From positions 1 through 64,000 of the forward strand of contig CAMDNE010000015.1 of NCBI GenBank assembly GCA_945902745.1: a stretch of 64,000 nt of DNA. Reading direction: 5' to 3'. Of this stretch, positions 1-64,000 are shown in pieces. The translations under genes were made by a program, and so were the position numbers. The first letter of the stretch is position 1, and every line of letters starts with the position of its first letter. The notes beneath the pieces were generated by a model. That model saw only the letters and a program-made list of their open reading frames with translations. It was not told the origin of the DNA and did not search any database. This DNA comes from Chitinophaga pinensis (GTDB lineage Bacteria; Bacteroidota; Bacteroidia; Flavobacteriales_D; Crocinitomicaceae).

Positions 1-227
1 GTTCCAGTGGGTAACGAAAGAGTCTTTAAATCAATCGCAATTGAAGACGCAGATCCACTAAGACTGCTGTAATCAACCTTAATATAAATTCCCTTTGCCG
101 TTCCAATTGTTGTGGTAGAAGCAGAACTCAAGGTAAAAGATCCGCTCAAGGTATTAAAAGTCAGTTTTATACTTTTGTTAATAGTATCCGTTACAATCTT
201 GGTATCTAAGAAATTAAAATCCGCCAT
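1..227 (-). CDS. Hypothetical protein, N-terminal part (cut by window edge)
   Basis: An open frame begins with ATG at 227 on the minus strand and runs off the left edge without a stop, giving about 75 residues. The visible peptide starts MADFNFLDTKIV and is rich in Thr, Ser and short hydrophobic stretches. It has no signal peptide, membrane segment or motif I recognise. Its regular alternation of polar and hydrophobic residues would suit a beta-rich protein, but that is inference. The gene is real in the sense that its frame is fully open and begins at a good ATG. Its function is unknown, and its remaining length lies outside the window. Confidence 0.55.
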   Translation of the reverse strand, partial: MADFNFLDTKIVTDTINKSIKLTFNTLSGSFTLSSASTTTIGTAKGIYIKVDYSSLSGSASSIAIDLKTLSLPTG

Positions 228-340
228 AATATGTTTTTTAAAGGTTAAATATAGTAAACTACGTTCAGTAAGTCAAATGGTTACATCAGATTTTTTTCTT
301 TTTACAAATTGTTTATATTGTCGCAGTATTATGGGCTGTA

Positions 341-457
341 ATGAGTTATGAAGTGAGAAGTTCATTTGCAGTTGCTTTTTCTTCTTTTTTCCTTATTCCA
401 TCGGTTGTTTTCGTTTTCCTATTTTGGACAAAAGACATTAAAAATAAATTGTCTTAG
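341..457 (+). CDS. Possible small two-helix membrane protein, 5' end unclear
   Basis: The frame ending at TAG 455-457 encodes two hydrophobic stretches (around IVYIVAVLWAV and FFLIPSVVFVFLFW) separated by a short charged loop and followed by the polar tail TKDIKNKLS, a plausible small membrane protein. The only ATG in this frame is at 341, inside the first hydrophobic stretch, so that start would remove half of helix one. A better-placed ATG at 277 lies in another frame and is joined to this one only across a run of seven T (291-297). The gene could therefore be frameshifted, use a rare start codon, or be chance. No family is recognised. Confidence 0.3.
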   Translation: MSYEVRSSFAVAFSSFFLIPSVVFVFLFWTKDIKNKLS

Positions 458-464
458 TTGCCTG

Positions 465-1154
465 TCAAACATTTGTTTCACCATTTTCATCGGTTGTCAG
501 TATTTCACTCATGAGATTGAAAAAAGGTCGCACTGATTGAAATGTTTCGTTAACGATTTTTACAAAGTCTGCTGAAATAACTTCTTGATCGGTAAAATTG
601 TGTCTTAAAATGAATTGTTTGTGTCTAATTAATTCGATTGCCTCATGTTCTTTATTGAATCCTCGTGGTGCTGTGAGCACTTTATTACCGCTTAAATTTC
701 CAAAATTTTCTTGAATTTTTTTTGATTTCAAAATAGCATTCCATTCCTCAAAATTGTGTTCAATATCTTGTCTGATTCGTTTTAGATCGTCCGCATTTGG
801 ATTAAAAAAACCACACGCTAAATAATTATTTCCTGGTGAAATGTTTAAATAATACCCGCCTCTTTTTAATTTTGTTGCTCGACGAAAACCAGCTGCAAAT
901 CTTGTTTTAAAAGGTGCTTTATCTTTACTAAAACGAACATCATTATAAATTCGATACAAACACTTCTTGGCCGATTCATTTTCCAAGTGATCGTGTTTAT
1001 TCATTTCAATTAAAAGCTGTCCAACAAAATAGCATATGTTGTCGTATCCAAGTATATATGCGTCTTTATGGTCATTAAACCATTCGCGATTGTTGTTTTT
1101 AGCTAACTCTTCTAAGAATTTAAGCGTTGATGGTTGAATTGTTACGAAACTCAT
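465..1154 (-). CDS. DUF2461 / TIGR02453 family protein
   Basis: This 229-residue protein matches the DUF2461 family in length and layout. It has an N-terminal FLEELAKNNNREWFNDHK block (about residues 13-30) and the central LYRIYNDVRFSKDKAPFKT block (about 66-84), which are family hallmarks. No signal peptide or membrane helix is visible, so it should be cytoplasmic. The biochemical role of DUF2461 is not established. The gene lies 23 bp downstream of the SpoIIE-type phosphatase gene on the same strand and is probably co-transcribed with it. The ATG at 1154 gives the expected N-terminus. Confidence 0.85.
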   Translation of the reverse strand: MSFVTIQPSTLKFLEELAKNNNREWFNDHKDAYILGYDNICYFVGQLLIEMNKHDHLENESAKKCLYRIYNDVRFSKDKAPFKTRFAAGFRRATKLKRGGYYLNISPGNNYLACGFFNPNADDLKRIRQDIEHNFEEWNAILKSKKIQENFGNLSGNKVLTAPRGFNKEHEAIELIRHKQFILRHNFTDQEVISADFVKIVNETFQSVRPFFNLMSEILTTDENGETNV

Positions 1155-1177
1155 TGAGGTAATTAGTTAGAATAAAA

Positions 1178-2569
1178 TTAAAGTCGAATTCCAATTACTA
1201 AGATATCATCAATTTGTTCAGTACCACTTTTCCAATCTTCGATAAATATATCGAGATAATTTTCTTGGTCTGACATCGATAAGTCTTGTATTTCAACTAT
1301 GATTTCTTTGAATTTTTTGGTGGTTAATTTTTTACCAGTTTCTCCATTAAAAGTATCTGCATATCCATCGGTACAAAGATAAAATGTATCTCCTTTATTC
1401 AATGAAATTTCGTGACTTTCGAAAAACTGATCGTCTTCTGTAAATCCACCTATTGCTTTTTTTGTCGCCTTGATTTCCTCAACTATTTTACTCCCTTTTT
1501 TAATAATCCAAAAAGGTCTATTAGCACCGGTAAAATTCACGACTCTGTTCTCATTATCTATAGAGCAAAGTGCAAGGTCCAAACCGTCTCGAGTCGATTC
1601 TTCGTTTTGTTCTGATTGTTTCAAAGACGTTTTAATACCATAATTCAAAAGTCTAAGTATTTCAGATAGATTCGAACTTTGACCTACTGCTTCATTTAAT
1701 TTTTCTGAAGCAATCATGCTCATAAATGCTCCTGGGACGCCATGACCTGTGCAATCAACAGCGGCAATAAAAATAGTATTGTGTTTTTTTGCAAAAAAGT
1801 AAAAGTCCCCACTAACAATATCTTTGGGTTTGTAAAGTGCAAAACTTTCAGGTAGTGAAGTATAAATATCTTGTTTGTCTGGAAGTATAGCTTGTTGAAT
1901 GCGCTGGGCATAATTGATACTATCTGTAATTTCTTTGTTTTTAATTTCAATGAGCGTTTTTTGAATTTCTAATTGTTCATTTGTTGCAGCAAGAGCGAGT
2001 CGTGCAATGATTTCTTTTTTCGTTAAAACATACCGAGATTGGATTAAAACAATAGAGATAATCCCAACAGTTAGAACAAGGAATCCCCCATTTATTAATA
2101 TTTCTTGAGAACTTAAAGTACTGTTATATTGAAAAAATAAAATGTTCATTACAAGAGAGATTCCAACTATCAAAATAGTCCAAATTGGTTTCCATAACAC
2201 GAGCATTCCAGCGCCAATTAGAAGTGCAATATAGGCAAATGCATGTTTCTGTAAGGTAGGAACATCCATTACACTCCACATGTAAGCATTTTGAAGTGAA
2301 ATCCCTAAGAATGGAAAAAGAATTAAAACCTCAGTACTAAGTTTGATTTTCTTACGAAAAATCACAGCAATTAATGTCAAAGCGGTAACAGAAAGACGAA
2401 TAACAAAAAAGATTTGCCAATAGCTTGGAATTGTAAAATAATCAGCTACAAACCAAATAGGATTGAGAATAATTGCTACCCAACAAACTATAATATGATG
2501 TTTCGTTGCAATACGATTTAATTCACTTTTCCAATCGACATTAATATTTATTTTAGTGGAAGAAGACAT
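1178..2569 (-). CDS. Membrane-anchored SpoIIE/PP2C-type serine phosphatase
   Basis: The 463-residue protein has an N-terminal block of about six hydrophobic helices (roughly residues 25-180), then a short coiled-coil linker (about 190-228) with the NYAQRIQQAILP signature. A SpoIIE-type PP2C domain follows to the C-terminus. Its metal-binding core is visible as SGDFYFF and DCTGHGVPGAFMS. Such proteins dephosphorylate Ser/Thr on partner proteins such as anti-sigma antagonists, but no such partner is encoded nearby, so the substrate is unknown. The membrane block lacks a recognisable ligand-binding domain. It is followed on the same strand by the DUF2461 gene. A second, much larger SpoIIE protein lies near 23-27 kb. 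Confidence 0.85.
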   Translation of the reverse strand: MSSSTKININVDWKSELNRIATKHHIIVCWVAIILNPIWFVADYFTIPSYWQIFFVIRLSVTALTLIAVIFRKKIKLSTEVLILFPFLGISLQNAYMWSVMDVPTLQKHAFAYIALLIGAGMLVLWKPIWTILIVGISLVMNILFFQYNSTLSSQEILINGGFLVLTVGIISIVLIQSRYVLTKKEIIARLALAATNEQLEIQKTLIEIKNKEITDSINYAQRIQQAILPDKQDIYTSLPESFALYKPKDIVSGDFYFFAKKHNTIFIAAVDCTGHGVPGAFMSMIASEKLNEAVGQSSNLSEILRLLNYGIKTSLKQSEQNEESTRDGLDLALCSIDNENRVVNFTGANRPFWIIKKGSKIVEEIKATKKAIGGFTEDDQFFESHEISLNKGDTFYLCTDGYADTFNGETGKKLTTKKFKEIIVEIQDLSMSDQENYLDIFIEDWKSGTEQIDDILVIGIRL

Positions 2570-2648
2570 TATATAGGATTTTGTAAACTTGTTTCGAGGT
2601 TAATTTACACATTTTTATTTTTATCGAATCATTCTTGTATTGAACACA

Positions 2649-2678
2649 TGTTTAACATTTTAATAAAAAATTTAAACA
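2649..2678. promoter_or_regulatory. Candidate operator, inverted repeat with 14-nt spacer
   Basis: TGTTTAAC at 2649-2656 and TTTAAACA at 2671-2678 form an inverted repeat with one mismatch, separated by exactly 14 nt. The half-sites start 22 bp apart, about two helical turns. The same arrangement occurs twice in front of the crtI operon (22822-22851 and 22857-22886). The site lies directly upstream of a TATATTTG -7 element, where bound protein would cover the -33 region. The adjacent MerR/CarH-like regulator is the obvious candidate ligand; that assignment is inference. Confidence 0.55.
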
Positions 2679-2684
2679 ATATAC

Positions 2685-2692
2685 TATATTTG
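2685..2692 (+). promoter_or_regulatory. Candidate -7 promoter element of carotenoid operon 1
   Basis: TATATTTG fits the Bacteroidota -7 consensus TAnnTTTG. It ends 43 nt before the first codon of the operon and 6 nt after the inverted-repeat operator begins to clear. No clear TTG -33 element is seen, because that region is taken up by the operator. Confidence 0.45.
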
Positions 2693-2735
2693 TTGTTTGG
2701 TATAAATAGACTTCAAATATAAATAAATCAGTTTC

Positions 2736-3368
2736 TTGAAATCATTCGTTAAAATATTAATAAGTATACAATTGTTGTTTTTAACAATTGGATTCGTTGG
2801 TTTTTTTACCTCGTATGAATTAATTTTTAAAGGATTATCAATTTACAATTTGTTATTGACTTTTATATTGGTAACGATTTCTTTTTATACTGAAATGCCT
2901 CAATTTTTAAAAACATTTGGATTAGTTTTTTTGTTAGGATTCACTGCTGAACAAATTGGCGTTCACTCTGGTTTATTGTTTGGGAATTATTCTTATTCTA
3001 ACCATCTTGGAATATCTTTTTACAATGTCCCACTTATTATTGGAATTAATTGGTCTATATTAAGTATTGGAGCATGGCATATATGTAAAAAATTACATCG
3101 TAATAAATGGGTGAACATTTTTGCTGCAAGTTTGTTAATGGTATTATTTGATATTGTTATGGAGCCAACAGCTATAGATTTGAATTATTGGAAATGGACA
3201 GATGGTTCCATACCAATTTATAATTATGTTTCTTGGTTCTTAATTAGTTTTCCTGCAGTTTTTATTTGCAGTAAATTTCAAACTGAATATTCCGGAATTT
3301 CCAAAACAGTTTTTATTTCGCAATCGCTTTTTTTTGCATTTTTAAGTTTTAAAATAGTATGGTTATAG
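2736..3368 (+). CDS. cruF: CruF-like carotenoid biosynthesis membrane protein (PF04240)
   Basis: This 210-residue protein has about seven hydrophobic helices and matches the carotenoid biosynthesis protein family that includes CruF, a carotenoid 1',2'-hydratase. The family features seen are GLLFGNYSYSNHLG in the middle, the conserved MEPTAIDLNYWKW block, and glycine/aromatic residues in between. The expected role is adding water to the psi end of a monocyclic carotene such as gamma-carotene, in the inner membrane. The start is a TTG; no ATG exists upstream in frame, and this start gives a sensible first helix. It is the first gene of the operon and overlaps crtZ by 10 bp. CruF is a family-level call, because other family members have unknown reactions. 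Confidence 0.7.
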   Translation: MKSFVKILISIQLLFLTIGFVGFFTSYELIFKGLSIYNLLLTFILVTISFYTEMPQFLKTFGLVFLLGFTAEQIGVHSGLLFGNYSYSNHLGISFYNVPLIIGINWSILSIGAWHICKKLHRNKWVNIFAASLLMVLFDIVMEPTAIDLNYWKWTDGSIPIYNYVSWFLISFPAVFICSKFQTEYSGISKTVFISQSLFFAFLSFKIVWL

Positions 3369-3823
3369 GTATTATCGTGATTGCAATCACATTTTTCGGA
3401 ATGGAAGCTGTGGCATGGTTTGCGCATAAATACATAATGCATGGATTCGGTTGGTTTATCCACAAGGACCATCATGTAAAGAACACTAACAAATCAGAAA
3501 AGAATGATTTGTTTTTTCTGATTTTTGCCATTCCTAGTTGGTTGAATATAATGTTTGGATTGATTTATTCAAACTATATCTGTGTATTTATAGGAATAGG
3601 AATTCTACTTTACGGTATTTGTTATTTATTGGTTCATGATATTTTTATTCATCAACGATTAAAATTCTTTCGTCGAGCAAATAAAAGTTATTTTAAAGCA
3701 ATTCGTTTTGCACACAAAATACATCATAAGCATACAGAAAAAGAAAATGGTGAATGCTTCGGAATGTTATATGTTCCAAGGAAATATTATATTAAAGCAA
3801 AACAAGAACTAACAAAAAAATGA
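3359..3823 (+). CDS. crtZ: Beta-carotene 3-hydroxylase (CrtZ type)
   Basis: The 154-residue membrane protein carries the full di-iron histidine set of the CrtZ/fatty acid hydroxylase superfamily: H23-x4-H28, H35-x2-H38-H39, H93-x4-H98 and H119-x2-H122-H123. CrtZ hydroxylates the beta-ionone ring at C-3, giving zeaxanthin-type or 3-hydroxy monocyclic carotenoids. Length and spacing are normal for bacterial CrtZ. The start codon lies within the end of the upstream cruF-like gene, and the stop overlaps the start of the cyclase gene, so translational coupling is likely. Confidence 0.92.
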   Translation: MVIGIIVIAITFFGMEAVAWFAHKYIMHGFGWFIHKDHHVKNTNKSEKNDLFFLIFAIPSWLNIMFGLIYSNYICVFIGIGILLYGICYLLVHDIFIHQRLKFFRRANKSYFKAIRFAHKIHHKHTEKENGECFGMLYVPRKYYIKAKQELTKK

Positions 3824-4506
3824 GCTTATATCTCTGGATAAATTGCTTTGTAATGGGGACTCTTTTTCTGTCTTTTGATAAAAAAGTGGCCTTTTACAAG
3901 AAATTTAAATCGTTGTTTTTTTCCATTTTGATTGTGGCTAGCATCTTTATCCCTTGGGATATTTGGTTTGCTTACAAGGGAATTTGGGGATTCAACAATG
4001 AATATTTATTAGGTATATATTTCTTGAGGTTACCTTTGGAAGAATGGTTGTTTTTTATAACTGTCCCATTTTCGTGTGTCTTCATACATTATGTTTTGAA
4101 AGCTTATTTTAAAAACCCAATTCAATTGCGCTATACAACTATATTTTGGTATGTATTATCTGTTTTTTTATTGATAGTTGGTATTTTGCATTATGATCAG
4201 CTTTATACGTTCACTGTATTTACTCTCTGTTCTATAGCAATTGGAATTATAACGTTTATAAATTCCAATTTCATGAAAGATTTTTTGAGGACATATCTTG
4301 TTTGTTTCATTCCGTTTATAATTGTTAATGGAATTTTAACGGGTAGTTTGACCGAAAAACCAATAGTATGGTATAATGAAGATCAAATTATTGGATGGAG
4401 AATTGGCACTATTCCAATAGAAGATAGTGTTTACAATATGCTCTTGGTTGTCTTAGTTACTTTTTTTATCACATATTTTCAATCTAAAAAAACTTCTTCA
4501 AAATGA
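3820..4506 (+). CDS. crtYcd: Fused heterodimer-type lycopene cyclase (CrtYc-CrtYd)
   Basis: The 228-residue protein has about seven membrane helices and two homologous halves. The first half has the PLEEWLFF motif (P72, E74, E75) and the second the matching PIEDSVYN motif (P199, E201, D202). This is the fused CrtYc/CrtYd lycopene cyclase seen in flavobacteria and archaea, which cyclises one or both ends of lycopene to beta rings without the FAD fold of CrtY/CrtL. The gene overlaps crtZ by 4 bp and the regulator gene by 4 bp. Whether it makes gamma- or beta-carotene cannot be read from the sequence. A CruF-like partner hints at a monocyclic product. Confidence 0.9.
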   Translation: MSLYLWINCFVMGTLFLSFDKKVAFYKKFKSLFFSILIVASIFIPWDIWFAYKGIWGFNNEYLLGIYFLRLPLEEWLFFITVPFSCVFIHYVLKAYFKNPIQLRYTTIFWYVLSVFLLIVGILHYDQLYTFTVFTLCSIAIGIITFINSNFMKDFLRTYLVCFIPFIIVNGILTGSLTEKPIVWYNEDQIIGWRIGTIPIEDSVYNMLLVVLVTFFITYFQSKKTSSK

Positions 4507-5402
4507 GAACATATTCGATAAAAGAATTAGAAAATATTTCGGGAACAAAGGCACACACTATTAGAATTTGGGAGCAAAGGTATAATTTACTTTCACCTCA
4601 ACGAACTCAGACAGGTATTCGATTTTACAATAATGACGACTTAAAAAAAATACTATCAACCGTTGTTTTAATTAAAGCTGGATTAAAAATTTCTAAAATT
4701 GCGCAATTATCTCCTGATAATATGCACTTGGAGCTAGCGAAGATTAATGATTCTACAATTATTTCAGATTTAAAAATTGAATTAGTAATATCGAATTTAT
4801 TGGAAGCTGGACTTTCGTATGATGAAGCAAAAATAAATATTGAATTTGAAAAATTTAATGCAATTTCCGATACGGTTACATTATTCAAACAAGTTATTTA
4901 TCCTTTACTAGTAAGGATTGGTATGATGTGGGGTGTAGATGACATCAATACATTACAAGAACATTTTATATCTAATTGCATTCGTCAAAAGCTTTTGCAT
5001 GAATTGAATAATCTACCAATCCCAAATAGCAATGATGACCAAATAGTTTTGTTTTTGCCAGAAAATGAAACACATGAAATTGGCTTATTATTCTCAAATT
5101 ATCTTTTAAGGAAAGCCAATATAAAAACCATCTATTTAGGACAACAAGTTCCAGTCACAAATCTCATCCCTTTTATCAAAGAACAAAAAATTAAAAAAGC
5201 AATTGGTTTTATTTCAATTTTCCCCGGTGAAGACAAACTAAATAGAATTTTGAATACGCTATCTAAAGAATGTTCAAAAACTGATTTTTATTGGAACAGT
5301 TCAGTCGTGAATACAGTAATTATTCAAAAAATGAAAAATCATCACATATTAAAGAATATGGAGGATATTCAGGAAAAAATAATTGATTCTTTAAAAGGCT
5401 AA
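4503..5402 (+). CDS. MerR-family regulator with B12-binding domain (CarH/LitR-like)
   Basis: This 299-residue protein has an N-terminal MerR winged helix (residues 2-70, with the IRIWEQRYNLLSPQRT recognition region), a four-helix B12-cap domain (about 85-170) and a Rossmann-like cobalamin domain (about 178-290). The cap shows W143-x9-E153-H154, the CarH signature that packs around adenosylcobalamin. The Rossmann part shows E189-x-H191-x2-G194, with H191 the predicted cobalt ligand. CarH proteins repress carotenoid genes in the dark and release DNA on light. The residue after W143 is Gly, whereas Thermus CarH has a His there that becomes a second cobalt ligand after photolysis, so light chemistry may differ. 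It is the last gene of carotenoid operon 1 and may regulate itself. Confidence 0.88.
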   Translation: MRTYSIKELENISGTKAHTIRIWEQRYNLLSPQRTQTGIRFYNNDDLKKILSTVVLIKAGLKISKIAQLSPDNMHLELAKINDSTIISDLKIELVISNLLEAGLSYDEAKINIEFEKFNAISDTVTLFKQVIYPLLVRIGMMWGVDDINTLQEHFISNCIRQKLLHELNNLPIPNSNDDQIVLFLPENETHEIGLLFSNYLLRKANIKTIYLGQQVPVTNLIPFIKEQKIKKAIGFISIFPGEDKLNRILNTLSKECSKTDFYWNSSVVNTVIIQKMKNHHILKNMEDIQEKIIDSLKG

Positions 5403-5429
5403 ACGAAAAATATCAAATCTTTTTACTTT

Positions 5430-6173
5430 TTATATTCCTCTCACATCTTTCTCCTCAATCAAAACCTTTTGCCCGTCTTGCAACATCACTTCTCTTTTGG
5501 ATTTGGTGAATGTTAGTAATTCTACTTTTGTACCTTCCTTGAGCTCTAATTGTGCTTTTTCCCCAAGATCATTCATGTAAGTTGGGATTGTTTTCTGCGT
5601 CACAATTGCGAAACGTTCGGAAGTTAAATAGGTGCTTGATGTATTTGTTGCAACCAAGAACGCGAGTAAAAACACCGTTTCTCCAAAAAGCAACATGAAA
5701 TGAAACCGCTTCCAAGAATTGTTTTTCATTTTGAATAAAAGAAAAATAGAAATTCCCATCAAGATGCTGATTAAGATTGAAAGAATTGCCCAAGTTGTTG
5801 GTCCAACACTATAAATTAAGCGTTGTAAACCATTTGTATGCGGCGCCCATATACTGGTGTCATTTAATTTTTTGTAGCACAATTCAATGTTGGCTGGTGC
5901 TTCGCTATCTCTCGGCGAAAGTTTTAAAACGCGCTCGTACGCCCAAATTGCTTCACCATATGATTTGTTTTGATAATAACAATTTCCAAGGTTGTAATAG
6001 GCAGCAACATTGTTTTGTTCTTGCTGAATTACTTGATTGAACAAGTTAATCGCTTGAGTGATTTTTTTATCGTTTGCAGCTTTCAATCCTTGATCAAATA
6101 AATCGGAAGAATAGGAGTGAAGCGCACAAAGTGAACTCACTAAAACAATAATGAGGCGTTTTAATCTACTCAT
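5430..6173 (-). CDS. batE: Bat operon TPR protein BatE
   Basis: The 247-residue protein begins with a signal peptide or anchor, followed by two to three tetratricopeptide repeats (about residues 25-105, including AAYYNLGNCYYQ and AIWAYERVLKLSPRDSEA). Two membrane helices follow near 130-175, and then a C-terminal SH3-like segment. This is the standard layout of BatE in Bacteroidota. It acts in the cell envelope with the other Bat proteins; Bat loss impairs aerotolerance in Bacteroides, but the exact function is unknown. It overlaps batD by 4 bp and is the last gene of the operon. Its 3' end faces the regulator gene, leaving only 27 bp. Confidence 0.85.
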   Translation of the reverse strand: MSRLKRLIIVLVSSLCALHSYSSDLFDQGLKAANDKKITQAINLFNQVIQQEQNNVAAYYNLGNCYYQNKSYGEAIWAYERVLKLSPRDSEAPANIELCYKKLNDTSIWAPHTNGLQRLIYSVGPTTWAILSILISILMGISIFLLFKMKNNSWKRFHFMLLFGETVFLLAFLVATNTSSTYLTSERFAIVTQKTIPTYMNDLGEKAQLELKEGTKVELLTFTKSKREVMLQDGQKVLIEEKDVRGI

Positions 6174-7897
6174 GAATGCATGATTGAATGCGTAATTTGC
6201 TTCGCTGAAACGATGAGTGTATCTCGGTCTTCCTCGTTGATTCCAAGACCATAACGTGCTTGTTCACAGGTAGCCAATAAATTACTTAAAGCGGTTATTT
6301 TGTTTGGATTGATGTCGCGTTCCTTTAAGTGTCTGAAAATCTCAGAACTACTTAAAATCACTGTATCATCACCATTCAAAAACAAGGATAAGGAGCGTTG
6401 AACGCCTTTTTCAATGTAACTGAAATAGTTTGTGTAATCCCTTTGAGAAAGTGCTTTTTCCGCTTCAGAAAATAAATTTTGAACGGCAATTTGGGCATTT
6501 TGTTTTGCAACTTTTTGAGAACCAGTTGTGGTGTTTTCTTCTTTTTTCCGCATCCATAAACCAAAAATGAGCGCTAGTACTAGGGGAGAAGAAACGCCAA
6601 TCCAAAAGCTTTTTTGATTGAAATTTAATGTTTGATTAGATAAATTACCGCTATCGCGACGCAATGGAAAGACTTCCTCTTGAAGTTGATTTTGAGGCAA
6701 TGAAGCGATGTCATCCGTTCCTTGTTTGAATTTACTATTTTTCTCGATTACCAAAAGATCACTTTTAGTACTTATAGAGCAATACTTTTCTTTGTTCGGA
6801 TCGAAATACGAGATGCGTGTTTCAGGCAGTGTTTGCTGTCCAAATTTGGTGACTTGAATATTGTATTCATAGGTAATTTTTCCTTCGGCTCCTTTACTGC
6901 CAAAAACAAAATCTTCTTTGATAATTGGGTCGCCGTAAACCACAAATCCTTTCGGTAAAGATAAAGTTGGTTCTACGATGTTTTGCAAGTTTCCAACGCC
7001 CGTAACTTCTACCAAAAGTGTAAACACATCACCTTGTTTAAACGTGCCTGCTTGAACTGTTCTTGAAACATTAAATTGTCCCACACCACCAATAAAATCC
7101 TTTGGTACATTTCCTGGCAATGGTTTAATTTCAATTGTCGCACCGCTAGATGTTAAAGGCATACTTTCATATCCACGTCGCAACAGCAATTTAAACGGAT
7201 CAACTGTTATTTTGCCTGTTCCTGTAGGGAAAACTACTTTTTTATCGTACTCAAATGTGTAATATGTGAAATTTCTGATGTGTTCTTCTTCCACCATAAT
7301 GCGGGTTGAAGATCCAATATCATGTTTGTCTAATGCGCCGTTGATCGTGTATTCCTGGTAATCTTCCAGATGTGAAGGGTTGAATTGTGCATATACTTTC
7401 GCATTCAAAATCACGCATTCTCCTTCATAAATAGTAGCTTTTGATTTTTCAATCAAGGCAAATGCAGGCTGTTTAAGTTGCTTCGCTGACAATTCATTCC
7501 CAGTTGTTACACGTGCATTCTCTTTTCGAATGGTTACTGAAACTGTATTTGATTTGTAGATCTTGTTTCCTTTTTTCACATAAGCAGGACCGAATTTAAA
7601 AGTTCCAGCTTTCGGCATAGCACCCGTTTGTGAAAGGTGATAATAAGTAATCACTTTTCCGGTATTGTAATCAATTTCTTGATTCATTCCATTGGAAATA
7701 TTATAACCATGCACAAAGCCACTTGGAAAATCAATGTCGATTTCACCTTGCACATTTGACTTAATAATAATGGTCAATACTTCCCCAACTTCTGCTTCTT
7801 TCGGCTCAACTTCCAACCAAACCATTGGTTTTTGTGCAACCGCATGAAATGCTGCAAACAAAGCGATGATATGTAAAAGTGCAATTCTCATTACCAA
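6170..7897 (-). CDS. batD: Bat operon protein BatD
   Basis: The 575-residue protein has a signal peptide ending near VAQ, a long periplasmic beta-rich part built of repeated immunoglobulin-like segments (to about residue 420), one membrane helix near 430-450, and a cytoplasmic helical tail. This matches the BatD family in length and topology. BatD is thought to be an envelope component of the Bat complex. The gene overlaps both batC upstream and batE downstream by a few bases, consistent with one transcript. Confidence 0.88.
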   Translation of the reverse strand: MVMRIALLHIIALFAAFHAVAQKPMVWLEVEPKEAEVGEVLTIIIKSNVQGEIDIDFPSGFVHGYNISNGMNQEIDYNTGKVITYYHLSQTGAMPKAGTFKFGPAYVKKGNKIYKSNTVSVTIRKENARVTTGNELSAKQLKQPAFALIEKSKATIYEGECVILNAKVYAQFNPSHLEDYQEYTINGALDKHDIGSSTRIMVEEEHIRNFTYYTFEYDKKVVFPTGTGKITVDPFKLLLRRGYESMPLTSSGATIEIKPLPGNVPKDFIGGVGQFNVSRTVQAGTFKQGDVFTLLVEVTGVGNLQNIVEPTLSLPKGFVVYGDPIIKEDFVFGSKGAEGKITYEYNIQVTKFGQQTLPETRISYFDPNKEKYCSISTKSDLLVIEKNSKFKQGTDDIASLPQNQLQEEVFPLRRDSGNLSNQTLNFNQKSFWIGVSSPLVLALIFGLWMRKKEENTTTGSQKVAKQNAQIAVQNLFSEAEKALSQRDYTNYFSYIEKGVQRSLSLFLNGDDTVILSSSEIFRHLKERDINPNKITALSNLLATCEQARYGLGINEEDRDTLIVSAKQITHSIMHS

Positions 7898-8625
7898 TCT
7901 TTTCCTGATTTTATTGCGTTCCCTTCTTGTCTGCTACCACCCATTTTACGTTTGGTTTCCGCTTCAGATTTCATTAATTGATCCAACATGCGTTCGACAG
8001 ATTTATTCGGTAAACGCGATGGGTTTTTACCATCCTGTTCTTTGCCATCCTTACCGTTGTTTTTTTGGTTAGGAGAATTTTGTTGATTCTTTTGGTTTTT
8101 GTTGTCCTTCGGATTTTGCTTGTCTTTCGGATTTTGAGGTTTGTTTTGCGGCTGATTTTTATCCTTGTTGTCTTTGTTGTCCTTCGGATTTTTCTTTTGT
8201 TCGTCTTTTAACCTGCGAATGGCTTCGGATAAATTGTAACGCGTTTCCTCATCAGAAGGATTATTTCTTAGCGCTTCTTTATACGATTCAACTGCTCCTT
8301 GGTAATTTTTCCCTTTCATCCGCGAATTCCCCATATTATGATAGGATTTCGCTTTTGCTTGTTTCGATTTTTTAGAACTTGCATTTTGCTCATATATCTT
8401 TTCAGCCTTTTCAAATTCACGCGCTTTGTAAGCCGATTGACCCATTTCGTCCGATAGATCAACGTCATTTGGTGCTTTCTTTTGAGCTGATTGATAATAT
8501 TTCAATGCTTTCACATAATCCTGCTTCTTGTATGAATCACGCGCAACCTTCAGTGAATCTCTCCACTCTTGCGCTGAAACATTCATCCCAATCAAAACAA
8601 ACAATATGTAAACTTTATTCTTCAT
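7891..8625 (-). CDS. batC: Bat operon TPR protein BatC
   Basis: The 244-residue protein has a signal peptide (ending near VSA), three TPR units (about residues 22-130) and a low-complexity tail rich in Lys, Asn, Gln, Asp and Pro (about 140-205) before a short conserved end. Low-complexity K/N/Q/D tails after TPRs are usual for BatC. The protein is expected in the periplasm. It overlaps batD by 7 bp. Upstream, a gap of 93 bp with short repeats separates it from batB, the largest gap among batA to batE. Confidence 0.83.
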   Translation of the reverse strand: MKNKVYILFVLIGMNVSAQEWRDSLKVARDSYKKQDYVKALKYYQSAQKKAPNDVDLSDEMGQSAYKAREFEKAEKIYEQNASSKKSKQAKAKSYHNMGNSRMKGKNYQGAVESYKEALRNNPSDEETRYNLSEAIRRLKDEQKKNPKDNKDNKDKNQPQNKPQNPKDKQNPKDNKNQKNQQNSPNQKNNGKDGKEQDGKNPSRLPNKSVERMLDQLMKSEAETKRKMGGSRQEGNAIKSGKDW

Positions 8626-8672
8626 TATTTATTTAAACTATAAACTATCAGTTCTAAACTCCACCTCGACTA

Positions 8673-8690
8673 TCGCTCGGCGTTCGTTTA
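8673..8690 (+). repeat. Short dispersed repeat, copy 1
   Basis: An 18-nt segment between batC and batB, starting TCGCTCGG and ending CGTTTA, matches the reverse complement of 63566-63583 at 16 of 18 positions. The second copy is one arm of a hairpin after the last large gene. Two intergenic copies suggest a small dispersed repeat family, but only a genome-wide search can show this. Confidence 0.35.
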
Positions 8691-8691
8691 T

Positions 8692-8737
8692 CACTCCTCA
8701 CTTATCACTCCTCACTCCTCACTCCTCACTCCTCACT
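8692..8737. repeat. CACTCCT heptamer tandem repeat
   Basis: A stretch made of about six copies of the heptamer CACTCCT with minor variation lies at the 3' end of batB. It runs across the batB stop codon, so the last residues of BatB (RVRSEE) are encoded by it. Such arrays can change length by slippage, which would alter only the very end of BatB. Confidence 0.7.
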
Positions 8738-9876
8738 CTTCTTCCAAAAAATCCTTTCGATACCACCAAAAACAAACACCAAAATAAGATGGATACAAAT
8801 AACGGAATTTGATAGCGATTCTCTTGTATGTCAAACTCCAAATCTTGGACCTTAGACCGCTTCATTTGGTTAATTTGTGTTAACAAATCCGATAAATTTG
8901 GAAAAGGGTCCGAACTGATGGTATATGACCCCCCAGATTTGGACGCAATTGACTGAATAAAAGAAGGATTAATCCTTGAAATAACTGTTTTTCCAGAAGC
9001 TGTTGTTTTGTATCCCAATTCTGGTCTTTCCGGATTGACAGGCACTGGTCCGCCCATTTCTGTTCCCAAGCCTAAAACACTCAATTGGATGCTTTTATTT
9101 CTTATTTCAGTGAAAATTTCGTTTGGATTTCCCTCATGATTTTCTCCGTCCGTCACAAGGATGATTCCTTTGGTTGTTTTTTCAGGTGAGAACATTCCAG
9201 CTGAAACAGATAAAGCTGCGGCAATATTGGTTCCTTGATTGGAAACCATGTCTGTTTCAATTTCGTTGATGAACATTTTCGCTGCACTGTAATCTGCTGT
9301 GAGGGGCAATTGTACAAAAGCGCCACCTGCAAAAACAGCGATACCAATTTTCTCTCCGTGTAATTTATTGATCAATTCATTCAAGGCACGTTTCGCAATT
9401 TGCAAACGGGTTAAATCCTTCGAAATATCCTTTGTATTCATGGAGTTGGAAACATCTAAACAAATGACTAATTCGAGACTTTCAAGTGTTCCTGAAACTT
9501 TCTTCGTTCCTAAAACAGGCTGTGCCATGGCGAATATCAAACAAACGATTGCATTTCGAAAAAGGAAATATTTGAGAAAACTGTTCAACGATGAAACAGG
9601 CTGCAAGATGTATTTTTGAACCGATGGATGCGCTGACTGCGCTAATGAATTGGTGGAATAAATCGTGAAAAAATACATTCCTAAAATTGGAAGCATTAAC
9701 AACAACAACCAGAAATTCTGCGGATCTTTGAATCCAACTTGCTCTCCAGAAGGCGATTGATCGATGTATCCGATAAGTGCTAAAAGCGCACCGGTCAAAA
9801 GCCAAAACAACACTTCCCACACCAGTATTCCACTGATGATAAGCTTCAATCGATATGTAAATTGTTGCTTACTCAT
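8719..9876 (-). CDS. batB: Bat operon VWA protein BatB
   Basis: The 385-residue protein has membrane helices at the N-terminus (two before about residue 75 and one near 105-120), a von Willebrand factor A domain (about 135-330) and a C-terminal helix near 350-370. The MIDAS motif is visible as DVSNSM, with a downstream conserved VTDGENHEG. BatA/BatB pairs of VWA proteins anchor in the inner membrane with the VWA domain in the periplasm or cytoplasm, depending on the model. The gene overlaps batA by 8 bp. Its 3' end lies in a heptamer repeat, so the final VRSEE is probably not conserved. Confidence 0.88.
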   Translation of the reverse strand: MSKQQFTYRLKLIISGILVWEVLFWLLTGALLALIGYIDQSPSGEQVGFKDPQNFWLLLLMLPILGMYFFTIYSTNSLAQSAHPSVQKYILQPVSSLNSFLKYFLFRNAIVCLIFAMAQPVLGTKKVSGTLESLELVICLDVSNSMNTKDISKDLTRLQIAKRALNELINKLHGEKIGIAVFAGGAFVQLPLTADYSAAKMFINEIETDMVSNQGTNIAAALSVSAGMFSPEKTTKGIILVTDGENHEGNPNEIFTEIRNKSIQLSVLGLGTEMGGPVPVNPERPELGYKTTASGKTVISRINPSFIQSIASKSGGSYTISSDPFPNLSDLLTQINQMKRSKVQDLEFDIQENRYQIPLFVSILFWCLFLVVSKGFFGRRVRSEE

Positions 9877-10906
9877 ACATCTTGAAAAAATAACGATTGG
9901 TAAGCCACGTCAAGATTGCCAATACAAATGCCCAATTTAAAAATCCCATTGGTGAGGCAGGTGGCTCCGTTTTATACTGCTGATCCAACATCTTGCGCTT
10001 TTCTAATTTTTCAATTTCCTTGTAAATGGATTTTAAACTTTCCTCATCCGTTGCCCTAAAATATCGCCCATTCGCAATTTCAGCAATTTTCATCAAGGTC
10101 ATTTCGTCTATTTCAACTTCTAAGTTCTCATACCGGATTCCAAACGGAGTGATAACTGGAGTAGGAGCTTTTCCGTTGCTTCCAACACCAATCGTGTATA
10201 CACGGATGTTTTTTGCCCGAGCCAATTCAGCAGCTGTCAAAGGATCAATGTCACCAGCATTGTTACTTCCGTCTGTCAACAAAATAATGACTTTGGATTG
10301 TAAACTATCACTGCGTAATCGGGTAACTGCAGTTCCTAATCCTGTTCCAATGGCTGTTCCACCTTCAATATTTTCTCCTGTAATTTGGTCAATTTGTTTC
10401 TTTAAAATGGTATAATCCAATGTTGCAGGGCAAGCTGTATATGCTTCTCCAGCATAAACTACCAATCCTATTCGATCTCCTCTTCGTCCATCAACAAATT
10501 CTTTTGCAACACGTTTGGCTGCTTCCAACCTGTTTGGTTCAAAATCCATTGCGAGCATGGAAGAAGAAACGTCCATTGCTAAAATGATATCGATTCCGTT
10601 TTTGTAGTTTTCATCCACATCATCATAATCTGACCAATGAAATGGTTTGGCCATAGCGAAAATGAGGCAGCACAATACAATTCCGTTTAATACAATTAAG
10701 ATCCTTCTGAAGGAAACAATCCAGCGCGTTGAAAAACTTTTTTGACTTGCTGCACTTCCTGAATATTTCCATTCTCCTTCTTTTCGTCTTTCATTGCGGA
10801 ACATCAACAGCAAAATTACTGGCACAACCAACAGCAACCACAACCAATATGGAGAAAGGAAATCGTATTCCCAAAAGCGGATGTTCCAATTATTCAGCAT
10901 GATCAA
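9869..10906 (-). CDS. batA: Bat operon VWA protein BatA
   Basis: The 345-residue protein has two N-terminal membrane helices (about residues 15-35 and 65-85), a VWA domain (about 105-300) with the MIDAS motif DVSSSM and the conserved LTDGSNNAGDIDP loop, and a C-terminal helix near 320-340. This is the normal BatA layout. It overlaps the upstream one-helix protein gene by 17 bp and batB by 8 bp. With MoxR and the DUF58 protein it makes up the conserved core of this operon type, thought to act in metal-dependent chaperone-like or envelope stress functions. Confidence 0.9.
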   Translation of the reverse strand: MIMLNNWNIRFWEYDFLSPYWLWLLLVVPVILLLMFRNERRKEGEWKYSGSAASQKSFSTRWIVSFRRILIVLNGIVLCCLIFAMAKPFHWSDYDDVDENYKNGIDIILAMDVSSSMLAMDFEPNRLEAAKRVAKEFVDGRRGDRIGLVVYAGEAYTACPATLDYTILKKQIDQITGENIEGGTAIGTGLGTAVTRLRSDSLQSKVIILLTDGSNNAGDIDPLTAAELARAKNIRVYTIGVGSNGKAPTPVITPFGIRYENLEVEIDEMTLMKIAEIANGRYFRATDEESLKSIYKEIEKLEKRKMLDQQYKTEPPASPMGFLNWAFVLAILTWLTNRYFFKMYE

Positions 10907-11855
10907 ATTCTATTGGACTCGTTTCGGCAATTACTTGTCTGGCAAGCTGCGATACTTTTAAGATGGCTAATTCTTCTGGTTGTGACTTGGCAAATTTCAC
11001 CATGTCAGATTCGCTTAAAATAGATACAATTACACGAATGGTATCAGCATGCAATCCTTTTTGACCCAAGAGTAACTTTGTTTCGTGCGTAGTTTTTTCT
11101 AATAAATTGATTTCATAACGCGAAGAAAGGTACGATCTCAATATAAATGAAAGTTCAATGTAATGTTCTTTTAAACGCTGTTTTTCCCACAACCGTTCTT
11201 TTTCTAAAGCATCAATTGCTAGCAGTGTTCGTTCTTTTAATGATAAAACCACAACCGGTTTCGGAATGTCATTGAGCCTTTTGAGCCTATTTCTATAAAT
11301 TATAATCAATGGAATAAGAACTATAAGCAACAACCACCACCAGTTATTTTTAGCAAACGTTTTCAAAGAAAATGGTTCGTCAGGGATGTCCGAAAAGGAT
11401 TCTTTGATGTCGTATAAATCTTGTCCTTTTTTTGCTTTTACAAGTTCTGAAGTCAATTCAACGGATGGAAAAGTGATGGTCGAATCATCAATAATGATCG
11501 TACACGGGGCTAAAACATATCTACCAGAATCCCATGCAGTGATTTCATAGGTTCCAATCCATACTTTTTCTTTTCCTTTTGAAATGACCGTGTCTTTGAA
11601 GGGAGTCAAGATTTCAATTTCATCTGTTGTTTCAGTTGATAGAATTCCTGTTTTCGATTTACGGTTACTCGGAATAATTGAATTTTCCGGAGTGAATTTA
11701 AAGCTGTTTTTTTGAGGAAAAGTAATCGTGTAAACAAGCGAGATCTTCTCTCCAACCAAAATGTTTTTCTCGGACAAAGTTGTTGTTCCTTGCTGTGAAT
11801 AGCCACAAAAAGTGACCGTTAAAATTAAGATATGGAGCAAAAGGTTCTTCATCAA
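10890..11855 (-). CDS. Bat operon one-helix protein of unknown function
   Basis: The 321-residue protein has a signal peptide (to about residue 20), a periplasmic beta-rich part with a BatD-like beginning (about 22-160), one membrane helix near 172-190 (WWWLLLIVLIPLIIIY), and a cytoplasmic helical part. A protein of this kind commonly sits between the DUF58 and batA genes in Bacteroidota, and its layout resembles a short BatD. No enzyme motif is seen. It overlaps the DUF58 gene by 4 bp and batA by 17 bp, so co-translation with them is likely. Confidence 0.75.
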   Translation of the reverse strand: MMKNLLLHILILTVTFCGYSQQGTTTLSEKNILVGEKISLVYTITFPQKNSFKFTPENSIIPSNRKSKTGILSTETTDEIEILTPFKDTVISKGKEKVWIGTYEITAWDSGRYVLAPCTIIIDDSTITFPSVELTSELVKAKKGQDLYDIKESFSDIPDEPFSLKTFAKNNWWWLLLIVLIPLIIIYRNRLKRLNDIPKPVVVLSLKERTLLAIDALEKERLWEKQRLKEHYIELSFILRSYLSSRYEINLLEKTTHETKLLLGQKGLHADTIRVIVSILSESDMVKFAKSQPEELAILKVSQLARQVIAETSPIEFDHAE

Positions 11856-12718
11856 CGTTTTTGGAAAAGCGCTACAAGTGGTTTGATCATGTCTTCATCA
11901 GTGCGACAAGAAACACTGTCAATACCAGCTTTTTTAAATTCTTTTAATGTGCTTGTTTCGTTTTCTTGAAAGTCTTTTTGATATTTTGCGCGTACTTCTC
12001 TTGAACTTGAATTTACCCAAGTAGTTTCGCCTGATTCAGCATTGAATAGTTGAATCAATCCTACATTAGGTAATATCTGTTCAGCAATATCTGAAAGTTT
12101 AATAGCAATGGTATCGTGGCGTTTCTTTGTCAAACGCATTCCTTCCATGAAATTATTTTGATCGATAAAATCGCTAATTACAAAAGTAATTGTGCGTTTC
12201 TTTTGCGTGTTGCGCAGAAATTTCAATCCTTCGTTGATATCTGTTAATTTACTTTTCGCTTTGAATTCAATCAGTTCACGTAAAATAATTAACACATGCT
12301 TTTTCCCTTTTTCAGGAGCAATGTACCGCTCCATTTTATCTGAAACGAGGATCATTCCCACTTTGTCATTATTTGAAATAGCTGAAAATGCTAAAATTGC
12401 TGCTATTTCTAACGCTAAATCTTTTTTTGTTTTCTCTGTTGTTCCAAATTCCTCCGAACCAGAAATATCAATTACTAACATGACTGTTAATTCACGCTCT
12501 TCTTCAAAAACCTTGACATACGGATTGTTATAACGAGCGGTAACGTTCCAATCAATTGTTCGAACTTCATCTCCAAATTGATAATCCCGTACTTCACTAA
12601 ACGCCATACCTCTTCCCTTGAACGCCGAATGGTATTCACCCGAAAAAATATGCTTGGTCAAGCCTTTCGTCTTGATTTCCAATCGGTGTATTTTCTTAAT
12701 GAGGTCGCTAGTTTCCAC
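11852..12718 (-). CDS. DUF58 family protein of the Bat operon
   Basis: The 288-residue protein matches the DUF58 family. The conserved GRGMAFSEVRDYQFGDEVRTIDWNVTAR block lies at about residues 36-63, and a VWA-like core follows with the DISGSEEFG MIDAS-type loop (about 84-92). There is no signal peptide or membrane helix, so it is cytoplasmic. DUF58 proteins occur with MoxR ATPases and VWA proteins and probably link the ATPase to the membrane VWA proteins. It is separated from moxR by 126 bp and overlaps the next gene by 4 bp. Confidence 0.9.
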   Translation of the reverse strand: METSDLIKKIHRLEIKTKGLTKHIFSGEYHSAFKGRGMAFSEVRDYQFGDEVRTIDWNVTARYNNPYVKVFEEERELTVMLVIDISGSEEFGTTEKTKKDLALEIAAILAFSAISNNDKVGMILVSDKMERYIAPEKGKKHVLIILRELIEFKAKSKLTDINEGLKFLRNTQKKRTITFVISDFIDQNNFMEGMRLTKKRHDTIAIKLSDIAEQILPNVGLIQLFNAESGETTWVNSSSREVRAKYQKDFQENETSTLKEFKKAGIDSVSCRTDEDMIKPLVALFQKR

Positions 12719-12844
12719 GTGCTAAATTGAAATTCTTACCATTGTAATTTTGAATTTTCCCATGTTTAATTTTTGTATGATACCGGTCTGAATTTGGTTA
12801 TGCTGGATTTTATTCCAGTATTATCAAATACGAATCGGCATCAA

Positions 12845-13891
12845 TTAAGGAACTTCTACTTTGTTGATGATTTTATTCACAACATCGGTCGTTGTAATAT
12901 TCTCTGCTTCTGCTTCATATGTCAAGCCCATTCTGTGGCGCATCACATCTGGTGCAATTGCACGAATATCTTCAGGCACAACAAACGCTCTTCCTTGTAA
13001 AAACGCATATGCTTTTGAAGCGAGTGCTAAGTTGATACTTGCTCTTGGAGAACAACCGTAGCTAATCATAGGTTGTAATTGTTCTAATCCATATTTTTCA
13101 GGTGTTCGCGTCGCATAAACCAAGTCAACGATATATTGCTCCACTTTTTCATCCAAATATACTTCTCGAACTAATTCTCTAGCACGAAGAATATCACTTG
13201 GCGCAACAACTTTACCAATTTTTGGAATTCCACCAACTTGAACGTTTGTGCGGATAATTTGTTTCTCTTCTTCTTTGGTTGGATAACCTAGAAACACTTT
13301 CAACATAAATCGATCGACTTGTGCCTCAGGTAAGGGATACGTTCCTTCTTGTTCAATCGGATTTTGAGTTGCCAATACCAAGAAAGGTTTTGGTAAAACG
13401 AATGTTTCTTCGCCTATAGTTATTTGGCGTTCTTGCATCGCTTCCAACAAAGCACTTTGAACTTTCGCTGGCGCACGGTTGATTTCATCAGCCAAAACAA
13501 AGTTCGAAAAAATCGGCCCTTTTTTAACTGTAAATTTCTCGCTTTTCTGATTGTAAATCATGGTACCCGTAACATCTGCAGGCAATAAATCAGGTGTAAA
13601 TTGAATTCTACTAAAATCAACATCAATGGCATCAGCAAGTGTTTTTATTGCCAATGTCTTTGCCAGACCTGGAACACCTTCCAAAAGAATATGTCCATCT
13701 GCGAGTAAAGCAATTAATAAACGATCAATCATATATGTCTGACCTACAATTACTTTTGCGATTTCTTCGCGTAAACGTTGAATAATCACTGCCTCTAATT
13801 TTATTTTCTCACTAAGAACCCTCAGCGCTTCAGCTGGGTTAATTGGATTAACTGCATTGCTACCTTCGACGTTGGTCGTGTTTTCTGTCAT
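12845..13891 (-). CDS. moxR: MoxR-family AAA+ ATPase
   Basis: The 348-residue protein is a MoxR AAA+ ATPase. It shows Walker A GVPGLAKT (about residues 72-79), Walker B LADEINRAP, sensor 1 (VLATQNPIEQEGTYPLPEAQVDRFM region) and the C-terminal lid. It is the first gene of the moxR-DUF58-batABCDE operon and is expected to power a chaperone-like step for the VWA proteins. The ATG at 13891 is preceded by sequence resembling, but not matching, the minus-strand -7 consensus. Confidence 0.93.
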   Translation of the reverse strand: MTENTTNVEGSNAVNPINPAEALRVLSEKIKLEAVIIQRLREEIAKVIVGQTYMIDRLLIALLADGHILLEGVPGLAKTLAIKTLADAIDVDFSRIQFTPDLLPADVTGTMIYNQKSEKFTVKKGPIFSNFVLADEINRAPAKVQSALLEAMQERQITIGEETFVLPKPFLVLATQNPIEQEGTYPLPEAQVDRFMLKVFLGYPTKEEEKQIIRTNVQVGGIPKIGKVVAPSDILRARELVREVYLDEKVEQYIVDLVYATRTPEKYGLEQLQPMISYGCSPRASINLALASKAYAFLQGRAFVVPEDIRAIAPDVMRHRMGLTYEAEAENITTTDVVNKIINKVEVP

Positions 13892-14002
13892 ATTTTGAAT
13901 AGTTGAATCTACAAAGGTGACAAAGATTAACTGCTGAAAGCTTGATTTTGCTGTTAAATATTGTTAACATTGCTTAGCACTAAACACAGGAAAAGAACGC
14001 AG

Positions 14003-14365
14003 ATGGAAAAGAGAACTTGCAAAGAATGTGGACAGAATTTAACGGGTCGTAGAGATCAGAAATTTTGTTCAGATTATTGTCGAAATTCATTCAACAACCG
14101 TCAGAATGAAGATGCAACAGCGTATGTGCGTCGAATCAATAATATCTTACGAAAAAATCGTCGAATCTTAGCGGCTTTAAATCCAAAAGGAAAAGTTACG
14201 CTTGATGGAATAACGCTTGCAGAAGAAGGGTTTAATTTTCATTATTTCACCAATATCTACAAGACCCAAAAAGGTTCACAGTATTATTTTTGTTATGACC
14301 AGGGATATATCAAAATGGATAATGATCAATACATGTTGGTACAAAAACAGGATTACGTGAAATAG
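14003..14365 (+). CDS. Small zinc-ribbon protein of unknown function
   Basis: The protein has 120 residues from the ATG at 14003. An earlier in-frame start at 13961 would add 14 residues that look unlike coding sequence. The N-terminus holds a zinc ribbon, C-x2-C at residues 5-8 and C-x3-C at 21-25, followed by a basic, helical segment. Proteins of this type are common in Bacteroidota, where the CSDYCRNSFNNR stretch is typical. DNA or RNA binding is plausible but not shown. It stands alone, transcribed away from moxR. Confidence 0.75.
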   Translation: MEKRTCKECGQNLTGRRDQKFCSDYCRNSFNNRQNEDATAYVRRINNILRKNRRILAALNPKGKVTLDGITLAEEGFNFHYFTNIYKTQKGSQYYFCYDQGYIKMDNDQYMLVQKQDYVK

Positions 14366-14458
14366 TTTTGACGAACGCCAGAATGACTTTCTGTAATATC
14401 TAATAATGTGTTTAAATAGATTTTGGCGACTTCCATTGATTTTCAAAAAAAAATATCA

Positions 14459-14603
14459 GCCACAGATGCACAGATTTATAAATACATAAGCAGAATGGTT
14501 AACTTGAATTTATTTAAATATACGACCGAAATTATATTGGTATTATTCAACTTAAATTAAAAACATCATATTAGTGAAATAGAATAATCTGTGCATCTGT
14601 GGC
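14459..14603. repeat. 18-bp perfect inverted repeat pair
   Basis: The 18-mer GCCACAGATGCACAGATT at 14459-14476 recurs as its exact reverse complement at 14586-14603, separated by 109 nt without a gene. Similar 'cacaga' phrases are frequent between genes in Bacteroidota, so this is probably a dispersed repeat rather than a single hairpin. No transposase or terminator T-tract is associated with it. Confidence 0.7.
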
Positions 14604-14630
14604 AAAATTATAAGCTCAAATTTTTGTTGC

Positions 14631-16091
14631 TTATTTAAATATTCTGTATTCATTCGCAAAGCACCCACCAATCAAAAACTCATCTCCTTTTTTAACTAAT
14701 GTTCTGCCAAATTGTGCGAGTGTATCTGGAAATTCTTCCATCCACATGTCTTTAATGAGGTAGAGTTTCTTTTGTTGAAAAACCTTGTCGACCAATTCAT
14801 ATTTACGCACCGCATATGAGAATTCGTGAGGTGTAGCGATAATGTGATCGGGATCAACGCACGCAATTAAATAAGAATTCCAATAATCACCAATGATTCC
14901 AATTTGTCCTAATTTTTTAAATTCTGAGATTGTTTGAACTGTTGGTTTGAACGTTTTTGGCGAAACATATTTTAAATTATAGAGTGTTCCTATTCCTCCA
15001 ATTAAAACAGTAAAGAGCGCATAAAATCTGAGTTTTTTTATGAAACTATTTTGAACTTGAGAACCTTCAATAAATAACAAAAGTGCAAATGACAATGAAA
15101 TATATGTACACGTAAAATACCTTCTTGGCACATTGTTTTCGAAAGTCCAAGATGAAATTAAAATGACGAAAAGCAAAACAAATCCTTCTATTAGGAAAAA
15201 ATAGAACCATCTATTTGGTTTGCTTTTCAACTTTTTTCTATTGAATAATAGAATGCCAATTAGGATTAAAACGAGGTAAGTGTAAATACTCGTAAACGGT
15301 TCGTTTGCTTTAAATAACAGCATATCGAAAATGGATTCGAAGAATTGTTTAAACGTGTTTAAAATATTCCCGAAATCACTAAAACTGGAATAGGATTGAT
15401 GAATTGGCGAGAAGCTTTTTGCTTGTTTGATAAAAAGGAAACCGAATATCACCCCTACAAACAAATACAAAACTCCTTTATTCAGAACGATATTTTTAAC
15501 GGATGGATTTTCCTTCATGAATAACAGCGATTGAATTCCAATCAAAACACCAATTGAAACGAGGGCCATTTCCGAAACCCAAACCGCAGTAACAAGGGTC
15601 AGTATTAACAAGATAAATAGCGAATGTTGTTGAAGAATTTTTGCTTTATTCAAATTGATTTGATGTAATAAAAAACAGGCAATGGCAATTAAACTATAGT
15701 GAATTCCAAAAGCAAATTGGGTCACATCAATCATGTGAATGGGAGGGAAGAACCAAATAATGCAAAAAATCAGTTTGTACCAGTTGTTTTTCAGGAAAGA
15801 AGCAAACGCTAAGAATCCAGTTAAAAGGATTAAATAATGGGTGATTGATTCAGAAGTTAAGGCGGATAGATGAAATACTTTGTAAAAGAATTGAGCGAGT
15901 AACGGGATCAAACTTCCCATTCGGTCTTGACCCCAAAAGTAAAAGTCATTAGGTAAATTAAAATCGTGAATCATTAATACAGTTACGGCATTATCTGAAT
16001 TCAACAAAGGATAAAACAAGGAAGAAAAAAAGAAAAAGGACAGACTAGAAATCAGAATGACCAATACCAAATAAGTGTTTCTGCTCATCAA
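14631..16091 (-). CDS. Polytopic membrane protein, possible GT-C-type glycosyltransferase
   Basis: The 486-residue protein has about 11-12 hydrophobic helices up to residue ~385 and a soluble C-terminal part of about 100 residues. The first loop after helix one contains LLNSDNAVTVLMIHDF and FYFWGQDRMGSLIPLL, where acidic residues sit as in GT-C glycosyltransferases that use lipid-linked sugars. That resemblance is weak and no signature is decisive. Two adjacent ATG codons are possible starts (16091 and 16088). It stands alone with its 3' end facing the zinc-ribbon gene, and no sugar-pathway genes adjoin it. Confidence 0.6.
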   Translation of the reverse strand: MMSRNTYLVLVILISSLSFFFFSSLFYPLLNSDNAVTVLMIHDFNLPNDFYFWGQDRMGSLIPLLAQFFYKVFHLSALTSESITHYLILLTGFLAFASFLKNNWYKLIFCIIWFFPPIHMIDVTQFAFGIHYSLIAIACFLLHQINLNKAKILQQHSLFILLILTLVTAVWVSEMALVSIGVLIGIQSLLFMKENPSVKNIVLNKGVLYLFVGVIFGFLFIKQAKSFSPIHQSYSSFSDFGNILNTFKQFFESIFDMLLFKANEPFTSIYTYLVLILIGILLFNRKKLKSKPNRWFYFFLIEGFVLLFVILISSWTFENNVPRRYFTCTYISLSFALLLFIEGSQVQNSFIKKLRFYALFTVLIGGIGTLYNLKYVSPKTFKPTVQTISEFKKLGQIGIIGDYWNSYLIACVDPDHIIATPHEFSYAVRKYELVDKVFQQKKLYLIKDMWMEEFPDTLAQFGRTLVKKGDEFLIGGCFANEYRIFK

Positions 16092-16171
16092 TGTTTAATT
16101 ACAAATTTCAAACAAATGTAATTAAATTCAAATAGGTGAAAGTAATCAAGTTTCAAGAAAATCTTAGGTAA

Positions 16172-16210
16172 AAAAAAATCCACAAACACATCGCTGCATT
16201 TGCGGATTTT
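16172..16210 (-). terminator. Terminator-like hairpin with T-tract on minus strand
   Basis: On the minus strand the segment reads AAAATCCGCAAA, a 12-nt loop, TTTGTGGATTTT and then a run of T. The stem is about 11 bp with one A/C mismatch. It has the form of an intrinsic terminator for a minus-strand transcript. However, no annotated gene lies upstream on that strand before the divergent SRPBCC gene, so it either ends an unrecognised short RNA or is a remnant. Confidence 0.5.
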
Positions 16211-16255
16211 AACTACTAACCACTATTAATTATTACAACAAAATATGACTCAAAA

Positions 16256-16303
16256 TGTTTACTTAGATTAAAATAAACAATTAGATGATTATTCTGTTTA
16301 ATA
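16256..16303. promoter_or_regulatory. Degenerate half-sites resembling the carotenoid operator
   Basis: Three half-sites similar to those before the carotenoid operons lie just upstream of the SRPBCC gene: TGTTTAC at 16256-16262, TAAACA at 16274-16279 and TGTTTAAT at 16295-16302. They are not spaced by 14 nt as in the strong sites, so regulation by the same protein is only a possibility. Confidence 0.2.
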
Positions 16304-16315
16304 AAAAAAGAAAGC

Positions 16316-16765
16316 ATGTATCAATTAAAACGTACTCAATTTGTAAAAACCGACTTGGCAACGTGCTGGGATTTTTTCTCATCGCCAAATAATCTCAATA
16401 AAATTACCCCCAAAGAAATGGGTTTTGACGTTTTAACGGAAGGCTCAGAATGCATGTATGAAGGATTGATGATTGAATACAAGGTGCGTCCATTGCTTAA
16501 TATTCCTTTAAGATGGATTACAGAGATTACGCATGTCAAACACCAACAGTATTTTGTGGATGAGCAACGCAAAGGGCCATACAAAATCTGGCACCACGAG
16601 CATCATTTTCGTGAAGTTGAAGGAGGTGTCGAAATGACAGATATTGTATCGTATGAATTGCCTTTTGGAATACTCGGTAAATTAGCCCATCCGTTGCTTG
16701 TGAAGAAAAAACTTAATCAAATATTTGCCTACCGTTTTAAAATTGTAGACGAATTGTTTGTTTAA
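16316..16765 (+). CDS. SRPBCC (START-like) family protein
   Basis: The 149-residue protein fits the SRPBCC fold family. It has an N-terminal strand with FVKTDLATCWDFFSSPNNLNKITP (about residues 9-32), a middle beta sheet, and a C-terminal long helix ending in LNQIFAYRFKIVDELF. This subgroup (a ligand-binding SRPBCC protein without known ligand) often occurs near photolyase genes in Bacteroidota, which fits the photolyase operon that begins 0.5 kb away. No catalytic residues are evident. It converges with the cupin gene, leaving 11 bp. Confidence 0.8.
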   Translation: MYQLKRTQFVKTDLATCWDFFSSPNNLNKITPKEMGFDVLTEGSECMYEGLMIEYKVRPLLNIPLRWITEITHVKHQQYFVDEQRKGPYKIWHHEHHFREVEGGVEMTDIVSYELPFGILGKLAHPLLVKKKLNQIFAYRFKIVDELFV

Positions 16766-16776
16766 TATACTGCGAA

Positions 16777-17175
16777 TTATTCAGTCGTTATTCCTTGAAA
16801 TTCTTCTTCATTTTCTACTGCTTCTTTTTTTGTTAAGCGTAAAATTGCATCCTTGTGATGAGCAGGTGAATAAATCGTGTACATTTTTAATTCATCGCTG
16901 TTTGAAGTGTTAATAATGTTGTGTTTTGCTCCAGCTGGAACAACAACTGCATCACCATCGCGAACATCATATGAGTGACCATCAATAATAACTTTTCCTG
17001 TTCCACTTTCAAATCTGAAAAATTGGTCATTATCAGTGTGAGTTTCCTCTCCGATATCTTCGTTTGGGAGCAAACTCATTAATACTAATTGACTGTGCTT
17101 TGAGGTATAAAGTACTTTTCTGAAATTTAAATTTTCCTGAGTTGCTTTTTCGATTGAAATTTTAAATCCGTTCAT
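16777..17175 (-). CDS. Cupin-domain protein
   Basis: The 132-residue protein is a single cupin barrel. Metal ligands are visible as ETHTDNDQFFRFESG (His, Gln/Glu region, about residues 44-58) and a second motif PAGAKHNI (about 82-89). It is probably a small metal-binding enzyme or binding protein of unknown substrate. A 96-bp gap separates it from the PrxQ gene upstream on the same strand, so it may or may not be part of that transcript. Confidence 0.85.
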   Translation of the reverse strand: MNGFKISIEKATQENLNFRKVLYTSKHSQLVLMSLLPNEDIGEETHTDNDQFFRFESGTGKVIIDGHSYDVRDGDAVVVPAGAKHNIINTSNSDELKMYTIYSPAHHKDAILRLTKKEAVENEEEFQGITTE

Positions 17176-17271
17176 GATATTTTATGTTTTAAATGTTGTT
17201 AGTAATCCTTTAAAGGTAAAGTAACTGTTTACATAAAAACAGAACAAAAATCATCTTATTAAAAAAAATAA

Positions 17272-17727
17272 TTATAGTGTTTTCACCAAGTCAAGTGCCT
17301 TTGTAATATGGCCTTCCGTGTCGGTCAATGAGTTGTAAATTCCACGAATTTCTCCTTTTAAATCGATGATATATGTCACTCTACCTGAAATAAGTCCAAA
17401 TAAACTTCTTGGAACACCAAACTCATTTCGAACTTCTTGTTTTGTATCGGCAAGTAAATTGAAAGTTAGTCGGTTTTTTTTGGCGAATTTTAAATGTGAG
17501 CTAACTGAATCGGAAGAAATTCCAAAAACTTCGCATCCTAAGTCTTTGAAAGCCTCATGACTATCACGAAACGAACAAGCTTCTTTTGTACAGCCACTTG
17601 TATCATCTTTTGGGTAAAAGTAAATAACGAGTATTTTTTGACCGATGAAATCAGTTATATTGATTGTTTTCCCATCTTGGTTTTCTAAACTGAATATTGG
17701 ACAATTATCTCCTATTTGTAATGGCAT
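17272..17727 (-). CDS. bcp: PrxQ/BCP-type peroxiredoxin
   Basis: The 151-residue protein is a thioredoxin-fold peroxiredoxin of the PrxQ (BCP) type. The peroxidatic Cys46 and resolving Cys51 lie five residues apart in TSGCTKEAC. It reduces hydrogen peroxide and organic peroxides, recycled by thioredoxin. The start codon is 2 bp after the photolyase stop, so it is the last gene of the seven-gene sigma-crtI-crtB-idi-PTPS-phr-prxQ operon. Its place there fits a role against photo-oxidative damage. Confidence 0.92.
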   Translation of the reverse strand: MPLQIGDNCPIFSLENQDGKTINITDFIGQKILVIYFYPKDDTSGCTKEACSFRDSHEAFKDLGCEVFGISSDSVSSHLKFAKKNRLTFNLLADTKQEVRNEFGVPRSLFGLISGRVTYIIDLKGEIRGIYNSLTDTEGHITKALDLVKTL

Positions 17728-17729
17728 AC

Positions 17730-19025
17730 TTAGTTATTTAGTGCTTGTTTATATCGTTCTATAACTCGTTCTCGAGCAAATTTGTGGTCAATTATTGGTT
17801 CTGTGTAGTTGGAAGTTCCGAATTCTGGAACCCATTTTTTGATGTATTCAAATTTCTTGTCAAATTTTTCTTGCTGCATTGTTGGGTTAAAAACACGGAA
17901 ATAAGGTGCGGCATCGCAACCACAACCTGCAGCCCATTGCCAACCTCCAACATTGCTTGCTAATTCGTAATCCAATAATTTTTCGGCAAAATAAACTTCT
18001 CCTAGTCTCCAATCCAATAACAAATGTTTTGTCAGAAAACTCGCAACGACCATTCGAACGCGGTTATGCATAAAACCTGTTGAATTTAATTCTCTCATAC
18101 CTGCATCAACTAAAGGATAACCTGTTTTTCCTTCGCACCATGCAATGAAATGAGAATCATTATGTTCCCATTCTATTCGGTCATATTGTTTTTTAAAAGC
18201 ATCTTTTGCGGAATGTGGAAATTGAAAAATGATCATTTGATAGAAATCGCGCCAAATTAATTCATTCAAAAAGGTAGGATTATTTGAAATAGCAACTTTC
18301 ACTAATTGTCTTAAGCTAATTGTACCAAAACGCAAATGCAAACTTAAATGACTTGTAGCATTGAGTGCGGGATAATCTCTTTTTTCAGTGTAGGATTTTA
18401 TAGTTGGAATTGGGAATTCACGAGATGGAAAAGAAACTTTTATTACTGATTCAAAACCTATCTTTTCTAAAGTCAACATTTCAGTTTCTTCAGATTTAGC
18501 AAGATTATCCAAGTATTTTTCTACAGGATATGTTGCAACATAAAATGCATTTATTTTCTCTTTCCACTTGCGGTAATAAGGTGTAAATATGGTATAGGGT
18601 AAGCCATCAGATTTGGTGATTTCATTCTTCTCAAAAATCACATGATCCTTTGTACCAATAAACTCAATATTTAAATCAGAGAGAAGTGTATAAATCTCAG
18701 TGTCTCTTTGTAAAGCATATGGTTCATAATCTCTGTTTGTATAAACAACTTGAGCATTAAATTCATGCGCAATTTGAGGAATTAGGAGAATTGGATTGCC
18801 AAAATATATCTTTAAATCAGATCCGAACTGTTGATACTGCTTTTTTAAATGCTCTACCTCTTGGTGAATAAACAAAACCCGTTGATCATCTTTCTTAAGT
18901 TTTGAAAGAATTGATGTATCAAAAATGAAAATTGGTTGAACAGAATTACTGTTTTTCAATGCTTTATATAAGCCTGCATTGTCATTTATACGGAAATCTC
19001 TGCGGTGCCAAAAAATAGATGTCAT
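17730..19025 (-). CDS. phrB: Deoxyribodipyrimidine photolyase (class I type)
   Basis: The 431-residue protein has an N-terminal alpha/beta antenna-binding domain (about residues 1-125) and a helical FAD domain (about 190-431). Family signatures are clear: NELIWRDFYQ, GYPLVDAGMRELNSTGFMHNRVRM, and SNVGGWQWAAGCGCDAAPYFRVFNP near the FAD. It uses light to split cyclobutane pyrimidine dimers. The gene overlaps the PTPS-like gene by 4 bp and precedes prxQ by 2 bp. The antenna could be a folate or another pterin/flavin. Cryptochrome function cannot be excluded from sequence alone. Confidence 0.92.
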   Translation of the reverse strand: MTSIFWHRRDFRINDNAGLYKALKNSNSVQPIFIFDTSILSKLKKDDQRVLFIHQEVEHLKKQYQQFGSDLKIYFGNPILLIPQIAHEFNAQVVYTNRDYEPYALQRDTEIYTLLSDLNIEFIGTKDHVIFEKNEITKSDGLPYTIFTPYYRKWKEKINAFYVATYPVEKYLDNLAKSEETEMLTLEKIGFESVIKVSFPSREFPIPTIKSYTEKRDYPALNATSHLSLHLRFGTISLRQLVKVAISNNPTFLNELIWRDFYQMIIFQFPHSAKDAFKKQYDRIEWEHNDSHFIAWCEGKTGYPLVDAGMRELNSTGFMHNRVRMVVASFLTKHLLLDWRLGEVYFAEKLLDYELASNVGGWQWAAGCGCDAAPYFRVFNPTMQQEKFDKKFEYIKKWVPEFGTSNYTEPIIDHKFARERVIERYKQALNN

Positions 19026-19426
19026 TGACCGTTGTATTCTACCGCATTATTTTCCGTTTCCCATAAACGTATCGTCAATTTGTAATTGAGGTCAATCTTT
19101 GGTCTCAATAAGTTCCATGAAACCAGCGCAATGTTTTCTGCGGACGTTTTCAAATCTTTGAATTCCTCACAATCTAGGTTCAAATTTCTATGATCAAAGC
19201 GTTCGGTTACATTTTCTTGCACCAATTCTTTTAACTTTTTCAAATCGTAAACAAATCCGGTTGTAGGATCAATTTCACCTTCAATCCATGTTTCCATAAC
19301 ATAGTTGTGTCCATGATAATTAGGATTACTGCATTTACCAAAAACCTCTAAATTTTTTTCATCACTCCATTCTGCATTAAACAAGCGATGAGCAGCATTA
19401 AAGGTCAATCTCCTACAAACTTTCAT
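19022..19426 (-). CDS. 6-pyruvoyl-tetrahydropterin synthase / QueD family protein
   Basis: The 134-residue protein has the family's zinc histidines, H13 (NAAHRLF) and H38 and H40 (NYHGHNY), and a catalytic Cys32. The Cys-to-HGH spacing (C-SNPNY-HGH) matches the eukaryote-type PTPS pattern of six positions, not the shorter C-x3-HGH of typical QueD. It could therefore make a tetrahydropterin rather than feed queuosine synthesis. No queC, queE or queF lies nearby. It sits between idi (14-bp overlap) and photolyase (4-bp overlap), which suggests a pterin product linked to the light response. Confidence 0.82.
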   Translation of the reverse strand: MKVCRRLTFNAAHRLFNAEWSDEKNLEVFGKCSNPNYHGHNYVMETWIEGEIDPTTGFVYDLKKLKELVQENVTERFDHRNLNLDCEEFKDLKTSAENIALVSWNLLRPKIDLNYKLTIRLWETENNAVEYNGQ

Positions 19427-19961
19427 TTTCTATGGATTTTTTGATTTTATCGAAATGTTCGAGAATAATTACTTTAAACCAAAAAGTGAAATCAGTTGGT
19501 TTTTCTGAAATAGCTTTTTTTAATTGTTCTAAATTCAACCATTTAAAATCAATTGCTTCTTCTTGATTTAAAATTGGATCTTGGTTTGTGTGACCAATTA
19601 ATACATGGTCTAATTCGTGTTCGATTAAATTATTATCAAGTTCCGCTTTATAAATGAAATAAAATAGTTCCTTCATTTCACAATCAAAACCCATTTCTTC
19701 TTGCAATCTTCTATGTGCCGCAGATAAATTTGATTCTCCTGGATTCGGATGACTGCAACATGTATTAGTCCACAATCCTTCTGAATGATATTTACCAAAC
19801 GCTCGTTTTTGGAGCAATAATTCTGATTTATCATTGAATATCAAAACAGAAAAAGCACGATGAAGTAAGCCTTTTTGATGGGCTTCTAATTTCTCCATTT
19901 GACCAATTTCATTATCATGATGATCAACTAAGCTAACTTGAATTTTTTGATTCAGATCCAA
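19413..19961 (-). CDS. idi: Isopentenyl-diphosphate delta-isomerase, type I
   Basis: The 182-residue protein is a Nudix-fold type I IDI. It shows the active-site Cys in NTCCSHP (about residue 67), the Nudix-like RRLQEEMGFDCE segment and the EHELDHV acidic motif with the catalytic Glu. It interconverts IPP and DMAPP, supplying precursors for carotenoids. It lies directly downstream of crtB (its start abuts the crtB stop) and overlaps the PTPS-like gene, in line with one operon for pigment production. Confidence 0.92.
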   Translation of the reverse strand: MDLNQKIQVSLVDHHDNEIGQMEKLEAHQKGLLHRAFSVLIFNDKSELLLQKRAFGKYHSEGLWTNTCCSHPNPGESNLSAAHRRLQEEMGFDCEMKELFYFIYKAELDNNLIEHELDHVLIGHTNQDPILNQEEAIDFKWLNLEQLKKAISEKPTDFTFWFKVIILEHFDKIKKSIENESL

Positions 19962-20798
19962 TTAAAGTAGGTTTAAATTATGTTTTAGATAGGAAGTCAG
20001 AAATAAACGGTATTTTTTATTATTTGGTATTCTTATTCGTTCATTTAAGATGGAATGTGCAGAAGTGGATTTTATTTTATTGAATAGTTTGTAGTAATAT
20101 ATATACGCCATGTAAACACCAAATCGTGCATTTTTAGGAAGTTTCATGATTCCCTCATACCCTAATTTGAAATCCAATTCAATATCTGCTTCAATTTCTT
20201 TTTTCACAGTTGAACTAAAATCATTTAAATTTATTCCAGGGAAATAGGTGCGTCCCAAATCCTTGAAATCTGCTTTTAAATCTCTTAAAAAATTGATTTT
20301 CTGAAATGCAGACCCTAATTTCATAGCAAAAGGCTTTAAACGTAGATATTCTTGTTCACTTCCATTCACAAAAATTTTGAGACACATTAATCCTACTACT
20401 TCAGCTGAACCTAAAATATACTGTTCATACTTATTGATATCATACGCCTTTTTGTCTAGATCCATTTCCATACTTAACAGGAATGTTTCAACTAAGTCTA
20501 AAGGAATTTTGTATTTATTGACAGCCCATTGGAAGCTATTCAATATAGGGTTTAAAGATATACCTTGATCGATTGCTTTATATGTTTGAACCTTAAAATC
20601 GTTCAATAATTCTTCTTTATCAAAATCATGAAATGAATCAACGATTTCATCAGCAAAGCGCACAAAACCATAGATAGCATAAACAGGCTTTTGAATATCC
20701 TTATGTAAAAAAGAAATGCCCAATGAAAAAGAAGTACTGTATCTTTTGGTAGTAAGTTGACTCATTTCATGTGAGACATTATCAAATAGTTGTTTCAT
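19962..20798 (-). CDS. crtB: Phytoene synthase CrtB
   Basis: The 278-residue helical prenyl synthase shows the two Asp-rich motifs of phytoene/squalene synthases, D50-E-I-V-D54 and L-R-D173-x3-D177, and the LGRTYFP signature after the second. It condenses two geranylgeranyl diphosphates to phytoene at the membrane face. The start is 12 bp after the crtI stop on the same transcript, and it is followed immediately by idi. Confidence 0.94.
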   Translation of the reverse strand: MKQLFDNVSHEMSQLTTKRYSTSFSLGISFLHKDIQKPVYAIYGFVRFADEIVDSFHDFDKEELLNDFKVQTYKAIDQGISLNPILNSFQWAVNKYKIPLDLVETFLLSMEMDLDKKAYDINKYEQYILGSAEVVGLMCLKIFVNGSEQEYLRLKPFAMKLGSAFQKINFLRDLKADFKDLGRTYFPGINLNDFSSTVKKEIEADIELDFKLGYEGIMKLPKNARFGVYMAYIYYYKLFNKIKSTSAHSILNERIRIPNNKKYRLFLTSYLKHNLNLL

Positions 20799-20810
20799 AG
20801 CAATGTTGAT

Positions 20811-22304
20811 TTATTCTGCGACTTTTTGGTTATGTACGCCATAGTTTTTAATTATTTCATTCGCAACCACTTCACCAGAAATTATTGATGGAGGAACGCC
20901 TGGTCCAGGCACAGTAAGTTGACCTGTGTAAAACATGTTTTTCAATTTCTTGTTTTTCAAAGATGGTTTTAAAAATGCTGTTTGCTTTAAAGTGTTAGCA
21001 AGACCATAAGCATTTCCTTTGTACGCGTGGTAATCTTTTTTGAAGTCACTGATGCAATAGCTTTTTTTATAAATGATATGCGCACGTATTGCAACACCAG
21101 TTTTCGCTTCAAGGCGATCAATTAATAGATCAAAGTATTTTTCTCTTGTTGCTTCATCATCTTTTAAATCTGGCGCAATTGGAATTAATAGAAATAAATT
21201 TTCCATTCCTTCTGGCGCAACAGTTGAGTCTGTTATTGATGGTACACATGCATAAAATAGGGGAGCTGAAGGCCATTTTGGATCTTTGTAAATGTCTTTG
21301 GCATGTTGTTCGAATGCTTCATCAAAAAACAAATTATGGTGATTCAAACCAGTAATTTTTTTATTGACACCAAGGTAAAAAAGTAAACTAGATGGTGCCA
21401 TTGTGCGACTTTCCCAGTATTTTTCTGAGTAATTTGCTTTTGTATTCAATATTGAAGAATCTGTGTGTTGGTAATCTGCCCCAGAAACTAAAATGTCTGT
21501 CTCATATTCTGTGTCAATTGTTGAAACATGCGTAACACGATTATCTACATATTTAATACCTGTAACTTCTTGACTAGTGATGATTTTTACGCCGTTTTCT
21601 ACCGCTATTTTTTCAAATGCTTCAATGATGTTAAACATCCCACCCATTGGATACCATGTTCCGAGAGAAATATCAGCATAATTCATTAAAGAATACAATG
21701 CTGGAGTATCTTTTGGCATTGCACCTAGAAATAGAATTGGAAATTCTAAAAGGGATAGTATTTTATCATTTTTAAAATAACTTCTAATGTATTTTGAAAA
21801 AGAAGAAAGTAATTGAAGTTTAAAAATACCTTTCAAAATGCGCATATCGGCAAATTCTGAAAGTTTTAAACTTGGTTTAAAAACCAAATCTTTCATTCCA
21901 ACGTCATACTTATAAGCAGCATCTTTAAGAAACTTTTTAAGCTTTATTGAACTTCCTTTTTCAAGCGTTTCAAACCAATCGAAAAGTTGACTTTCGCTTG
22001 CAGGAATTTCAGAATTTGTTCCGTCTTGCCAAAAAACATTGTACGAAGGGTCTAATCTTATAAGTTCATAAAAATCGGATGTGGTGTAACCAAATTTTGA
22101 ATAAAATTGTTCAAAAACATCAGGCATCCAGTACCAGCTTGGCCCCATATCGAAAACAAACCCGTCAATTGTAAACTGGCGAGCTCTACCACCGATTGTT
22201 GAGTTTTTCTCCAAGATAGTTACATCATAACCAGCCTTTGCTAAAAATGCCGCAGATGATAAACTGGAAATTCCAGCACCGATTATTGTGACTTTTCTCA
22301 CCAT
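20811..22304 (-). CDS. crtI: Phytoene desaturase CrtI
   Basis: The 497-residue FAD protein begins with a dinucleotide-binding motif (VTIIGAGISSLSSAAFLAKAG, ending in EKN and GGRAR at about residues 32-43). It ends with the CrtI signature YTGQLTVPGPGVPPSIISGE near residue 465. It converts phytoene to lycopene in several desaturation steps. Its stop is 12 bp before crtB, and its ATG overlaps the stop of the sigma factor gene by one base. No second CrtI paralogue such as CrtD is present in the window, so a 3',4'-desaturase, if any, lies elsewhere. Confidence 0.94.
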   Translation of the reverse strand: MVRKVTIIGAGISSLSSAAFLAKAGYDVTILEKNSTIGGRARQFTIDGFVFDMGPSWYWMPDVFEQFYSKFGYTTSDFYELIRLDPSYNVFWQDGTNSEIPASESQLFDWFETLEKGSSIKLKKFLKDAAYKYDVGMKDLVFKPSLKLSEFADMRILKGIFKLQLLSSFSKYIRSYFKNDKILSLLEFPILFLGAMPKDTPALYSLMNYADISLGTWYPMGGMFNIIEAFEKIAVENGVKIITSQEVTGIKYVDNRVTHVSTIDTEYETDILVSGADYQHTDSSILNTKANYSEKYWESRTMAPSSLLFYLGVNKKITGLNHHNLFFDEAFEQHAKDIYKDPKWPSAPLFYACVPSITDSTVAPEGMENLFLLIPIAPDLKDDEATREKYFDLLIDRLEAKTGVAIRAHIIYKKSYCISDFKKDYHAYKGNAYGLANTLKQTAFLKPSLKNKKLKNMFYTGQLTVPGPGVPPSIISGEVVANEIIKNYGVHNQKVAE

Positions 22305-22837
22305 TAGGCCATTGAATAATTATAGTCAGGTAATAAATCCATAAGTTTTTTTCGAGCAATGAATATACGACTTTTTACTGTCCCAATTGGAATATCTAAT
22401 TCTGATGCGATTTCTTTGTATTTGAATCCGTTAAAATGCATTTCAAAAGGTTCTTTATATTCGTCACCCAATTTATTAATTTGTTTGTTAACTTCCTTCT
22501 CCAATATAAAATTAATTGGCGAGTTAGATGAATCAGAACTGTTCAACATATATAAATCTTTCGATTGATCAAATATTGTTCGTGATTTCACCTTTCTTCT
22601 GTATTGATTAATAAAGATATTGCGCATGATAGTGAAAACCCAAGCTTTGAAATTGGTTTGTGGCATATAATAATTTCTATAAGTTATCGCTTTCAACATT
22701 GTTTCTTGTGTCAAATCTTTAGCATCATCTAGGTTTTTCGTAAAACTTATAGCGAAGGATTTTAAATTATCTTCCATTCCAATTAATGCCTCGTTAAATT
22801 CTATTGTTGACATATCTATTTTGTTTAATGTTTCCAT
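22304..22837 (-). CDS. ECF-type RNA polymerase sigma factor heading the crtIB operon
   Basis: The protein has 177 residues from the ATG at 22837. It has sigma region 2 (DDAKDLTQETMLKAITYR and the FKAWVFTIMRNIFINQYRR stretch) and region 4 (EMHFNGFKYKEIASELDIPIGTVKSRIFIARKKLM). A TTG further up would add 12 unlikely residues. An ATG at 22813 (MSTIEFNE) is an equally good start and would leave both operator repeats upstream. The gene has no anti-sigma partner nearby. It overlaps crtI by one base and is the first gene of the light/carotenoid operon, so it may carry the signal on to further genes. Confidence 0.88.
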   Translation of the reverse strand: METLNKIDMSTIEFNEALIGMEDNLKSFAISFTKNLDDAKDLTQETMLKAITYRNYYMPQTNFKAWVFTIMRNIFINQYRRKVKSRTIFDQSKDLYMLNSSDSSNSPINFILEKEVNKQINKLGDEYKEPFEMHFNGFKYKEIASELDIPIGTVKSRIFIARKKLMDLLPDYNYSMA

Positions 22838-22851
22838 TGTAAAGTTAAACA
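22822..22851. promoter_or_regulatory. Candidate operator A of crtIB operon
   Basis: TGTTTAAT at 22822-22829 and GTTAAACA at 22844-22851 form an inverted repeat with one mismatch and a 14-nt spacer, as at 2649-2678. This site covers the ATG at 22837 and lies upstream of the alternative ATG at 22813. Confidence 0.5.
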
Positions 22852-22856
22852 AAAAA

Positions 22857-22886
22857 TGTTTAACAAAACACAATAAAAGTTAAACA
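22857..22886. promoter_or_regulatory. Candidate operator B of crtIB operon
   Basis: TGTTTAAC at 22857-22864 and GTTAAACA at 22879-22886 form a perfect 8+8 bp inverted repeat with a 14-nt spacer. The site starts 35 bp from operator A. The two inner arms (22844-22851 and 22857-22864) also pair with each other across 5 nt. This is the best copy of the motif shared with carotenoid operon 1, and it suggests cooperative binding by a dimer or tetramer such as a CarH-type regulator. Confidence 0.6.
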
Positions 22887-22898
22887 AAATATATTTTT

Positions 22899-22906
22899 CA
22901 AAAATA
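22899..22906 (-). promoter_or_regulatory. Possible -7 element of the crtIB operon
   Basis: The minus strand reads TATTTTTG, matching TAnnTTTG, upstream of operators B and A. Transcription from here would cross both operators before reaching the sigma gene. It lies in a very AT-rich 78-bp gap, so the match could be chance. Confidence 0.3.
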
Positions 22907-22915
22907 AAAATGAAA

Positions 22916-25900
22916 TTAGCTTATTAAGTTCCTCAATATCAATATAGTTACATCATCTGTTTGTTCAGCATCTCCTTTCCAAGATTTAAATTCTGATTGA
23001 ATAATTAATTCTTGTTCAGATAACGGCAATCGGATATTTGACTCGAACATCTCAAGCATTCTTCTAAACGAGTATTTTTTATCTTTTTCTCCACCAAACT
23101 GATCTTGAAAACCATCTGTGATTAGAAATAAAGAAGCATTAGCGTTAAATTTTATGTAGTGTGTTGTGAAACCTATAAATTCAGGAATTGGCATATCTCC
23201 AATATGTTTGGTGTCACCTTTCAACATTGTGAACAAATTAGATTCATAAAGTAAGAATCGAGATCCAGCGCAAGCAAATGACAGTTCGTTTGTTTTATGG
23301 TTGAAAACACAAATTGTAATTTCCATCCCATCATTCATGTTTCCTTCCTCAAATTCTCTGGGTAAAGCTTGTATGAGTTTTTCGTCCAATTGATTCAGAA
23401 TTGAACCTGGATTAAAATTTCGTTGCTCTAAGACGATATTATTCAATAAATTGATGCCAAGTAACGTCATAAAAGACCCTGGAACGCCATGACCTGTGCA
23501 ATCTGCTAAAGCGACAATCGTAAGATTGTCAATTCTTTCTAACCAATAAAAATCTCCAGAAACGATGTCTTTGGGCTTATAGTATATACAAGATTCTTTG
23601 AATGACTTATTAAAATTATCTCGTTTAGGAAGTAAATTGACTTGAATTTTTTGTGCGTATTTTATACTTGAGGTTATATCGTCTCTTTGTTGTTTGATTA
23701 TTTCTTGTTGTTCTCGTTTTAACGTAATATCTCTTGCTAAAGCCAAGAATCCTGTAACTATTTTTTTCTCTCCAGGTTTATATAAGGTTGTAACATATTG
23801 TCCCATCCAAATAATTGTTCCATTTTTTGTCTTGAAAGGGAATTCTAAATAAGAAGTTTCTTTTCTTTTATCAAAGTGGTTCTTATAGAAAGACTGTACA
23901 TCATTTACATATTCCTCAGGAATAAAACTCATTGAATTTTGGTGCATTAATTCTTCTTTGAGGTATTCCAGTTTTTCAAAGCAACGATCATTCAAAAAAC
24001 TGAAATTGCCGTTTATATCGCATTGGTAAATTAAATCTTCAGCATTTTGAACCAATAATTCATAGGATGTTTCAATTTCTAATCGATCGGTTACATTTTG
24101 CCCAATGATTACTTTTACATTTTCCGTGAAAACTTTACACGACCATTCCATCCAATTAATTTCCTTTAATTCAGAAAGCATTGGTACAAGGTATTTTTGA
24201 CCATCTTCAAAATCTTTTGTTAAATCAACTTTTCTGAAACTGCCCTCTTCGGGAACAAAAGTGTTTAAAAATGAAATGTGTTGACCAATTAGTTCAGTAT
24301 TAGAAACTGGAATAGTATTAGAAATATTTTCACTTACATATGTCATTTTGCCTTCAGAATTAAAGGCAATAGTTGGAACATCTCCTTTGTTTATAACTCC
24401 AGAAATAAAAAGTAACTTTTCTAAAGCATCATATCTTAAATATGTGGCAATTATTGCAAAAAATGCAGCAAAAAACACGGCAATTAAAAACAATATTTTA
24501 TTATAAACTGTGCCGTCAAGCTGAATGGAAATAAGAATACAAATAAGAAGGAAAATGAGAGAATAAACTATAACAATTCTGACTTTCTCAAAAATGTAAG
24601 GTGAGAGGGAATTAATTAATACGATTGCAATAATGAAAAAAGGATGCAAACTAGTTGTGAAAACATCAATCAAATTGTGAGACATTGTAATAATGAAACC
24701 AGTGATTAATATATAATTATAAATGTTAACTTGATCGTGTTTTTTAGCTGTTAATGAAATCAAGTAAAGTGATAGCATTATAAATCCACTTGCCAGTGTG
24801 AGACTTAAATTACTCTCTATACTAGTATCTATTAATGGACACAATAAATGAATAGAAACATCTGCAATAAATCCAAATAATAAAATATTTGGTGTTATGG
24901 TAAATGTCAAACTTGTTTCTTTTGTTTCAAATACATTGCCCGTGCTGAAAGATCTATTTTTTTTAATTAGAAATATATTTACAACAACCAATAAAACAAG
25001 TAAAAAGAAAACAAACCATCGTGATTTCCATATAGGGATTTGAACCGCAATTGGATATCTTCCAATTTCACTGAAAGTAATGCGATCATATGTTGACTTA
25101 ACTTCAAGTGTATAATCTCCGTTTGGTAAATCATTAATAAATATTTCGTTTTCGCTGTTGAAATCTGTCCATTCTGAATCTTTTCCAATAATTCTATAGG
25201 AGTATTCTATATTTTTTATTTTAGGATTGATAACAAGAAAATTGAAGTGAAAGGAATTATTTTTTTTCGACGACAATTCGCTGCCGATAAGTTTAATATT
25301 CGGTTTACTAGGAGTAGAAATATTTCGAAGAACTGCTGTGTTTATCAAAAACAAGCCTTCAATTGTTCCTACGAAAATACTATTGTTGTCTTGAAATTGA
25401 GAACGCATGTGCGTTTCATATCCTGGAAATCCAGAATTGCCTGCAAACCAACGATAATTTAGAACAATGCCATATTCATTTAAATTAATTATGTTTATGC
25501 CCTTATTTGTTCCAATGATTAAATTTCCAAATTGGTCAGAATTGATTGTGTAAAATAAAGTAGAAGCGAAAATTTCCTTTTTGTCAAGCACAACATGCTC
25601 ACCACTTTTCAAAAATCCAATTAATCCTTTTTCTCCTGTGAACCAAATGTTTCCATAGATATCTTTAATTGAGTTCCCTATATATGAACCAATTGACTTT
25701 GGGGTTTTTATATGGTCGAATTTATTTTTTTGTAAATTATGAACTATTAATCCATTGTTCGTTCCAAAATAAATGTATTTGCCATTTTCAGTTACTTGGG
25801 CTGAATATACATGAGAATAAATTATTGGATTAAAATCTATTTTTTGATTTTTGAAATTTTGATTCAAATTGAATTTCATCAAACCTTCACCGGCAACACC

Positions 25901-27196
25901 AACCCATAGAATTGAGTTATGAATGAATAGCAGGGTTATTTTTTTGTTTTTTAATTCAGGAAAATAATTGCCCTTAAGTTCTTTCGTTTGCGTGTCATAT
26001 ATTTTTATACCGTTGGTTGTTCCAAGAAACAATTGTTTCTCATATTGAACAACACAATTGGTTCTGAACTTATATTCCTTGAATTCGGAATCGGATGAAT
26101 ATATATTAGCAATATTCGTTTTTTCCTCCATTGTACTAATCAAGTTTTCTCCTCCTTGTGATTTGAAAATACAATTGATGTACGATGAATTATAAACAGG
26201 ACTTAATACAACTTTTGTGAAAGGCTCTAATGATATTTTATATAATCCTTTGTATGATGAGCTAATCCAGAAATCACCATTTCTATCAATAATGATGTCC
26301 TTACAAACTTCTAAAGGATATTCATAATTATGCGCTATTTGGGTATAAAAATTTTTTGTTGAATGAAAGATTTCATTTGTCGAAGTTATAAATGCACTCT
26401 TTTTATTTAGTCGATTTCCATATAAAGCAATTATTTCTTGTCCGAATGAAAGCGAAGATATTGGTGCGTTTAAATCTAATTTAAAGAGTTCATCTTGATC
26501 AGTTAAAATAACTTTTAACTCTTTTGACATCGTTCCATCGTATAACAATATTTCATTGCCTTGAACGAAACCAAATTTAATAAAATCTGTTTTAGATAAA
26601 GGCAAATTTAGCCAAGTTGACAACGGAATTAGTTTAGAATTTTTATGTGAATAATGAAAATTTCCTAAAGAACTTAAAATGACACAACCGTTTTTTAAAG
26701 AAATTATATTCGTTATAATTAACTGTTTTCCACTGTTTTTAAACGAATGTATTTGAATGAGTTTTGACTCTTGCACACGGAATATTCCTTTCGATGCAAT
26801 AATTAATAGGGTGGTGTCGGTTTTAATGATTTTTAGAAAATCCCCTGTTTTAGCAGTTGACGCAAGAATTTGTTTGAATGAATTATTCGAGAACGTGTAA
26901 AGTCCTTTATATTGAGACGTGAAAAATAAATCATTTTTATCCGCTATGATTGATGATATGTGATGGTTGTTTTCGACTTGATTTGAATGATGTTCTTGAA
27001 AATTGTATCCATTATATGACATCAAACCTGCGCCATCTGTCCCAAGCCAAATAGTGCCATCTTGAGATTGTGCAAGGCTTAAAATACTAGAGATTGGCAA
27101 TCCATCCTTGTGACTGAAATTTTTGAATGTATAAAGTTGCGCAATTGAAAAATTGCAGAGGAAAAGTGTTACAAATAAATAAAATAGGTGTTTCAA
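22916..27196 (-). CDS. Large sensor: beta-propeller, membrane block, two PAS domains, SpoIIE phosphatase
   Basis: The 1426-residue protein has a signal peptide (ending near SIAQ). A long periplasmic part of two-component-regulator propeller repeats follows (about 20-640, with recurring DGTIWLGTDGAGL-like and GNFWISS-like units), then a Y_Y_Y-type beta domain (about 645-725). A membrane helix near 729-750 and a further block of six or seven helices (about 770-930) come next, then two PAS-like domains (about 930-1040 and 1050-1175) and a C-terminal SpoIIE phosphatase (about 1185-1426, with DCTGHGVPGSFMTLLG). It lacks a histidine kinase domain. It probably senses a periplasmic ligand and controls protein phosphorylation. 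It precedes the sigma-crtI operon on the same strand by 78 bp, but a functional link is not shown. Confidence 0.85.
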   Translation of the reverse strand: MKHLFYLFVTLFLCNFSIAQLYTFKNFSHKDGLPISSILSLAQSQDGTIWLGTDGAGLMSYNGYNFQEHHSNQVENNHHISSIIADKNDLFFTSQYKGLYTFSNNSFKQILASTAKTGDFLKIIKTDTTLLIIASKGIFRVQESKLIQIHSFKNSGKQLIITNIISLKNGCVILSSLGNFHYSHKNSKLIPLSTWLNLPLSKTDFIKFGFVQGNEILLYDGTMSKELKVILTDQDELFKLDLNAPISSLSFGQEIIALYGNRLNKKSAFITSTNEIFHSTKNFYTQIAHNYEYPLEVCKDIIIDRNGDFWISSSYKGLYKISLEPFTKVVLSPVYNSSYINCIFKSQGGENLISTMEEKTNIANIYSSDSEFKEYKFRTNCVVQYEKQLFLGTTNGIKIYDTQTKELKGNYFPELKNKKITLLFIHNSILWVGVAGEGLMKFNLNQNFKNQKIDFNPIIYSHVYSAQVTENGKYIYFGTNNGLIVHNLQKNKFDHIKTPKSIGSYIGNSIKDIYGNIWFTGEKGLIGFLKSGEHVVLDKKEIFASTLFYTINSDQFGNLIIGTNKGINIINLNEYGIVLNYRWFAGNSGFPGYETHMRSQFQDNNSIFVGTIEGLFLINTAVLRNISTPSKPNIKLIGSELSSKKNNSFHFNFLVINPKIKNIEYSYRIIGKDSEWTDFNSENEIFINDLPNGDYTLEVKSTYDRITFSEIGRYPIAVQIPIWKSRWFVFFLLVLLVVVNIFLIKKNRSFSTGNVFETKETSLTFTITPNILLFGFIADVSIHLLCPLIDTSIESNLSLTLASGFIMLSLYLISLTAKKHDQVNIYNYILITGFIITMSHNLIDVFTTSLHPFFIIAIVLINSLSPYIFEKVRIVIVYSLIFLLICILISIQLDGTVYNKILFLIAVFFAAFFAIIATYLRYDALEKLLFISGVINKGDVPTIAFNSEGKMTYVSENISNTIPVSNTELIGQHISFLNTFVPEEGSFRKVDLTKDFEDGQKYLVPMLSELKEINWMEWSCKVFTENVKVIIGQNVTDRLEIETSYELLVQNAEDLIYQCDINGNFSFLNDRCFEKLEYLKEELMHQNSMSFIPEEYVNDVQSFYKNHFDKRKETSYLEFPFKTKNGTIIWMGQYVTTLYKPGEKKIVTGFLALARDITLKREQQEIIKQQRDDITSSIKYAQKIQVNLLPKRDNFNKSFKESCIYYKPKDIVSGDFYWLERIDNLTIVALADCTGHGVPGSFMTLLGINLLNNIVLEQRNFNPGSILNQLDEKLIQALPREFEEGNMNDGMEITICVFNHKTNELSFACAGSRFLLYESNLFTMLKGDTKHIGDMPIPEFIGFTTHYIKFNANASLFLITDGFQDQFGGEKDKKYSFRRMLEMFESNIRLPLSEQELIIQSEFKSWKGDAEQTDDVTILILRNLIS

Positions 27197-27248
27197 TTTT
27201 TAATTTAGTTTGACCATTGCCAAAATAATTAAAATAATTGATTTTCTA

Positions 27249-28397
27249 TTAGCGTGTGATGACTTTGATGCCTGATTTCACATTGTGTGCTAATTGCTTT
27301 ACTTCATCTAATGATTTTCCAGCAATTGTAACATGTCCCATTTTTCTATAAGGTTTGGTAGTTGCTTTCCCATAAATATGGGGATGTACACCAGGAAAGG
27401 CCATGAACTTCTCTAAACCTTCATAGTAAACTGGCCCTTCGAATCCCTTTTCTCCCAACAAATTAATCATTGCTCCCGCTTGAATAATTTGAGTCGAACC
27501 TAACGGTAAATTTAAAACAGCTCGCAAATGTTGCTCAAATTGAGAAGTTACATTGCATTCTATTGTGTGGTGACCACTGTTGTGAGGTCGAGGAGCAATT
27601 TCATTAACTAATAATTCGCCTTCAGCAGTTAAAAATAATTCAACTGCAAGAATTCCTACCATTCCCAATTTCTTTATTACATCCTTGGCAAGTTCAGTGG
27701 CTTTTTGTTCAATTTCAGATGAAATGTCTGCTGGCGCGAAAAGAAATTCAACCAAATTTGCTTCTTCACTAAATTCACATTCAACTGCTGGATATGATTT
27801 TATTTCTCCTTGCTCATTTCTCGCAACGATGATAGATAGTTCCTTTGCAAAAGGAATCATTTTCTCCAAAATTGAAGGACCTGTAAAGGCTTTTTCAAAA
27901 TCAGTGACAGTCCGTAATGCTTGAACCCCTTTTCCATCATAACCACCTGTAGTTAGTTTTTGCATACAAGGTAACATATCTAGATGATCTGCAAGTTCTG
28001 CTGAAGATCCAAGAAAACAAAAATCTGCAGTCGGAATGTCATTATCTAAATAAAATTGTTTTTGAATCCCTTTATCTTTAATGATTTTCAATACGCTTGG
28101 TTGTGGAAATACTTTTTTACCAAGTTTCTCTAAAGCTTCAAGCGCATCTATATTAACGTTTTCAATCTCAACAGTTAGCGTGTCTTTATCTAATCCAAAT
28201 TGATATAACGCATCATAATCTGTAATAGATCCTAACGTAAAAGAATGTGCAATATCTTTACATGGAGCATTAATATCTGAATCTAATACATGCACATGTA
28301 CATTGAAATTAATTGCTTCTTGAATAAACATCCGGCCTAATTGACCTCCACCAACCATCCCTAAACGGGCAGTATTACCATACCAGAACTTTTGCAT
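27249..28397 (-). CDS. purK: 5-(carboxyamino)imidazole ribonucleotide synthase PurK
   Basis: The 382-residue ATP-grasp protein begins with the PurK signature LGMVGGGQLGRMFIQEA (about residues 12-28) and has the central TGGYDGKGV ATP-binding loop and the NEIAPRPHNSGHHTIE motif near residue 270. It uses ATP and bicarbonate to make N5-CAIR from AIR in purine synthesis. It is divergent from hpt. No purE is next to it. The C-terminal domain is complete. Confidence 0.95.
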   Translation of the reverse strand: MQKFWYGNTARLGMVGGGQLGRMFIQEAINFNVHVHVLDSDINAPCKDIAHSFTLGSITDYDALYQFGLDKDTLTVEIENVNIDALEALEKLGKKVFPQPSVLKIIKDKGIQKQFYLDNDIPTADFCFLGSSAELADHLDMLPCMQKLTTGGYDGKGVQALRTVTDFEKAFTGPSILEKMIPFAKELSIIVARNEQGEIKSYPAVECEFSEEANLVEFLFAPADISSEIEQKATELAKDVIKKLGMVGILAVELFLTAEGELLVNEIAPRPHNSGHHTIECNVTSQFEQHLRAVLNLPLGSTQIIQAGAMINLLGEKGFEGPVYYEGLEKFMAFPGVHPHIYGKATTKPYRKMGHVTIAGKSLDEVKQLAHNVKSGIKVITR

Positions 28398-28401
28398 GGG
28401 A

Positions 28402-28409
28402 CAAAGATA
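28402..28409 (-). promoter_or_regulatory. Candidate -7 element of purK
   Basis: The minus strand reads TATCTTTG, a match to TAnnTTTG, ending 5 nt before the purK ATG. If used, transcription would start at about the first codon, giving a nearly leaderless mRNA. No clear -33 element was found. Confidence 0.35.
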
Positions 28410-28476
28410 GCAGGGATTTTTTGAGTGGTTGATAAGTTTTAGAATAAAAATTGAAGTTATTTTTTTAATTAAATAG

Positions 28477-28484
28477 TACCTTTG
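28477..28484 (+). promoter_or_regulatory. Candidate promoter of hpt-adk
   Basis: TACCTTTG matches TAnnTTTG and has a TTG at 28451-28453 placed 23 nt upstream, within the usual -33 spacing. It ends 21 nt before the hpt start codon. Confidence 0.5.
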
Positions 28485-28505
28485 CTATTCACAAAACACG
28501 AATAG

Positions 28506-29039
28506 GTGATTCAATTAAACGATAAGTCATTCGATGTGTTTATTCAGGAAAAGGAAATTTTGAAAGAAATTTCTGATTTGGCAAATAGAATAAATACTGA
28601 TTATAAAGGGCAAGAAGTAACTTTCATTGCAATTTTAAACGGTGCGTTTATGTTTGCTGCGGATTTGTTAAAATCAATTACCATTCCTTGTGAGATATCT
28701 TTTGTTAAAGTCAGTTCATATCATGGCACTACCTCAACAGGCAGAGTTGATGAATTAATTGGTTTGAATACCGATTTAGAAAATAAGCATGTTATTATTT
28801 TAGAAGACATTGTCGATACTGGTATTACAATTGACAAAATCATTACATTGTTAGGCTCAGAAAGTTTGAAATCAGTAAAAGTGTGCACATTACTATACAA
28901 ACCGGCTTCATTTTTAGGAAAGAAAGCTCCAGATTATGTTGGATTTTCAATTCCTAATGCATTTGTTGTAGGTTATGGTTTAGATTATGATGAAAAAGGA
29001 AGAAATTTACGTGAAATATATCAATTAAAAGAGGATTAA
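28506..29039 (+). CDS. hpt: Hypoxanthine phosphoribosyltransferase
   Basis: The 177-residue type I phosphoribosyltransferase has the PRPP-binding loop VIILEDIVDTGITIDKI (about residues 97-113) and the family's flexible-loop SSYHGTTSTGR segment (about 72-82). It salvages hypoxanthine and guanine to IMP and GMP. The start is GTG at 28506, since no ATG precedes a complete N-terminus. It lies 18 bp before adk and shares its promoter and terminator. Confidence 0.94.
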   Translation: MIQLNDKSFDVFIQEKEILKEISDLANRINTDYKGQEVTFIAILNGAFMFAADLLKSITIPCEISFVKVSSYHGTTSTGRVDELIGLNTDLENKHVIILEDIVDTGITIDKIITLLGSESLKSVKVCTLLYKPASFLGKKAPDYVGFSIPNAFVVGYGLDYDEKGRNLREIYQLKED

Positions 29040-29057
29040 CCTCATTCAAAAAGTAGT

Positions 29058-29630
29058 ATGTTGAATATTGTTTTATTTGGACCTCCAGGAGCAGGTAAAG
29101 GAACTCAGTCAGAGAGATTGATTGAAAAATATGGACTTATACATCTTTCAACCGGTGATGTATTTAGAGCAAATATTAAAGGTGAAACAGAACTGGGAAC
29201 ATTGGCAAAAAGCTACATGGATAAAGGTCAATTAGTTCCAGATGAAGTCACAATTAATATGCTTCGGTCTGAAGTATTGAATCACAAAGATGCTAAAGGT
29301 TTCATTTTTGACGGATTTCCAAGAACAAATGCACAAGCTGAAGCATTGGATTCTTTTTTGAAATCAATTGACACAAAAATTAGTGTTATGCTCGCTCTTG
29401 AAGTGGAAGAAGTTGAATTGAGAGAACGATTGAAAAAACGAGCTGAAGTTAGCGGCAGAGTTGATGATGCTAATCCTGAAGTTATTCAAAACAGAATCAA
29501 TGTTTATAACAAAGAAACTGCACCGGTTAAAACTTTTTATCAAAATCAAGGTAAATTTACTGCTGTGAATGGAATTGGTTCTATTGATGATATTACGCAA
29601 CGTCTGTTTCAAGAAATTAATAATTTATAA
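29058..29630 (+). CDS. adk: Adenylate kinase
   Basis: The 190-residue protein has the P-loop GPPGAGKGT (residues 8-16), the STGDVFRANI and FDGFPRTNAQ motifs, and a short LID with RAEVSGRVDD. The zinc cysteines of long LID forms are absent, as in short bacterial adenylate kinases. It interconverts ATP and AMP with two ADP. It forms an operon with hpt that ends at an intrinsic terminator 24 nt downstream. Confidence 0.96.
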   Translation: MLNIVLFGPPGAGKGTQSERLIEKYGLIHLSTGDVFRANIKGETELGTLAKSYMDKGQLVPDEVTINMLRSEVLNHKDAKGFIFDGFPRTNAQAEALDSFLKSIDTKISVMLALEVEEVELRERLKKRAEVSGRVDDANPEVIQNRINVYNKETAPVKTFYQNQGKFTAVNGIGSIDDITQRLFQEINNL

Positions 29631-29653
29631 TAGCATAAACTCAATTTTATTGA

Positions 29654-29685
29654 AATGCCATCCTGATATCAGGTTGGCATTTTTT
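29654..29685 (+). terminator. Intrinsic terminator of hpt-adk
   Basis: AATGCCA and CCTGAT pair with ATCAGG and TGGCATT, with one T/T mismatch and almost no loop beyond the CCTGATATCAGG core. A run of T follows the stem. It is 23 nt after the adk stop codon, and the T-tract is on the plus strand. Confidence 0.85.
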
Positions 29686-29706
29686 AGTTTATTGATTGAA
29701 TAATCC

Positions 29707-29714
29707 TACCTTTG
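29707..29714 (+). promoter_or_regulatory. Candidate -7 element of obg
   Basis: TACCTTTG, identical to the hpt element, lies between the adk terminator and the obg ATG at 29729. Only 14 nt separate them, so the 5' leader would be very short. A well-spaced -33 element is not evident. Confidence 0.4.
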
Positions 29715-29728
29715 TAAAAAATCCCTTT

Positions 29729-30721
29729 ATGGCTTCTGATAATTTTGTTGATTACGTAAAAATTCACTGTACTTCTGGAAATGGAGGAGCGGGTTCGACG
29801 CATTTTCGTCGTGAAAAGTATATTACAAAAGGAGGTCCTGATGGTGGCGATGGTGGCCGTGGTGGACATATTATTGTTCGAGGAAACAAACAACTTTGGA
29901 CCCTGCTGCACTTGAAATTCAAAAAACACATCAAAGCTGGTCATGGTGGTCATGGTTCAGGTAATCTACAAACTGGTGGACAAGGTCAAGATCAATACAT
30001 TGATGTTCCTTTAGGAACAATCGCTAGAGATTTAGAAACTGGAGAAGAGTTATTTGAAATAACTGAAGAAGGAGAGGAACGAATTTTACAACCTGGTGGA
30101 CGTGGGGGTTTAGGAAACAATCAATTCAAATCGCCTACCAACCAAACACCCCGTTTTGCACAACCAGGGGAAGAATCTAAAGAAGGCTGGAAAATTCTTG
30201 AATTAAAAGTATTGGCTGATGTTGGTTTAGTAGGTTTCCCAAATGCTGGAAAAAGTACATTACTATCTGTTGTAAGTGCTGCGAAACCTGAAATTGCAAA
30301 TTATCCGTTTACAACATTACGACCAAATCTTGGAATTGTAAATTATAGAGATTACCGTTCATTCATAATGGCTGATATTCCAGGAATAATCGAAGGAGCT
30401 TCGCAAGGAAAAGGTCTTGGTTTGAGATTCTTAAGACATATTGAAAGAAATTCTTTATTACTGTTCATGGTTCCATGCGACTCTGATGATATTCACAAAG
30501 AATACAAGATATTGTTGAATGAATTGAAGCAATATAATCCAGAATTAATGCATAAAGATCGAATTTTGGCTATTACAAAATCGGATATGATTGATGATGA
30601 ATTAATGGCTGCACTTAAAAAAGATCTACCGAAAATCCCGTATATTTTTATATCTTCTGTAGCTCAACAGGGCTTAACAGAGTTAAAGGATATGATTTGG
30701 GAACGCCTAAACAATGATTGA
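29729..30721 (+). CDS. obg: Obg-family GTPase (ObgE/CgtA)
   Basis: The protein has 330 residues from the ATG at 29729. An in-frame TTG 33 nt earlier overlaps the promoter-like element and is rejected. It has the glycine-rich Obg domain (about residues 3-158, with [14 protein letters not shown] and [16 protein letters not shown]) and a G domain with G1 GFPNAGKS (169-176), [16 protein letters not shown] (G3) and TKSD (G4). Obg binds the ribosome and is needed for 50S assembly and growth. It overlaps the PAP2 gene by 8 bp. Confidence 0.96.
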
Positions 30722-31301
30722 GTATTTTGAAGAAATAGACCGACATATTGTTCTTGCCATTAATAGTTGGCATTCTCCATTATTGGATGAGGTTATGTGG
30801 TGGATTTCGGCAAGAATTACTTGGATACCCTTGTATATTTTTATTTTAATTCTAGCATTCAAAAAATTAACAAGGCAAGATTTTGTCTTATTTATTCTCT
30901 TTGCCGTAATTGCTGTCATTATAACTGATTTAGTATCAGTTCATTTATTCAAAAATGTATTTTTACGGTACAGACCATCACATAATTTGCTGTTAGTAGA
31001 TCAGTTGCATTTTTATCAAATAGCTCCTGGAAATCTTTATCAAGGTGGAGAATATGGCTTTATCTCTTCACATGCAGCAAACTTTTTTGCAATTACTACG
31101 GCTTCTATATTAGTACTCAATAAAGCATATTTAAAATTAAAATTCTTGCTATTGTTCGTAGGGATAATTATCTGTTTTAGTAGAATTTATTTAGCCGTAC
31201 ATTATTTATCTGATGTATTAGTTGGCGCGGCAATTGGTTCCTTAATTGCATTTTTACTCTATAAATTTTGGTATTTAAGATTAACTTCACCTAAAAAATA
31301 A
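30714..31301 (+). CDS. PAP2-superfamily membrane phosphatase
   Basis: The 195-residue protein has about five membrane helices and the three PAP2 motifs: K-x6-RP (KNVFLRYRP), a SSHAAN active site and [16 protein letters not shown] with the catalytic His and Asp. It probably dephosphorylates lipid phosphates such as undecaprenyl diphosphate or phosphatidate on the periplasmic side. It overlaps obg by 8 bp and lies 2 bp from crcB, so the three genes are probably one transcript. Confidence 0.9.
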
Positions 31302-31303
31302 AG

Positions 31304-31669
31304 ATGAATTGGGTTTTAATATTTATTGGTGGAGGATTAGGAAGTCTTTTAAGATATTTGATTGGAATTGTTTCTTTAAAATTTTGGCCAACTTCTTTTC
31401 CTTTAGGAACCTTAATAACAAATTTTCTAGCTTGTTTATTATTAGGATTTATAGTTTACTGTTTGTCAGAGAAAATGAATCAATATGATTGGATCAAACC
31501 ACTTCTTTTAATTGGTTTTTGTGGCGGATTTAGCACCTTTAGTACCTTCAGTCATGAAACTGTTCAATTGATAAATTCAGGTTGTTTTACTATGGCAGGA
31601 TTAAACATTCTCCTTTCCCTTTTTACAGGAATTGCAATTATTTTTTTCTTAAGTTCTACTGTGAAATAA
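31304..31669 (+). CDS. crcB: Fluoride channel CrcB/Fluc
   Basis: The 121-residue protein has four helices and the Fluc signatures GGGLGSLLRY (about residues 9-18), the N-F-x-A-C motif and GFCGGFSTFSTFSHE (about 73-87). It exports fluoride as a dual-topology dimer. There is no fluoride riboswitch visible, because it is the third gene after obg and PAP2. Its stop is 6 bp from the stop of the convergent acyltransferase gene. Confidence 0.93.
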   Translation: MNWVLIFIGGGLGSLLRYLIGIVSLKFWPTSFPLGTLITNFLACLLLGFIVYCLSEKMNQYDWIKPLLLIGFCGGFSTFSTFSHETVQLINSGCFTMAGLNILLSLFTGIAIIFFLSSTVK

Positions 31670-31675
31670 GGTAAA

Positions 31676-32998
31676 TCAAGCAACTGGAATTTGGACATGT
31701 ATTTTATCCAATAATTCTTTTCTTTTAGATACGATTTTCGAAAGATCCATTTTTCCAATTACTCCCTTCTCTTTGAAGCGCACAAAATTGATCCACCACA
31801 TGTATGCAGCTAAGCCTAATACTCCGATCAATGCATAATAAAGAAAACCTAACCAATAACTCGGGAAAACGAAATTGTAAAACAAAAAGATGAATGGGAT
31901 ATTGATTAATCCCATAAAAATCATTCCTAAAATTAGTTTGACTGAAGCCCAAAAAACGCGTCTTTTGAATGTTTTCTCTACAAATCGTTTTACAATAAAG
32001 TATGGAATACTGCAATGTGCAAATCCAAGCAGCGCGAATGGGAAAAGGATAAATAAGTATGCTAATTCTTTTGTTCGATTAATTTTTCCATCTACACTTA
32101 ATTCATGTACGTAGTTTTCGTTCACTTTTAATTTGCGTAAAAGAGAGAAATAACGCTCCATTTCATCTTTTAATCCTTGAAGATTTTCTAATTGTTCTTC
32201 TTTTTGTTCGTTTAGCCAATTAGCAAGGTGTTTAGAATATTTCCAACGTTCAATTAAAGGAATTTTTGTGTCGCTGTGTTTAGCATTCATGCCTTTCCGC
32301 GTCAATTTCATCACGTTTTCATGAAAATTCAACCAATTCTTATCTTCGACATGTGTAATTTGCTCTTGCATCAAGGATTCAATCCTTTTTGTAAGCTCGT
32401 TAATTACTTTATTGGGATTAGCCTCGAATTGTTCCTTATAATCATTTAAACAAATTTTGTCGGATGTTGATACTAGCACGTCGCTTCGCATTTCATTAGG
32501 ATCTGAATAATTACATCCTACAGCCGCTAAATAAACTTTTTCTTTCCAATTGATAGCTTCCAAAGTGATAAACCCAATTCGAACAGCTCCTTTTTTAATT
32601 GGCTTCAATCTCCGCACGAAGACATCATCTGTAAATCCTTCTCCAAAAACTAAAAGATTTCTTCCACCCTTTAATACTTTAATACATGTCGCAAATGCCT
32701 TTTCATTTTCATTTTTTGTATTCAATCCGTCGTGTTGACGATATATAGGAAGACTATGTGCTGCCCATAATATAGGTCGTGAAATAGGAGTGAAAACGTC
32801 AGAACGGGTCATGAAAAAAAGAATCGGAGAATTGTATGATGCAACGACTAACGGATCCATGAAAGATGCGCAATGGTTGCTCACATAGATCGTTCGGCCC
32901 AAGAAACCCTTTGGTGAATTTACAGTTTTAGTGCGGGGATAAAAAAGTAAAAGAGCGTATTTCTGAACGACAAAAAGTATTGCATATAAAGGTCTCAT
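31676..32998 (-). CDS. PlsC-family phospholipid/glycerol acyltransferase
   Basis: The 440-residue protein has an N-terminal PlsC domain with the H-x4-D motif in NHCASFMDP (about residues 36-44) and the acceptor motif FGEGFTDD (about 118-125). The C-terminal half has four hydrophobic helices (about 310-420). It is longer than typical 1-acyl-glycerol-3-phosphate acyltransferases (about 240 residues), a form seen in Bacteroidota. It probably acylates a lysophospholipid or other lipid in the inner membrane; the exact acceptor is unknown. It lies 17 bp downstream of the PorP/SprF gene. Confidence 0.85.
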   Translation of the reverse strand: MRPLYAILFVVQKYALLLFYPRTKTVNSPKGFLGRTIYVSNHCASFMDPLVVASYNSPILFFMTRSDVFTPISRPILWAAHSLPIYRQHDGLNTKNENEKAFATCIKVLKGGRNLLVFGEGFTDDVFVRRLKPIKKGAVRIGFITLEAINWKEKVYLAAVGCNYSDPNEMRSDVLVSTSDKICLNDYKEQFEANPNKVINELTKRIESLMQEQITHVEDKNWLNFHENVMKLTRKGMNAKHSDTKIPLIERWKYSKHLANWLNEQKEEQLENLQGLKDEMERYFSLLRKLKVNENYVHELSVDGKINRTKELAYLFILFPFALLGFAHCSIPYFIVKRFVEKTFKRRVFWASVKLILGMIFMGLINIPFIFLFYNFVFPSYWLGFLYYALIGVLGLAAYMWWINFVRFKEKGVIGKMDLSKIVSKRKELLDKIHVQIPVA

Positions 32999-33015
32999 AA
33001 GTAGGAATAAATAGG

Positions 33016-34056
33016 TTAAAGTTTTTCTGATGATTTAGACTTGTCCTTTAATTCTTTATCTACATTTCTATTTTTTCCTAAATAATATCCCAATTGAATT
33101 TCGTGTGTTGAATTACCAGCTGTTCTAATTTTTCCAACCGACTGTTCAAATGCATAACTAACATATAGATTCTTAATTAAGTTTGTTCCAACTTGAAAAA
33201 TCAAACTGTTTGAAGTTCGAAATTGAACGCCTAACCAACTGCTGTTTTTATATAAAAAACGGGTTCCTAAATCCATAGAAATTGGACTATTGCTAGTCAT
33301 TTTCACTACAACAGATGGTTCAATAGATAAATCTGAAGTTGCTTCGAATTTATATTTTGTTATCATGAAAAAGTGTCTGTTAAAATTATTAGTTGTCACT
33401 ATTTGGTTTAATTCAACTTTGTTATTCAAAATTTGCGTTCCGCTGATACCAAAAAACAATTTCTTTCCATAAACCACTAAACCAGCCTGTGCATCCCCTA
33501 AATTTTGTGTAGCTGTATTACCTTGGAATTGGTCATAGGTATTGTCATTCGATTGGTTTAATATCACTTTTGTATCATTGATTCTGAAATTACTGTATCC
33601 CAAACCAATACCAAGACCAAAATTCAATTTTTTAGTCAAAGGCATGTGATAAGCATAACTCCCTTGAATAGATGTTTTTGAGAATGGACCAATTGCATCA
33701 TTCCAAATTTTCCCACCAATAATATGCTTGCGTTTTGCTGTGGTGATTTCAGGATTTTTGAATAATTTATCATTTTTAACATTGAATTCACTCAATGCAT
33801 TTCCGCCATTTCTTTTAATTCCAATTTGACTATTTCCAGAAATTAATACTGTTTTAGGGCCACCATCATATCCAATCCATTGCATGCGTGTTGATGCTTC
33901 AAAATGCATTACATCAGTCAATCCACCTGCTGCTGGATTTAATAAATAGGGATTGTTCACGGCGTTAGCAAATTGATATTCTTGCTGACCTCTAGAAATA
34001 AAAACTATCAAACAATTTATGATAATCAGGCTTGTAAATTTCATACTATATCTCAT
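33016..34056 (-). CDS. PorP/SprF-family type IX secretion outer-membrane protein
   Basis: The 346-residue protein begins with a signal peptide ending in SRG, followed by the family signature QQEYQFANAVNNPYLLNPAAGG (about residues 24-45). The rest is alternating hydrophobic strands typical of the PorP/SprF outer-membrane barrel. Members help a specific T9SS substrate reach the cell surface. It is placed 11 bp downstream of the gene for a 1373-residue T9SS type B protein on the same strand, which is the usual substrate-partner pairing in Bacteroidota. Confidence 0.92.
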   Translation of the reverse strand: MRYSMKFTSLIIINCLIVFISRGQQEYQFANAVNNPYLLNPAAGGLTDVMHFEASTRMQWIGYDGGPKTVLISGNSQIGIKRNGGNALSEFNVKNDKLFKNPEITTAKRKHIIGGKIWNDAIGPFSKTSIQGSYAYHMPLTKKLNFGLGIGLGYSNFRINDTKVILNQSNDNTYDQFQGNTATQNLGDAQAGLVVYGKKLFFGISGTQILNNKVELNQIVTTNNFNRHFFMITKYKFEATSDLSIEPSVVVKMTSNSPISMDLGTRFLYKNSSWLGVQFRTSNSLIFQVGTNLIKNLYVSYAFEQSVGKIRTAGNSTHEIQLGYYLGKNRNVDKELKDKSKSSEKL

Positions 34057-34067
34057 CCTGTTATATA

Positions 34068-37000
34068 TTAATGTATTATACTGATTGGGCCATTATATAC
34101 TGTTGAAGCTTCATCGTTCAACTCAATTTTATAAAAATATGTTCCCATTGGTAATTGTTCTCCATTAAATGTTCCATCCCAAGGGTCTTCATAACCAATC
34201 GATTCAAAAATGATTGAACCCCATCTATTAAATATAAGGACTCTGCATTTTGGGTAAACTTTTTCTAAATAGTTAATAACAAAAAGATCGTTTTTACCAT
34301 CCAAATTAGGCGTAATTACAGTTGGGAAAATAGGATTAAACCCATCACAAAGCGACGTGATAATTGTTATCGTATCAGCTGTGCTATTGCATAATGGATG
34401 TTCCAATTTGTATACTAAAATATTGGTTCCTATACCAAGATTTTCGACAGTTGTAGTGGGTGAATGAATATTTTCCAAAAGACCTGATCCAGAGATGAAT
34501 ATCCATGTAGCCGTTTGATCTATTGCTGGAATTGTGCCATTAAGACTAAATAGTTGATTCTCTAGACAAATTGTTGTGTCTTGTTCATTGATTGTAGCTT
34601 GTGGAGATGAGTATACATGCATTGTATCCGACGTTGTAGGACATGCCCCACTAGTAATTAACCAAATGAATTGATTCCAACCTGAGCCTAAATTACTTGC
34701 TGTTGAAGTAGCAGAATTAACATCACTTATAGTCGCTCCTAGATTAGTGGTCCAGGTGCCAATTCCATATAATGGGACATTTGCTGTTAAATCAACTGAA
34801 AATGAATTACAAGCATAAACTGTATCCACGGTACTTGCTGTTAATGGTGAATGAGAAACAATTACTGAGATGGTGTCACTTGTACTTCCACATGACAGAG
34901 AAGATATTGTCCAAACAAAAACATTTGTTCCGTAACCTAAGTTATTTACCCCTGTTAAATTTGCAAACTGATTGTTAAATATTCCTTGTCCACTTAAAAG
35001 AGTCCATTCCCCTGTTCCGCTTGTAACAGGAATAGCCTCAATAACGGCGCTGTTAATGTCACACAACGAAATCGTATCAACTAAAATACTTGCTGCTGAG
35101 GGAAAATCTAAAACTTCTACTTGAAATGAACACGTTTGTGAATTAGCAGAAGAATCTTCTACAGTATAACTTAACGTTGTTATTCCAACTGGAAAAACAT
35201 CACCAGAACTAAAACCTGTTGCATCTGTTTGAGTTAAAAACGCAAAACAATTATCACCAAAAGTTGGGTCAAGATATGTGACAACTGGATTACACGTGCT
35301 AATATTTGATGGGCAGTTAATTGTAGGCATTATTCCTTCTATAACCGTAATGTTAAAAGTGCATTGAGCAAGATTTCCTCCAGCATCCATTACCTCTAAT
35401 TGAATTGGTTGTGTTCCTGACTGAATAATTGTTCCTGGCGCTGGCGTTTGTGTAATTGAATAGCCAGGACAATTATCAAGAACCAATGCAGTTGAACCAA
35501 AATTAATTATGGTATAATCACAGTTCACACCATTGTTAATTGGTGCAGGTGAAGGACATGTTATTAAAGGTGCCTCAGTATCAAAAGGGGTCATCATTGT
35601 TATGCACGTTGAACTATTTCCATTTTGATCTGCTAAAGTGATTAAAACTGCTGTCAATCCAGTTGATAAACTTCCTACAATTGGATTTTGTGTAATTGTC
35701 ATATTTGCCAAACTACTGCAATTGTCAGTTCCTGTAATTAAACCACTTACATCTGGAATGTTATATTGACAACTTGAATTAATAGCAATATCAAGAGTTG
35801 AAGGACACGTTAAAACTGGATCAGTATTATCAATTACAACAGCAAAAAATGTACATGTTGCAATATTATTTGCTGCATCCGTAATTGTCATCGTGATTTG
35901 GGTATTTCCATTAATTGCACTGCTCGGTGCAGGTGATTGGTTAATAGTTAACTGCGCCAAGGAGGAACAATTATCACTTGCTGTTACAAGTGACGTGTAA
36001 TTGGAAATATTTCCAGAACAATTAACATCAACACTAACAGTTTGAGCTGATGGGCAAATCACAGTTGGGATTGTTTGATCTACAACAGTCAACTGATAAT
36101 TACAACTTGCAGAATTACCTGACAAATCAAAAACTGTCAGTGAAATTGTATGAGGACCGATTGGTAAAGCTGTCCCAATTGATGGTGATTGTGAATATGT
36201 CAAAGATGCAATTGATGTGCAATTGTCAGAAGCAGTCGCTAATGATGAAACATTTGGTAACAAATAATCACATGCCGAATTTGTACCGATAGAGGTATTT
36301 ACTGGGCATGTTATTGTTGGATTTGTAGCATCTATTGGGGTTGCTGTAAATGAACACGTGCCTGAATTTCCAGACTCATCAGTTCCAGTCATTGTAACTG
36401 TAACTGCACCATTAAATGTTGTTGTTGCAATAGGGGATTGAATATAGGTTATATCTGTTGTGAAGAAACAATTTTCAATATGAGAAGTTAAAGGTATAAA
36501 ATTCGATAAAGTCGCAAAACAACTTGCATTCATATTGATTGTCTGATTCGATGGACAAACAAGTTGTGGACGTATCGTATCAATAACCGTTTGAATAAAA
36601 CTACAAGATTTTGAATTACCTGCTTGATCAGTAGCGGTTAAAACTACCGTTTGGTTAGTTGACGTAAATGTACCTCCAACTGGCGTTTGAGTAAATGTCA
36701 TCAATGCAGCAGAAGAAGTACAATTGTCTGTCCAACTTAAAGTTGAAGTGAAATCAGGAATTGAAGTTTGACAAGAGGCATTTAAATACCTAATTGATGG
36801 CACTGGACAAATGACATTGGGTTTGATTGTGTCAATTAAGTTAACAGTAAAAACGCATGATCTTGGAGTGCTAGGTATACCGCCAGAAACTGTAAGTGTT
36901 ATTAGTTGATTTGCAGAAATAAGGGTTCCTGAACTAGGAGACTGGCTTACTGCAAGTAATGCATTTGAAACACAATTATCATGCACAACAGCTAATCCTG

Positions 37001-38189
37001 TATAGTCCAATATGTTTGCTTGACAGCTATTATTAGCATAAATCAATTGATTTATTGGGCAAATTATTGTTGGTAATATAGTATCAACTGTAGTAGTGCT
37101 AAATAAACAAGTCGCGAAATTTCCTGAAGCATCTGTTGCTGTTATTGTTACTGGTGTAACAACTGCTTGACCATTGATAACCTGCCCAACAGGAGGGTTT
37201 TGAGTGTAAATTAAGGGTCCGGAACAATTATCTATTGCAGACGCTGCAGTCATATAATTTGCTATTAAACCATCACAATTACTATTAACATAAATATTCG
37301 TTGCACCCGGACATTGCGTAAAAACTGGAGGGTTTAAATCAACTATATTTAAAGAAAAAGAACATTGTGAAGTATTGCCTGCTTCGTCCATCGCTGAAAG
37401 AGTAACAGTCATAGAATTTCCAGGAGTTATAGGAATTAAAGAAAATTCAAGAGGTACTTGTGTTACTAAAATATTTGCAGAATCTGTACAGTTATCAGAA
37501 AGTGAAATCATTCCTTTCGTATAATCATCTGCAAAAGCCACACATGCCGAATTAACAGGTTGAGTAATACTTGTTGGACAGATTATAGTTGGATTAACAG
37601 TATCTGTTCCAGTTACTTTGAAGTTGTCAATTGCTAATGGAAAACCATTGATTACATTGTTGTCATAGGTGAATCGTACACCTAATAAAAAAGTTGAAAA
37701 ATTTAAACCCACTGGCAATGAAATGGTTGTTGTAGTCCATGCAGTTGACATTGCAAAATTCGCACCCACTGGAATCCATGTTGCACCGCCATTTGTACTA
37801 TAGATTAATTCTGCAAAATCTTGAGATAAAACACCTTGAATTCTGTAATCGAAAGTTGCTTGCAAATTCGAAGCACAATTCCCTACAATAGTAGTATATG
37901 CAATTGCTTGTTTCACTCCAGATGCTGAGTTAGTATAAGAATATTGGTCTTGATTTCCAATACCACAACCTAAACCAACTCCACCTTCTGAAATATGAAA
38001 AGCAGTAACTCCTGCGCCACCAGGGCCATTTCCAGGGCACGAACTTTTTTTCCATTGATTTGGCGCAAGATCACCAGAAATTGACCAATCAACAAATGGT
38101 GGTTCAAAATCTGCAGAATAAAGGGTGGTTTGCCCATTCGCATTCATAGCAAAAAGAACAATTGAAGTAATAATTATATAGCGCAACAT
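34068..38189 (-). CDS. Secreted T9SS type B protein with about ten HYR-like repeats
   Basis: The 1373-residue protein has a signal peptide (to about residue 20) and an N-terminal beta domain resembling a MAM- or lectin-like jelly roll (about 25-195). About ten HYR-like repeats of roughly 85 residues follow, each starting PTIICP or a close variant with conserved Cys pairs and a DNC motif. After these come three repeats of about 80 residues with TWxxxSG, and then a C-terminal gliding-motility-type (CHU_C) sorting domain with TPNLDGKNDLF and FNRWG (about 1285-1373). It should be exported by T9SS and attached to or released from the surface. An adhesive role is inferred. The PorP/SprF gene follows. 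Confidence 0.9.
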   Translation of the reverse strand: MLRYIIITSIVLFAMNANGQTTLYSADFEPPFVDWSISGDLAPNQWKKSSCPGNGPGGAGVTAFHISEGGVGLGCGIGNQDQYSYTNSASGVKQAIAYTTIVGNCASNLQATFDYRIQGVLSQDFAELIYSTNGGATWIPVGANFAMSTAWTTTTISLPVGLNFSTFLLGVRFTYDNNVINGFPLAIDNFKVTGTDTVNPTIICPTSITQPVNSACVAFADDYTKGMISLSDNCTDSANILVTQVPLEFSLIPITPGNSMTVTLSAMDEAGNTSQCSFSLNIVDLNPPVFTQCPGATNIYVNSNCDGLIANYMTAASAIDNCSGPLIYTQNPPVGQVINGQAVVTPVTITATDASGNFATCLFSTTTVDTILPTIICPINQLIYANNSCQANILDYTGLAVVHDNCVSNALLAVSQSPSSGTLISANQLITLTVSGGIPSTPRSCVFTVNLIDTIKPNVICPVPSIRYLNASCQTSIPDFTSTLSWTDNCTSSAALMTFTQTPVGGTFTSTNQTVVLTATDQAGNSKSCSFIQTVIDTIRPQLVCPSNQTINMNASCFATLSNFIPLTSHIENCFFTTDITYIQSPIATTTFNGAVTVTMTGTDESGNSGTCSFTATPIDATNPTITCPVNTSIGTNSACDYLLPNVSSLATASDNCTSIASLTYSQSPSIGTALPIGPHTISLTVFDLSGNSASCNYQLTVVDQTIPTVICPSAQTVSVDVNCSGNISNYTSLVTASDNCSSLAQLTINQSPAPSSAINGNTQITMTITDAANNIATCTFFAVVIDNTDPVLTCPSTLDIAINSSCQYNIPDVSGLITGTDNCSSLANMTITQNPIVGSLSTGLTAVLITLADQNGNSSTCITMMTPFDTEAPLITCPSPAPINNGVNCDYTIINFGSTALVLDNCPGYSITQTPAPGTIIQSGTQPIQLEVMDAGGNLAQCTFNITVIEGIMPTINCPSNISTCNPVVTYLDPTFGDNCFAFLTQTDATGFSSGDVFPVGITTLSYTVEDSSANSQTCSFQVEVLDFPSAASILVDTISLCDINSAVIEAIPVTSGTGEWTLLSGQGIFNNQFANLTGVNNLGYGTNVFVWTISSLSCGSTSDTISVIVSHSPLTASTVDTVYACNSFSVDLTANVPLYGIGTWTTNLGATISDVNSATSTASNLGSGWNQFIWLITSGACPTTSDTMHVYSSPQATINEQDTTICLENQLFSLNGTIPAIDQTATWIFISGSGLLENIHSPTTTVENLGIGTNILVYKLEHPLCNSTADTITIITSLCDGFNPIFPTVITPNLDGKNDLFVINYLEKVYPKCRVLIFNRWGSIIFESIGYEDPWDGTFNGEQLPMGTYFYKIELNDEASTVYNGPISIIH

Positions 38190-38224
38190 AGTTTGTAATT
38201 ATGTGGTTTATTTTTTTAAGGTTA

Positions 38225-38232
38225 CAAAGATA
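38225..38232 (-). promoter_or_regulatory. Candidate -7 element of the HYR-repeat protein gene
   Basis: The minus strand reads TATCTTTG, a match to TAnnTTTG, 35 nt before the start codon at 38189. Immediately upstream is a 22-bp palindrome that would occupy the spacer. Confidence 0.5.
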
Positions 38233-38252
38233 TAAAACAGAACTGTTTTATA
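38231..38252. promoter_or_regulatory. 22-bp palindrome, likely operator
   Basis: Two perfect 10-bp arms, TATAAAACAG and CTGTTTTATA, flank a 2-nt AA centre. The palindrome overlaps the outer end of the -7 element of the HYR-repeat/PorP operon and lies between the expected -7 and -33 elements. This is where a dimeric repressor would block transcription. There is no T-tract arrangement pointing to a terminator. Confidence 0.55.
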
Positions 38253-38470
38253 ACAGTTTTAACGTTGTAGCTTTTCAACAATTCAAGCTTGTTATCATTA
38301 TATTATGAGTTTGAATCTCTCGATTAATAGAAAAATTTTATTTATTAATTAGCATCTTTTTTTTAAGAAATCCAATAAAGTTTGAAATCAACAATTCATT
38401 TGCTAATAACTTTTTATAGGTCTTAGAATAAACAAGATGATTTACATCTAATTTCGTCAAAACTAATTGC

Positions 38471-39436
38471 ATGAAGACGGTAGGTATTTTTTGTGGTGGA
38501 TTTTCATCAGAATGGGAAATTTCTTTGAAAAGTGCCCAAACAATTCAAGATAATTTTCCGAAAAATTTTTCAACGGTGAAAATTGTTGTGGAAAAGGATA
38601 ACTGGTTCGCTTTAATTGGGGAAGATTCTTTTCCTTTTGATTTAAACACGATGACTTTCAATGATGGAAAGTTGATGAAAATAGATTTAGGTATCGTTTA
38701 TATTCATGGGGATCCTGGAGAAAATGGTAAAATTCAAGCCTTGCTTGAAATGAAAAACATTCCTTATTTAAATTCAGGACCTTTAGCATCTGCGTTATCT
38801 TTTGATAAATGGTATTGCAATCAATTTTTGAAAGGATTTGGAATTAAAGTAGCAAAATCATTGTTTTTGATGCAAATTAATCAAGTTTCCCCTGAAAAAA
38901 TTATTGAAGAATTGGGATTACCGGTTTTTGTTAAACCATCAGATTCAGGTTCTAGTTATGGCATCTCTAAAGTGAAAGCGTTAACCGAAATGTTGCCGGC
39001 TTTAGAAAAAGCATTTAAAGAAGGACGCACGGTTGTTGTTGAATCATTTTTGGATGGCACTGAAGTTACATGTGGAGTTTACCGCCGAAAGAATGGGGTT
39101 TATGCACTGCCGCTTACAGAAATAGCTTCTGAAAATGAATACTTTGATTACGAAGCGAAATATTTAGGAAAATCTCAAGAAATAACACCAGCTCGAGTTG
39201 ATGATGAAATTAGGGCTGAAGTTCAAAAACAAGCTAAATTTATTTATGAATTGTTGCAGTTAAAATCCATCGCAAGAATTGATTTTATGATTGTGGATGA
39301 TGTGCCAAATGTCATAGAAGTTAATACTACTCCTGGATTTTCATCTGCGAGTATTGTTCCTCAAATGATCAAATGTGACGGTGGAAACATACATGATTTT
39401 TGGCAAGAAATAATTGAGGTTGAGCTTAATCTTTAA
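38471..39436 (+). CDS. ddl: D-alanine--D-alanine ligase
   Basis: The 321-residue ATP-grasp protein begins MKTVGIFCGGFSSEWEISLKSA, the normal Ddl start with the GG.SSE..IS motif. It has the SDSGSSYGISK ATP-binding loop (about residues 157-167) and ends with the DVPNVIEVNTTPGFSSAS metal-binding motif near residue 280. It joins two D-Ala for peptidoglycan precursors. It converges with the PBP4-like peptidase gene (12 bp between stops), another cell-wall gene. Confidence 0.95.
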   Translation: MKTVGIFCGGFSSEWEISLKSAQTIQDNFPKNFSTVKIVVEKDNWFALIGEDSFPFDLNTMTFNDGKLMKIDLGIVYIHGDPGENGKIQALLEMKNIPYLNSGPLASALSFDKWYCNQFLKGFGIKVAKSLFLMQINQVSPEKIIEELGLPVFVKPSDSGSSYGISKVKALTEMLPALEKAFKEGRTVVVESFLDGTEVTCGVYRRKNGVYALPLTEIASENEYFDYEAKYLGKSQEITPARVDDEIRAEVQKQAKFIYELLQLKSIARIDFMIVDDVPNVIEVNTTPGFSSASIVPQMIKCDGGNIHDFWQEIIEVELNL

Positions 39437-39448
39437 ATTTGGAAGTAG

Positions 39449-40915
39449 TCAATAAACGGCTAATGTATTTAAAACTTTTTCCATTTTTTCAACAGTGGCA
39501 TTACTGCTATTGTTAAAGTTGCTAATTGTTAATGCGAACGCTATTTTCTTTCCAGACTTAGAATTTATATATCCGGCATAAGATTTTATTCGTGACATTG
39601 TCCCGCTCTTTGCAACCACTCTGCCTTCTCCCGGTTGATCTTTACATAATCCACTGATTGTTCCTGATTTCCCTGCAACTGGAAGTGTTGAGAAATAGAC
39701 AGAATGATTTTTAGAAAGGGACATTGCTTTTAAAAGACTACAATAATGAGCTGCTGAAATTCCATTTGACCGAGAGAGTCCGCTTCCATCAGTCAAGTTT
39801 AATCCGTTAAAACTAAATTTTTCCGCCCAATATTTTTCTATTTGTTTCAAACCTTCCTCCGTACTTCCATTCCCCGTCAATTTGTATCCAACTAAGCAAA
39901 CAAGTTCTTCGGCCAATAAAGTAATACTTTTCATATTTGTCAATGTCGCAATTTCCGATATTTTTTGTCCTTTATTACTGTAAATTAATTTGTAATTGGT
40001 TTGATATCTGTTTTTAAGAATTAGATTTTCTTGTCGTACCGATTTAGCACCTTCTTTCACACTAATTCCTACTGAATTCAATTGTTGTGTTAACTCATAA
40101 GCTAATTGAAATTCAGGATCCGGTAAACTGCCTTTCACTTCAAATGATACTTGGTTTAGAGGCAATGATCCATTAGAAAATCTATCCAAACAATATGGTC
40201 CTCCAAAAATGTAGGAGTGGTCACCTGAAACATTATCAGAAGTAATATAATTGTGAAACACTAAGTTTTGAACGGTTGGGAATGTAGATAACAATTCCGT
40301 TTTTGCTCCAGGATAACTTCCCGTTTTAAAAACGAATTTCAACATGTTGTCGAAGAGACAAATTCCAGAAGGTCCAGCTCCATAGTAATTCCCCATGTCT
40401 GACCAATTCCATCCATCGGGCACCCCTAAATAGCCGAATTCGGATCCGTCACCATAAATACTCCCCGTAATAGTTTTTATTCCTAATTTTTTTATCGTGT
40501 CTGCCCATGTAAGAAGGAAATCTCTTTGATGACCTTCATCATGAAAATATTTACTTCCAAGTGTCATGTCTCCACCTCCTCTAATCCAAATATTGCCTGT
40601 TAATGTTCCTTCCTTATCAATGCTTCCATCTAGGTATATGCGTGTTTCTGGCCGATAATTTGCACCTAATATCTCAATTGCAGAGGCAGTTGAAAAAAGT
40701 TTGGCAGTGGAAGCAGAAGCCAAGGATAAATTTGGATTGTGTGCAGCGATTTGAACCCCAGTTGCAAGGTCAATTGCTTGAAATGAAATACCTGCATTTA
40801 TGAATTCTGGAGAATTAGCCATTGAATTAATTGCAGTTTGAACAGTGTTTTGAGCGGTTACTGATTCTAAACTAGTTAAAAAATAGAATATTATAAGTAA
40901 TCTTAGTATCTTCAT
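39449..40915 (-). CDS. dacB: D-alanyl-D-alanine carboxypeptidase/endopeptidase (PBP4, DacB type)
   Basis: The 488-residue protein has a signal peptide (to about residue 21) and the penicillin-binding motifs of class C PBPs: S-T-A-K in LASASTAKLFS (about 65-75), the SxN motif in SRSNGISA (about 375-382) and K-S-G-T (twice in the tail: GKSGTISG and AKSGTMSR). The long insertion between the first two motifs is typical of PBP4. It trims peptide cross-links in the periplasm. No lipobox or membrane anchor is seen. Confidence 0.93.
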   Translation of the reverse strand: MKILRLLIIFYFLTSLESVTAQNTVQTAINSMANSPEFINAGISFQAIDLATGVQIAAHNPNLSLASASTAKLFSTASAIEILGANYRPETRIYLDGSIDKEGTLTGNIWIRGGGDMTLGSKYFHDEGHQRDFLLTWADTIKKLGIKTITGSIYGDGSEFGYLGVPDGWNWSDMGNYYGAGPSGICLFDNMLKFVFKTGSYPGAKTELLSTFPTVQNLVFHNYITSDNVSGDHSYIFGGPYCLDRFSNGSLPLNQVSFEVKGSLPDPEFQLAYELTQQLNSVGISVKEGAKSVRQENLILKNRYQTNYKLIYSNKGQKISEIATLTNMKSITLLAEELVCLVGYKLTGNGSTEEGLKQIEKYWAEKFSFNGLNLTDGSGLSRSNGISAAHYCSLLKAMSLSKNHSVYFSTLPVAGKSGTISGLCKDQPGEGRVVAKSGTMSRIKSYAGYINSKSGKKIAFALTISNFNNSSNATVEKMEKVLNTLAVY

Positions 40916-41064
40916 CCCGTAAAAATTTAAGTAAAATTCATCATTCTTCTTGTTTGTTTTTCAAGTTGTACAAAAAATTGTCAACATTTGATTGAATGAA
41001 ACAATTATAGAATGATTTTGTAGTTATTTAAAAACAAAAACAAAGCCATTTCTGAAAAAACAAA

Positions 41065-42252
41065 ATGGAGTCGAAGAAAAAAATAAAAGTACTAAGGATT
41101 ATTAATCGTTTTAATATTGGTGGACCAACATATAATGCCACTTTTTTAACAAGATTTATTTCAGATGATTTTGAGACTTTATTAGTAGGTGGTTTGCCAG
41201 ATGAAGGAGAAACTGATTCTCTCCATGTTTTAAAAGAATACGGAGTTGTGCCTTTGTTGATCGATGAAATGAAGCGTCAGCCAAGTTTTCAAAATGATAG
41301 AAAAGCTTATTTACGGATAAAAGAAATTATTAAGGAATATCAACCAAATATTGTTCATACACATGCTTCGAAAGCTGGAGCTCTAGGGAGGAAAGCTGCT
41401 TTAAATTGCAAAGTACCAATTATCGTTCATACTTTTCATGGTCATGTTTTTCATTCCTACTTTGGAAAGTTAAAAACAACCTTATTTAAATTAATTGAAC
41501 GTCGTTTGGCTAAAAAGTCGACAGGTATCATAGCAATTTCGGATTTGCAAAAAAAAGAACTATCAAAAGATCATAAAATTTGTAAAGACCATAAAATTAC
41601 TGTCATTCCATTGGGTTTTGATCTCAAAAAGTTTAATGATAATTTAGAAGTCAACAGAGAATTGACAAGAAAGAATTTTTCAATTGCAAAAGAAGAAATT
41701 GCCATAGCGATTGTAGGTAGATTAGCTCCGATTAAAAATCACCAATTTTTTCTGGATGTGATTCAAGAGATTTCAACTAAAATCTCAAAAAAAGTTGCAG
41801 TATTTATTGTTGGTGATGGATCAGAAAGAGAAGCGATTGAAAACAGAATTTCACAAATGAATTTAGGCGCTAATATTCGAGTCGAAATGACTTCTTGGAT
41901 TAAAGAAATCGGTGTTTTTAATGCAGGAATGGATATAATGTGTTTGACATCAAATAATGAGGGAACGCCAGTAAGTTTAATTGAAGCTCAAGCAGCATGC
42001 ATCCCAGTTATAACAACAGATGTCGGAGGTGTTAAAGATATTATTTTAGATGGAGAAACGGGCTTTATTGTACCTAAGAATTCTATTAAAAAATATACAG
42101 AAAAACTGCTTGTTTTAATTGAAGATGAAAATAAACGCAAAAAAATGTCACAAAATGGATGGTCTTTCGTAGAACATAAATTCCATTACACAACGCTTGT
42201 AAAAAATATGGAAACGTATTATAAAAAGTTGTTAAATGAAAAAAATAAATGA
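41065..42252 (+). CDS. Glycosyltransferase family 4 protein
   Basis: The 395-residue protein has the two Rossmann domains of GT-B fold. Family features include the N-terminal RIINRFNIGGPTYN glycine-rich loop (about residues 11-24), HTHASKAGALGR, and the E-x7-E type site near SNNEGTPVSLIEAQA (about 292-306) typical of GT4. It probably transfers a sugar from a nucleotide donor to a lipid-linked acceptor during surface polysaccharide synthesis. It is the first gene of the wza-wzc-rfbC-wecA-like operon and overlaps wza by 4 bp. Confidence 0.9.
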   Translation: MESKKKIKVLRIINRFNIGGPTYNATFLTRFISDDFETLLVGGLPDEGETDSLHVLKEYGVVPLLIDEMKRQPSFQNDRKAYLRIKEIIKEYQPNIVHTHASKAGALGRKAALNCKVPIIVHTFHGHVFHSYFGKLKTTLFKLIERRLAKKSTGIIAISDLQKKELSKDHKICKDHKITVIPLGFDLKKFNDNLEVNRELTRKNFSIAKEEIAIAIVGRLAPIKNHQFFLDVIQEISTKISKKVAVFIVGDGSEREAIENRISQMNLGANIRVEMTSWIKEIGVFNAGMDIMCLTSNNEGTPVSLIEAQAACIPVITTDVGGVKDIILDGETGFIVPKNSIKKYTEKLLVLIEDENKRKKMSQNGWSFVEHKFHYTTLVKNMETYYKKLLNEKNK

Positions 42253-43019
42253 GGTATAATAGAACCGTACGATTAATGACATTTATAACTGTTGGATTGA
42301 TTTTTCAGCAATGTGGCATTAATAGCAATATTATGTTTAAATCCGCCAAAGGAGAGCATGCTAATGCGGATACCATACCAATGACTCCATCAGAAGATTA
42401 TCAAATTTCGGTGGATGATAAATTGACTTTTTCATTGTCAACGAATAATGGTACTAAAATAATTGAATCGATGAGTGGTATTCAAAATGAAGGCATTGGT
42501 GGCGGAAATCGTTCAGAATATATTGTGCGTAAATCGGGGAAAGTTGAATTGCCAATTTTAGGGGAAGTTGCAGTTTTTGGTTTAACAATTCCGGAATGTG
42601 AGGACACACTTCAAAAACTTTTTTCCAAAGAGTACCAAGATCCATTTGTACAAGTTTCAATTACTAATCAGCGTGTTATTGTTTTTCCAGGAAATGGAAG
42701 TGATGCTAAAGTCATTCCTCTTACGAATTCAAACACGACTTTAATGGAAGCAATTGCTGCTGCTGGCGGAATTACGGAAAGAGGCAAGGCTAATACAATC
42801 AAATTAATGCGAAAGGAGAATGGTGTAAGAAAGATTTATGCCATTGATCTTTCAACTATTGATGGATTGAAGTTCGTAGACATGGTGGTGCAAGCTAATG
42901 ATTATATCTATGTTGAACCAAACCCAGAATTAGCGAAGGAAGTAGTCAAAGAGATTGCGCCTATTTTTGCAATTATTTCTAGTGCTCTTGTAATTTTCAC
43001 TGTCTTCACAAAACTTTAA
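42249..43019 (+). CDS. wza: Polysaccharide export protein (Wza-like, SLBB domain)
   Basis: The 256-residue protein has a lipoprotein-like signal (FQQCG, Cys22), a polysaccharide export domain (about residues 50-140, with DDKLTFSLSTNNG and GEVAVFGLTIPECE) and an SLBB domain (about 150-220). A hydrophobic C-terminal helix (about 235-254) follows. It forms the outer-membrane export channel with the Wzc-like protein encoded next. The gene overlaps the GT4 gene by 4 bp and precedes wzc by 2 bp. Confidence 0.9.
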   Translation: MRYNRTVRLMTFITVGLIFQQCGINSNIMFKSAKGEHANADTIPMTPSEDYQISVDDKLTFSLSTNNGTKIIESMSGIQNEGIGGGNRSEYIVRKSGKVELPILGEVAVFGLTIPECEDTLQKLFSKEYQDPFVQVSITNQRVIVFPGNGSDAKVIPLTNSNTTLMEAIAAAGGITERGKANTIKLMRKENGVRKIYAIDLSTIDGLKFVDMVVQANDYIYVEPNPELAKEVVKEIAPIFAIISSALVIFTVFTKL

Positions 43020-43021
43020 TT

Positions 43022-45406
43022 TTGAATAGAAGCTCAATCATTATAAATAAAGAATACGATTCAGATATTCTAAAGACAATTATCAAAAGATATTGGTGGT
43101 GGCCATTATTATTTGTATTTATTTTTTCCACAATTGCCTATTTTTCTTTAAGATATACAAAACCTACTTATGAATCAACTATGATTATTCAATTGGATAA
43201 TCAAGATAATGCAAAAGACGTAATTGATGTTGAAAATATAAATTCAAAAGAAAATGATATCTCATCAGAAATAGAATTGATGCGATCACAATTTTTATTT
43301 GAAAAAGCGATTCAACGAATTAATTATAATGTAAGCTTATTTTCAAAAGGAAATCTCTTAACTGAAGAACGATACAATTCAAGTAGTTTTAATATCCAAC
43401 CCTATTCTTTGAATGACTCATTATTGATTAATGTACCTATTTTTGTTACTTATAATGAGGGAGAGATAGTTTTAAGTTATCAATTTCAAGGGAAGAATAA
43501 TAAGATTTCCGGGAAATTAAACGAGCATATCGTCAATCAACATTTTGACTTAGTAGTTAAAACAACTAATCCATCAGAATTTCAAAAGGATTCAGAACAA
43601 AATGAATTGTATTTTATTTTCAATAGTATTGAATCCTTTGCAGCGAGATATTTGTCTTCACTACAAGTTTTTCCAATAGATCCAATAGCCAAAACGATTC
43701 AAATTACTTTTAGAAGCAATAATCCACAATTATGCTACGACATTTCATTAGCAGTTTCAGAAGCATTTATAACGTTTGACGAGGATATTAAAAGAAAAGG
43801 TTCAGAAAATATTCTCTTATTTATTGATCAGCAATTAGATTCATTGTCGAATGAATTGAAAAACTCAAAGGATAGTTTGATGTATTATCAGCGTAAATCA
43901 AATATTCCAGATCCTGAAGAGATAGGTTCAACAATATCTGAAAATATTTCAAAATCACAAGATCAATTATTTGTAATTGAAGAGGAAATACGCTCCTTGA
44001 ATTCTGTAAACAATAAGCTCAAAGCAGATCCAAATAGATTAGACGTTTATCGCTTACTTCCTGAAATGCTCGGCAGAAGTTATGAGCAATCATTGACTGC
44101 GCAAATTACAAGTTTACATGACTTGTTAGAACGCAAAGAAGATTTACTTTTTAGAGTTACAGAAGAAAATAGTGAAGTTAAAGGCATAAACTCAAAAATA
44201 CAAGCCAAATTAAATTCGATTCGCAAAAGTATTAATGTCATTTTAGATAGATTATATAGTAATAGTAAGGCATTAAGTTCTAAGATTCAAGGATATGAAG
44301 GAGAGTATTTTGAGTTACCTGAGAAGAAAATGGAATTTAGTCGATTAAAAAACATTCAGGATTTAAATGAAAAATACTTCACTTTACTAACCGAAAAGAA
44401 GTTCTTGTATTCAATTTCTGATGCTGGATATTCTTCAAATAATCGAATTCTATCAAGACCTATTGTAAATTCAACTCCTGTTTCGCCGAACAAAAAACTG
44501 ATATACACCACATTTGTAATGTTTGGAATTGTTTTAGGTTTGGCTGTAATGTTATTTAAATATTTAACATTCAATGAAATTAATTTAATTGAAGATTTGA
44601 AAAAATTATTACCAAGTCAAGCTTCAATATTGGGCGGTGTTCCTTTAACCAAAACAGTTATGGAGTTTTCACAATTAGTTGTTGGTGATTCTCCAAAATC
44701 GATGTTAGCAGAATCTATGAGGAAGATTCGGACGAATTTGAGTTATATTCATCCAAATTATAAAACCATTGCAATATCATCTTCAATTTCTGGAGAAGGG
44801 AAAACTTTTGTTGCGATGAATCTCGCTGCGATTATTGCAATGTCAGGCAAAAAAACAATTCTTCTAGATTTAGATTTACGTAAACCGAAAATCCATCTTG
44901 GATTAAATGCCAAAAATATTTTCGGAATGAGTGGGTTAATAATAAATGAATTTACAATCGATCAATGCATTCAACATTCAACAGTTGAGAACCTGGATTT
45001 TATAACTGCTGGACCAATTCCTCCAAATCCATCTGAATTACTATTAAGCGATAAATTCAAAGAAATTGTTGAAGAATTAAAATTGTCTTATGATGTTATC
45101 ATTATAGATAATCCGCCAATTGGTTTAGTGTCTGATGGAATCAAGAATTTAACAGAATCAGATATACCAATTTATGTTTTTAAATCTCATTATTCAAAAC
45201 GTAATTTTGCATTCCGTGTGAAAGAACTTTTTGAAATGAAGCAGTTGGAAAAATTGAATGTTATTCTAAATGGTGTTGCGACAACAAAAAATTCTGGCTA
45301 TGGTTATGGCTATGGTTACGGATATGGTTATTACGAAGGAGATAAACCATCCAAACGTGAACAATTAAAAAATTGGTTGAAACAAAAACTAAAGCGTAAA
45401 AAATAA
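43022..45406 (+). CDS. wzc: Polysaccharide chain-length tyrosine autokinase (Wzc-like)
   Basis: The 794-residue protein has a membrane helix near residue 25-45, a large Wzz-type periplasmic coiled-coil region (about 50-480), a second membrane helix near 495-515 and a cytoplasmic BY-kinase domain (about 555-760). The kinase has Walker A SGEGKT (about 589-594), A' LLDLDLRKPK and B VIIIDNPP. The tail is Tyr-rich with GYGYGYGYGYGYY, the expected autophosphorylation cluster. It controls polymer length and export. The start is a TTG 2 bp after the wza stop; no ATG fits better. Confidence 0.93.
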   Translation: MNRSSIIINKEYDSDILKTIIKRYWWWPLLFVFIFSTIAYFSLRYTKPTYESTMIIQLDNQDNAKDVIDVENINSKENDISSEIELMRSQFLFEKAIQRINYNVSLFSKGNLLTEERYNSSSFNIQPYSLNDSLLINVPIFVTYNEGEIVLSYQFQGKNNKISGKLNEHIVNQHFDLVVKTTNPSEFQKDSEQNELYFIFNSIESFAARYLSSLQVFPIDPIAKTIQITFRSNNPQLCYDISLAVSEAFITFDEDIKRKGSENILLFIDQQLDSLSNELKNSKDSLMYYQRKSNIPDPEEIGSTISENISKSQDQLFVIEEEIRSLNSVNNKLKADPNRLDVYRLLPEMLGRSYEQSLTAQITSLHDLLERKEDLLFRVTEENSEVKGINSKIQAKLNSIRKSINVILDRLYSNSKALSSKIQGYEGEYFELPEKKMEFSRLKNIQDLNEKYFTLLTEKKFLYSISDAGYSSNNRILSRPIVNSTPVSPNKKLIYTTFVMFGIVLGLAVMLFKYLTFNEINLIEDLKKLLPSQASILGGVPLTKTVMEFSQLVVGDSPKSMLAESMRKIRTNLSYIHPNYKTIAISSSISGEGKTFVAMNLAAIIAMSGKKTILLDLDLRKPKIHLGLNAKNIFGMSGLIINEFTIDQCIQHSTVENLDFITAGPIPPNPSELLLSDKFKEIVEELKLSYDVIIIDNPPIGLVSDGIKNLTESDIPIYVFKSHYSKRNFAFRVKELFEMKQLEKLNVILNGVATTKNSGYGYGYGYGYGYYEGDKPSKREQLKNWLKQKLKRKK

Positions 45407-45408
45407 CA

Positions 45409-45948
45409 ATGCAAACATTCGAAATAAAAGATCTTTTATTGATTCAACCTAGAATATTTGAAGATGACCGTGGACTTTTTTATGAGTCTTTTAATGAAAC
45501 AAAGTACAAAGAAATTTTAGGTGCAGAAATTCAATTTGTTCAAGATAACATTTCTGTTTCAAAGAAAAATGTGTTACGAGGTTTACATTTTCAGAAACCT
45601 CCGTTTGCACAAGGTAAATTAGTAACTGTATTGAGAGGGAGTGTTATAGATGTTGCTGTTGATTTGAGAAAAGAATCTGCAACTTATGGGCAATATCAAC
45701 TTGTTGAGCTCACTGAGAATAATAAACTGCAATTTTGGATACCTCCTGGTTTTGCTCACGGCTTTTGCGCCTTGGAGGATGATACAATCTTTTCCTACAA
45801 ATGCAGCAATTATTATTCACCCCTACATGAGGAAACTATCATGTGGAATGATACAGATTTGGCCATCGATTGGAAAATAATTAATCCAATTGTTTCAGAT
45901 AAAGATAAAATCGGAAAATATTTTAATACATTTGTTTCGCAGTTTTAA
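45409..45948 (+). CDS. rfbC: dTDP-4-dehydrorhamnose 3,5-epimerase (RfbC/RmlC type)
   Basis: The 179-residue cupin-fold protein has the RmlC signatures QDNISVSKKNVLRGLHFQ (about residues 45-62, with the catalytic His), VIDVAVDLR (about 81-89), and PPGFAHGFCALEDD (about 107-120). It makes dTDP-4-keto-L-rhamnose. The other rml genes are not in this window. It lies 2 bp after wzc and 9 bp before the WecA-like gene. Confidence 0.93.
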   Translation: MQTFEIKDLLLIQPRIFEDDRGLFYESFNETKYKEILGAEIQFVQDNISVSKKNVLRGLHFQKPPFAQGKLVTVLRGSVIDVAVDLRKESATYGQYQLVELTENNKLQFWIPPGFAHGFCALEDDTIFSYKCSNYYSPLHEETIMWNDTDLAIDWKIINPIVSDKDKIGKYFNTFVSQF

Positions 45949-45957
45949 ATTGTATAA

Positions 45958-47028
45958 ATGCTATTCATAAATATACTTGAGATTATTGGTTTTGGAATTG
46001 GAGGGCTGTTTATATCTTTCTTGTGTAATGGTTTGTTATTGCGTTTTTCTCGCTCTTTAGGAATTAGAAATAAAAACGATATTACTGTTCGTTGGAGCAA
46101 TGAATCAAAACCATCCTTAGGAGGAATTTCATTTTTTATCGTATTTGTTTTTTCAGCCATAGGCTATTCGATCGTTTTTTATGAAGAGAATATTTTTCAC
46201 AATAAAGAATATATAGGATTATTTATTGGTGGAAGTATTGCTTTTTTAATGGGACTTGCAGATGATGCATATAATACTCGTCCTTTGGGTAAACTGTTTA
46301 TACAAATCTCTTGTGGTCTTATTTTAATTGCAACAGGAACCGTGATTGATTTGTTTCATATTTATTGGATAGATGCACTTTTAACAGTTGTTTGGGTTGT
46401 TGTTGTTATGAATTCTTTGAACATGTTAGATAATATGGATGGGATTACTGCAACAACAGTGTTGTTCATTCTCTTCTCATGCTTAGTTGGTGCGTGGTTG
46501 ATTTTTGGATTCAATACTGATATTTGGTCTCTGACATTAATAGCAATTATCGGTTCAATTTTGGGATTTTTGTATTTCAATCTCCATCCAGCAAAAATAT
46601 TCATGGGTGATGCAGGCAGTCAATTTATCGGTTTTTTTGTTGCTTTTTTTGGAGCCAGATTTTTGTGGAATGTAAGTTCAAATAACGAGACGGAAAGCTG
46701 GGCAAGTTTTCTAATAGTTTTAATCGCTTTCACACCGGCTGCGGCAGATACATTGACAGTGGTAATTAACAGGTTGAAAAAAGGAAAATCGCCAATGGTT
46801 GGAGGGAAAGATCATACAACCCACCATTTAGTTTATGCTGGATACAATGACAAACAAGTTTGGATTGTCTTTTTTTTAATTGGATTATTCTCTTTTTTAT
46901 TGACAATTGTGATGATCAACTTAATTCAAATGGGAATAATAATCCCAATTTTATTCTTCGCACTTTATTTTATTGTCGTTTTCGGTTATCTCTATCGAAA
47001 CACAATTAAATTTCCTCAAAAGAAATAA
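45958..47028 (+). CDS. MraY/WecA-type UDP-sugar: undecaprenyl-phosphate transferase
   Basis: The 356-residue protein has about ten membrane helices and the family's active-site motifs: ADDAYNTR in loop 1 (about residues 100-107), NMLDNMDGIT (about 152-161), FMGDAGSQFIGF (about 214-225) and the GGKDHTTHHLVYAG His loop (about 281-294). It starts glycan synthesis by moving a sugar phosphate to undecaprenyl phosphate, like WecA or TagO. As the last operon gene it fits the initiating step of the polysaccharide built by this cluster. MraY itself is unlikely, since no peptidoglycan precursor genes surround it. Confidence 0.9.
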   Translation: MLFINILEIIGFGIGGLFISFLCNGLLLRFSRSLGIRNKNDITVRWSNESKPSLGGISFFIVFVFSAIGYSIVFYEENIFHNKEYIGLFIGGSIAFLMGLADDAYNTRPLGKLFIQISCGLILIATGTVIDLFHIYWIDALLTVVWVVVVMNSLNMLDNMDGITATTVLFILFSCLVGAWLIFGFNTDIWSLTLIAIIGSILGFLYFNLHPAKIFMGDAGSQFIGFFVAFFGARFLWNVSSNNETESWASFLIVLIAFTPAAADTLTVVINRLKKGKSPMVGGKDHTTHHLVYAGYNDKQVWIVFFLIGLFSFLLTIVMINLIQMGIIIPILFFALYFIVVFGYLYRNTIKFPQKK

Positions 47029-47074
47029 GAATAAGTCTGGCAATTTCATTAATTTCGTTTGTTATTTTAATCGA

Positions 47075-47992
47075 ATGAAATTCCTTTTTTTAGTACTTGT
47101 TATTTTCACATTTACAGCTTGTAATCAGCCTGTAAAAAAGGTGAATTCTGAACCGATCATTAAAAATGACTCTGGGCACCATATACTTCCTAAACTTCCT
47201 GAAACGCTTGTTTTTTGTGGACAAACTGTAAATTTAGAAGATGAAGATATTCGTGAACGATTAGACAAAGAATTGTTGGTGAACGCCTATTTTCAAAGTT
47301 CAACAATTCAAGCTTTGAAACGAGCAAATCGTTATTTCCCAGAGCTTGAACGAATCTTAAAAGCAAATGGTATTCCTGAGGATTTCAAATATTTAGCAGT
47401 GATTGAAAGCAATTTAATTCAGGCCGTTAGTCCGGCTGGTGCGCAAGGGTTTTGGCAATTCATGCCTGGTACTGCAAAAGAGCATAATTTGATCATGAAT
47501 GACGAAGTAGATGAACGATTGAATATTGAAAAAAGTACAATTGCTGCAAGCGAATATTTGAAGTATGCTCATGACACATTGAAAAATTGGGTATTGGCAG
47601 CCGCATCATATAATAGAGGAATTGGAGGTGTGAGAAGTGATATGCGTTGGCAACAAACAGATAATTACTTTGATACGCATATGAATTCTGAAACTGGACG
47701 TTATGTGTATCGAATTTTAGCTGTAAAATTAATTTTTGAGCATCCTGAAATGTATGGTTACGATTCAAAAGCCATCGAGTTGTATGAACCATTTTGCACA
47801 AAAAATGTTTTAGTAAAAAGTTCAATTACAAACTTGGCAGATTGGGCAAAGTCACAAGGAATTAACTATAAGATTTTAATCAAGTTGAATCCGTGGATTT
47901 TGACGAATAAATTGACAATTAAAAATCATCCTTATACGGTGAAACTTCCTGCAAAAAATTGCAAACTTAAACCGTATAAATCATACCAATAA
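47075..47992 (+). CDS. Lytic murein transglycosylase, lipoprotein
   Basis: The protein has 305 residues from the ATG at 47075, which gives a lipoprotein signal with lipobox FTAC (Cys16). The upstream in-frame start lies inside the WecA-like gene and is rejected. The GH23 domain has the catalytic Glu111 in AVIESNLIQAVSPAGAQGFWQFMPGTA, and a later ASYNRG motif. It cleaves peptidoglycan glycan strands at the outer membrane. The end of the protein has a LysM-like stretch (about 265-300). It lies 46 bp downstream of the polysaccharide operon. Confidence 0.9.
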   Translation: MKFLFLVLVIFTFTACNQPVKKVNSEPIIKNDSGHHILPKLPETLVFCGQTVNLEDEDIRERLDKELLVNAYFQSSTIQALKRANRYFPELERILKANGIPEDFKYLAVIESNLIQAVSPAGAQGFWQFMPGTAKEHNLIMNDEVDERLNIEKSTIAASEYLKYAHDTLKNWVLAAASYNRGIGGVRSDMRWQQTDNYFDTHMNSETGRYVYRILAVKLIFEHPEMYGYDSKAIELYEPFCTKNVLVKSSITNLADWAKSQGINYKILIKLNPWILTNKLTIKNHPYTVKLPAKNCKLKPYKSYQ

Positions 47993-47993
47993 A

Positions 47994-50807
47994 TTGAAAG
48001 AACCAGAAGACGGATATATAGAGGTATTTGGAGCGAGAGAACATAATTTAAAAAATATTGATCTTAAAATCCCACGCAATCAATTGGTTGTGTTTACTGG
48101 TTTAAGTGGAAGCGGAAAATCTTCATTGGCATTTGATACTATTTTTGCGGAAGGACAAAGACGCTATATTGAAACATTTTCTGCTTATGCCCGTCAATTC
48201 CTTGGTGGATTGGAACGTCCTGATGTTGACAAAATCAATGGTTTAAGCCCTGTAATTTCGATTGAACAAAAAACGGTTTCTCGTTCACCTCGTTCTACGG
48301 TTGGAACAATAACAGAAATATACGATTTCCTACGTTTACTCTATGCCAGAGCAAGTATTGCTTATTCGTATGAAACAGGGGAAGAAATGGTGAAGTATTC
48401 GGATGATCAAATAGTAGATTTGATTATTCAGCAATACGAAGGGAAGAAAGTAATTTTTCTAGCACCAAAAGTAAAAGGTCGAAAAGGACATTACCGCGAA
48501 TTGTTTGAGCAAATCCAAAAAATGGGTTTTACAAAAGTTCGAATCGATGGAGAGATCAAAGATATTGAAAAAGGAATGCGCTTGGATCGCTACAAGATTC
48601 ACGATATTGATTTGGTGATTGACCGATTGCACATCGCAGAAACAGACCGCAAACGAATTTATGATTCTGTTATTACTTCGATGAAACATGGTAACAAAGC
48701 CATGATGGTATTGGATTTTGAAACGGAAAAAGTACGCCATTTTAGTCGTTCGTTAATGTGTCCGACGTCTGGGATTTCTTATCCTGAGCCAGAACCTAGT
48801 TTGTTTTCATTCAATTCCCCTTATGGTGCTTGTCAAACATGCAGTGGCTTAGGTGAAGTTTCTGAAGCTGATATCACGAAGATTATTCCAAATCCAAAAT
48901 TATCCATTAAAAAAGGTGGTTTTGCTCCACTTGGAGAATACAAGAAAACGTGGATTTTTGATAAATTGGAAAGCTATTTAACGCAGGAAGATTTTTCTAT
49001 CACGACTCCGTTGGAAGAAATTCCTGAAGATATCATGAACGTCTTGCTTTATGGTAATGAAGACATTGAGCGTTCAAAAAAGAATAATACTGTTGTGTTT
49101 GAAGGAATCATCAATTTTGTTTCTCGGCATTCAGAAGAAAGTTCAGCTCCAATTCAACGCTGGGCGCAAAGTTTTATGAATAAAGTTATTTGTTCAACTT
49201 GCGAAGGAACACGGTTAAAAAAAGAGGCGCATTTCTTCAAATTTGATGACAAGCACATTGGTGATTTGGCTCAAATGGATTTGATAGAATTATCCAATTG
49301 GTTCCAACAATTAGAAGCTAAAATGACTTCGGATCAGTTATTTATTGGGAAGGAGATTTTAAAGGAAATTAAAACACGTTTGAATTTTGTGTTGGAAGTA
49401 GGATTGGAATATTTGACATTACACCGTTCTGCAAAAACATTATCAGGTGGTGAAGCGCAACGAATTCGATTAGCAACGCAAATAGGTTCTGAATTAATGA
49501 ACGTATTGTATGTTTTAGATGAACCTTCAATCGGATTGCATCAACGAGATAATACTCGTTTGATTAAATCGTTGAAACGTTTGAGAGATGCTGGAAATTC
49601 TGTTATTGTTGTTGAACATGATAAGGAAATGATAGAAGCAGCAGATTTTGTTGTTGATATTGGGCCAGGGGCTGGAATTCATGGAGGTCAAATTATCAAT
49701 GCCGCACCGATTTCTGAGTTGAATACGGTTGATTCCTTAACAACAAAGTATTTAACGGGTGAATTGAAAATTGAAATTCCGAAAAAACGCAGAAAAGGAA
49801 ACGGAAAACACCTTGTTTTAAAAGGAGCTACAGGACATAATTTGAAAAATGTCACGTTGAAAATCCCTTTAGGAACATTTTGTTGTGTTACAGGTGTTTC
49901 TGGAAGTGGAAAATCATCGTTGGTGAATCAAACACTTTATCCAATTTTGTTGGCTCATATTTATAATGGAGTAAAAAAGCCATTGTCATACAAAAGCATT
50001 GAAGGTTTAGAACTATTAGATAAAGTGATTGAAATTGATCAGAGTCCGATTGGTAGAACTCCAAGATCAAATCCCGCGACATATACCAAAGTATTTGACG
50101 AAATCAGGTCGTTGTTTGCAGGTTTGCCAGAAGCTCAAATTCGAGGTTATAAGGCAGGAAGATTTTCATTTAATGTTTCTGGTGGAAGATGTGAAACATG
50201 CAAAGGCGGTGGATTGAAAGTAATTGAAATGAGTTTCCTTCCAGATGTGTATGTGGAATGTGAAAGCTGCAACGGAAAACGATATAACCGTGAAACATTG
50301 GAAGTTCGGTTCAAAGGGAAATCTATTTCTGATGTATTGGATATGACAATTGAAGACGCAACCGTGTTTTTTGATCAAATCCCGAAAATACATAGACCTT
50401 TAGCAACCATGCTTTCCGTTGGTTTAGGTTATGTCAAATTGGGGCAACCTTCAACAACACTTTCCGGAGGAGAAGCACAGAGAATCAAACTTTCATCTGA
50501 ATTAGCGAAGAAAAGCACGGGTAGTACATTTTATATCTTGGATGAACCATCAACAGGATTGCATTTTGAAGATATACGCATGTTGTTGGAAGTTTTACAA
50601 CGTTTGGCTGATGAAGGTAATACGGTGTTGGTGATTGAACATAATCTTGATATCGTAAAAGTTGCAGATCATATTATTGATATTGGTCCTGAAGGAGGCA
50701 AAGGAGGTGGTTATGTGGTTTGTGAAGGAACACCTGAAGAAATTGTAAAGAAAGCAATAGAAAAATCCTATACCGCAAAGTATTTGGCTTTGGAGATGAA
50801 GCATTAA
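47994..50807 (+). CDS. uvrA: Excinuclease ABC subunit A
   Basis: The 937-residue protein has two ABC ATPase halves. Walker A motifs are GLSGSGKSSLAFDT (about residues 35-48) and GVSGSGKSSLVNQT (near 635-648), and Walker B motifs are LYVLDEPSIGLHQ and FYILDEPSTGLHFED. The zinc module near CETCKGGGLKVIEM and CESCNGKRYN is complete. The first zinc module has CPTSG where many UvrA have C-x2-C, as is usual in Bacteroidota. It finds bulky DNA lesions for UvrBC. The start is TTG one base after the transglycosylase stop, which gives the expected N-terminus. Confidence 0.96.
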   Translation: MKEPEDGYIEVFGAREHNLKNIDLKIPRNQLVVFTGLSGSGKSSLAFDTIFAEGQRRYIETFSAYARQFLGGLERPDVDKINGLSPVISIEQKTVSRSPRSTVGTITEIYDFLRLLYARASIAYSYETGEEMVKYSDDQIVDLIIQQYEGKKVIFLAPKVKGRKGHYRELFEQIQKMGFTKVRIDGEIKDIEKGMRLDRYKIHDIDLVIDRLHIAETDRKRIYDSVITSMKHGNKAMMVLDFETEKVRHFSRSLMCPTSGISYPEPEPSLFSFNSPYGACQTCSGLGEVSEADITKIIPNPKLSIKKGGFAPLGEYKKTWIFDKLESYLTQEDFSITTPLEEIPEDIMNVLLYGNEDIERSKKNNTVVFEGIINFVSRHSEESSAPIQRWAQSFMNKVICSTCEGTRLKKEAHFFKFDDKHIGDLAQMDLIELSNWFQQLEAKMTSDQLFIGKEILKEIKTRLNFVLEVGLEYLTLHRSAKTLSGGEAQRIRLATQIGSELMNVLYVLDEPSIGLHQRDNTRLIKSLKRLRDAGNSVIVVEHDKEMIEAADFVVDIGPGAGIHGGQIINAAPISELNTVDSLTTKYLTGELKIEIPKKRRKGNGKHLVLKGATGHNLKNVTLKIPLGTFCCVTGVSGSGKSSLVNQTLYPILLAHIYNGVKKPLSYKSIEGLELLDKVIEIDQSPIGRTPRSNPATYTKVFDEIRSLFAGLPEAQIRGYKAGRFSFNVSGGRCETCKGGGLKVIEMSFLPDVYVECESCNGKRYNRETLEVRFKGKSISDVLDMTIEDATVFFDQIPKIHRPLATMLSVGLGYVKLGQPSTTLSGGEAQRIKLSSELAKKSTGSTFYILDEPSTGLHFEDIRMLLEVLQRLADEGNTVLVIEHNLDIVKVADHIIDIGPEGGKGGGYVVCEGTPEEIVKKAIEKSYTAKYLALEMKH

Positions 50808-50892
50808 TTCTTATTTATTATAATGATTCTTTAATCTTGAGTGGATAGATTTTTGAATCAAACCAATTTTCTTATTTTTAAGATTCAATCTT

Positions 50893-51092
50893 TCTCATAC
50901 TTTTTTTCAAGCAGAAAAAAGTATGCACCTCGAAGAAGCAGCGAAGCTAAAAACTGCTTTTAAACTTTCATTAGGCATTTCCTTCGGAACGCGGTTTTAC
51001 TTTTCGCTTCGTGCGTATGCTCTATTGCTCCGTCGTAAACTCCTCCGCGAGCCGCAACTGCGCGAAGTAAAACGCTATTGCTTATGAAAGTT
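50893..51092 (+). repeat. 200-nt structured repeat, left copy
   Basis: This 200-nt segment is the reverse complement of 55894-56093 with only four mismatches and no gaps. It is far richer in GC than its surroundings. It starts with a hairpin (CATAC, T7, seven-nt loop, A6, GTATG at 50896-50925) that resembles a bidirectional terminator, and it contains a shorter internal inverted pair around AACTTTCAT/ATGAAAGTT. It lies between the convergent ends of uvrA and the radical SAM gene. The rest of the 451-bp intergenic region (50808-51258) shows nothing else. Confidence 0.85.
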
Positions 51093-51258
51093 AGGATTCT
51101 GGGGTAAAAGGTGTATTCTGCAAGAATTGCAACTAAATTGTAGTGGATCTATAGATAATCTTCGATTGTTTTTTGTCATGGTTATTGCAAAAAAGCAATA
51201 ACACACGCCAAAAAAAATTAGTTTGAATTAAATGAATTTTAGGACCACAACAATAGTC

Positions 51259-52485
51259 CTACTTGCTCAATTTCGCATTTTGTTCCATAAACTGTTTGTA
51301 TGTCACCTTCTTGTCATCCGTCCATTGATAATCTCCAAACATCTTTTCAATTAACCATTTTGGCAATCCTTTTTCCAAAGTACGCATCATAACGATATCA
51401 TATTTTCTGTGGAAATTGATCCAACATTGGTTACAACCATGTACGTGCTTGTTTTGAATTTCTTGAGATGCCAACGAATTGAAAATGTTATCTAGCGTAT
51501 TCGTATTGACGTTCCCTAATTTTAAATCAAGGTTTTGACAAATTGGAACACTGCCGTCAGGATGAATAACGATACTGTCCAAAATACTGCGACACTTTAA
51601 ATTCAATTTCTTTTTGCGCCATTCATCGTATAACAGCAAGAAATCATAGTTTTCTGTGGTATCAACAATGTTAGCCGGAATGCTATTCTTAAAATCGTTT
51701 GAATCCATGATTTTATTGTGATCATGCTTCGGAGTTTCAATTTCCTCTTTTTCAAGTTCATTCAATTTGTCATTCTTCTCTAAGATTTCATCTTTCACCT
51801 TGCGAATTGCTCCGTAAGTCAATACGTCTGTGTTTACGATAGATCCAATTTCTGTTTCATGCGCTTTTTCAACGGTGTCAAAAAATGAAATGTCGTTGTA
51901 AGTTCCAATACGAACGTCAATGTTATTTTTCTTGGCAATTTCAATAACGTGTTCCATGTCATCAAAACCATTGTAAGGTGATAAAGTAAACATCAATGAA
52001 ATTGGAACAAGGTCTTTACAGTTTTCAATTACTTTTAAAACATCGTTGTATCCATCCTTTCCACGCATGTATAAATACGTTTCCTTATTTCCGTCAAGTG
52101 AAATAAACAAACGTTTTGGTGGATATTTTTTAACTGCGTCAATTAAACTATCTGGCTTCAAACAATTGGAAAGCAAATCGAAGTTCGGGTGATTATTTGT
52201 AAACCATTCTAAGATTTCTAATGCTTGTGGGTGCAATAAAAATTCTCCTCCTTCTAATCCAACAGTTGTATGTTTTGAAACACATCTACTTTGCATTACT
52301 TCTACAATTTTTGCAATCGGAAGGTGCTTAACTGGACGTTTTGCCCATATTAAACAATGTTTACAACCTGAATCGCATAAATCTGTTCCGTAAAACATCA
52401 GCGTTGATAAAGTTTTATGACCCGGACGAACCGAGTTATTCACGTAACGAAGACCTCTTCTTAAATAATCTAATTTTCCGTACAT
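51259..52485 (-). CDS. Radical SAM protein with C-terminal Cys-rich (SPASM-like) region
   Basis: The 408-residue protein has the radical SAM cluster motif C37-x3-C41-x2-C44 (CDSGCKHC), the GGE-like motif in LEGGEFLLHP (about residues 78-87) and an RIGTYND segment. Its C-terminal third has further Cys residues (CRSILDS, VPICQN and HGCNQCW, about 302-366) as in SPASM or twitch domains that bind an extra iron-sulfur cluster. Substrate unknown. It forms a two-gene unit with the upstream oxidoreductase (3 bp between). Peptide or small-molecule modification are both possible. Confidence 0.85.
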   Translation of the reverse strand: MYGKLDYLRRGLRYVNNSVRPGHKTLSTLMFYGTDLCDSGCKHCLIWAKRPVKHLPIAKIVEVMQSRCVSKHTTVGLEGGEFLLHPQALEILEWFTNNHPNFDLLSNCLKPDSLIDAVKKYPPKRLFISLDGNKETYLYMRGKDGYNDVLKVIENCKDLVPISLMFTLSPYNGFDDMEHVIEIAKKNNIDVRIGTYNDISFFDTVEKAHETEIGSIVNTDVLTYGAIRKVKDEILEKNDKLNELEKEEIETPKHDHNKIMDSNDFKNSIPANIVDTTENYDFLLLYDEWRKKKLNLKCRSILDSIVIHPDGSVPICQNLDLKLGNVNTNTLDNIFNSLASQEIQNKHVHGCNQCWINFHRKYDIVMMRTLEKGLPKWLIEKMFGDYQWTDDKKVTYKQFMEQNAKLSK

Positions 52486-52488
52486 CGT

Positions 52489-53517
52489 TTATTTTTTTAA
52501 ATTTTCAATTAGTTTGTAAGTCAATTGCATAGCAGATAATGGTGTAATGTTGTTCCCTTTTCCTGTTTCACACAGTTGTATAAATGTTTTAATTTCATCG
52601 TAATACCCAGAAGACACCAATTGGTTGCTTTCCATTACTGGATTAAAACTGTTTCTATTGTATAAAATTTCAATCGTTTCAGTGGTTTTCTTAATTTTTT
52701 CAATCGGAATAGAAAACAGTGTTTTTGATTTTTTCTCAAATGTGAGCGAATCCATATTTGTCATTTTGTAAACACCTGATGAGGTATTTAACGACAGATT
52801 TTCTTCTGCATTTTTCCAATTATAATGCGTCGATAATTCAATACTTCCAACAAAACCAGTGTGTTCCAAATGCAGAAAGTAAGTGTCATCATTCGACTTT
52901 TGAAGAGAAGCAATTTTATATTCTCCAAAAAGATGCCCAATCAAATCCAGTGGGTGAATGAATAAATCCAATACTTTATCTCCTTCTGGGTATGGACCTG
53001 TCGCATAGCGATAAGAATAAGAAAGGATGGAATTACCAGCATTCTTTTTCAATTCTTTCACAATGGGCGCATACCTTTTTTGCATTCCTACTAAACAGAT
53101 ACCATTGCTTTTTTGTTCAGCTTCAATTAGTTCATTAAGTTCAGTAGAAGTAGAACAAGGTGGTTTTTCAATGAACACATTTTTGTTGTGTTTCAGTGCT
53201 TTTAAAACCAAATCAAAATGACTTTTTGGATCAGCGCAAATGAGAATTCCTTTTATTTCAGGATCATTTAACACACTTTCATAATCTGTTGTACCAATAA
53301 CTCCAGGGAAATTATTATCAATCAATGAAGCATTTTTTGAACTGCTCACAACGATGTATTTCAACGGAACTCTCAAGTGATTTAAAACAGGATACAAATT
53401 ATTAATGCTGTGATTTCCAATACCAACAAATGCATATTTGCCTTGATACTTCAAATTCAAATAGCTTTGTTTGCGAAAATTCTTTAACTTTTTAATAATA
53501 CTGTTCATAAATCCCAT
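52489..53517 (-). CDS. Gfo/Idh/MocA-family oxidoreductase
   Basis: The 342-residue protein has an N-terminal Rossmann domain with the dinucleotide loop GIGNHSINN (about residues 31-39) and the conserved EKPPCST (about 116-122), followed by the family's C-terminal beta-sheet domain. Such enzymes oxidise or reduce sugars and related alcohols with NAD(P). The first 25 residues are basic and amphipathic, longer than usual. It is co-directional with the SPASM radical SAM gene and divergent from the B12-radical SAM gene, with 135 bp between. The substrate is unknown. Confidence 0.87.
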   Translation of the reverse strand: MGFMNSIIKKLKNFRKQSYLNLKYQGKYAFVGIGNHSINNLYPVLNHLRVPLKYIVVSSSKNASLIDNNFPGVIGTTDYESVLNDPEIKGILICADPKSHFDLVLKALKHNKNVFIEKPPCSTSTELNELIEAEQKSNGICLVGMQKRYAPIVKELKKNAGNSILSYSYRYATGPYPEGDKVLDLFIHPLDLIGHLFGEYKIASLQKSNDDTYFLHLEHTGFVGSIELSTHYNWKNAEENLSLNTSSGVYKMTNMDSLTFEKKSKTLFSIPIEKIKKTTETIEILYNRNSFNPVMESNQLVSSGYYDEIKTFIQLCETGKGNNITPLSAMQLTYKLIENLKK

Positions 53518-53535
53518 CTGATATTATCGGAAGTT

Positions 53536-53543
53536 CAAATTTA
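53536..53543 (-). promoter_or_regulatory. Candidate -7 element of oxidoreductase/rSAM unit
   Basis: The minus strand reads TAAATTTG, a match to TAnnTTTG, ending 18 nt before the start codon at 53517. A -33 element is not clear. Confidence 0.3.
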
Positions 53544-53627
53544 AGCAATTCTCTGAACTTGCGTGCTTGAAATTAACCTAAAGAACAAAGACTTAGTTCT
53601 GTAGTGCTTTTAAGTTGGAAATAAAGA

Positions 53628-53635
53628 TAATTTTG
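53628..53635 (+). promoter_or_regulatory. Candidate -7 element of the B12-radical SAM gene
   Basis: TAATTTTG matches TAnnTTTG and ends 17 nt before the ATG at 53653. The element lies in the divergent 135-bp region shared with the oxidoreductase promoter. Confidence 0.35.
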
Positions 53636-53652
53636 TAACACTTATTTGAGCC

Positions 53653-55860
53653 ATGAATAATTCGAAAAATCAACTTTTATTAATAACTCCTCCGTTCACA
53701 CAACTGAACACGCCTTACCCTGCAACCGCTTATTTGAAAGGGTTTTTGAATACCAAAAACAGTCAATCTGTTCAAGCAGATTTAGGAATTGAAGTTATTT
53801 TGAAAGTGTTTTCCAAGGAAGGATTGATTAACTTGTTTTCAGAAATAAGTAAAAATACCAAAGAACTTTCAGAAAATGCTGAACGGATATTTGCTTTAAA
53901 AGAAGAATATATTTCCACGATTGACGCTGTAATTTTGTTCTTACAAGGTAAAAATCCAACGTTAGCTCACCTAATTTGCCAAGAAAGTTTTTTACCTGAA
54001 GCAGCACGATTTGACCAACTAGAAGAATTGGATTGGGCATTTGGAATCATGGGGAATCAAGATAAAGCAAAGCATTTAGCAACACTTTATATTGAGGATA
54101 TTTCTGATATTATTGTTGAATGCGTTGACGAACATTTTGGCTTCAGTCGTTATGCAGAACGACTTGGAATGTCTGCTAATAGTTTTGATGAAATCTATGC
54201 GTCACTTCAAAAGGAATTGACTTACATTGATAAAATATTTCTGGAAATTTTAGCAAATAGGATGGAGATCGTTCAACCGCAACTGGTCGCTTTTTCTGTC
54301 CCATTTCCTGGTAATTTATATGCGTCTTTTCGAGCGGCACAGTTTATTAAAAAACACTATCCAGCTGTTAAAATCGCAATGGGAGGAGGATTTCCAAATA
54401 CAGAATTGAGGTCATTAAGTGATGTCCGTGTATTTGAGTTTTTTGATTTCATTACGCTTGATGACGGTGAACGTCCGATTGAAAATTTGATTCAACATCT
54501 AGAGGGAAAAAGATCGATCACTGATTTAAAAAGAACTTTTACTTTATTGGATGGAAAAGTGGCTTATATCAACAATTCTAAAGATCCAGATTACAAACAA
54601 GCGGAAGTTGGAACGCCAGATTACAGTGATTTGAAATTGGACAGTTACATTTCTGTTATTGAAATTGTGAATCCAATGCACCGTATGTGGAGTGATGGGC
54701 GATGGAATAAACTGACAATGGCGCATGGATGTTATTGGGGGAAATGTACATTTTGTGATATTTCTTTGGATTACATCAAGCTTTATGAACCTGTCACCGC
54801 AAGTTTATTGTGTGATAGAATAGAGGAGTTAATTGCTCAAACAGGTCAAAATGGGTTTCATTTTGTTGATGAAGCTGCTCCGCCTGCCTTGATGCGTGCT
54901 TTGGCATTGGAGATTTTAAGAAGAAAACTGACAGTGAGTTGGTGGACAAACATTCGTTTTGAAAAAAGTTTCAGTAAAGATTTGTGTTTATTGCTCAAAG
55001 CTTCTGGTTGTATTGCTGTTTCTGGTGGATTAGAAGTGGCATCTGATCGTTTGTTGGAATTAATAGATAAAGGAGTTTCTGTTGCACAGGTTGCACAAGT
55101 GACAAGGAATTATACAGAAGCTGGAATCATGGTTCATGCCTATTTGATGTATGGTTATCCAACCCAAACGATTCAAGAAACAGTTGATTCTCTTGAAATG
55201 GTGCGACAATTATTTGAAATCGGAATTTTACAATCAGGTTTTTGGCATCAATTTGCTTTGACAGTGCACAGTCCAGTTGGTTTAAATCCATTGAAATATG
55301 GTGTTCTTAAAGAAACAGAAGAAATTGGAACTTTCGCTAATAACGATATTCAATTCAAAGATAAAACGGGTATAGATCACAACTTGTTCAGTTATGGGTT
55401 AAAGAAATCATTGTACAATTTTATGCACGGAATTGGGTTTGATTTACAGTTGCAGGAATGGTTTGATTTTAAAATACCGAGAACAAAAATCCTGCACAAT
55501 TTCATTGAAACAGCTTTAAACGAGGAAGATGCCATTTTCATTAAACCATCTGCTAAAATTGTTTGGATTGGTAATTCTCCGTCAATTCGGTTTTTTACCA
55601 AGACAAAAAAAGGACGTGAATTTGAAATGGCTGAAGTTAAAATTCATACCAAAAAAGAAGCTATTGTTATTGCTGTTTCTAAAAGTGAAGGAGAATGGTT
55701 GATGTCAATTTTTGAATTGATTGCTGTTTCAAATAGGAAAGTCTTGACGTTTCAAGAAGTTCGTGAGCATTATGAAAAATCGAATACCGAAGATTTCGAA
55801 CCGTTCTTTTATGGGAAATCAATGTATACTCTCAGAGATTCAGGATTGTTGATTTTGTGA
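53653..55860 (+). CDS. B12-binding-type radical SAM protein
   Basis: The 735-residue protein has a unique N-terminal helical part (about residues 1-210), a Rossmann-like B12-domain region (about 215-300, KIAMGGGFPNTELRSL), a radical SAM domain (about 340-560) and a long C-terminal part with no recognised domain. The cluster motif is C360-x4-C365-x2-C368, one residue longer than the canonical C-x3-C-x2-C. The cobalamin ligand motif DxHxxG is absent, so B12 may bind without a His ligand or not at all. A methyltransferase or ring-forming role is possible. It is divergent from the oxidoreductase gene. Confidence 0.8.
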   Translation: MNNSKNQLLLITPPFTQLNTPYPATAYLKGFLNTKNSQSVQADLGIEVILKVFSKEGLINLFSEISKNTKELSENAERIFALKEEYISTIDAVILFLQGKNPTLAHLICQESFLPEAARFDQLEELDWAFGIMGNQDKAKHLATLYIEDISDIIVECVDEHFGFSRYAERLGMSANSFDEIYASLQKELTYIDKIFLEILANRMEIVQPQLVAFSVPFPGNLYASFRAAQFIKKHYPAVKIAMGGGFPNTELRSLSDVRVFEFFDFITLDDGERPIENLIQHLEGKRSITDLKRTFTLLDGKVAYINNSKDPDYKQAEVGTPDYSDLKLDSYISVIEIVNPMHRMWSDGRWNKLTMAHGCYWGKCTFCDISLDYIKLYEPVTASLLCDRIEELIAQTGQNGFHFVDEAAPPALMRALALEILRRKLTVSWWTNIRFEKSFSKDLCLLLKASGCIAVSGGLEVASDRLLELIDKGVSVAQVAQVTRNYTEAGIMVHAYLMYGYPTQTIQETVDSLEMVRQLFEIGILQSGFWHQFALTVHSPVGLNPLKYGVLKETEEIGTFANNDIQFKDKTGIDHNLFSYGLKKSLYNFMHGIGFDLQLQEWFDFKIPRTKILHNFIETALNEEDAIFIKPSAKIVWIGNSPSIRFFTKTKKGREFEMAEVKIHTKKEAIVIAVSKSEGEWLMSIFELIAVSNRKVLTFQEVREHYEKSNTEDFEPFFYGKSMYTLRDSGLLIL

Positions 55861-55893
55861 ATCCAATAAAATAATCTTATTCCCAAGAACTCA

Positions 55894-56093
55894 AACTTTC
55901 ATCAGCATTAGCGTTTTACTTCGCGCAGTTGCGGCTCGCGGAGGAGTTTACGACGTAGCATTAGAGCATACGCACGAAGCGAAAAGTAAAACCGCGTTCC
56001 GAAGGAAATGCCTAATGAAAGTTTAAAAGCAGTTTTTAGCTTCGCTGCTTCTTCGAGGTGCATACTTTTTTCTGCTTGAAAAAAAGTATGAGA
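55894..56093 (-). repeat. 200-nt structured repeat, right copy (inverted)
   Basis: This is the inverted counterpart of 50893-51092, 196 of 200 positions identical. Its terminator-like hairpin lies at 56061-56090. It again lies between convergent gene ends, those of the B12-radical SAM gene and the DEAD-box helicase gene. A 67-codon open frame runs through both copies on the same repeat strand, but it has no ribosome-site or family support and is treated as incidental. Confidence 0.85.
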
Positions 56094-56138
56094 GAAAATA
56101 ATTTGGTTCAATTAATCTCAATTTTTTAAATAATGAAA

Positions 56139-57275
56139 CTATTTTAGAGGTAGCGTCTCACTATCAATCATTGTCACCCATTTCCCCATTTTTTTCTGAA
56201 TGATTTTAAAATGGTGTAATTCTTCCGGACTTACAAATGAAATCGCTTCTCCTGGATTTTCTGCTCGACCAGTTCTACCAATTCTATGAATGTAATCTTT
56301 TGGGGAGCGAGGAAGCTCGTAATTGATTACGCAGGGCAAGAAAGTGATATCAATTCCACGAGAAATCAAATCTGTAGCCACCAAAACCCGCAATTTTCCT
56401 TCTTTAAAATTCTCCAACGCTTTTGTTCTTGCTTGCTGACTTTTCTTACTGTGAATTGCCATGGCATTGATTCCATTTTTCTGCAATTTATCCGTTATTT
56501 TGTCACAATTGAATGTCGATGATGCAAAAACCAATACTTGTCTGAGATTGTTGGTTTTGATTAAATACCTTAAAAGTGGTCCTTTTTTCTCTTCTGAAAC
56601 AAAGTATCCAAGTTGTGAAATCAAATCAATGTTGTTTTCCTCTTCTTCTATTTTAATCACTAAAGGATCATTCAATAAAATGCGATTAATCGTATCAACA
56701 TCGTCACTTAAAGTAGCGGAGAAAAGTAGATTTTGACGTTTTTTTGGAAGCAAAGAAAAGATGCGATTCATTTCATCCTTGAATCCAAGGTTCAGCATTT
56801 TATCTGCTTCGTCCAAAACAAGCGTATCGATTGCAGAAAGAGAAACGGCATTTGAATCAATTAATTCTAATAAACGTCCAGGCGTTGCAACTAATATGTT
56901 GACACCCATCATCGCTTTCATTTGGGGATTGATTGCAACTCCACCATAAACCGCCATTGTTTTCAAAGGGGTTGTCAATGCAGAATTGAACAATTGAAAA
57001 ACTTCACGCACTTGAACAGCCAATTCTCTCGTTGGAACAACAACCAAAACGTTGATATGTCTGTTTTTTGAAAGTGTATTACCTTCCAGATTCATTAATA
57101 TTGGCAACACATAACTAGCCGTTTTACCAGAACCAGTTTTTGCTATTCCAAGAACATCCTTTTTCTTTAAGATCGCTGGGATTGCTTCTTTTTGAATTGG
57201 AGTTGGTTCTGTGAAATCTTGACGACCTAAAGCCTCAATTAATGATGAAGAGATTCCTAAAGATGAAAAAGGCAT
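56139..57275 (-). CDS. DEAD-box RNA helicase (RhlE-like)
   Basis: The 378-residue protein has all DEAD-box motifs: Q motif (FTEPTPIQKEAIP), I (AKTGSGKT, about residues 43-50), Ia (PTRELAVQV), II (DEAD), III (SAT), and VI (HRIGRTGRA). It has only a short tail after motif VI, so no added RNA-binding domain. It unwinds RNA, probably in ribosome assembly or RNA decay at low temperature. It ends 45 bp beyond the right 200-nt repeat. Confidence 0.95.
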   Translation of the reverse strand: MPFSSLGISSSLIEALGRQDFTEPTPIQKEAIPAILKKKDVLGIAKTGSGKTASYVLPILMNLEGNTLSKNRHINVLVVVPTRELAVQVREVFQLFNSALTTPLKTMAVYGGVAINPQMKAMMGVNILVATPGRLLELIDSNAVSLSAIDTLVLDEADKMLNLGFKDEMNRIFSLLPKKRQNLLFSATLSDDVDTINRILLNDPLVIKIEEEENNIDLISQLGYFVSEEKKGPLLRYLIKTNNLRQVLVFASSTFNCDKITDKLQKNGINAMAIHSKKSQQARTKALENFKEGKLRVLVATDLISRGIDITFLPCVINYELPRSPKDYIHRIGRTGRAENPGEAISFVSPEELHHFKIIQKKMGKWVTMIDSETLPLK

Positions 57276-57314
57276 TTGATTGTTTTAATTAATTGGGTGC
57301 AAGATAAGCCTTAT

Positions 57315-58184
57315 TTAGTTATTCGGTTCAATATGAATCAAGACATGACCTAATTCTGGGATTTCTTCGCGCAACGTATCTTTCAATTTGTGCGCTAAAT
57401 CATGACCTTCTTTCACTGAAATTGTACCATCAACTGCAGCGTGCAAATCTACGTGATATTTCATTCCTGCCTTGCGAATAAAACATTTTTCAGTGTCTTC
57501 TATTCCTTCGACCGAATGCGAAACTTGACGAATGGTTGCAATCAAATCGTCATAAACGTGCTCGTCCATTATTTCAGCAAGTGCTGGACGGAAAATCAAA
57601 TAACTGTTGTATAGAATAAATCCTGCAGCAAAAAGTGCCGCCCAATCATCGGCTGTTTCATACCCTTTTCCAAAAAATATAGCGATTGAGATTCCAGTAA
57701 ATGCTGCAATGGACGTAATAGCATCACTTCTATGGTGCCAAGCATCTGCTTTTAAAGACGAACTGTTTGTTTCCCTACTTTTCTTGATAACAATGCGATA
57801 AGAGGCTTCTTTCCAAAGAATTATAGCTCCTAAAACAATTAATGTCCATGCTCTTGGTAAATCATGTGGAGTTTGGATGTTGATAATGCTCTCGTAGCCA
57901 ATAATAGTTGCGGAAGTAATGAGGAATCCAACAACCAAAAAAGTAATCAATGGTTCGGCGCGACCGTGACCATACGGATGATTTTCATCGGCTGGTCGAC
58001 TCGAATATTTTAAACCAAACAATACCAAAAACGAAGAGAAAATATCAGTAGTGGATTCAATAGCATCTGCAATCAACGCATAAGAATTCCCGAAATAACC
58101 AGCAACACCTTTGATTAAAGCCAGACTTACATTTCCTACAATGCTGAAATAAGTTGTTTTGATAGCTGTTTCTTCGTGGGTCAT
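57315..58184 (-). CDS. Cation diffusion facilitator (CDF) transporter
   Basis: The protein has 289 residues from the ATG at 58184 (MTHEETAIKT). An earlier in-frame ATG at 58250 would add 22 residues encoded by a dispersed CTTCGACAAGC-type repeat and is rejected. Six membrane helices precede a C-terminal cytoplasmic ferredoxin-like domain (about 205-289). Metal sites are visible as ADAIESTTD in helix 2 and the WHHRSDAIT motif in helix 5. It exports divalent metals such as zinc, iron or cobalt by proton antiport; the metal is not predictable. Confidence 0.9.
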   Translation of the reverse strand: MTHEETAIKTTYFSIVGNVSLALIKGVAGYFGNSYALIADAIESTTDIFSSFLVLFGLKYSSRPADENHPYGHGRAEPLITFLVVGFLITSATIIGYESIINIQTPHDLPRAWTLIVLGAIILWKEASYRIVIKKSRETNSSSLKADAWHHRSDAITSIAAFTGISIAIFFGKGYETADDWAALFAAGFILYNSYLIFRPALAEIMDEHVYDDLIATIRQVSHSVEGIEDTEKCFIRKAGMKYHVDLHAAVDGTISVKEGHDLAHKLKDTLREEIPELGHVLIHIEPNN

Positions 58185-58199
58185 TTTTCTTTTTTTGTT

Positions 58200-58219
58200 C
58201 CTAAGCTTGTCGAAGGGCC
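58200..58219. repeat. Dispersed CTTCGACAAGC-type repeat
   Basis: The reverse complement of this 20-nt segment begins GGCCCTTCGACAAGC, a phrase common as a short intergenic repeat in many bacterial genomes. Here it sits just upstream of the CDF start codon, in the region an over-long gene call would translate. Confidence 0.5.
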
Positions 58220-58319
58220 TTTTACCTTTTTTAAAGAAAGTAAAGGTCATAATAATTCTTCTTATAAACCTAATATTCTTCTTAAAAACGTTTTATGTTT
58301 TTCGAACTGTTTTTTTTGA

Positions 58320-58327
58320 TAGCTTTG
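58320..58327 (+). promoter_or_regulatory. Candidate -7 element of the SPFH gene
   Basis: TAGCTTTG matches TAnnTTTG and ends 20 nt before the ATG at 58348. A fitting -33 element is not visible. Confidence 0.4.
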
Positions 58328-58347
58328 AATAACTTAAAATTTAACTC

Positions 58348-59259
58348 ATGAATTTATTGATTCCAGCAGGTGTAATCGTATTGATTTTAATCGCCTCATT
58401 TATTTCTGTTCAACAAGGAACAATTGCTGTTGTTACGATGTTTGGTAAATATCGAAGAATTTTAACACCAGGATTGAATTTTAGAATTCCTGTATTGGAG
58501 AAAATATTTAGTAGAGTTTCAATTCAAAATAGAGCGATTGAAATGGAATTTCAAGCAATTACTCAGGATCAAGCGAATGTTTATTGCAAAGCAATGTTGG
58601 TTTATGCTGTTTTGAATGCTGATGAAGCAACTGTGAAAAATGTTGCCTTTAAATTCATGGATCAACGTAGTTTTTCTCAAGCATTGATTCGTACAATTGA
58701 AGGTTCTGTCAGAGGGTTTGTTGCTACAAAAAAGCAAGCAGAAATATTATTATTAAGAAGAGAAATCGTTGACGATGTAAAAAACAGCATGGATGTTACT
58801 CTTGAAACATGGGGATTCCATTTAATAGATTTACAATTAAACGATATTACTTTTGATACAGAAATTACTGCTTCAATGGCGAAAGTTGTTGCTTCAAATA
58901 ACTTGAAAGCAGCAGCAGAAAATGAAGGTCAAGCATTGTTAATTACCAAAACAAAAGCAGCTGAAGCTGAAGGAAACGCAATTAAAATTGCGGCTCACGC
59001 AGAAAAAGAAGCAGCGCAATTGAAGGGACAAGGTATCGCATTGTTCCGCGAAGAAGTAGCACGTGGTATGAGTGAAGCAGCAGAGAAAATGCGCGAAGCT
59101 AAATTGGACACTTCATTAATTCTATTCTCGATGTGGACAGAAGCAGTAAAAGAATTTGCAGAAAAAGGAAAAGGAAACGTTATTTTCTTAGACGGTTCTG
59201 TCGATGGAATGCAAAAGACTATGCACCAGATGATGGCGAATGATATACTGAAAAAATAA
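58348..59259 (+). CDS. SPFH/band 7 domain membrane protein
   Basis: The 303-residue protein has one N-terminal membrane helix (about residues 3-20), an SPFH/band 7 domain (about 20-175) with GKYRRILTPGLNFRIP, and a long Ala/Glu/Lys-rich coiled coil (about 185-265). Such proteins form membrane rings or scaffolds (HflC-, stomatin- or slipin-like). The usual NfeD partner gene is absent here, so the subgroup is uncertain. It is alone on its strand. Confidence 0.9.
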   Translation: MNLLIPAGVIVLILIASFISVQQGTIAVVTMFGKYRRILTPGLNFRIPVLEKIFSRVSIQNRAIEMEFQAITQDQANVYCKAMLVYAVLNADEATVKNVAFKFMDQRSFSQALIRTIEGSVRGFVATKKQAEILLLRREIVDDVKNSMDVTLETWGFHLIDLQLNDITFDTEITASMAKVVASNNLKAAAENEGQALLITKTKAAEAEGNAIKIAAHAEKEAAQLKGQGIALFREEVARGMSEAAEKMREAKLDTSLILFSMWTEAVKEFAEKGKGNVIFLDGSVDGMQKTMHQMMANDILKK

Positions 59260-59607
59260 ACGTTTGTAAGTTGAAATAAATTTCTGTGATTTTTTTCAAT
59301 CCTGCCATAAAAAAAATACAATTTCAGTAAACAAAAAAAATCCTTTTTTTGAAATTTGAATGTAACAATTCGATTTCATTACTTAATAAGTTTTGAGTAT
59401 TTCCCCTAATGCAATAATAAACAACCGAAATATTCAACTAATAGAAAAAAGGCAGGTCAGGTGATTTTTTTCTGTCATCTTGTTAAAATAAAATTATTCC
59501 ATCTTAATTCTCATCTATTTCAAGTTTATAGGCAACCCATTTAATAAATTTACGTTAGATTTATGTAAAAATTAAATTAAGCATTACGCACAACAACTTA
59601 ACTTCAT
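59260..59607. other. Gene-free AT-rich spacer
   Basis: No open frame of interest, tRNA or strong hairpin was found in this 348-nt region. It has several A and T runs, and a TACGTTAG sequence near 59553 that only approximates the -7 consensus and may serve the small secreted protein gene. Nothing else can be supported. Confidence 0.5.
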
Positions 59608-59961
59608 ATGAAAAATATACTTCTTTTTTTAATTCTGTTGACTTCTTCACAAATATCAATTTTCGCTCAAACTAATTCTGAACCTGCTGAAATAGGCAAT
59701 GCTTTTATTACTAATAATTTTTGTGTTACTTTAAATACGAGTGATGAATTAAAGAAAACATACAAGATCAATATAAGTGCTTTAAATTTTCAGTCAGAAG
59801 TTGAAGCAAAAAAAGCATTCGGTAAAATATCTAACAATTATCTTACTTATGTGGTTGATTTTGAGCAACAAGTTGTGTTTTTAAAAGTACATAGCGAACG
59901 AATTGAAACTGCTCAAACTGTAGTTTGGTGGAATGAATATTTAGATAAGAAATGCCATTAA
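59608..59961 (+). CDS. Small secreted protein of unknown function
   Basis: The 117-residue protein has a clear signal peptide (to about residue 20, IFAQ) and a mature part of about 97 residues. Its beta-alpha-beta pattern (INISALNFQSEVEAKKAFGKI and YLTYVVDFEQQVVFLKVH) resembles ferredoxin-like small domains such as heavy-metal-associated folds. The metal-binding CxxC is missing; two Cys remain at about 36 and 116. Function unknown. It lies 34 bp before the 1176-residue T9SS protein gene on the same strand. Confidence 0.7.
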   Translation: MKNILLFLILLTSSQISIFAQTNSEPAEIGNAFITNNFCVTLNTSDELKKTYKINISALNFQSEVEAKKAFGKISNNYLTYVVDFEQQVVFLKVHSERIETAQTVVWWNEYLDKKCH

Positions 59962-59995
59962 ACGAAAATCCAACAACATTCTAATAAAAGAAATC

Positions 59996-62900
59996 ATGAA
60001 ATATATATTATTACTTTTTTTATTCTCTTCCTTTTTATTTAATTCAAGAATAGTTGCTCAAATCAATGTGAATGGGGCATATCTTATTGGCAATAATATT
60101 GAAGTTGGGATCAATAATGCTGGATTCGAAGGCACATATACTTTAGCTGGTTCACATTCACGCAGTGATCAATTTGATCCAGCAGTGTTTTTTGGATTTG
60201 TAGCCAATCCACAATTAAATGCTTGGGCTACTTATGACGGTGATTTTTTCACTCCAGGAACACCAGAAAATGGCTTTGGGATTGAAATTAACGGAATAAA
60301 TTATTCGAATAATGCGATTGATGCTAATTTTGGTTTTGGTATTCAGAATGAAATTCCAGGTACTTTATCGAATTATCTAGTGGTAGGTGATTGTATTTCA
60401 GTTGAATGGAATGGTACAATCAACAATGTGAATGTTAAAATTGTATACAAAATGGTTACAACAGACCTTTTTTATACTACTGAAGTAACATTAACCAATA
60501 ATACGGGAGCTTCGTTAAGTAATGTTTACTACTATAGAAATGTTGATGCTGACAACAATGTTTTTTTAAATACGTTTTATGAAACTACAAATACAATTGA
60601 TGCACAGCCAACTGGTGGATGTCCTAAAGCTTTGGTGTCTGCCACACAACCAATAATTTCTGGGGTTCAAGCATCTTATTTGGGACTTGCTGCAATAGGT
60701 CCAATGTTTAGAGTTTGTACAGGTGGATTTACAAATAGAGATGGTTCTGATATTTGGAATGGTATTGGATTTAATTCCGCAGTAGGCTCAAGCTTATATA
60801 TTGATGAAGCGATAAGTTTGGGATATAAAATAACATCACTTGCCTCTGGCGCTTCTGAAACTTTTAAATTTGCGACTATTCTAGCAGCTACACAAATTGA
60901 TGAAGCATTTTCTAATTTATATGAATTTGATTATCCTGGAGTTGTTTTAGGATCTTCTTCGGCTTGCTCACCGACAATTGATGAAACTACGATATGTGGA
61001 AATGCACCATCAACGATTAGTATGGTCGGACCAAATGTTAATGATTATACTTGGGCTTGGTCGCCTGCGATTGGGTTAAATACATCAACAGGACCTGTGG
61101 TTCAGGCTTTTCCGAATGTACCAACTACTTATACTGTAACTGGTACTCCAGTAAATCCATGCTTAACTTTAGTTATTGTTAAAACAATTGTGGTTAATCC
61201 AGGTATTGATATTCAAATTACTGATCCAGGACCACTTTGCGGAGATATTTCATTGTCGAGTTTAACCATTGTTGACTTGAATAATTCACCCGGTACAGTT
61301 ATGACTTTCCATGGTAGTATTCCAGCATCTTCCACTGATATGTCTAATCTATGGGGATCTTCCACCATTGGATTTGGAGACATAGTTTATGTTATGATTG
61401 CTAGTTCGACTTCAAACTGCTTTGATATTGAACAAATTTTGTTAAACTTTTCTGGAGGAACACCCGCAGGGCCAGATGTAGTTGCTACGTATTGTAACAC
61501 TGCCGGTATTATCAACCTTAACACCTTAATTCCTGCTGGTATAAGTATCACAGGAACTTGGATAGAAACCTCTGCCGCAACTGGACAATTTACTGCTTTG
61601 TCAGGTGATTTTGATTTAACTGGATTACCTGATGGTGCTTATACATTTAGTTATACTGTACCAAGTTCCCCTCCTTGTGTTAGTCAGCAAGCAACTTATA
61701 CAATTAATATTGTATCTGTAGCAAATGCTGGGTTGGACAACGCTATCACTGTATGTAATGGTTCGGGTGCAATAAACTTGAATACGATGTTAGTTGGTGC
61801 TGATGCAGGTGGAGCATGGTCAGAAACTAGTACGTTTAATAGTGGTTCATTTGTACCTTCAACTGGTTTATTCAATTCCAATTCAGTCGCACCAGGAATA
61901 TACACGTTTCAATATTTAGTTAATGCATGTGCAGCTGATTTTGCCGTGATGACAATAACTGTAAATTTTCAACCATTGTCAGGGCTAGATTCTGCGACTA
62001 CAATATGTAATGTAATTGGTTCTTCACTTGATTTAAACAACTTATTGCAATTTGCAAATATTGGAGGGACATGGTCAGAAACTACTGTGGTACCTAGTGG
62101 ACAATTTAATACGATTAATGGTGTCTTTGATGCAGCTGGTCTTGCAATAGGTGCTTATACATTCAACTATACACAAGCATCTAATGCACCTTGTCCAGGA
62201 AATTTTGCATTGTTTACTGTTAATGTAACTGGTACACCTGATGCTGGTTTGGATTCAACTAAAACATTTTGTGCTTCAGCTGGAGGCTCTATAAATGTTA
62301 ATACATTGTTGAATGGAGCTATGCCTGGAGGAACATGGAATGAAAATTCTATACCTCTTAGTGGTCAATTTAATGCGACTACAGGTGTATTCAATTTCGG
62401 CTCATTAGCCTCTGGAACTTACACATTTGAATATGTTTTAGCTGGAAGTGCTGTTTGCCCATCAGATACTGCAATAATAACAATTGTCACAATTACAACA
62501 CCAACAATTACTCCTTTACCAAATCAAGTCCATTGTGGTAATTATATCTTACCCGCTATTATTGGAACTAATTTGACAGGAAATGAAGCATACTATTCTG
62601 GAATAAATGGAACGGGAACTCAATTTTCCCCTGGTGATACCATTACTTCAACACAGACGCTTTACTTATATGACGCTACAGGAACATTGCCAAATTGTTC
62701 AAATCAACAAACAGTTAATATCGTTATTAATGGTGCACCAGTTATTAATTTTACCGCGAGTGTGACATCTGGTTGTGCACCACTGACAGTTACATTTACA
62801 AATACAACTGTTGGAGGAACATTAAACAATTGTACATGGGATTTTGGTCCTATTTCACAATCAAATGCTTGTACTTCATTTACTTACACTTATCAAAATG

Positions 62901-63526
62901 CAGGTGTATATGATGTTTCATTGAGTGGAACTAGTTCTTCAGGATGCAGCGTAAATTTAACATTATTAGACTTGATTGAAGTTTTTCCAGTTCCAACTGC
63001 TGCGTTCACTTTGACTCCAGCTATTACAGATATCTTTGATACTACGTGTGTCTTAACTAATCAGTCAACTGGCGCTGATAGTTATCTTTGGGATTTTCAA
63101 GACGGTACAACATCAACATCAACTGATGAAATCCATTTATTTCCAGCAACTCCTAACGCTGGTTACAACATAACATTAATCGCTAGTACTATTCATGGTT
63201 GTACAGATACAGTAGTTCATTTGTTTACGGTTGTTGATGTAATATTATTTTATATTCCAAATACATTTACTCCAGATGGAGATGAATACAACAATACTTT
63301 CATGCCAATATATGCTTCAGGAGTAGATCCTTATGGATTTAACATGCAAATCTTTAATCGCTGGGGTGAGATCGTTTTCGAAACAAATGATATGACAATT
63401 GGATGGGACGGAACTTATGGTGGCGTATTGGTGCCAGATGGATCGTACGTTTGGACTTTAGAATTCAAAGAAACTATGTCTGATAGTCGACATTCTTACA
63501 ATGGGAATGTGAATATATTCAGATAA
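59996..63526 (+). CDS. Secreted T9SS type B protein with repeats and PKD domains
   Basis: The 1176-residue protein has a signal peptide (to about residue 21), an N-terminal beta-rich domain without clear family (about 25-320), a further Ig/PKD-like segment, and then four repeats of about 85 residues (about 490-840) with AGLD, LNTL, GGTW and GxYTFxY signatures. After these come one or two PKD-type domains (about 915-1080, with GCAPLTVTFTNTT and YTYQNAGVYDVSL) and a CHU_C-type sorting domain (about 1090-1176: IPNTFTPDGDEYNN and FNRWGEIVFE). It should be secreted through T9SS and may be cell-surface attached. No PorP/SprF gene follows it. Confidence 0.88.
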   Translation: MKYILLLFLFSSFLFNSRIVAQINVNGAYLIGNNIEVGINNAGFEGTYTLAGSHSRSDQFDPAVFFGFVANPQLNAWATYDGDFFTPGTPENGFGIEINGINYSNNAIDANFGFGIQNEIPGTLSNYLVVGDCISVEWNGTINNVNVKIVYKMVTTDLFYTTEVTLTNNTGASLSNVYYYRNVDADNNVFLNTFYETTNTIDAQPTGGCPKALVSATQPIISGVQASYLGLAAIGPMFRVCTGGFTNRDGSDIWNGIGFNSAVGSSLYIDEAISLGYKITSLASGASETFKFATILAATQIDEAFSNLYEFDYPGVVLGSSSACSPTIDETTICGNAPSTISMVGPNVNDYTWAWSPAIGLNTSTGPVVQAFPNVPTTYTVTGTPVNPCLTLVIVKTIVVNPGIDIQITDPGPLCGDISLSSLTIVDLNNSPGTVMTFHGSIPASSTDMSNLWGSSTIGFGDIVYVMIASSTSNCFDIEQILLNFSGGTPAGPDVVATYCNTAGIINLNTLIPAGISITGTWIETSAATGQFTALSGDFDLTGLPDGAYTFSYTVPSSPPCVSQQATYTINIVSVANAGLDNAITVCNGSGAINLNTMLVGADAGGAWSETSTFNSGSFVPSTGLFNSNSVAPGIYTFQYLVNACAADFAVMTITVNFQPLSGLDSATTICNVIGSSLDLNNLLQFANIGGTWSETTVVPSGQFNTINGVFDAAGLAIGAYTFNYTQASNAPCPGNFALFTVNVTGTPDAGLDSTKTFCASAGGSINVNTLLNGAMPGGTWNENSIPLSGQFNATTGVFNFGSLASGTYTFEYVLAGSAVCPSDTAIITIVTITTPTITPLPNQVHCGNYILPAIIGTNLTGNEAYYSGINGTGTQFSPGDTITSTQTLYLYDATGTLPNCSNQQTVNIVINGAPVINFTASVTSGCAPLTVTFTNTTVGGTLNNCTWDFGPISQSNACTSFTYTYQNAGVYDVSLSGTSSSGCSVNLTLLDLIEVFPVPTAAFTLTPAITDIFDTTCVLTNQSTGADSYLWDFQDGTTSTSTDEIHLFPATPNAGYNITLIASTIHGCTDTVVHLFTVVDVILFYIPNTFTPDGDEYNNTFMPIYASGVDPYGFNMQIFNRWGEIVFETNDMTIGWDGTYGGVLVPDGSYVWTLEFKETMSDSRHSYNGNVNIFR

Positions 63527-63538
63527 TTTCTTAACTTG

Positions 63539-63587
63539 ACCGTCACTCGGTGTATGTCGTTAAATTAAACGGACACCGAGCGACGGT
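63539..63587. other. Hairpin after the T9SS gene
   Basis: Fifteen-nt arms at 63539-63553 and 63573-63587 pair with a single mismatch around a 19-nt loop, 12 nt after the stop codon. No T-tract follows on either strand, so it is not a canonical terminator, but it may stabilise or end the transcript. One arm overlaps the dispersed 18-nt repeat also found at 8673-8690. Confidence 0.5.
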
Positions 63588-63706
63588 GGAGATATTACTT
63601 CCCTGCTTCATAATTCAAGATATCATAGGGTGCAGGAATAGTCATTGGAAAATTAAAATTGACTATGTCTTTACCCAAAGTTGAACAATCCAAACTTACT
63701 TTTAGT

Positions 63707-64000
63707 TTATCCTTTATTCAAAAGGTTATCTAATGCATCATCAATTTGTTCAAACTTAAATTCAAACCCAGTATCAATTATTTTTTGAGAGGAGATTTTA
63801 CTTCCTTCTAATAGAATTGTTGACATTTCTCCAAACAAAATTTGAAGCATGAACTTCGGTATATTGGGTAAAAATAGCGGTTTCTTTAGCCGCTGTGAGA
63901 TCTTTTTGGTTAACTCGATATTAGTAATTGAGTGAGGTGAAACAGCATTAAATGTTCCAACTATTTTAGGGTCATCAAGGATGAAATTAATAAGTCGAAC
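63707..64000 (-). CDS. TIGR01777-family epimerase, C-terminal part (cut by window edge)
   Basis: The last 97 codons are visible, running in frame from the right edge to TAA at 63707-63709. The peptide starts VRLINFILDD and contains GTFNAVSPHSITN, LFLPNIPKFMLQILFGEM and ILLEGSKISSQK, ending EFKFEQIDDALDNLL. That is the DUF1731 C-terminal domain of TIGR01777 NAD-binding epimerases (SDR39U1-like). The N-terminal Rossmann part is outside the window. The substrate of this family is unknown. Confidence 0.85.
   Translation of the reverse strand, partial: VRLINFILDDPKIVGTFNAVSPHSITNIELTKKISQRLKKPLFLPNIPKFMLQILFGEMSTILLEGSKISSQKIIDTGFEFKFEQIDDALDNLLNKG

Follow-up and report, generated by a model that had tools for sequence, protein, structure and literature searches.

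Inverted 200-nt repeats around a radical SAM gene cluster are copies of a dispersed, low-copy family of folded non-coding elements in flavobacteria

Two nearly identical inverted repeats bracket three genes in the 64,000-nt stretch of DNA analyzed here (the window; contig CAMDNE010000015.1), raising the question of whether the repeats brought the genes along or arrived independently of them. A BLAST search of the window with the left repeat as query aligned it with the right repeat over 200 nt, ungapped and inverted, with 196 identities, and revealed no third copy. The mismatches fall at repeat positions 133, 138, 186, and 191, and weaker homology extends beyond the 200 nt to 218 nt (95%). The repeats have a GC content of 43%, compared to 33.6% for the window, confirming the first-pass annotation of GC-rich repeats in an AT-rich background. 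The locus is organized as follows.

47994-50807 (+), uvrA, left neighbor, 3' end facing the left copy (PRK00349, 1357.7 bits, above the cut-off)
50855-51200 (+), longer block around the left copy, 76% over 348 columns to the right-hand junction of the relative G021
50893-51092 (+), left copy of the 200-nt element, 196/200 to the right copy (covariance model, 131.4 bits)
51259-52485 (-), radical SAM/SPASM protein gene, inside (Pfam)
52489-53517 (-), Gfo/Idh/MocA oxidoreductase gene, inside (Pfam GFO_IDH_MocA)
53653-55860 (+), gene for a 735-aa radical SAM protein, inside (Pfam radical SAM; B12-type NCBIfam matches below their cut-offs)
55894-56093 (-), right copy, inverted, 196/200 to the left copy (covariance model, 134.7 bits)
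56139-57275 (-), rhlE-like DEAD-box helicase gene, right neighbor, 3' end facing the right copy (RhlE models below cut-off)

As annotated earlier, both repeats lie between convergent gene ends: the left one between uvrA (+) and the SPASM gene (-), the right one between the 735-aa radical SAM gene (+) and the rhlE-like gene (-). The earlier naming of the genes in between also stands on Pfam evidence, except that the B12 label of the third one depends on the sub-cut-off NCBIfam matches.

The window repeats are the only close copies in their 3.46-Mb genome; three further copies with another body type bring this genome-wide count, suggested at first pass, to five. Under stricter filters for large searches, a covariance model run against 240 family genomes identified 44 copies; these fall in 18 genomes and 4 of 24 genera, at one to five per genome (own genome included). 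Two matches cut at contig starts were dropped, and 42 were used for the context and loop counts. The window repeats are thus copies of a dispersed, low-copy, folded non-coding element family of flavobacteria, and the repeat family proposed earlier is supported by this distribution and a conserved structure. The closest full-length relative outside the pair, in G021, reaches 84% at best, against 98% between the window copies, and most of the sites where the unit occurs in related genomes are unrelated to one another. For a mobile repeat these are few copies, although draft assemblies do break at repeats. An exact 27-nt body pattern matched once in a public genome collection, in a Flavobacteriales MAG. 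Searches of 50,697 phage and 72,556 plasmid records did not return the element; a loose hairpin pattern matched 18 viral-contig stretches with different bodies. No common partner gene was found near the copies, the largest cluster of neighboring proteins comprising 4 loci in 3 genomes; its members are small ORFs resembling HTH regulators by eye. No title in the part of the literature covered describes the family.

In most copies, the unit spans approximately 180 to 205 nt and consists of an A/T-rich hairpin (hairpin A), an optional 28-nt linker, the complement of the hairpin A loop, and an imperfect palindrome (the body). In the window, these parts are the following.

50896-50925 (+), hairpin A of the left copy, A/T-rich, loop holding AAGCAG (50909-50914)
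56061-56090 (-), hairpin A, right copy, with AAGCAG in the loop (56072-56077)
50926-50953 (+), linker of the left copy, CACCTCGAAGAAGCAGCGAAGCTAAAAA (sequence comparison)
56033-56060 (-), linker of the right copy, same as left (sequence comparison)
50954-50959 (+), CTGCTT, complement of the hairpin A loop, left copy
56027-56032 (-), CTGCTT, right copy
50963-51092 (+), imperfect palindrome of the left copy, closed by AACTTTCAT and ATGAAAGTT (folding, covariation)
55894-56023 (-), palindromic body of the right copy (covariance model)

Very similar linkers are also present in elements whose loops and bodies differ, and the G021 linker lacks 22 nt. Hairpin A was found in 36 of the 42 copies, the other six having none detectable by the hairpin finder used. 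To define the unit borders, 321 matched copy pairs were considered, and the 188 with alignments shorter than 170 nt were set aside. The remaining 133 alignments (at least 170 nt, 42 copies) include 69 that begin 20 to 70 nt before the body and finish within 5 nt of its end, and 62 that exceed the unit on at least one side.

The hairpin A loop is complementary, over at least 4 bases, to the segment just downstream in 32 of the 36 copies with a detectable hairpin. Counted as distinct loop/segment combinations, 24 of 28 are complementary, compared to 16.8 by permutation, and none of 2,000 permutations, which like the shuffles below take no account of relatedness, reached 24. Loop and segment change together (AAGCAG/CTGCTT, AAAGCA/TGCTTT, CTTGAC/GTCAAG, AGCGCC/GGCGCT, and AGGCG/CGCCT). 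This complementarity rests on the comparison between copies, since a generic pseudoknot search in the window gave 20, not above the 4 to 23 of a Markov control.

The left body, together with 4 extra 5' bases, folds at -38.8 kcal/mol as RNA and -21.8 kcal/mol with DNA parameters. Across 41 copies, 96.5% of 1,112 cells in the palindrome are paired, and 21 of 28 pairs show two-sided changes, amounting to 192 cells against at most 37 with slid partners. Outside one pair, only 4 G-T and 15 A-C combinations occur in 1,071 cells. A larger alignment of 52 rows gave 23 pairs and 253 two-sided cells (slid, at most 47), with 6 G-T and 19 A-C in 1,285; one of its rows is the reverse-strand reading of another (L208) and a few have E values of 0.0006 to 0.009, rows that the 41-row set avoids. 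The number of pair types is not above shuffles (39 versus 38.1 in 41 copies). In a palindrome that covaries, the near absence of G-T points to folded DNA rather than RNA. The family also has conserved unpaired positions.

Gene order in relatives indicates that the genes between the repeats look like older residents, not cargo. The 735-aa gene is present in 8 of the 26 genomes of the genus, own genome included. It adjoins rhlE in the congeners G005, G007, and G013, all without the repeat; G021 has the same gene order with a single copy, and G002 has the genes beside the same neighbors with no copy at its readable junctions. This speaks against the earlier idea that the repeats once delimited a mobile segment. 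By eye, the flanks of G000 and G021 behind rhlE match until one or two bases from hairpin A, after which the body types differ; the rhlE end carries neither body type in G005, G007, and G013, and about 7 bases separate the two stop codons there in G002. The G000, G021, G025, and G002 junctions showed neither a clean empty site nor a target duplication, and the other own-genome copies yielded one orthologous occupied pair (G000 with G025) and no empty site. Movement is therefore inferred from distribution. A flip of the cassette, also raised at first pass, is physically possible, but the orientation is that of the window wherever a junction is readable (left, G021, G025, and G002; right, G021 and G002).

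The 42 copies lie in 14 convergent, 9 divergent, and 6 tandem contexts, and 13 are without resolved neighbors. With gene calls based on codon scores trained on the window, and some "resolved" neighbors more than 1 kb away, convergent gaps are over-represented (14/29 resolved copies versus 5/47 window gaps; binomial, 4e-7). When tandem and orthologous copies were manually collapsed to one each, 11 of 24 were convergent (1e-5). The nine divergent copies among the 29 show that the elements do not always sit between convergent genes, as a check proposed at first pass had asked. Hairpin A is not a standard terminator, since no T-tract follows it on either strand, and its earlier description as terminator-like is not borne out by the sequence. 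A terminator scan of 50700-56300 placed one site, at the SPASM 3' end, and none inside either repeat, against an average of 3.4 sites in shuffles.

Taken together, we favor the reading that a single non-coding, non-autonomous palindromic insertion element is present here in two copies, with a probability of roughly 0.55. An enzyme supplied in trans would recognize the folded single strand and copy or move the element, as with REP/REPIN and IS200-type DNA. The window copies may stem from one recent copying event that placed them behind uvrA and rhlE. Such inserts would be tolerated in gaps between convergent genes, which could explain how the pair came to be inverted around an older three-gene cluster. 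Ordinary homologous recombination through the 200-bp arms could invert the segment, although no inversion was seen.

The excess of convergent gaps, with both window copies among them, would also suit a bidirectional transcription-end or mRNA-end element, with hairpins that insulate convergent genes and selection keeping one behind each gene end. By eye, the copies in G007 and G013 follow terminator-like sequence. We nevertheless regard this role as unlikely: besides the missing T-tract, the empty terminator scan of the repeats, and the divergent copies, the rhlE and uvrA ends of several congeners do without the element (by eye), and the body seems much more elaborate than termination would require. 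Less probable again is that the unit acts as a structured RNA, either an sRNA or a domain of a 3' UTR, in which the hairpin A loop and the segment before the body form a pseudoknot. Strong body covariation, the complementary loop, and stable RNA folds of the whole unit (-56.1 and -54.4 kcal/mol) are in line with it, as is a weak Rfam match to the Bacteroides sRNA BTnc231 (28.4 bits; E value, 0.08) overlapping the hairpin end of the G013 copy. However, this best score is far below the gathering score of 80.4, no match in the 10 loci or the window region exceeded its threshold, and none involves the window copies. G-T pairs are nearly absent in both strand senses, no common promoter-like sequence adjoins the copies (by eye), and the wholly complementary 6-nt loops of related elements would leave little room for a pseudoknot. 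Two weak Rfam matches in the window region lie inside a gene, away from the repeats.

Palindromes can self-correct during replication, giving Watson-Crick double changes without any recognizing protein. Such self-correction would account for the pairing pattern if the block had been passively duplicated in a single template-switching or gene-conversion event, within a family that persists without a dedicated enzyme. The far higher identity of the window copies to each other than to the G021 copy fits this, yet the recurrence of the unit across four genera, at numerous unrelated loci, and the conserved unpaired positions are left unexplained, making passive duplication improbable. Least credible is that the pair bounds a composite mobile segment or serves to switch the three genes by inversion. 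It is suggested by 98% identical 200-nt inverted arms around three metabolic genes, but relatives keep these genes beside the same neighbors, in the same orientation at readable junctions, with one copy or none. A recent G000/G021 exchange tract has its borders within genes, at approximately 51.4 and 55.3 kb, rather than at the repeats; none of the three genes encodes a recombinase; and a flip between arms at gene ends would swap no promoter.

The palindromic insertion element may, tentatively, represent a new class of folded-DNA mobile element in Bacteroidota. Loop and segment change together, bodies would be swapped between elements behind a shared linker, and a non-Y1 enzyme would read this lock-and-key fold to copy the element; we consider this extension possible but doubtful. 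What appeared to be a mobile cassette becomes a case of independent repeat turnover, cautioning against taking flanking inverted repeats for transposon ends. With strong covariation and almost no G-T, the family offers an unusually clean test of DNA versus RNA function. An enzyme recognizing the fold, if there is one, would add a new partner for long palindromic repeats to a phylum whose REP-like systems have been described as atypical.

No mobilizing gene was found among the candidates examined, 21 loci of Y1 (PF01797) REP transposases from 11 of the 14 genomes searched. A REP transposase link was rejected, as none of the 21 carries the element. The best match at these loci (E value, 0.002) lies in sequence flanking a copy, and a hairpin filter picked out 3 matches at 2 loci; by eye, none of them resembled hairpin A. 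The own genome has four Y1 loci, and the two inspected have other repeats (GTCCCTACGGGAC and TGACTTCAGAGAAGTCA).

Among known systems, bidirectional intrinsic terminators share the position between convergent genes seen in the window, whereas the element has no T-tract, also occurs between divergent genes, and has a long structured body. Integron attC sites are imperfect palindromes that act as folded single strands, with core boxes RYYYAAC and GTTRRRY. The element is an imperfect palindrome of similar length, may likewise act folded and single-stranded, and has occasional direct tandem copies. It differs in its scattered copies and variable closing arms (AAATTTTC/GAAAATTT in G024 and CAAAAGTTTTA in G063), in which the AAC/GTT core is missing; an attC identity was rejected because of the variable arms. 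MITEs and palindromic elements derived from IS200/IS605 are short, non-coding, recurring units distributed patchily across related genomes, as is the element. Unlike those of MITEs, however, the ends of the whole unit are not mutual inverted repeats, only the body being palindromic. No parent IS was found, and no target duplication was seen at the junctions covered. For TnpA-REP (RAYT), the literature describes "atypical secondary structures" on either side of the Bacteroidetes subclass 2.6 (PMC6006769) and a GTAG/GTGG (or CGTC) tag at the hairpin foot (PMC3733652, PMC6006769). By eye, this tag is absent from the window copies and the other copies inspected. Compared to REP/REPIN, the element is also some five to ten times longer than a REP of 20 to 40 bp, low in copy number (two close copies, five with the other body type), and absent from the 21 Y1 loci. 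It nevertheless resembles REP/REPIN in being dispersed, intergenic, palindromic, non-coding, and often at gene ends, with conserved folded strands and in a fitting phylum.

The inverted repeats around the three-gene cluster (genes for a SPASM radical SAM protein, a Gfo/Idh/MocA oxidoreductase and a 735-aa radical SAM protein) belong to a family rather than being an isolated pair. As described in the first-pass annotation, the two 200-nt copies are 196/200 identical without gaps, are richer in GC than the window (43% versus 33.6%), and both lie between convergent genes:

50893-51092 (+), left copy, between uvrA and the SPASM radical SAM gene
55894-56093 (-), right copy, between the 735-aa radical SAM gene and an rhlE-like helicase gene

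Homology continues beyond the 200 nt as a weaker tail, up to 218 nt. Across the 54 contigs of the genome (3.46 Mb), this pair comprises the only copies at E < 0.001, and a looser search added only fragments of 19 bases or fewer. DNA matches were found in 9 of the 26 genomes of the genus, including that of the window, and in at least 33 of 240 genomes of the family (three candidates scored per genome). A covariance model, built from an alignment of 18 full-length palindromic bodies, identified 44 copies across the family, at 1-5 per genome; they fall in 18 of the 240 genomes, that of the window among them, and in 4 of 24 genera. On previously fetched sequence, with 43 sources searched, the model gave 52 matches, one of which is the opposite strand of another.

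A typical unit opens with a hairpin (A), T-rich in its left arm and A-rich in its right. A short spacer or a ~28-nt linker separates this hairpin from a segment complementary to its loop, and the palindromic body comes last. Pairwise comparison of 42 uncut copies yielded 133 alignments of at least 170 nt. Of these, 69 span a single unit, from hairpin A through the last stem of the palindrome, and 62 extend past it on one or both sides; alignments of tandem, orthologous, and same-genome copies are among these 62. Direct copies occur three at a time at one locus of G008 (L224) and on one contig of G012 (L079). Hairpin A was detected within 75 nt in 36 of the 42 copies, and in 32 of these 36 the loop shares at least four complementary bases with the segment preceding the body. 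Among distinct combinations, loop complementarity was present in 24 of 28, compared to 16.8 by permutation (24 reached in 0/2000). Other genera carry different loops and different bodies behind similar linkers. The window's own genome (G000) also contains a second body type, type C, with the same hairpin and loop-complement logic:

C1:144596 (locus L256), type C element, loop AAAGCA
C2:190707 (locus L255), type C element, loop AAAGCA
C2:199543 (locus L258), type C element, loop AAAGCA, common to G000 and G025

The hairpin signature TTACTTTTT..AAAAAGTAACCAAAAA is present with unrelated bodies in viral-contig records L240, L252, L247, L249, and L254, suggesting that the hairpin logic may be wider; from the impression of their sequence, some of these records perhaps come from outside Bacteroidota. 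In addition, G003:C40:23458-25820 holds seven hairpin-pattern matches (five hairpins) in 2.4 kb; the loops there read CTTGAT and AAGC.

The proposal that the repeats are ends of a former mobile segment is not supported: the genes between them are not cargo, since relatives keep these genes beside the same neighbors with one copy or none. In G021, where the three genes have the same neighbors on both sides, a single copy lies at the right-hand junction, in the opposite orientation. In G002, neither the covariance model nor the hairpin pattern detected a copy; two stop codons lie about 7 bases apart at its right-hand junction, and its left-hand junction, on another contig, has other sequence. 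The 735-aa gene, which 8 of the 26 genus members carry, adjoins rhlE without the element in G005, G007, and G013 (gaps of 165-290 nt). In G021 and G025, a gene pair that by eye looks like nucleotidyltransferase/HEPN is present instead of the repeat in the gap between uvrA and the SPASM gene (L060:2930-3770; matching gap in L084). The suggested flipping of the cassette also found no counterpart, as no readable junction (left in G021, G025, and G002; right in G021 and G002) showed the inverted orientation. Within the cluster, G000 and G021 share a tract (approximately 51409-55309) with about 25 differences in 3.9 kb (~0.6%), compared to a divergence of roughly 8% outside it (3-14% per 150-nt bin, and 23% in the final bin of uvrA). 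Its ends fall inside genes, away from the repeats. The tract marks a recent homologous exchange between the two genomes inside the three-gene cluster.

Behind rhlE, G000 and G021 have a common flank that reaches as far as the first bases of hairpin A, after which the bodies differ by eye, being of the window-repeat type in G000 and type C in G021. A 346-nt block around the left copy (50855-51200) matches the right-hand junction of G021 (L060:8410-8732); it lies left of the three genes in G000 and right of them in G021, in the same orientation. Together, the differing bodies behind a common flank and the displaced block point to in-place replacement or copying of elements. No clean-ended empty site was found.

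In the 41 best copies, standard pairs occupy 96.5% of cells, and two-sided changes affect 21 of 28 pairs (192 cells, compared to at most 37 with slid partners); the number of pair types is no higher than in shuffles (39 versus 38.1). An RNA helix would generally be expected to pass via G-U states. G-T pairing is nearly absent in both strand senses: with one pair left out, G-T fills 4 of 1071 cells and A-C, its equivalent on the other strand, 15 of 1071. In 37 of the 41 copies, the left-out pair has G facing T. The 52-row alignment agrees with these results. This pattern suggests that the element is conserved as folded DNA rather than RNA. Self-correction of the palindrome during replication is an alternative source of Watson-Crick-only changes and likewise predicts the near absence of G-T; the conserved unpaired positions in the body alignment are not expected from it. 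Rfam returned no match close to any threshold, the best being a Bacteroides sRNA (28.4 of 80.4 bits) that overlaps the G013 copy at its hairpin end. In alignment A2, 46 of the 52 rows have a lone G facing T (columns 42/403) in the middle of a stem that is otherwise Watson-Crick; this represents a candidate recognition mismatch. A REP paper argues for transcription from G-T pairing (PMC3733652).

Codon-score gene calls placed 14 of 42 copies in convergent, 9 in divergent, and 6 in tandem contexts, the other 13 having no assigned context. When tandem and orthologous copies are counted once (manual merging), 11 of 24 are convergent, with a window baseline of 5 of 47 gaps. Convergent gaps are over-represented among copies (1e-5), but copies do not always sit between convergent genes. 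The hairpin, initially regarded as terminator-like, has no T-tract, and a terminator scan was negative inside the repeats, so the sequence lends no support to a possible termination role. In three genomes, copies have nearby small ORFs that by eye resemble HTH regulators (L204:3339-3692, L205:3770-4120, L215:4549-4899, and L219:4520-4897).

The element itself displays a recurring unit, dispersal, junction turnover, Watson-Crick covariation, and a loop complement. We propose that an enzyme acting in trans may recognize its folded strand and would copy it to new sites. For a REP transposase (Y1, PF01797), the obvious candidate, no link to the element emerged: it was found in 0 of 21 Y1 loci (from 11 of 14 genomes searched). 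G011 and G170, with several copies each, gave no Y1 match in assemblies that are 92% and 87% complete. Arrays of other palindromes, GTCCCTACGGGAC and TGACTTCAGAGAAGTCA, flank two Y1 loci of the window's own genome (L155:560-1500 and L164:1100-1500). Literature searches returned no title or abstract opening describing this element, with subscription journals mostly outside the scope. Two Flavobacterium genomes are tabulated with predicted REPs in one study (PMC12306157). The nearest known kind is the Bacteroidetes subclass 2.6 of REP transposases, which a survey describes as flanked by atypical structures (PMC6006769).
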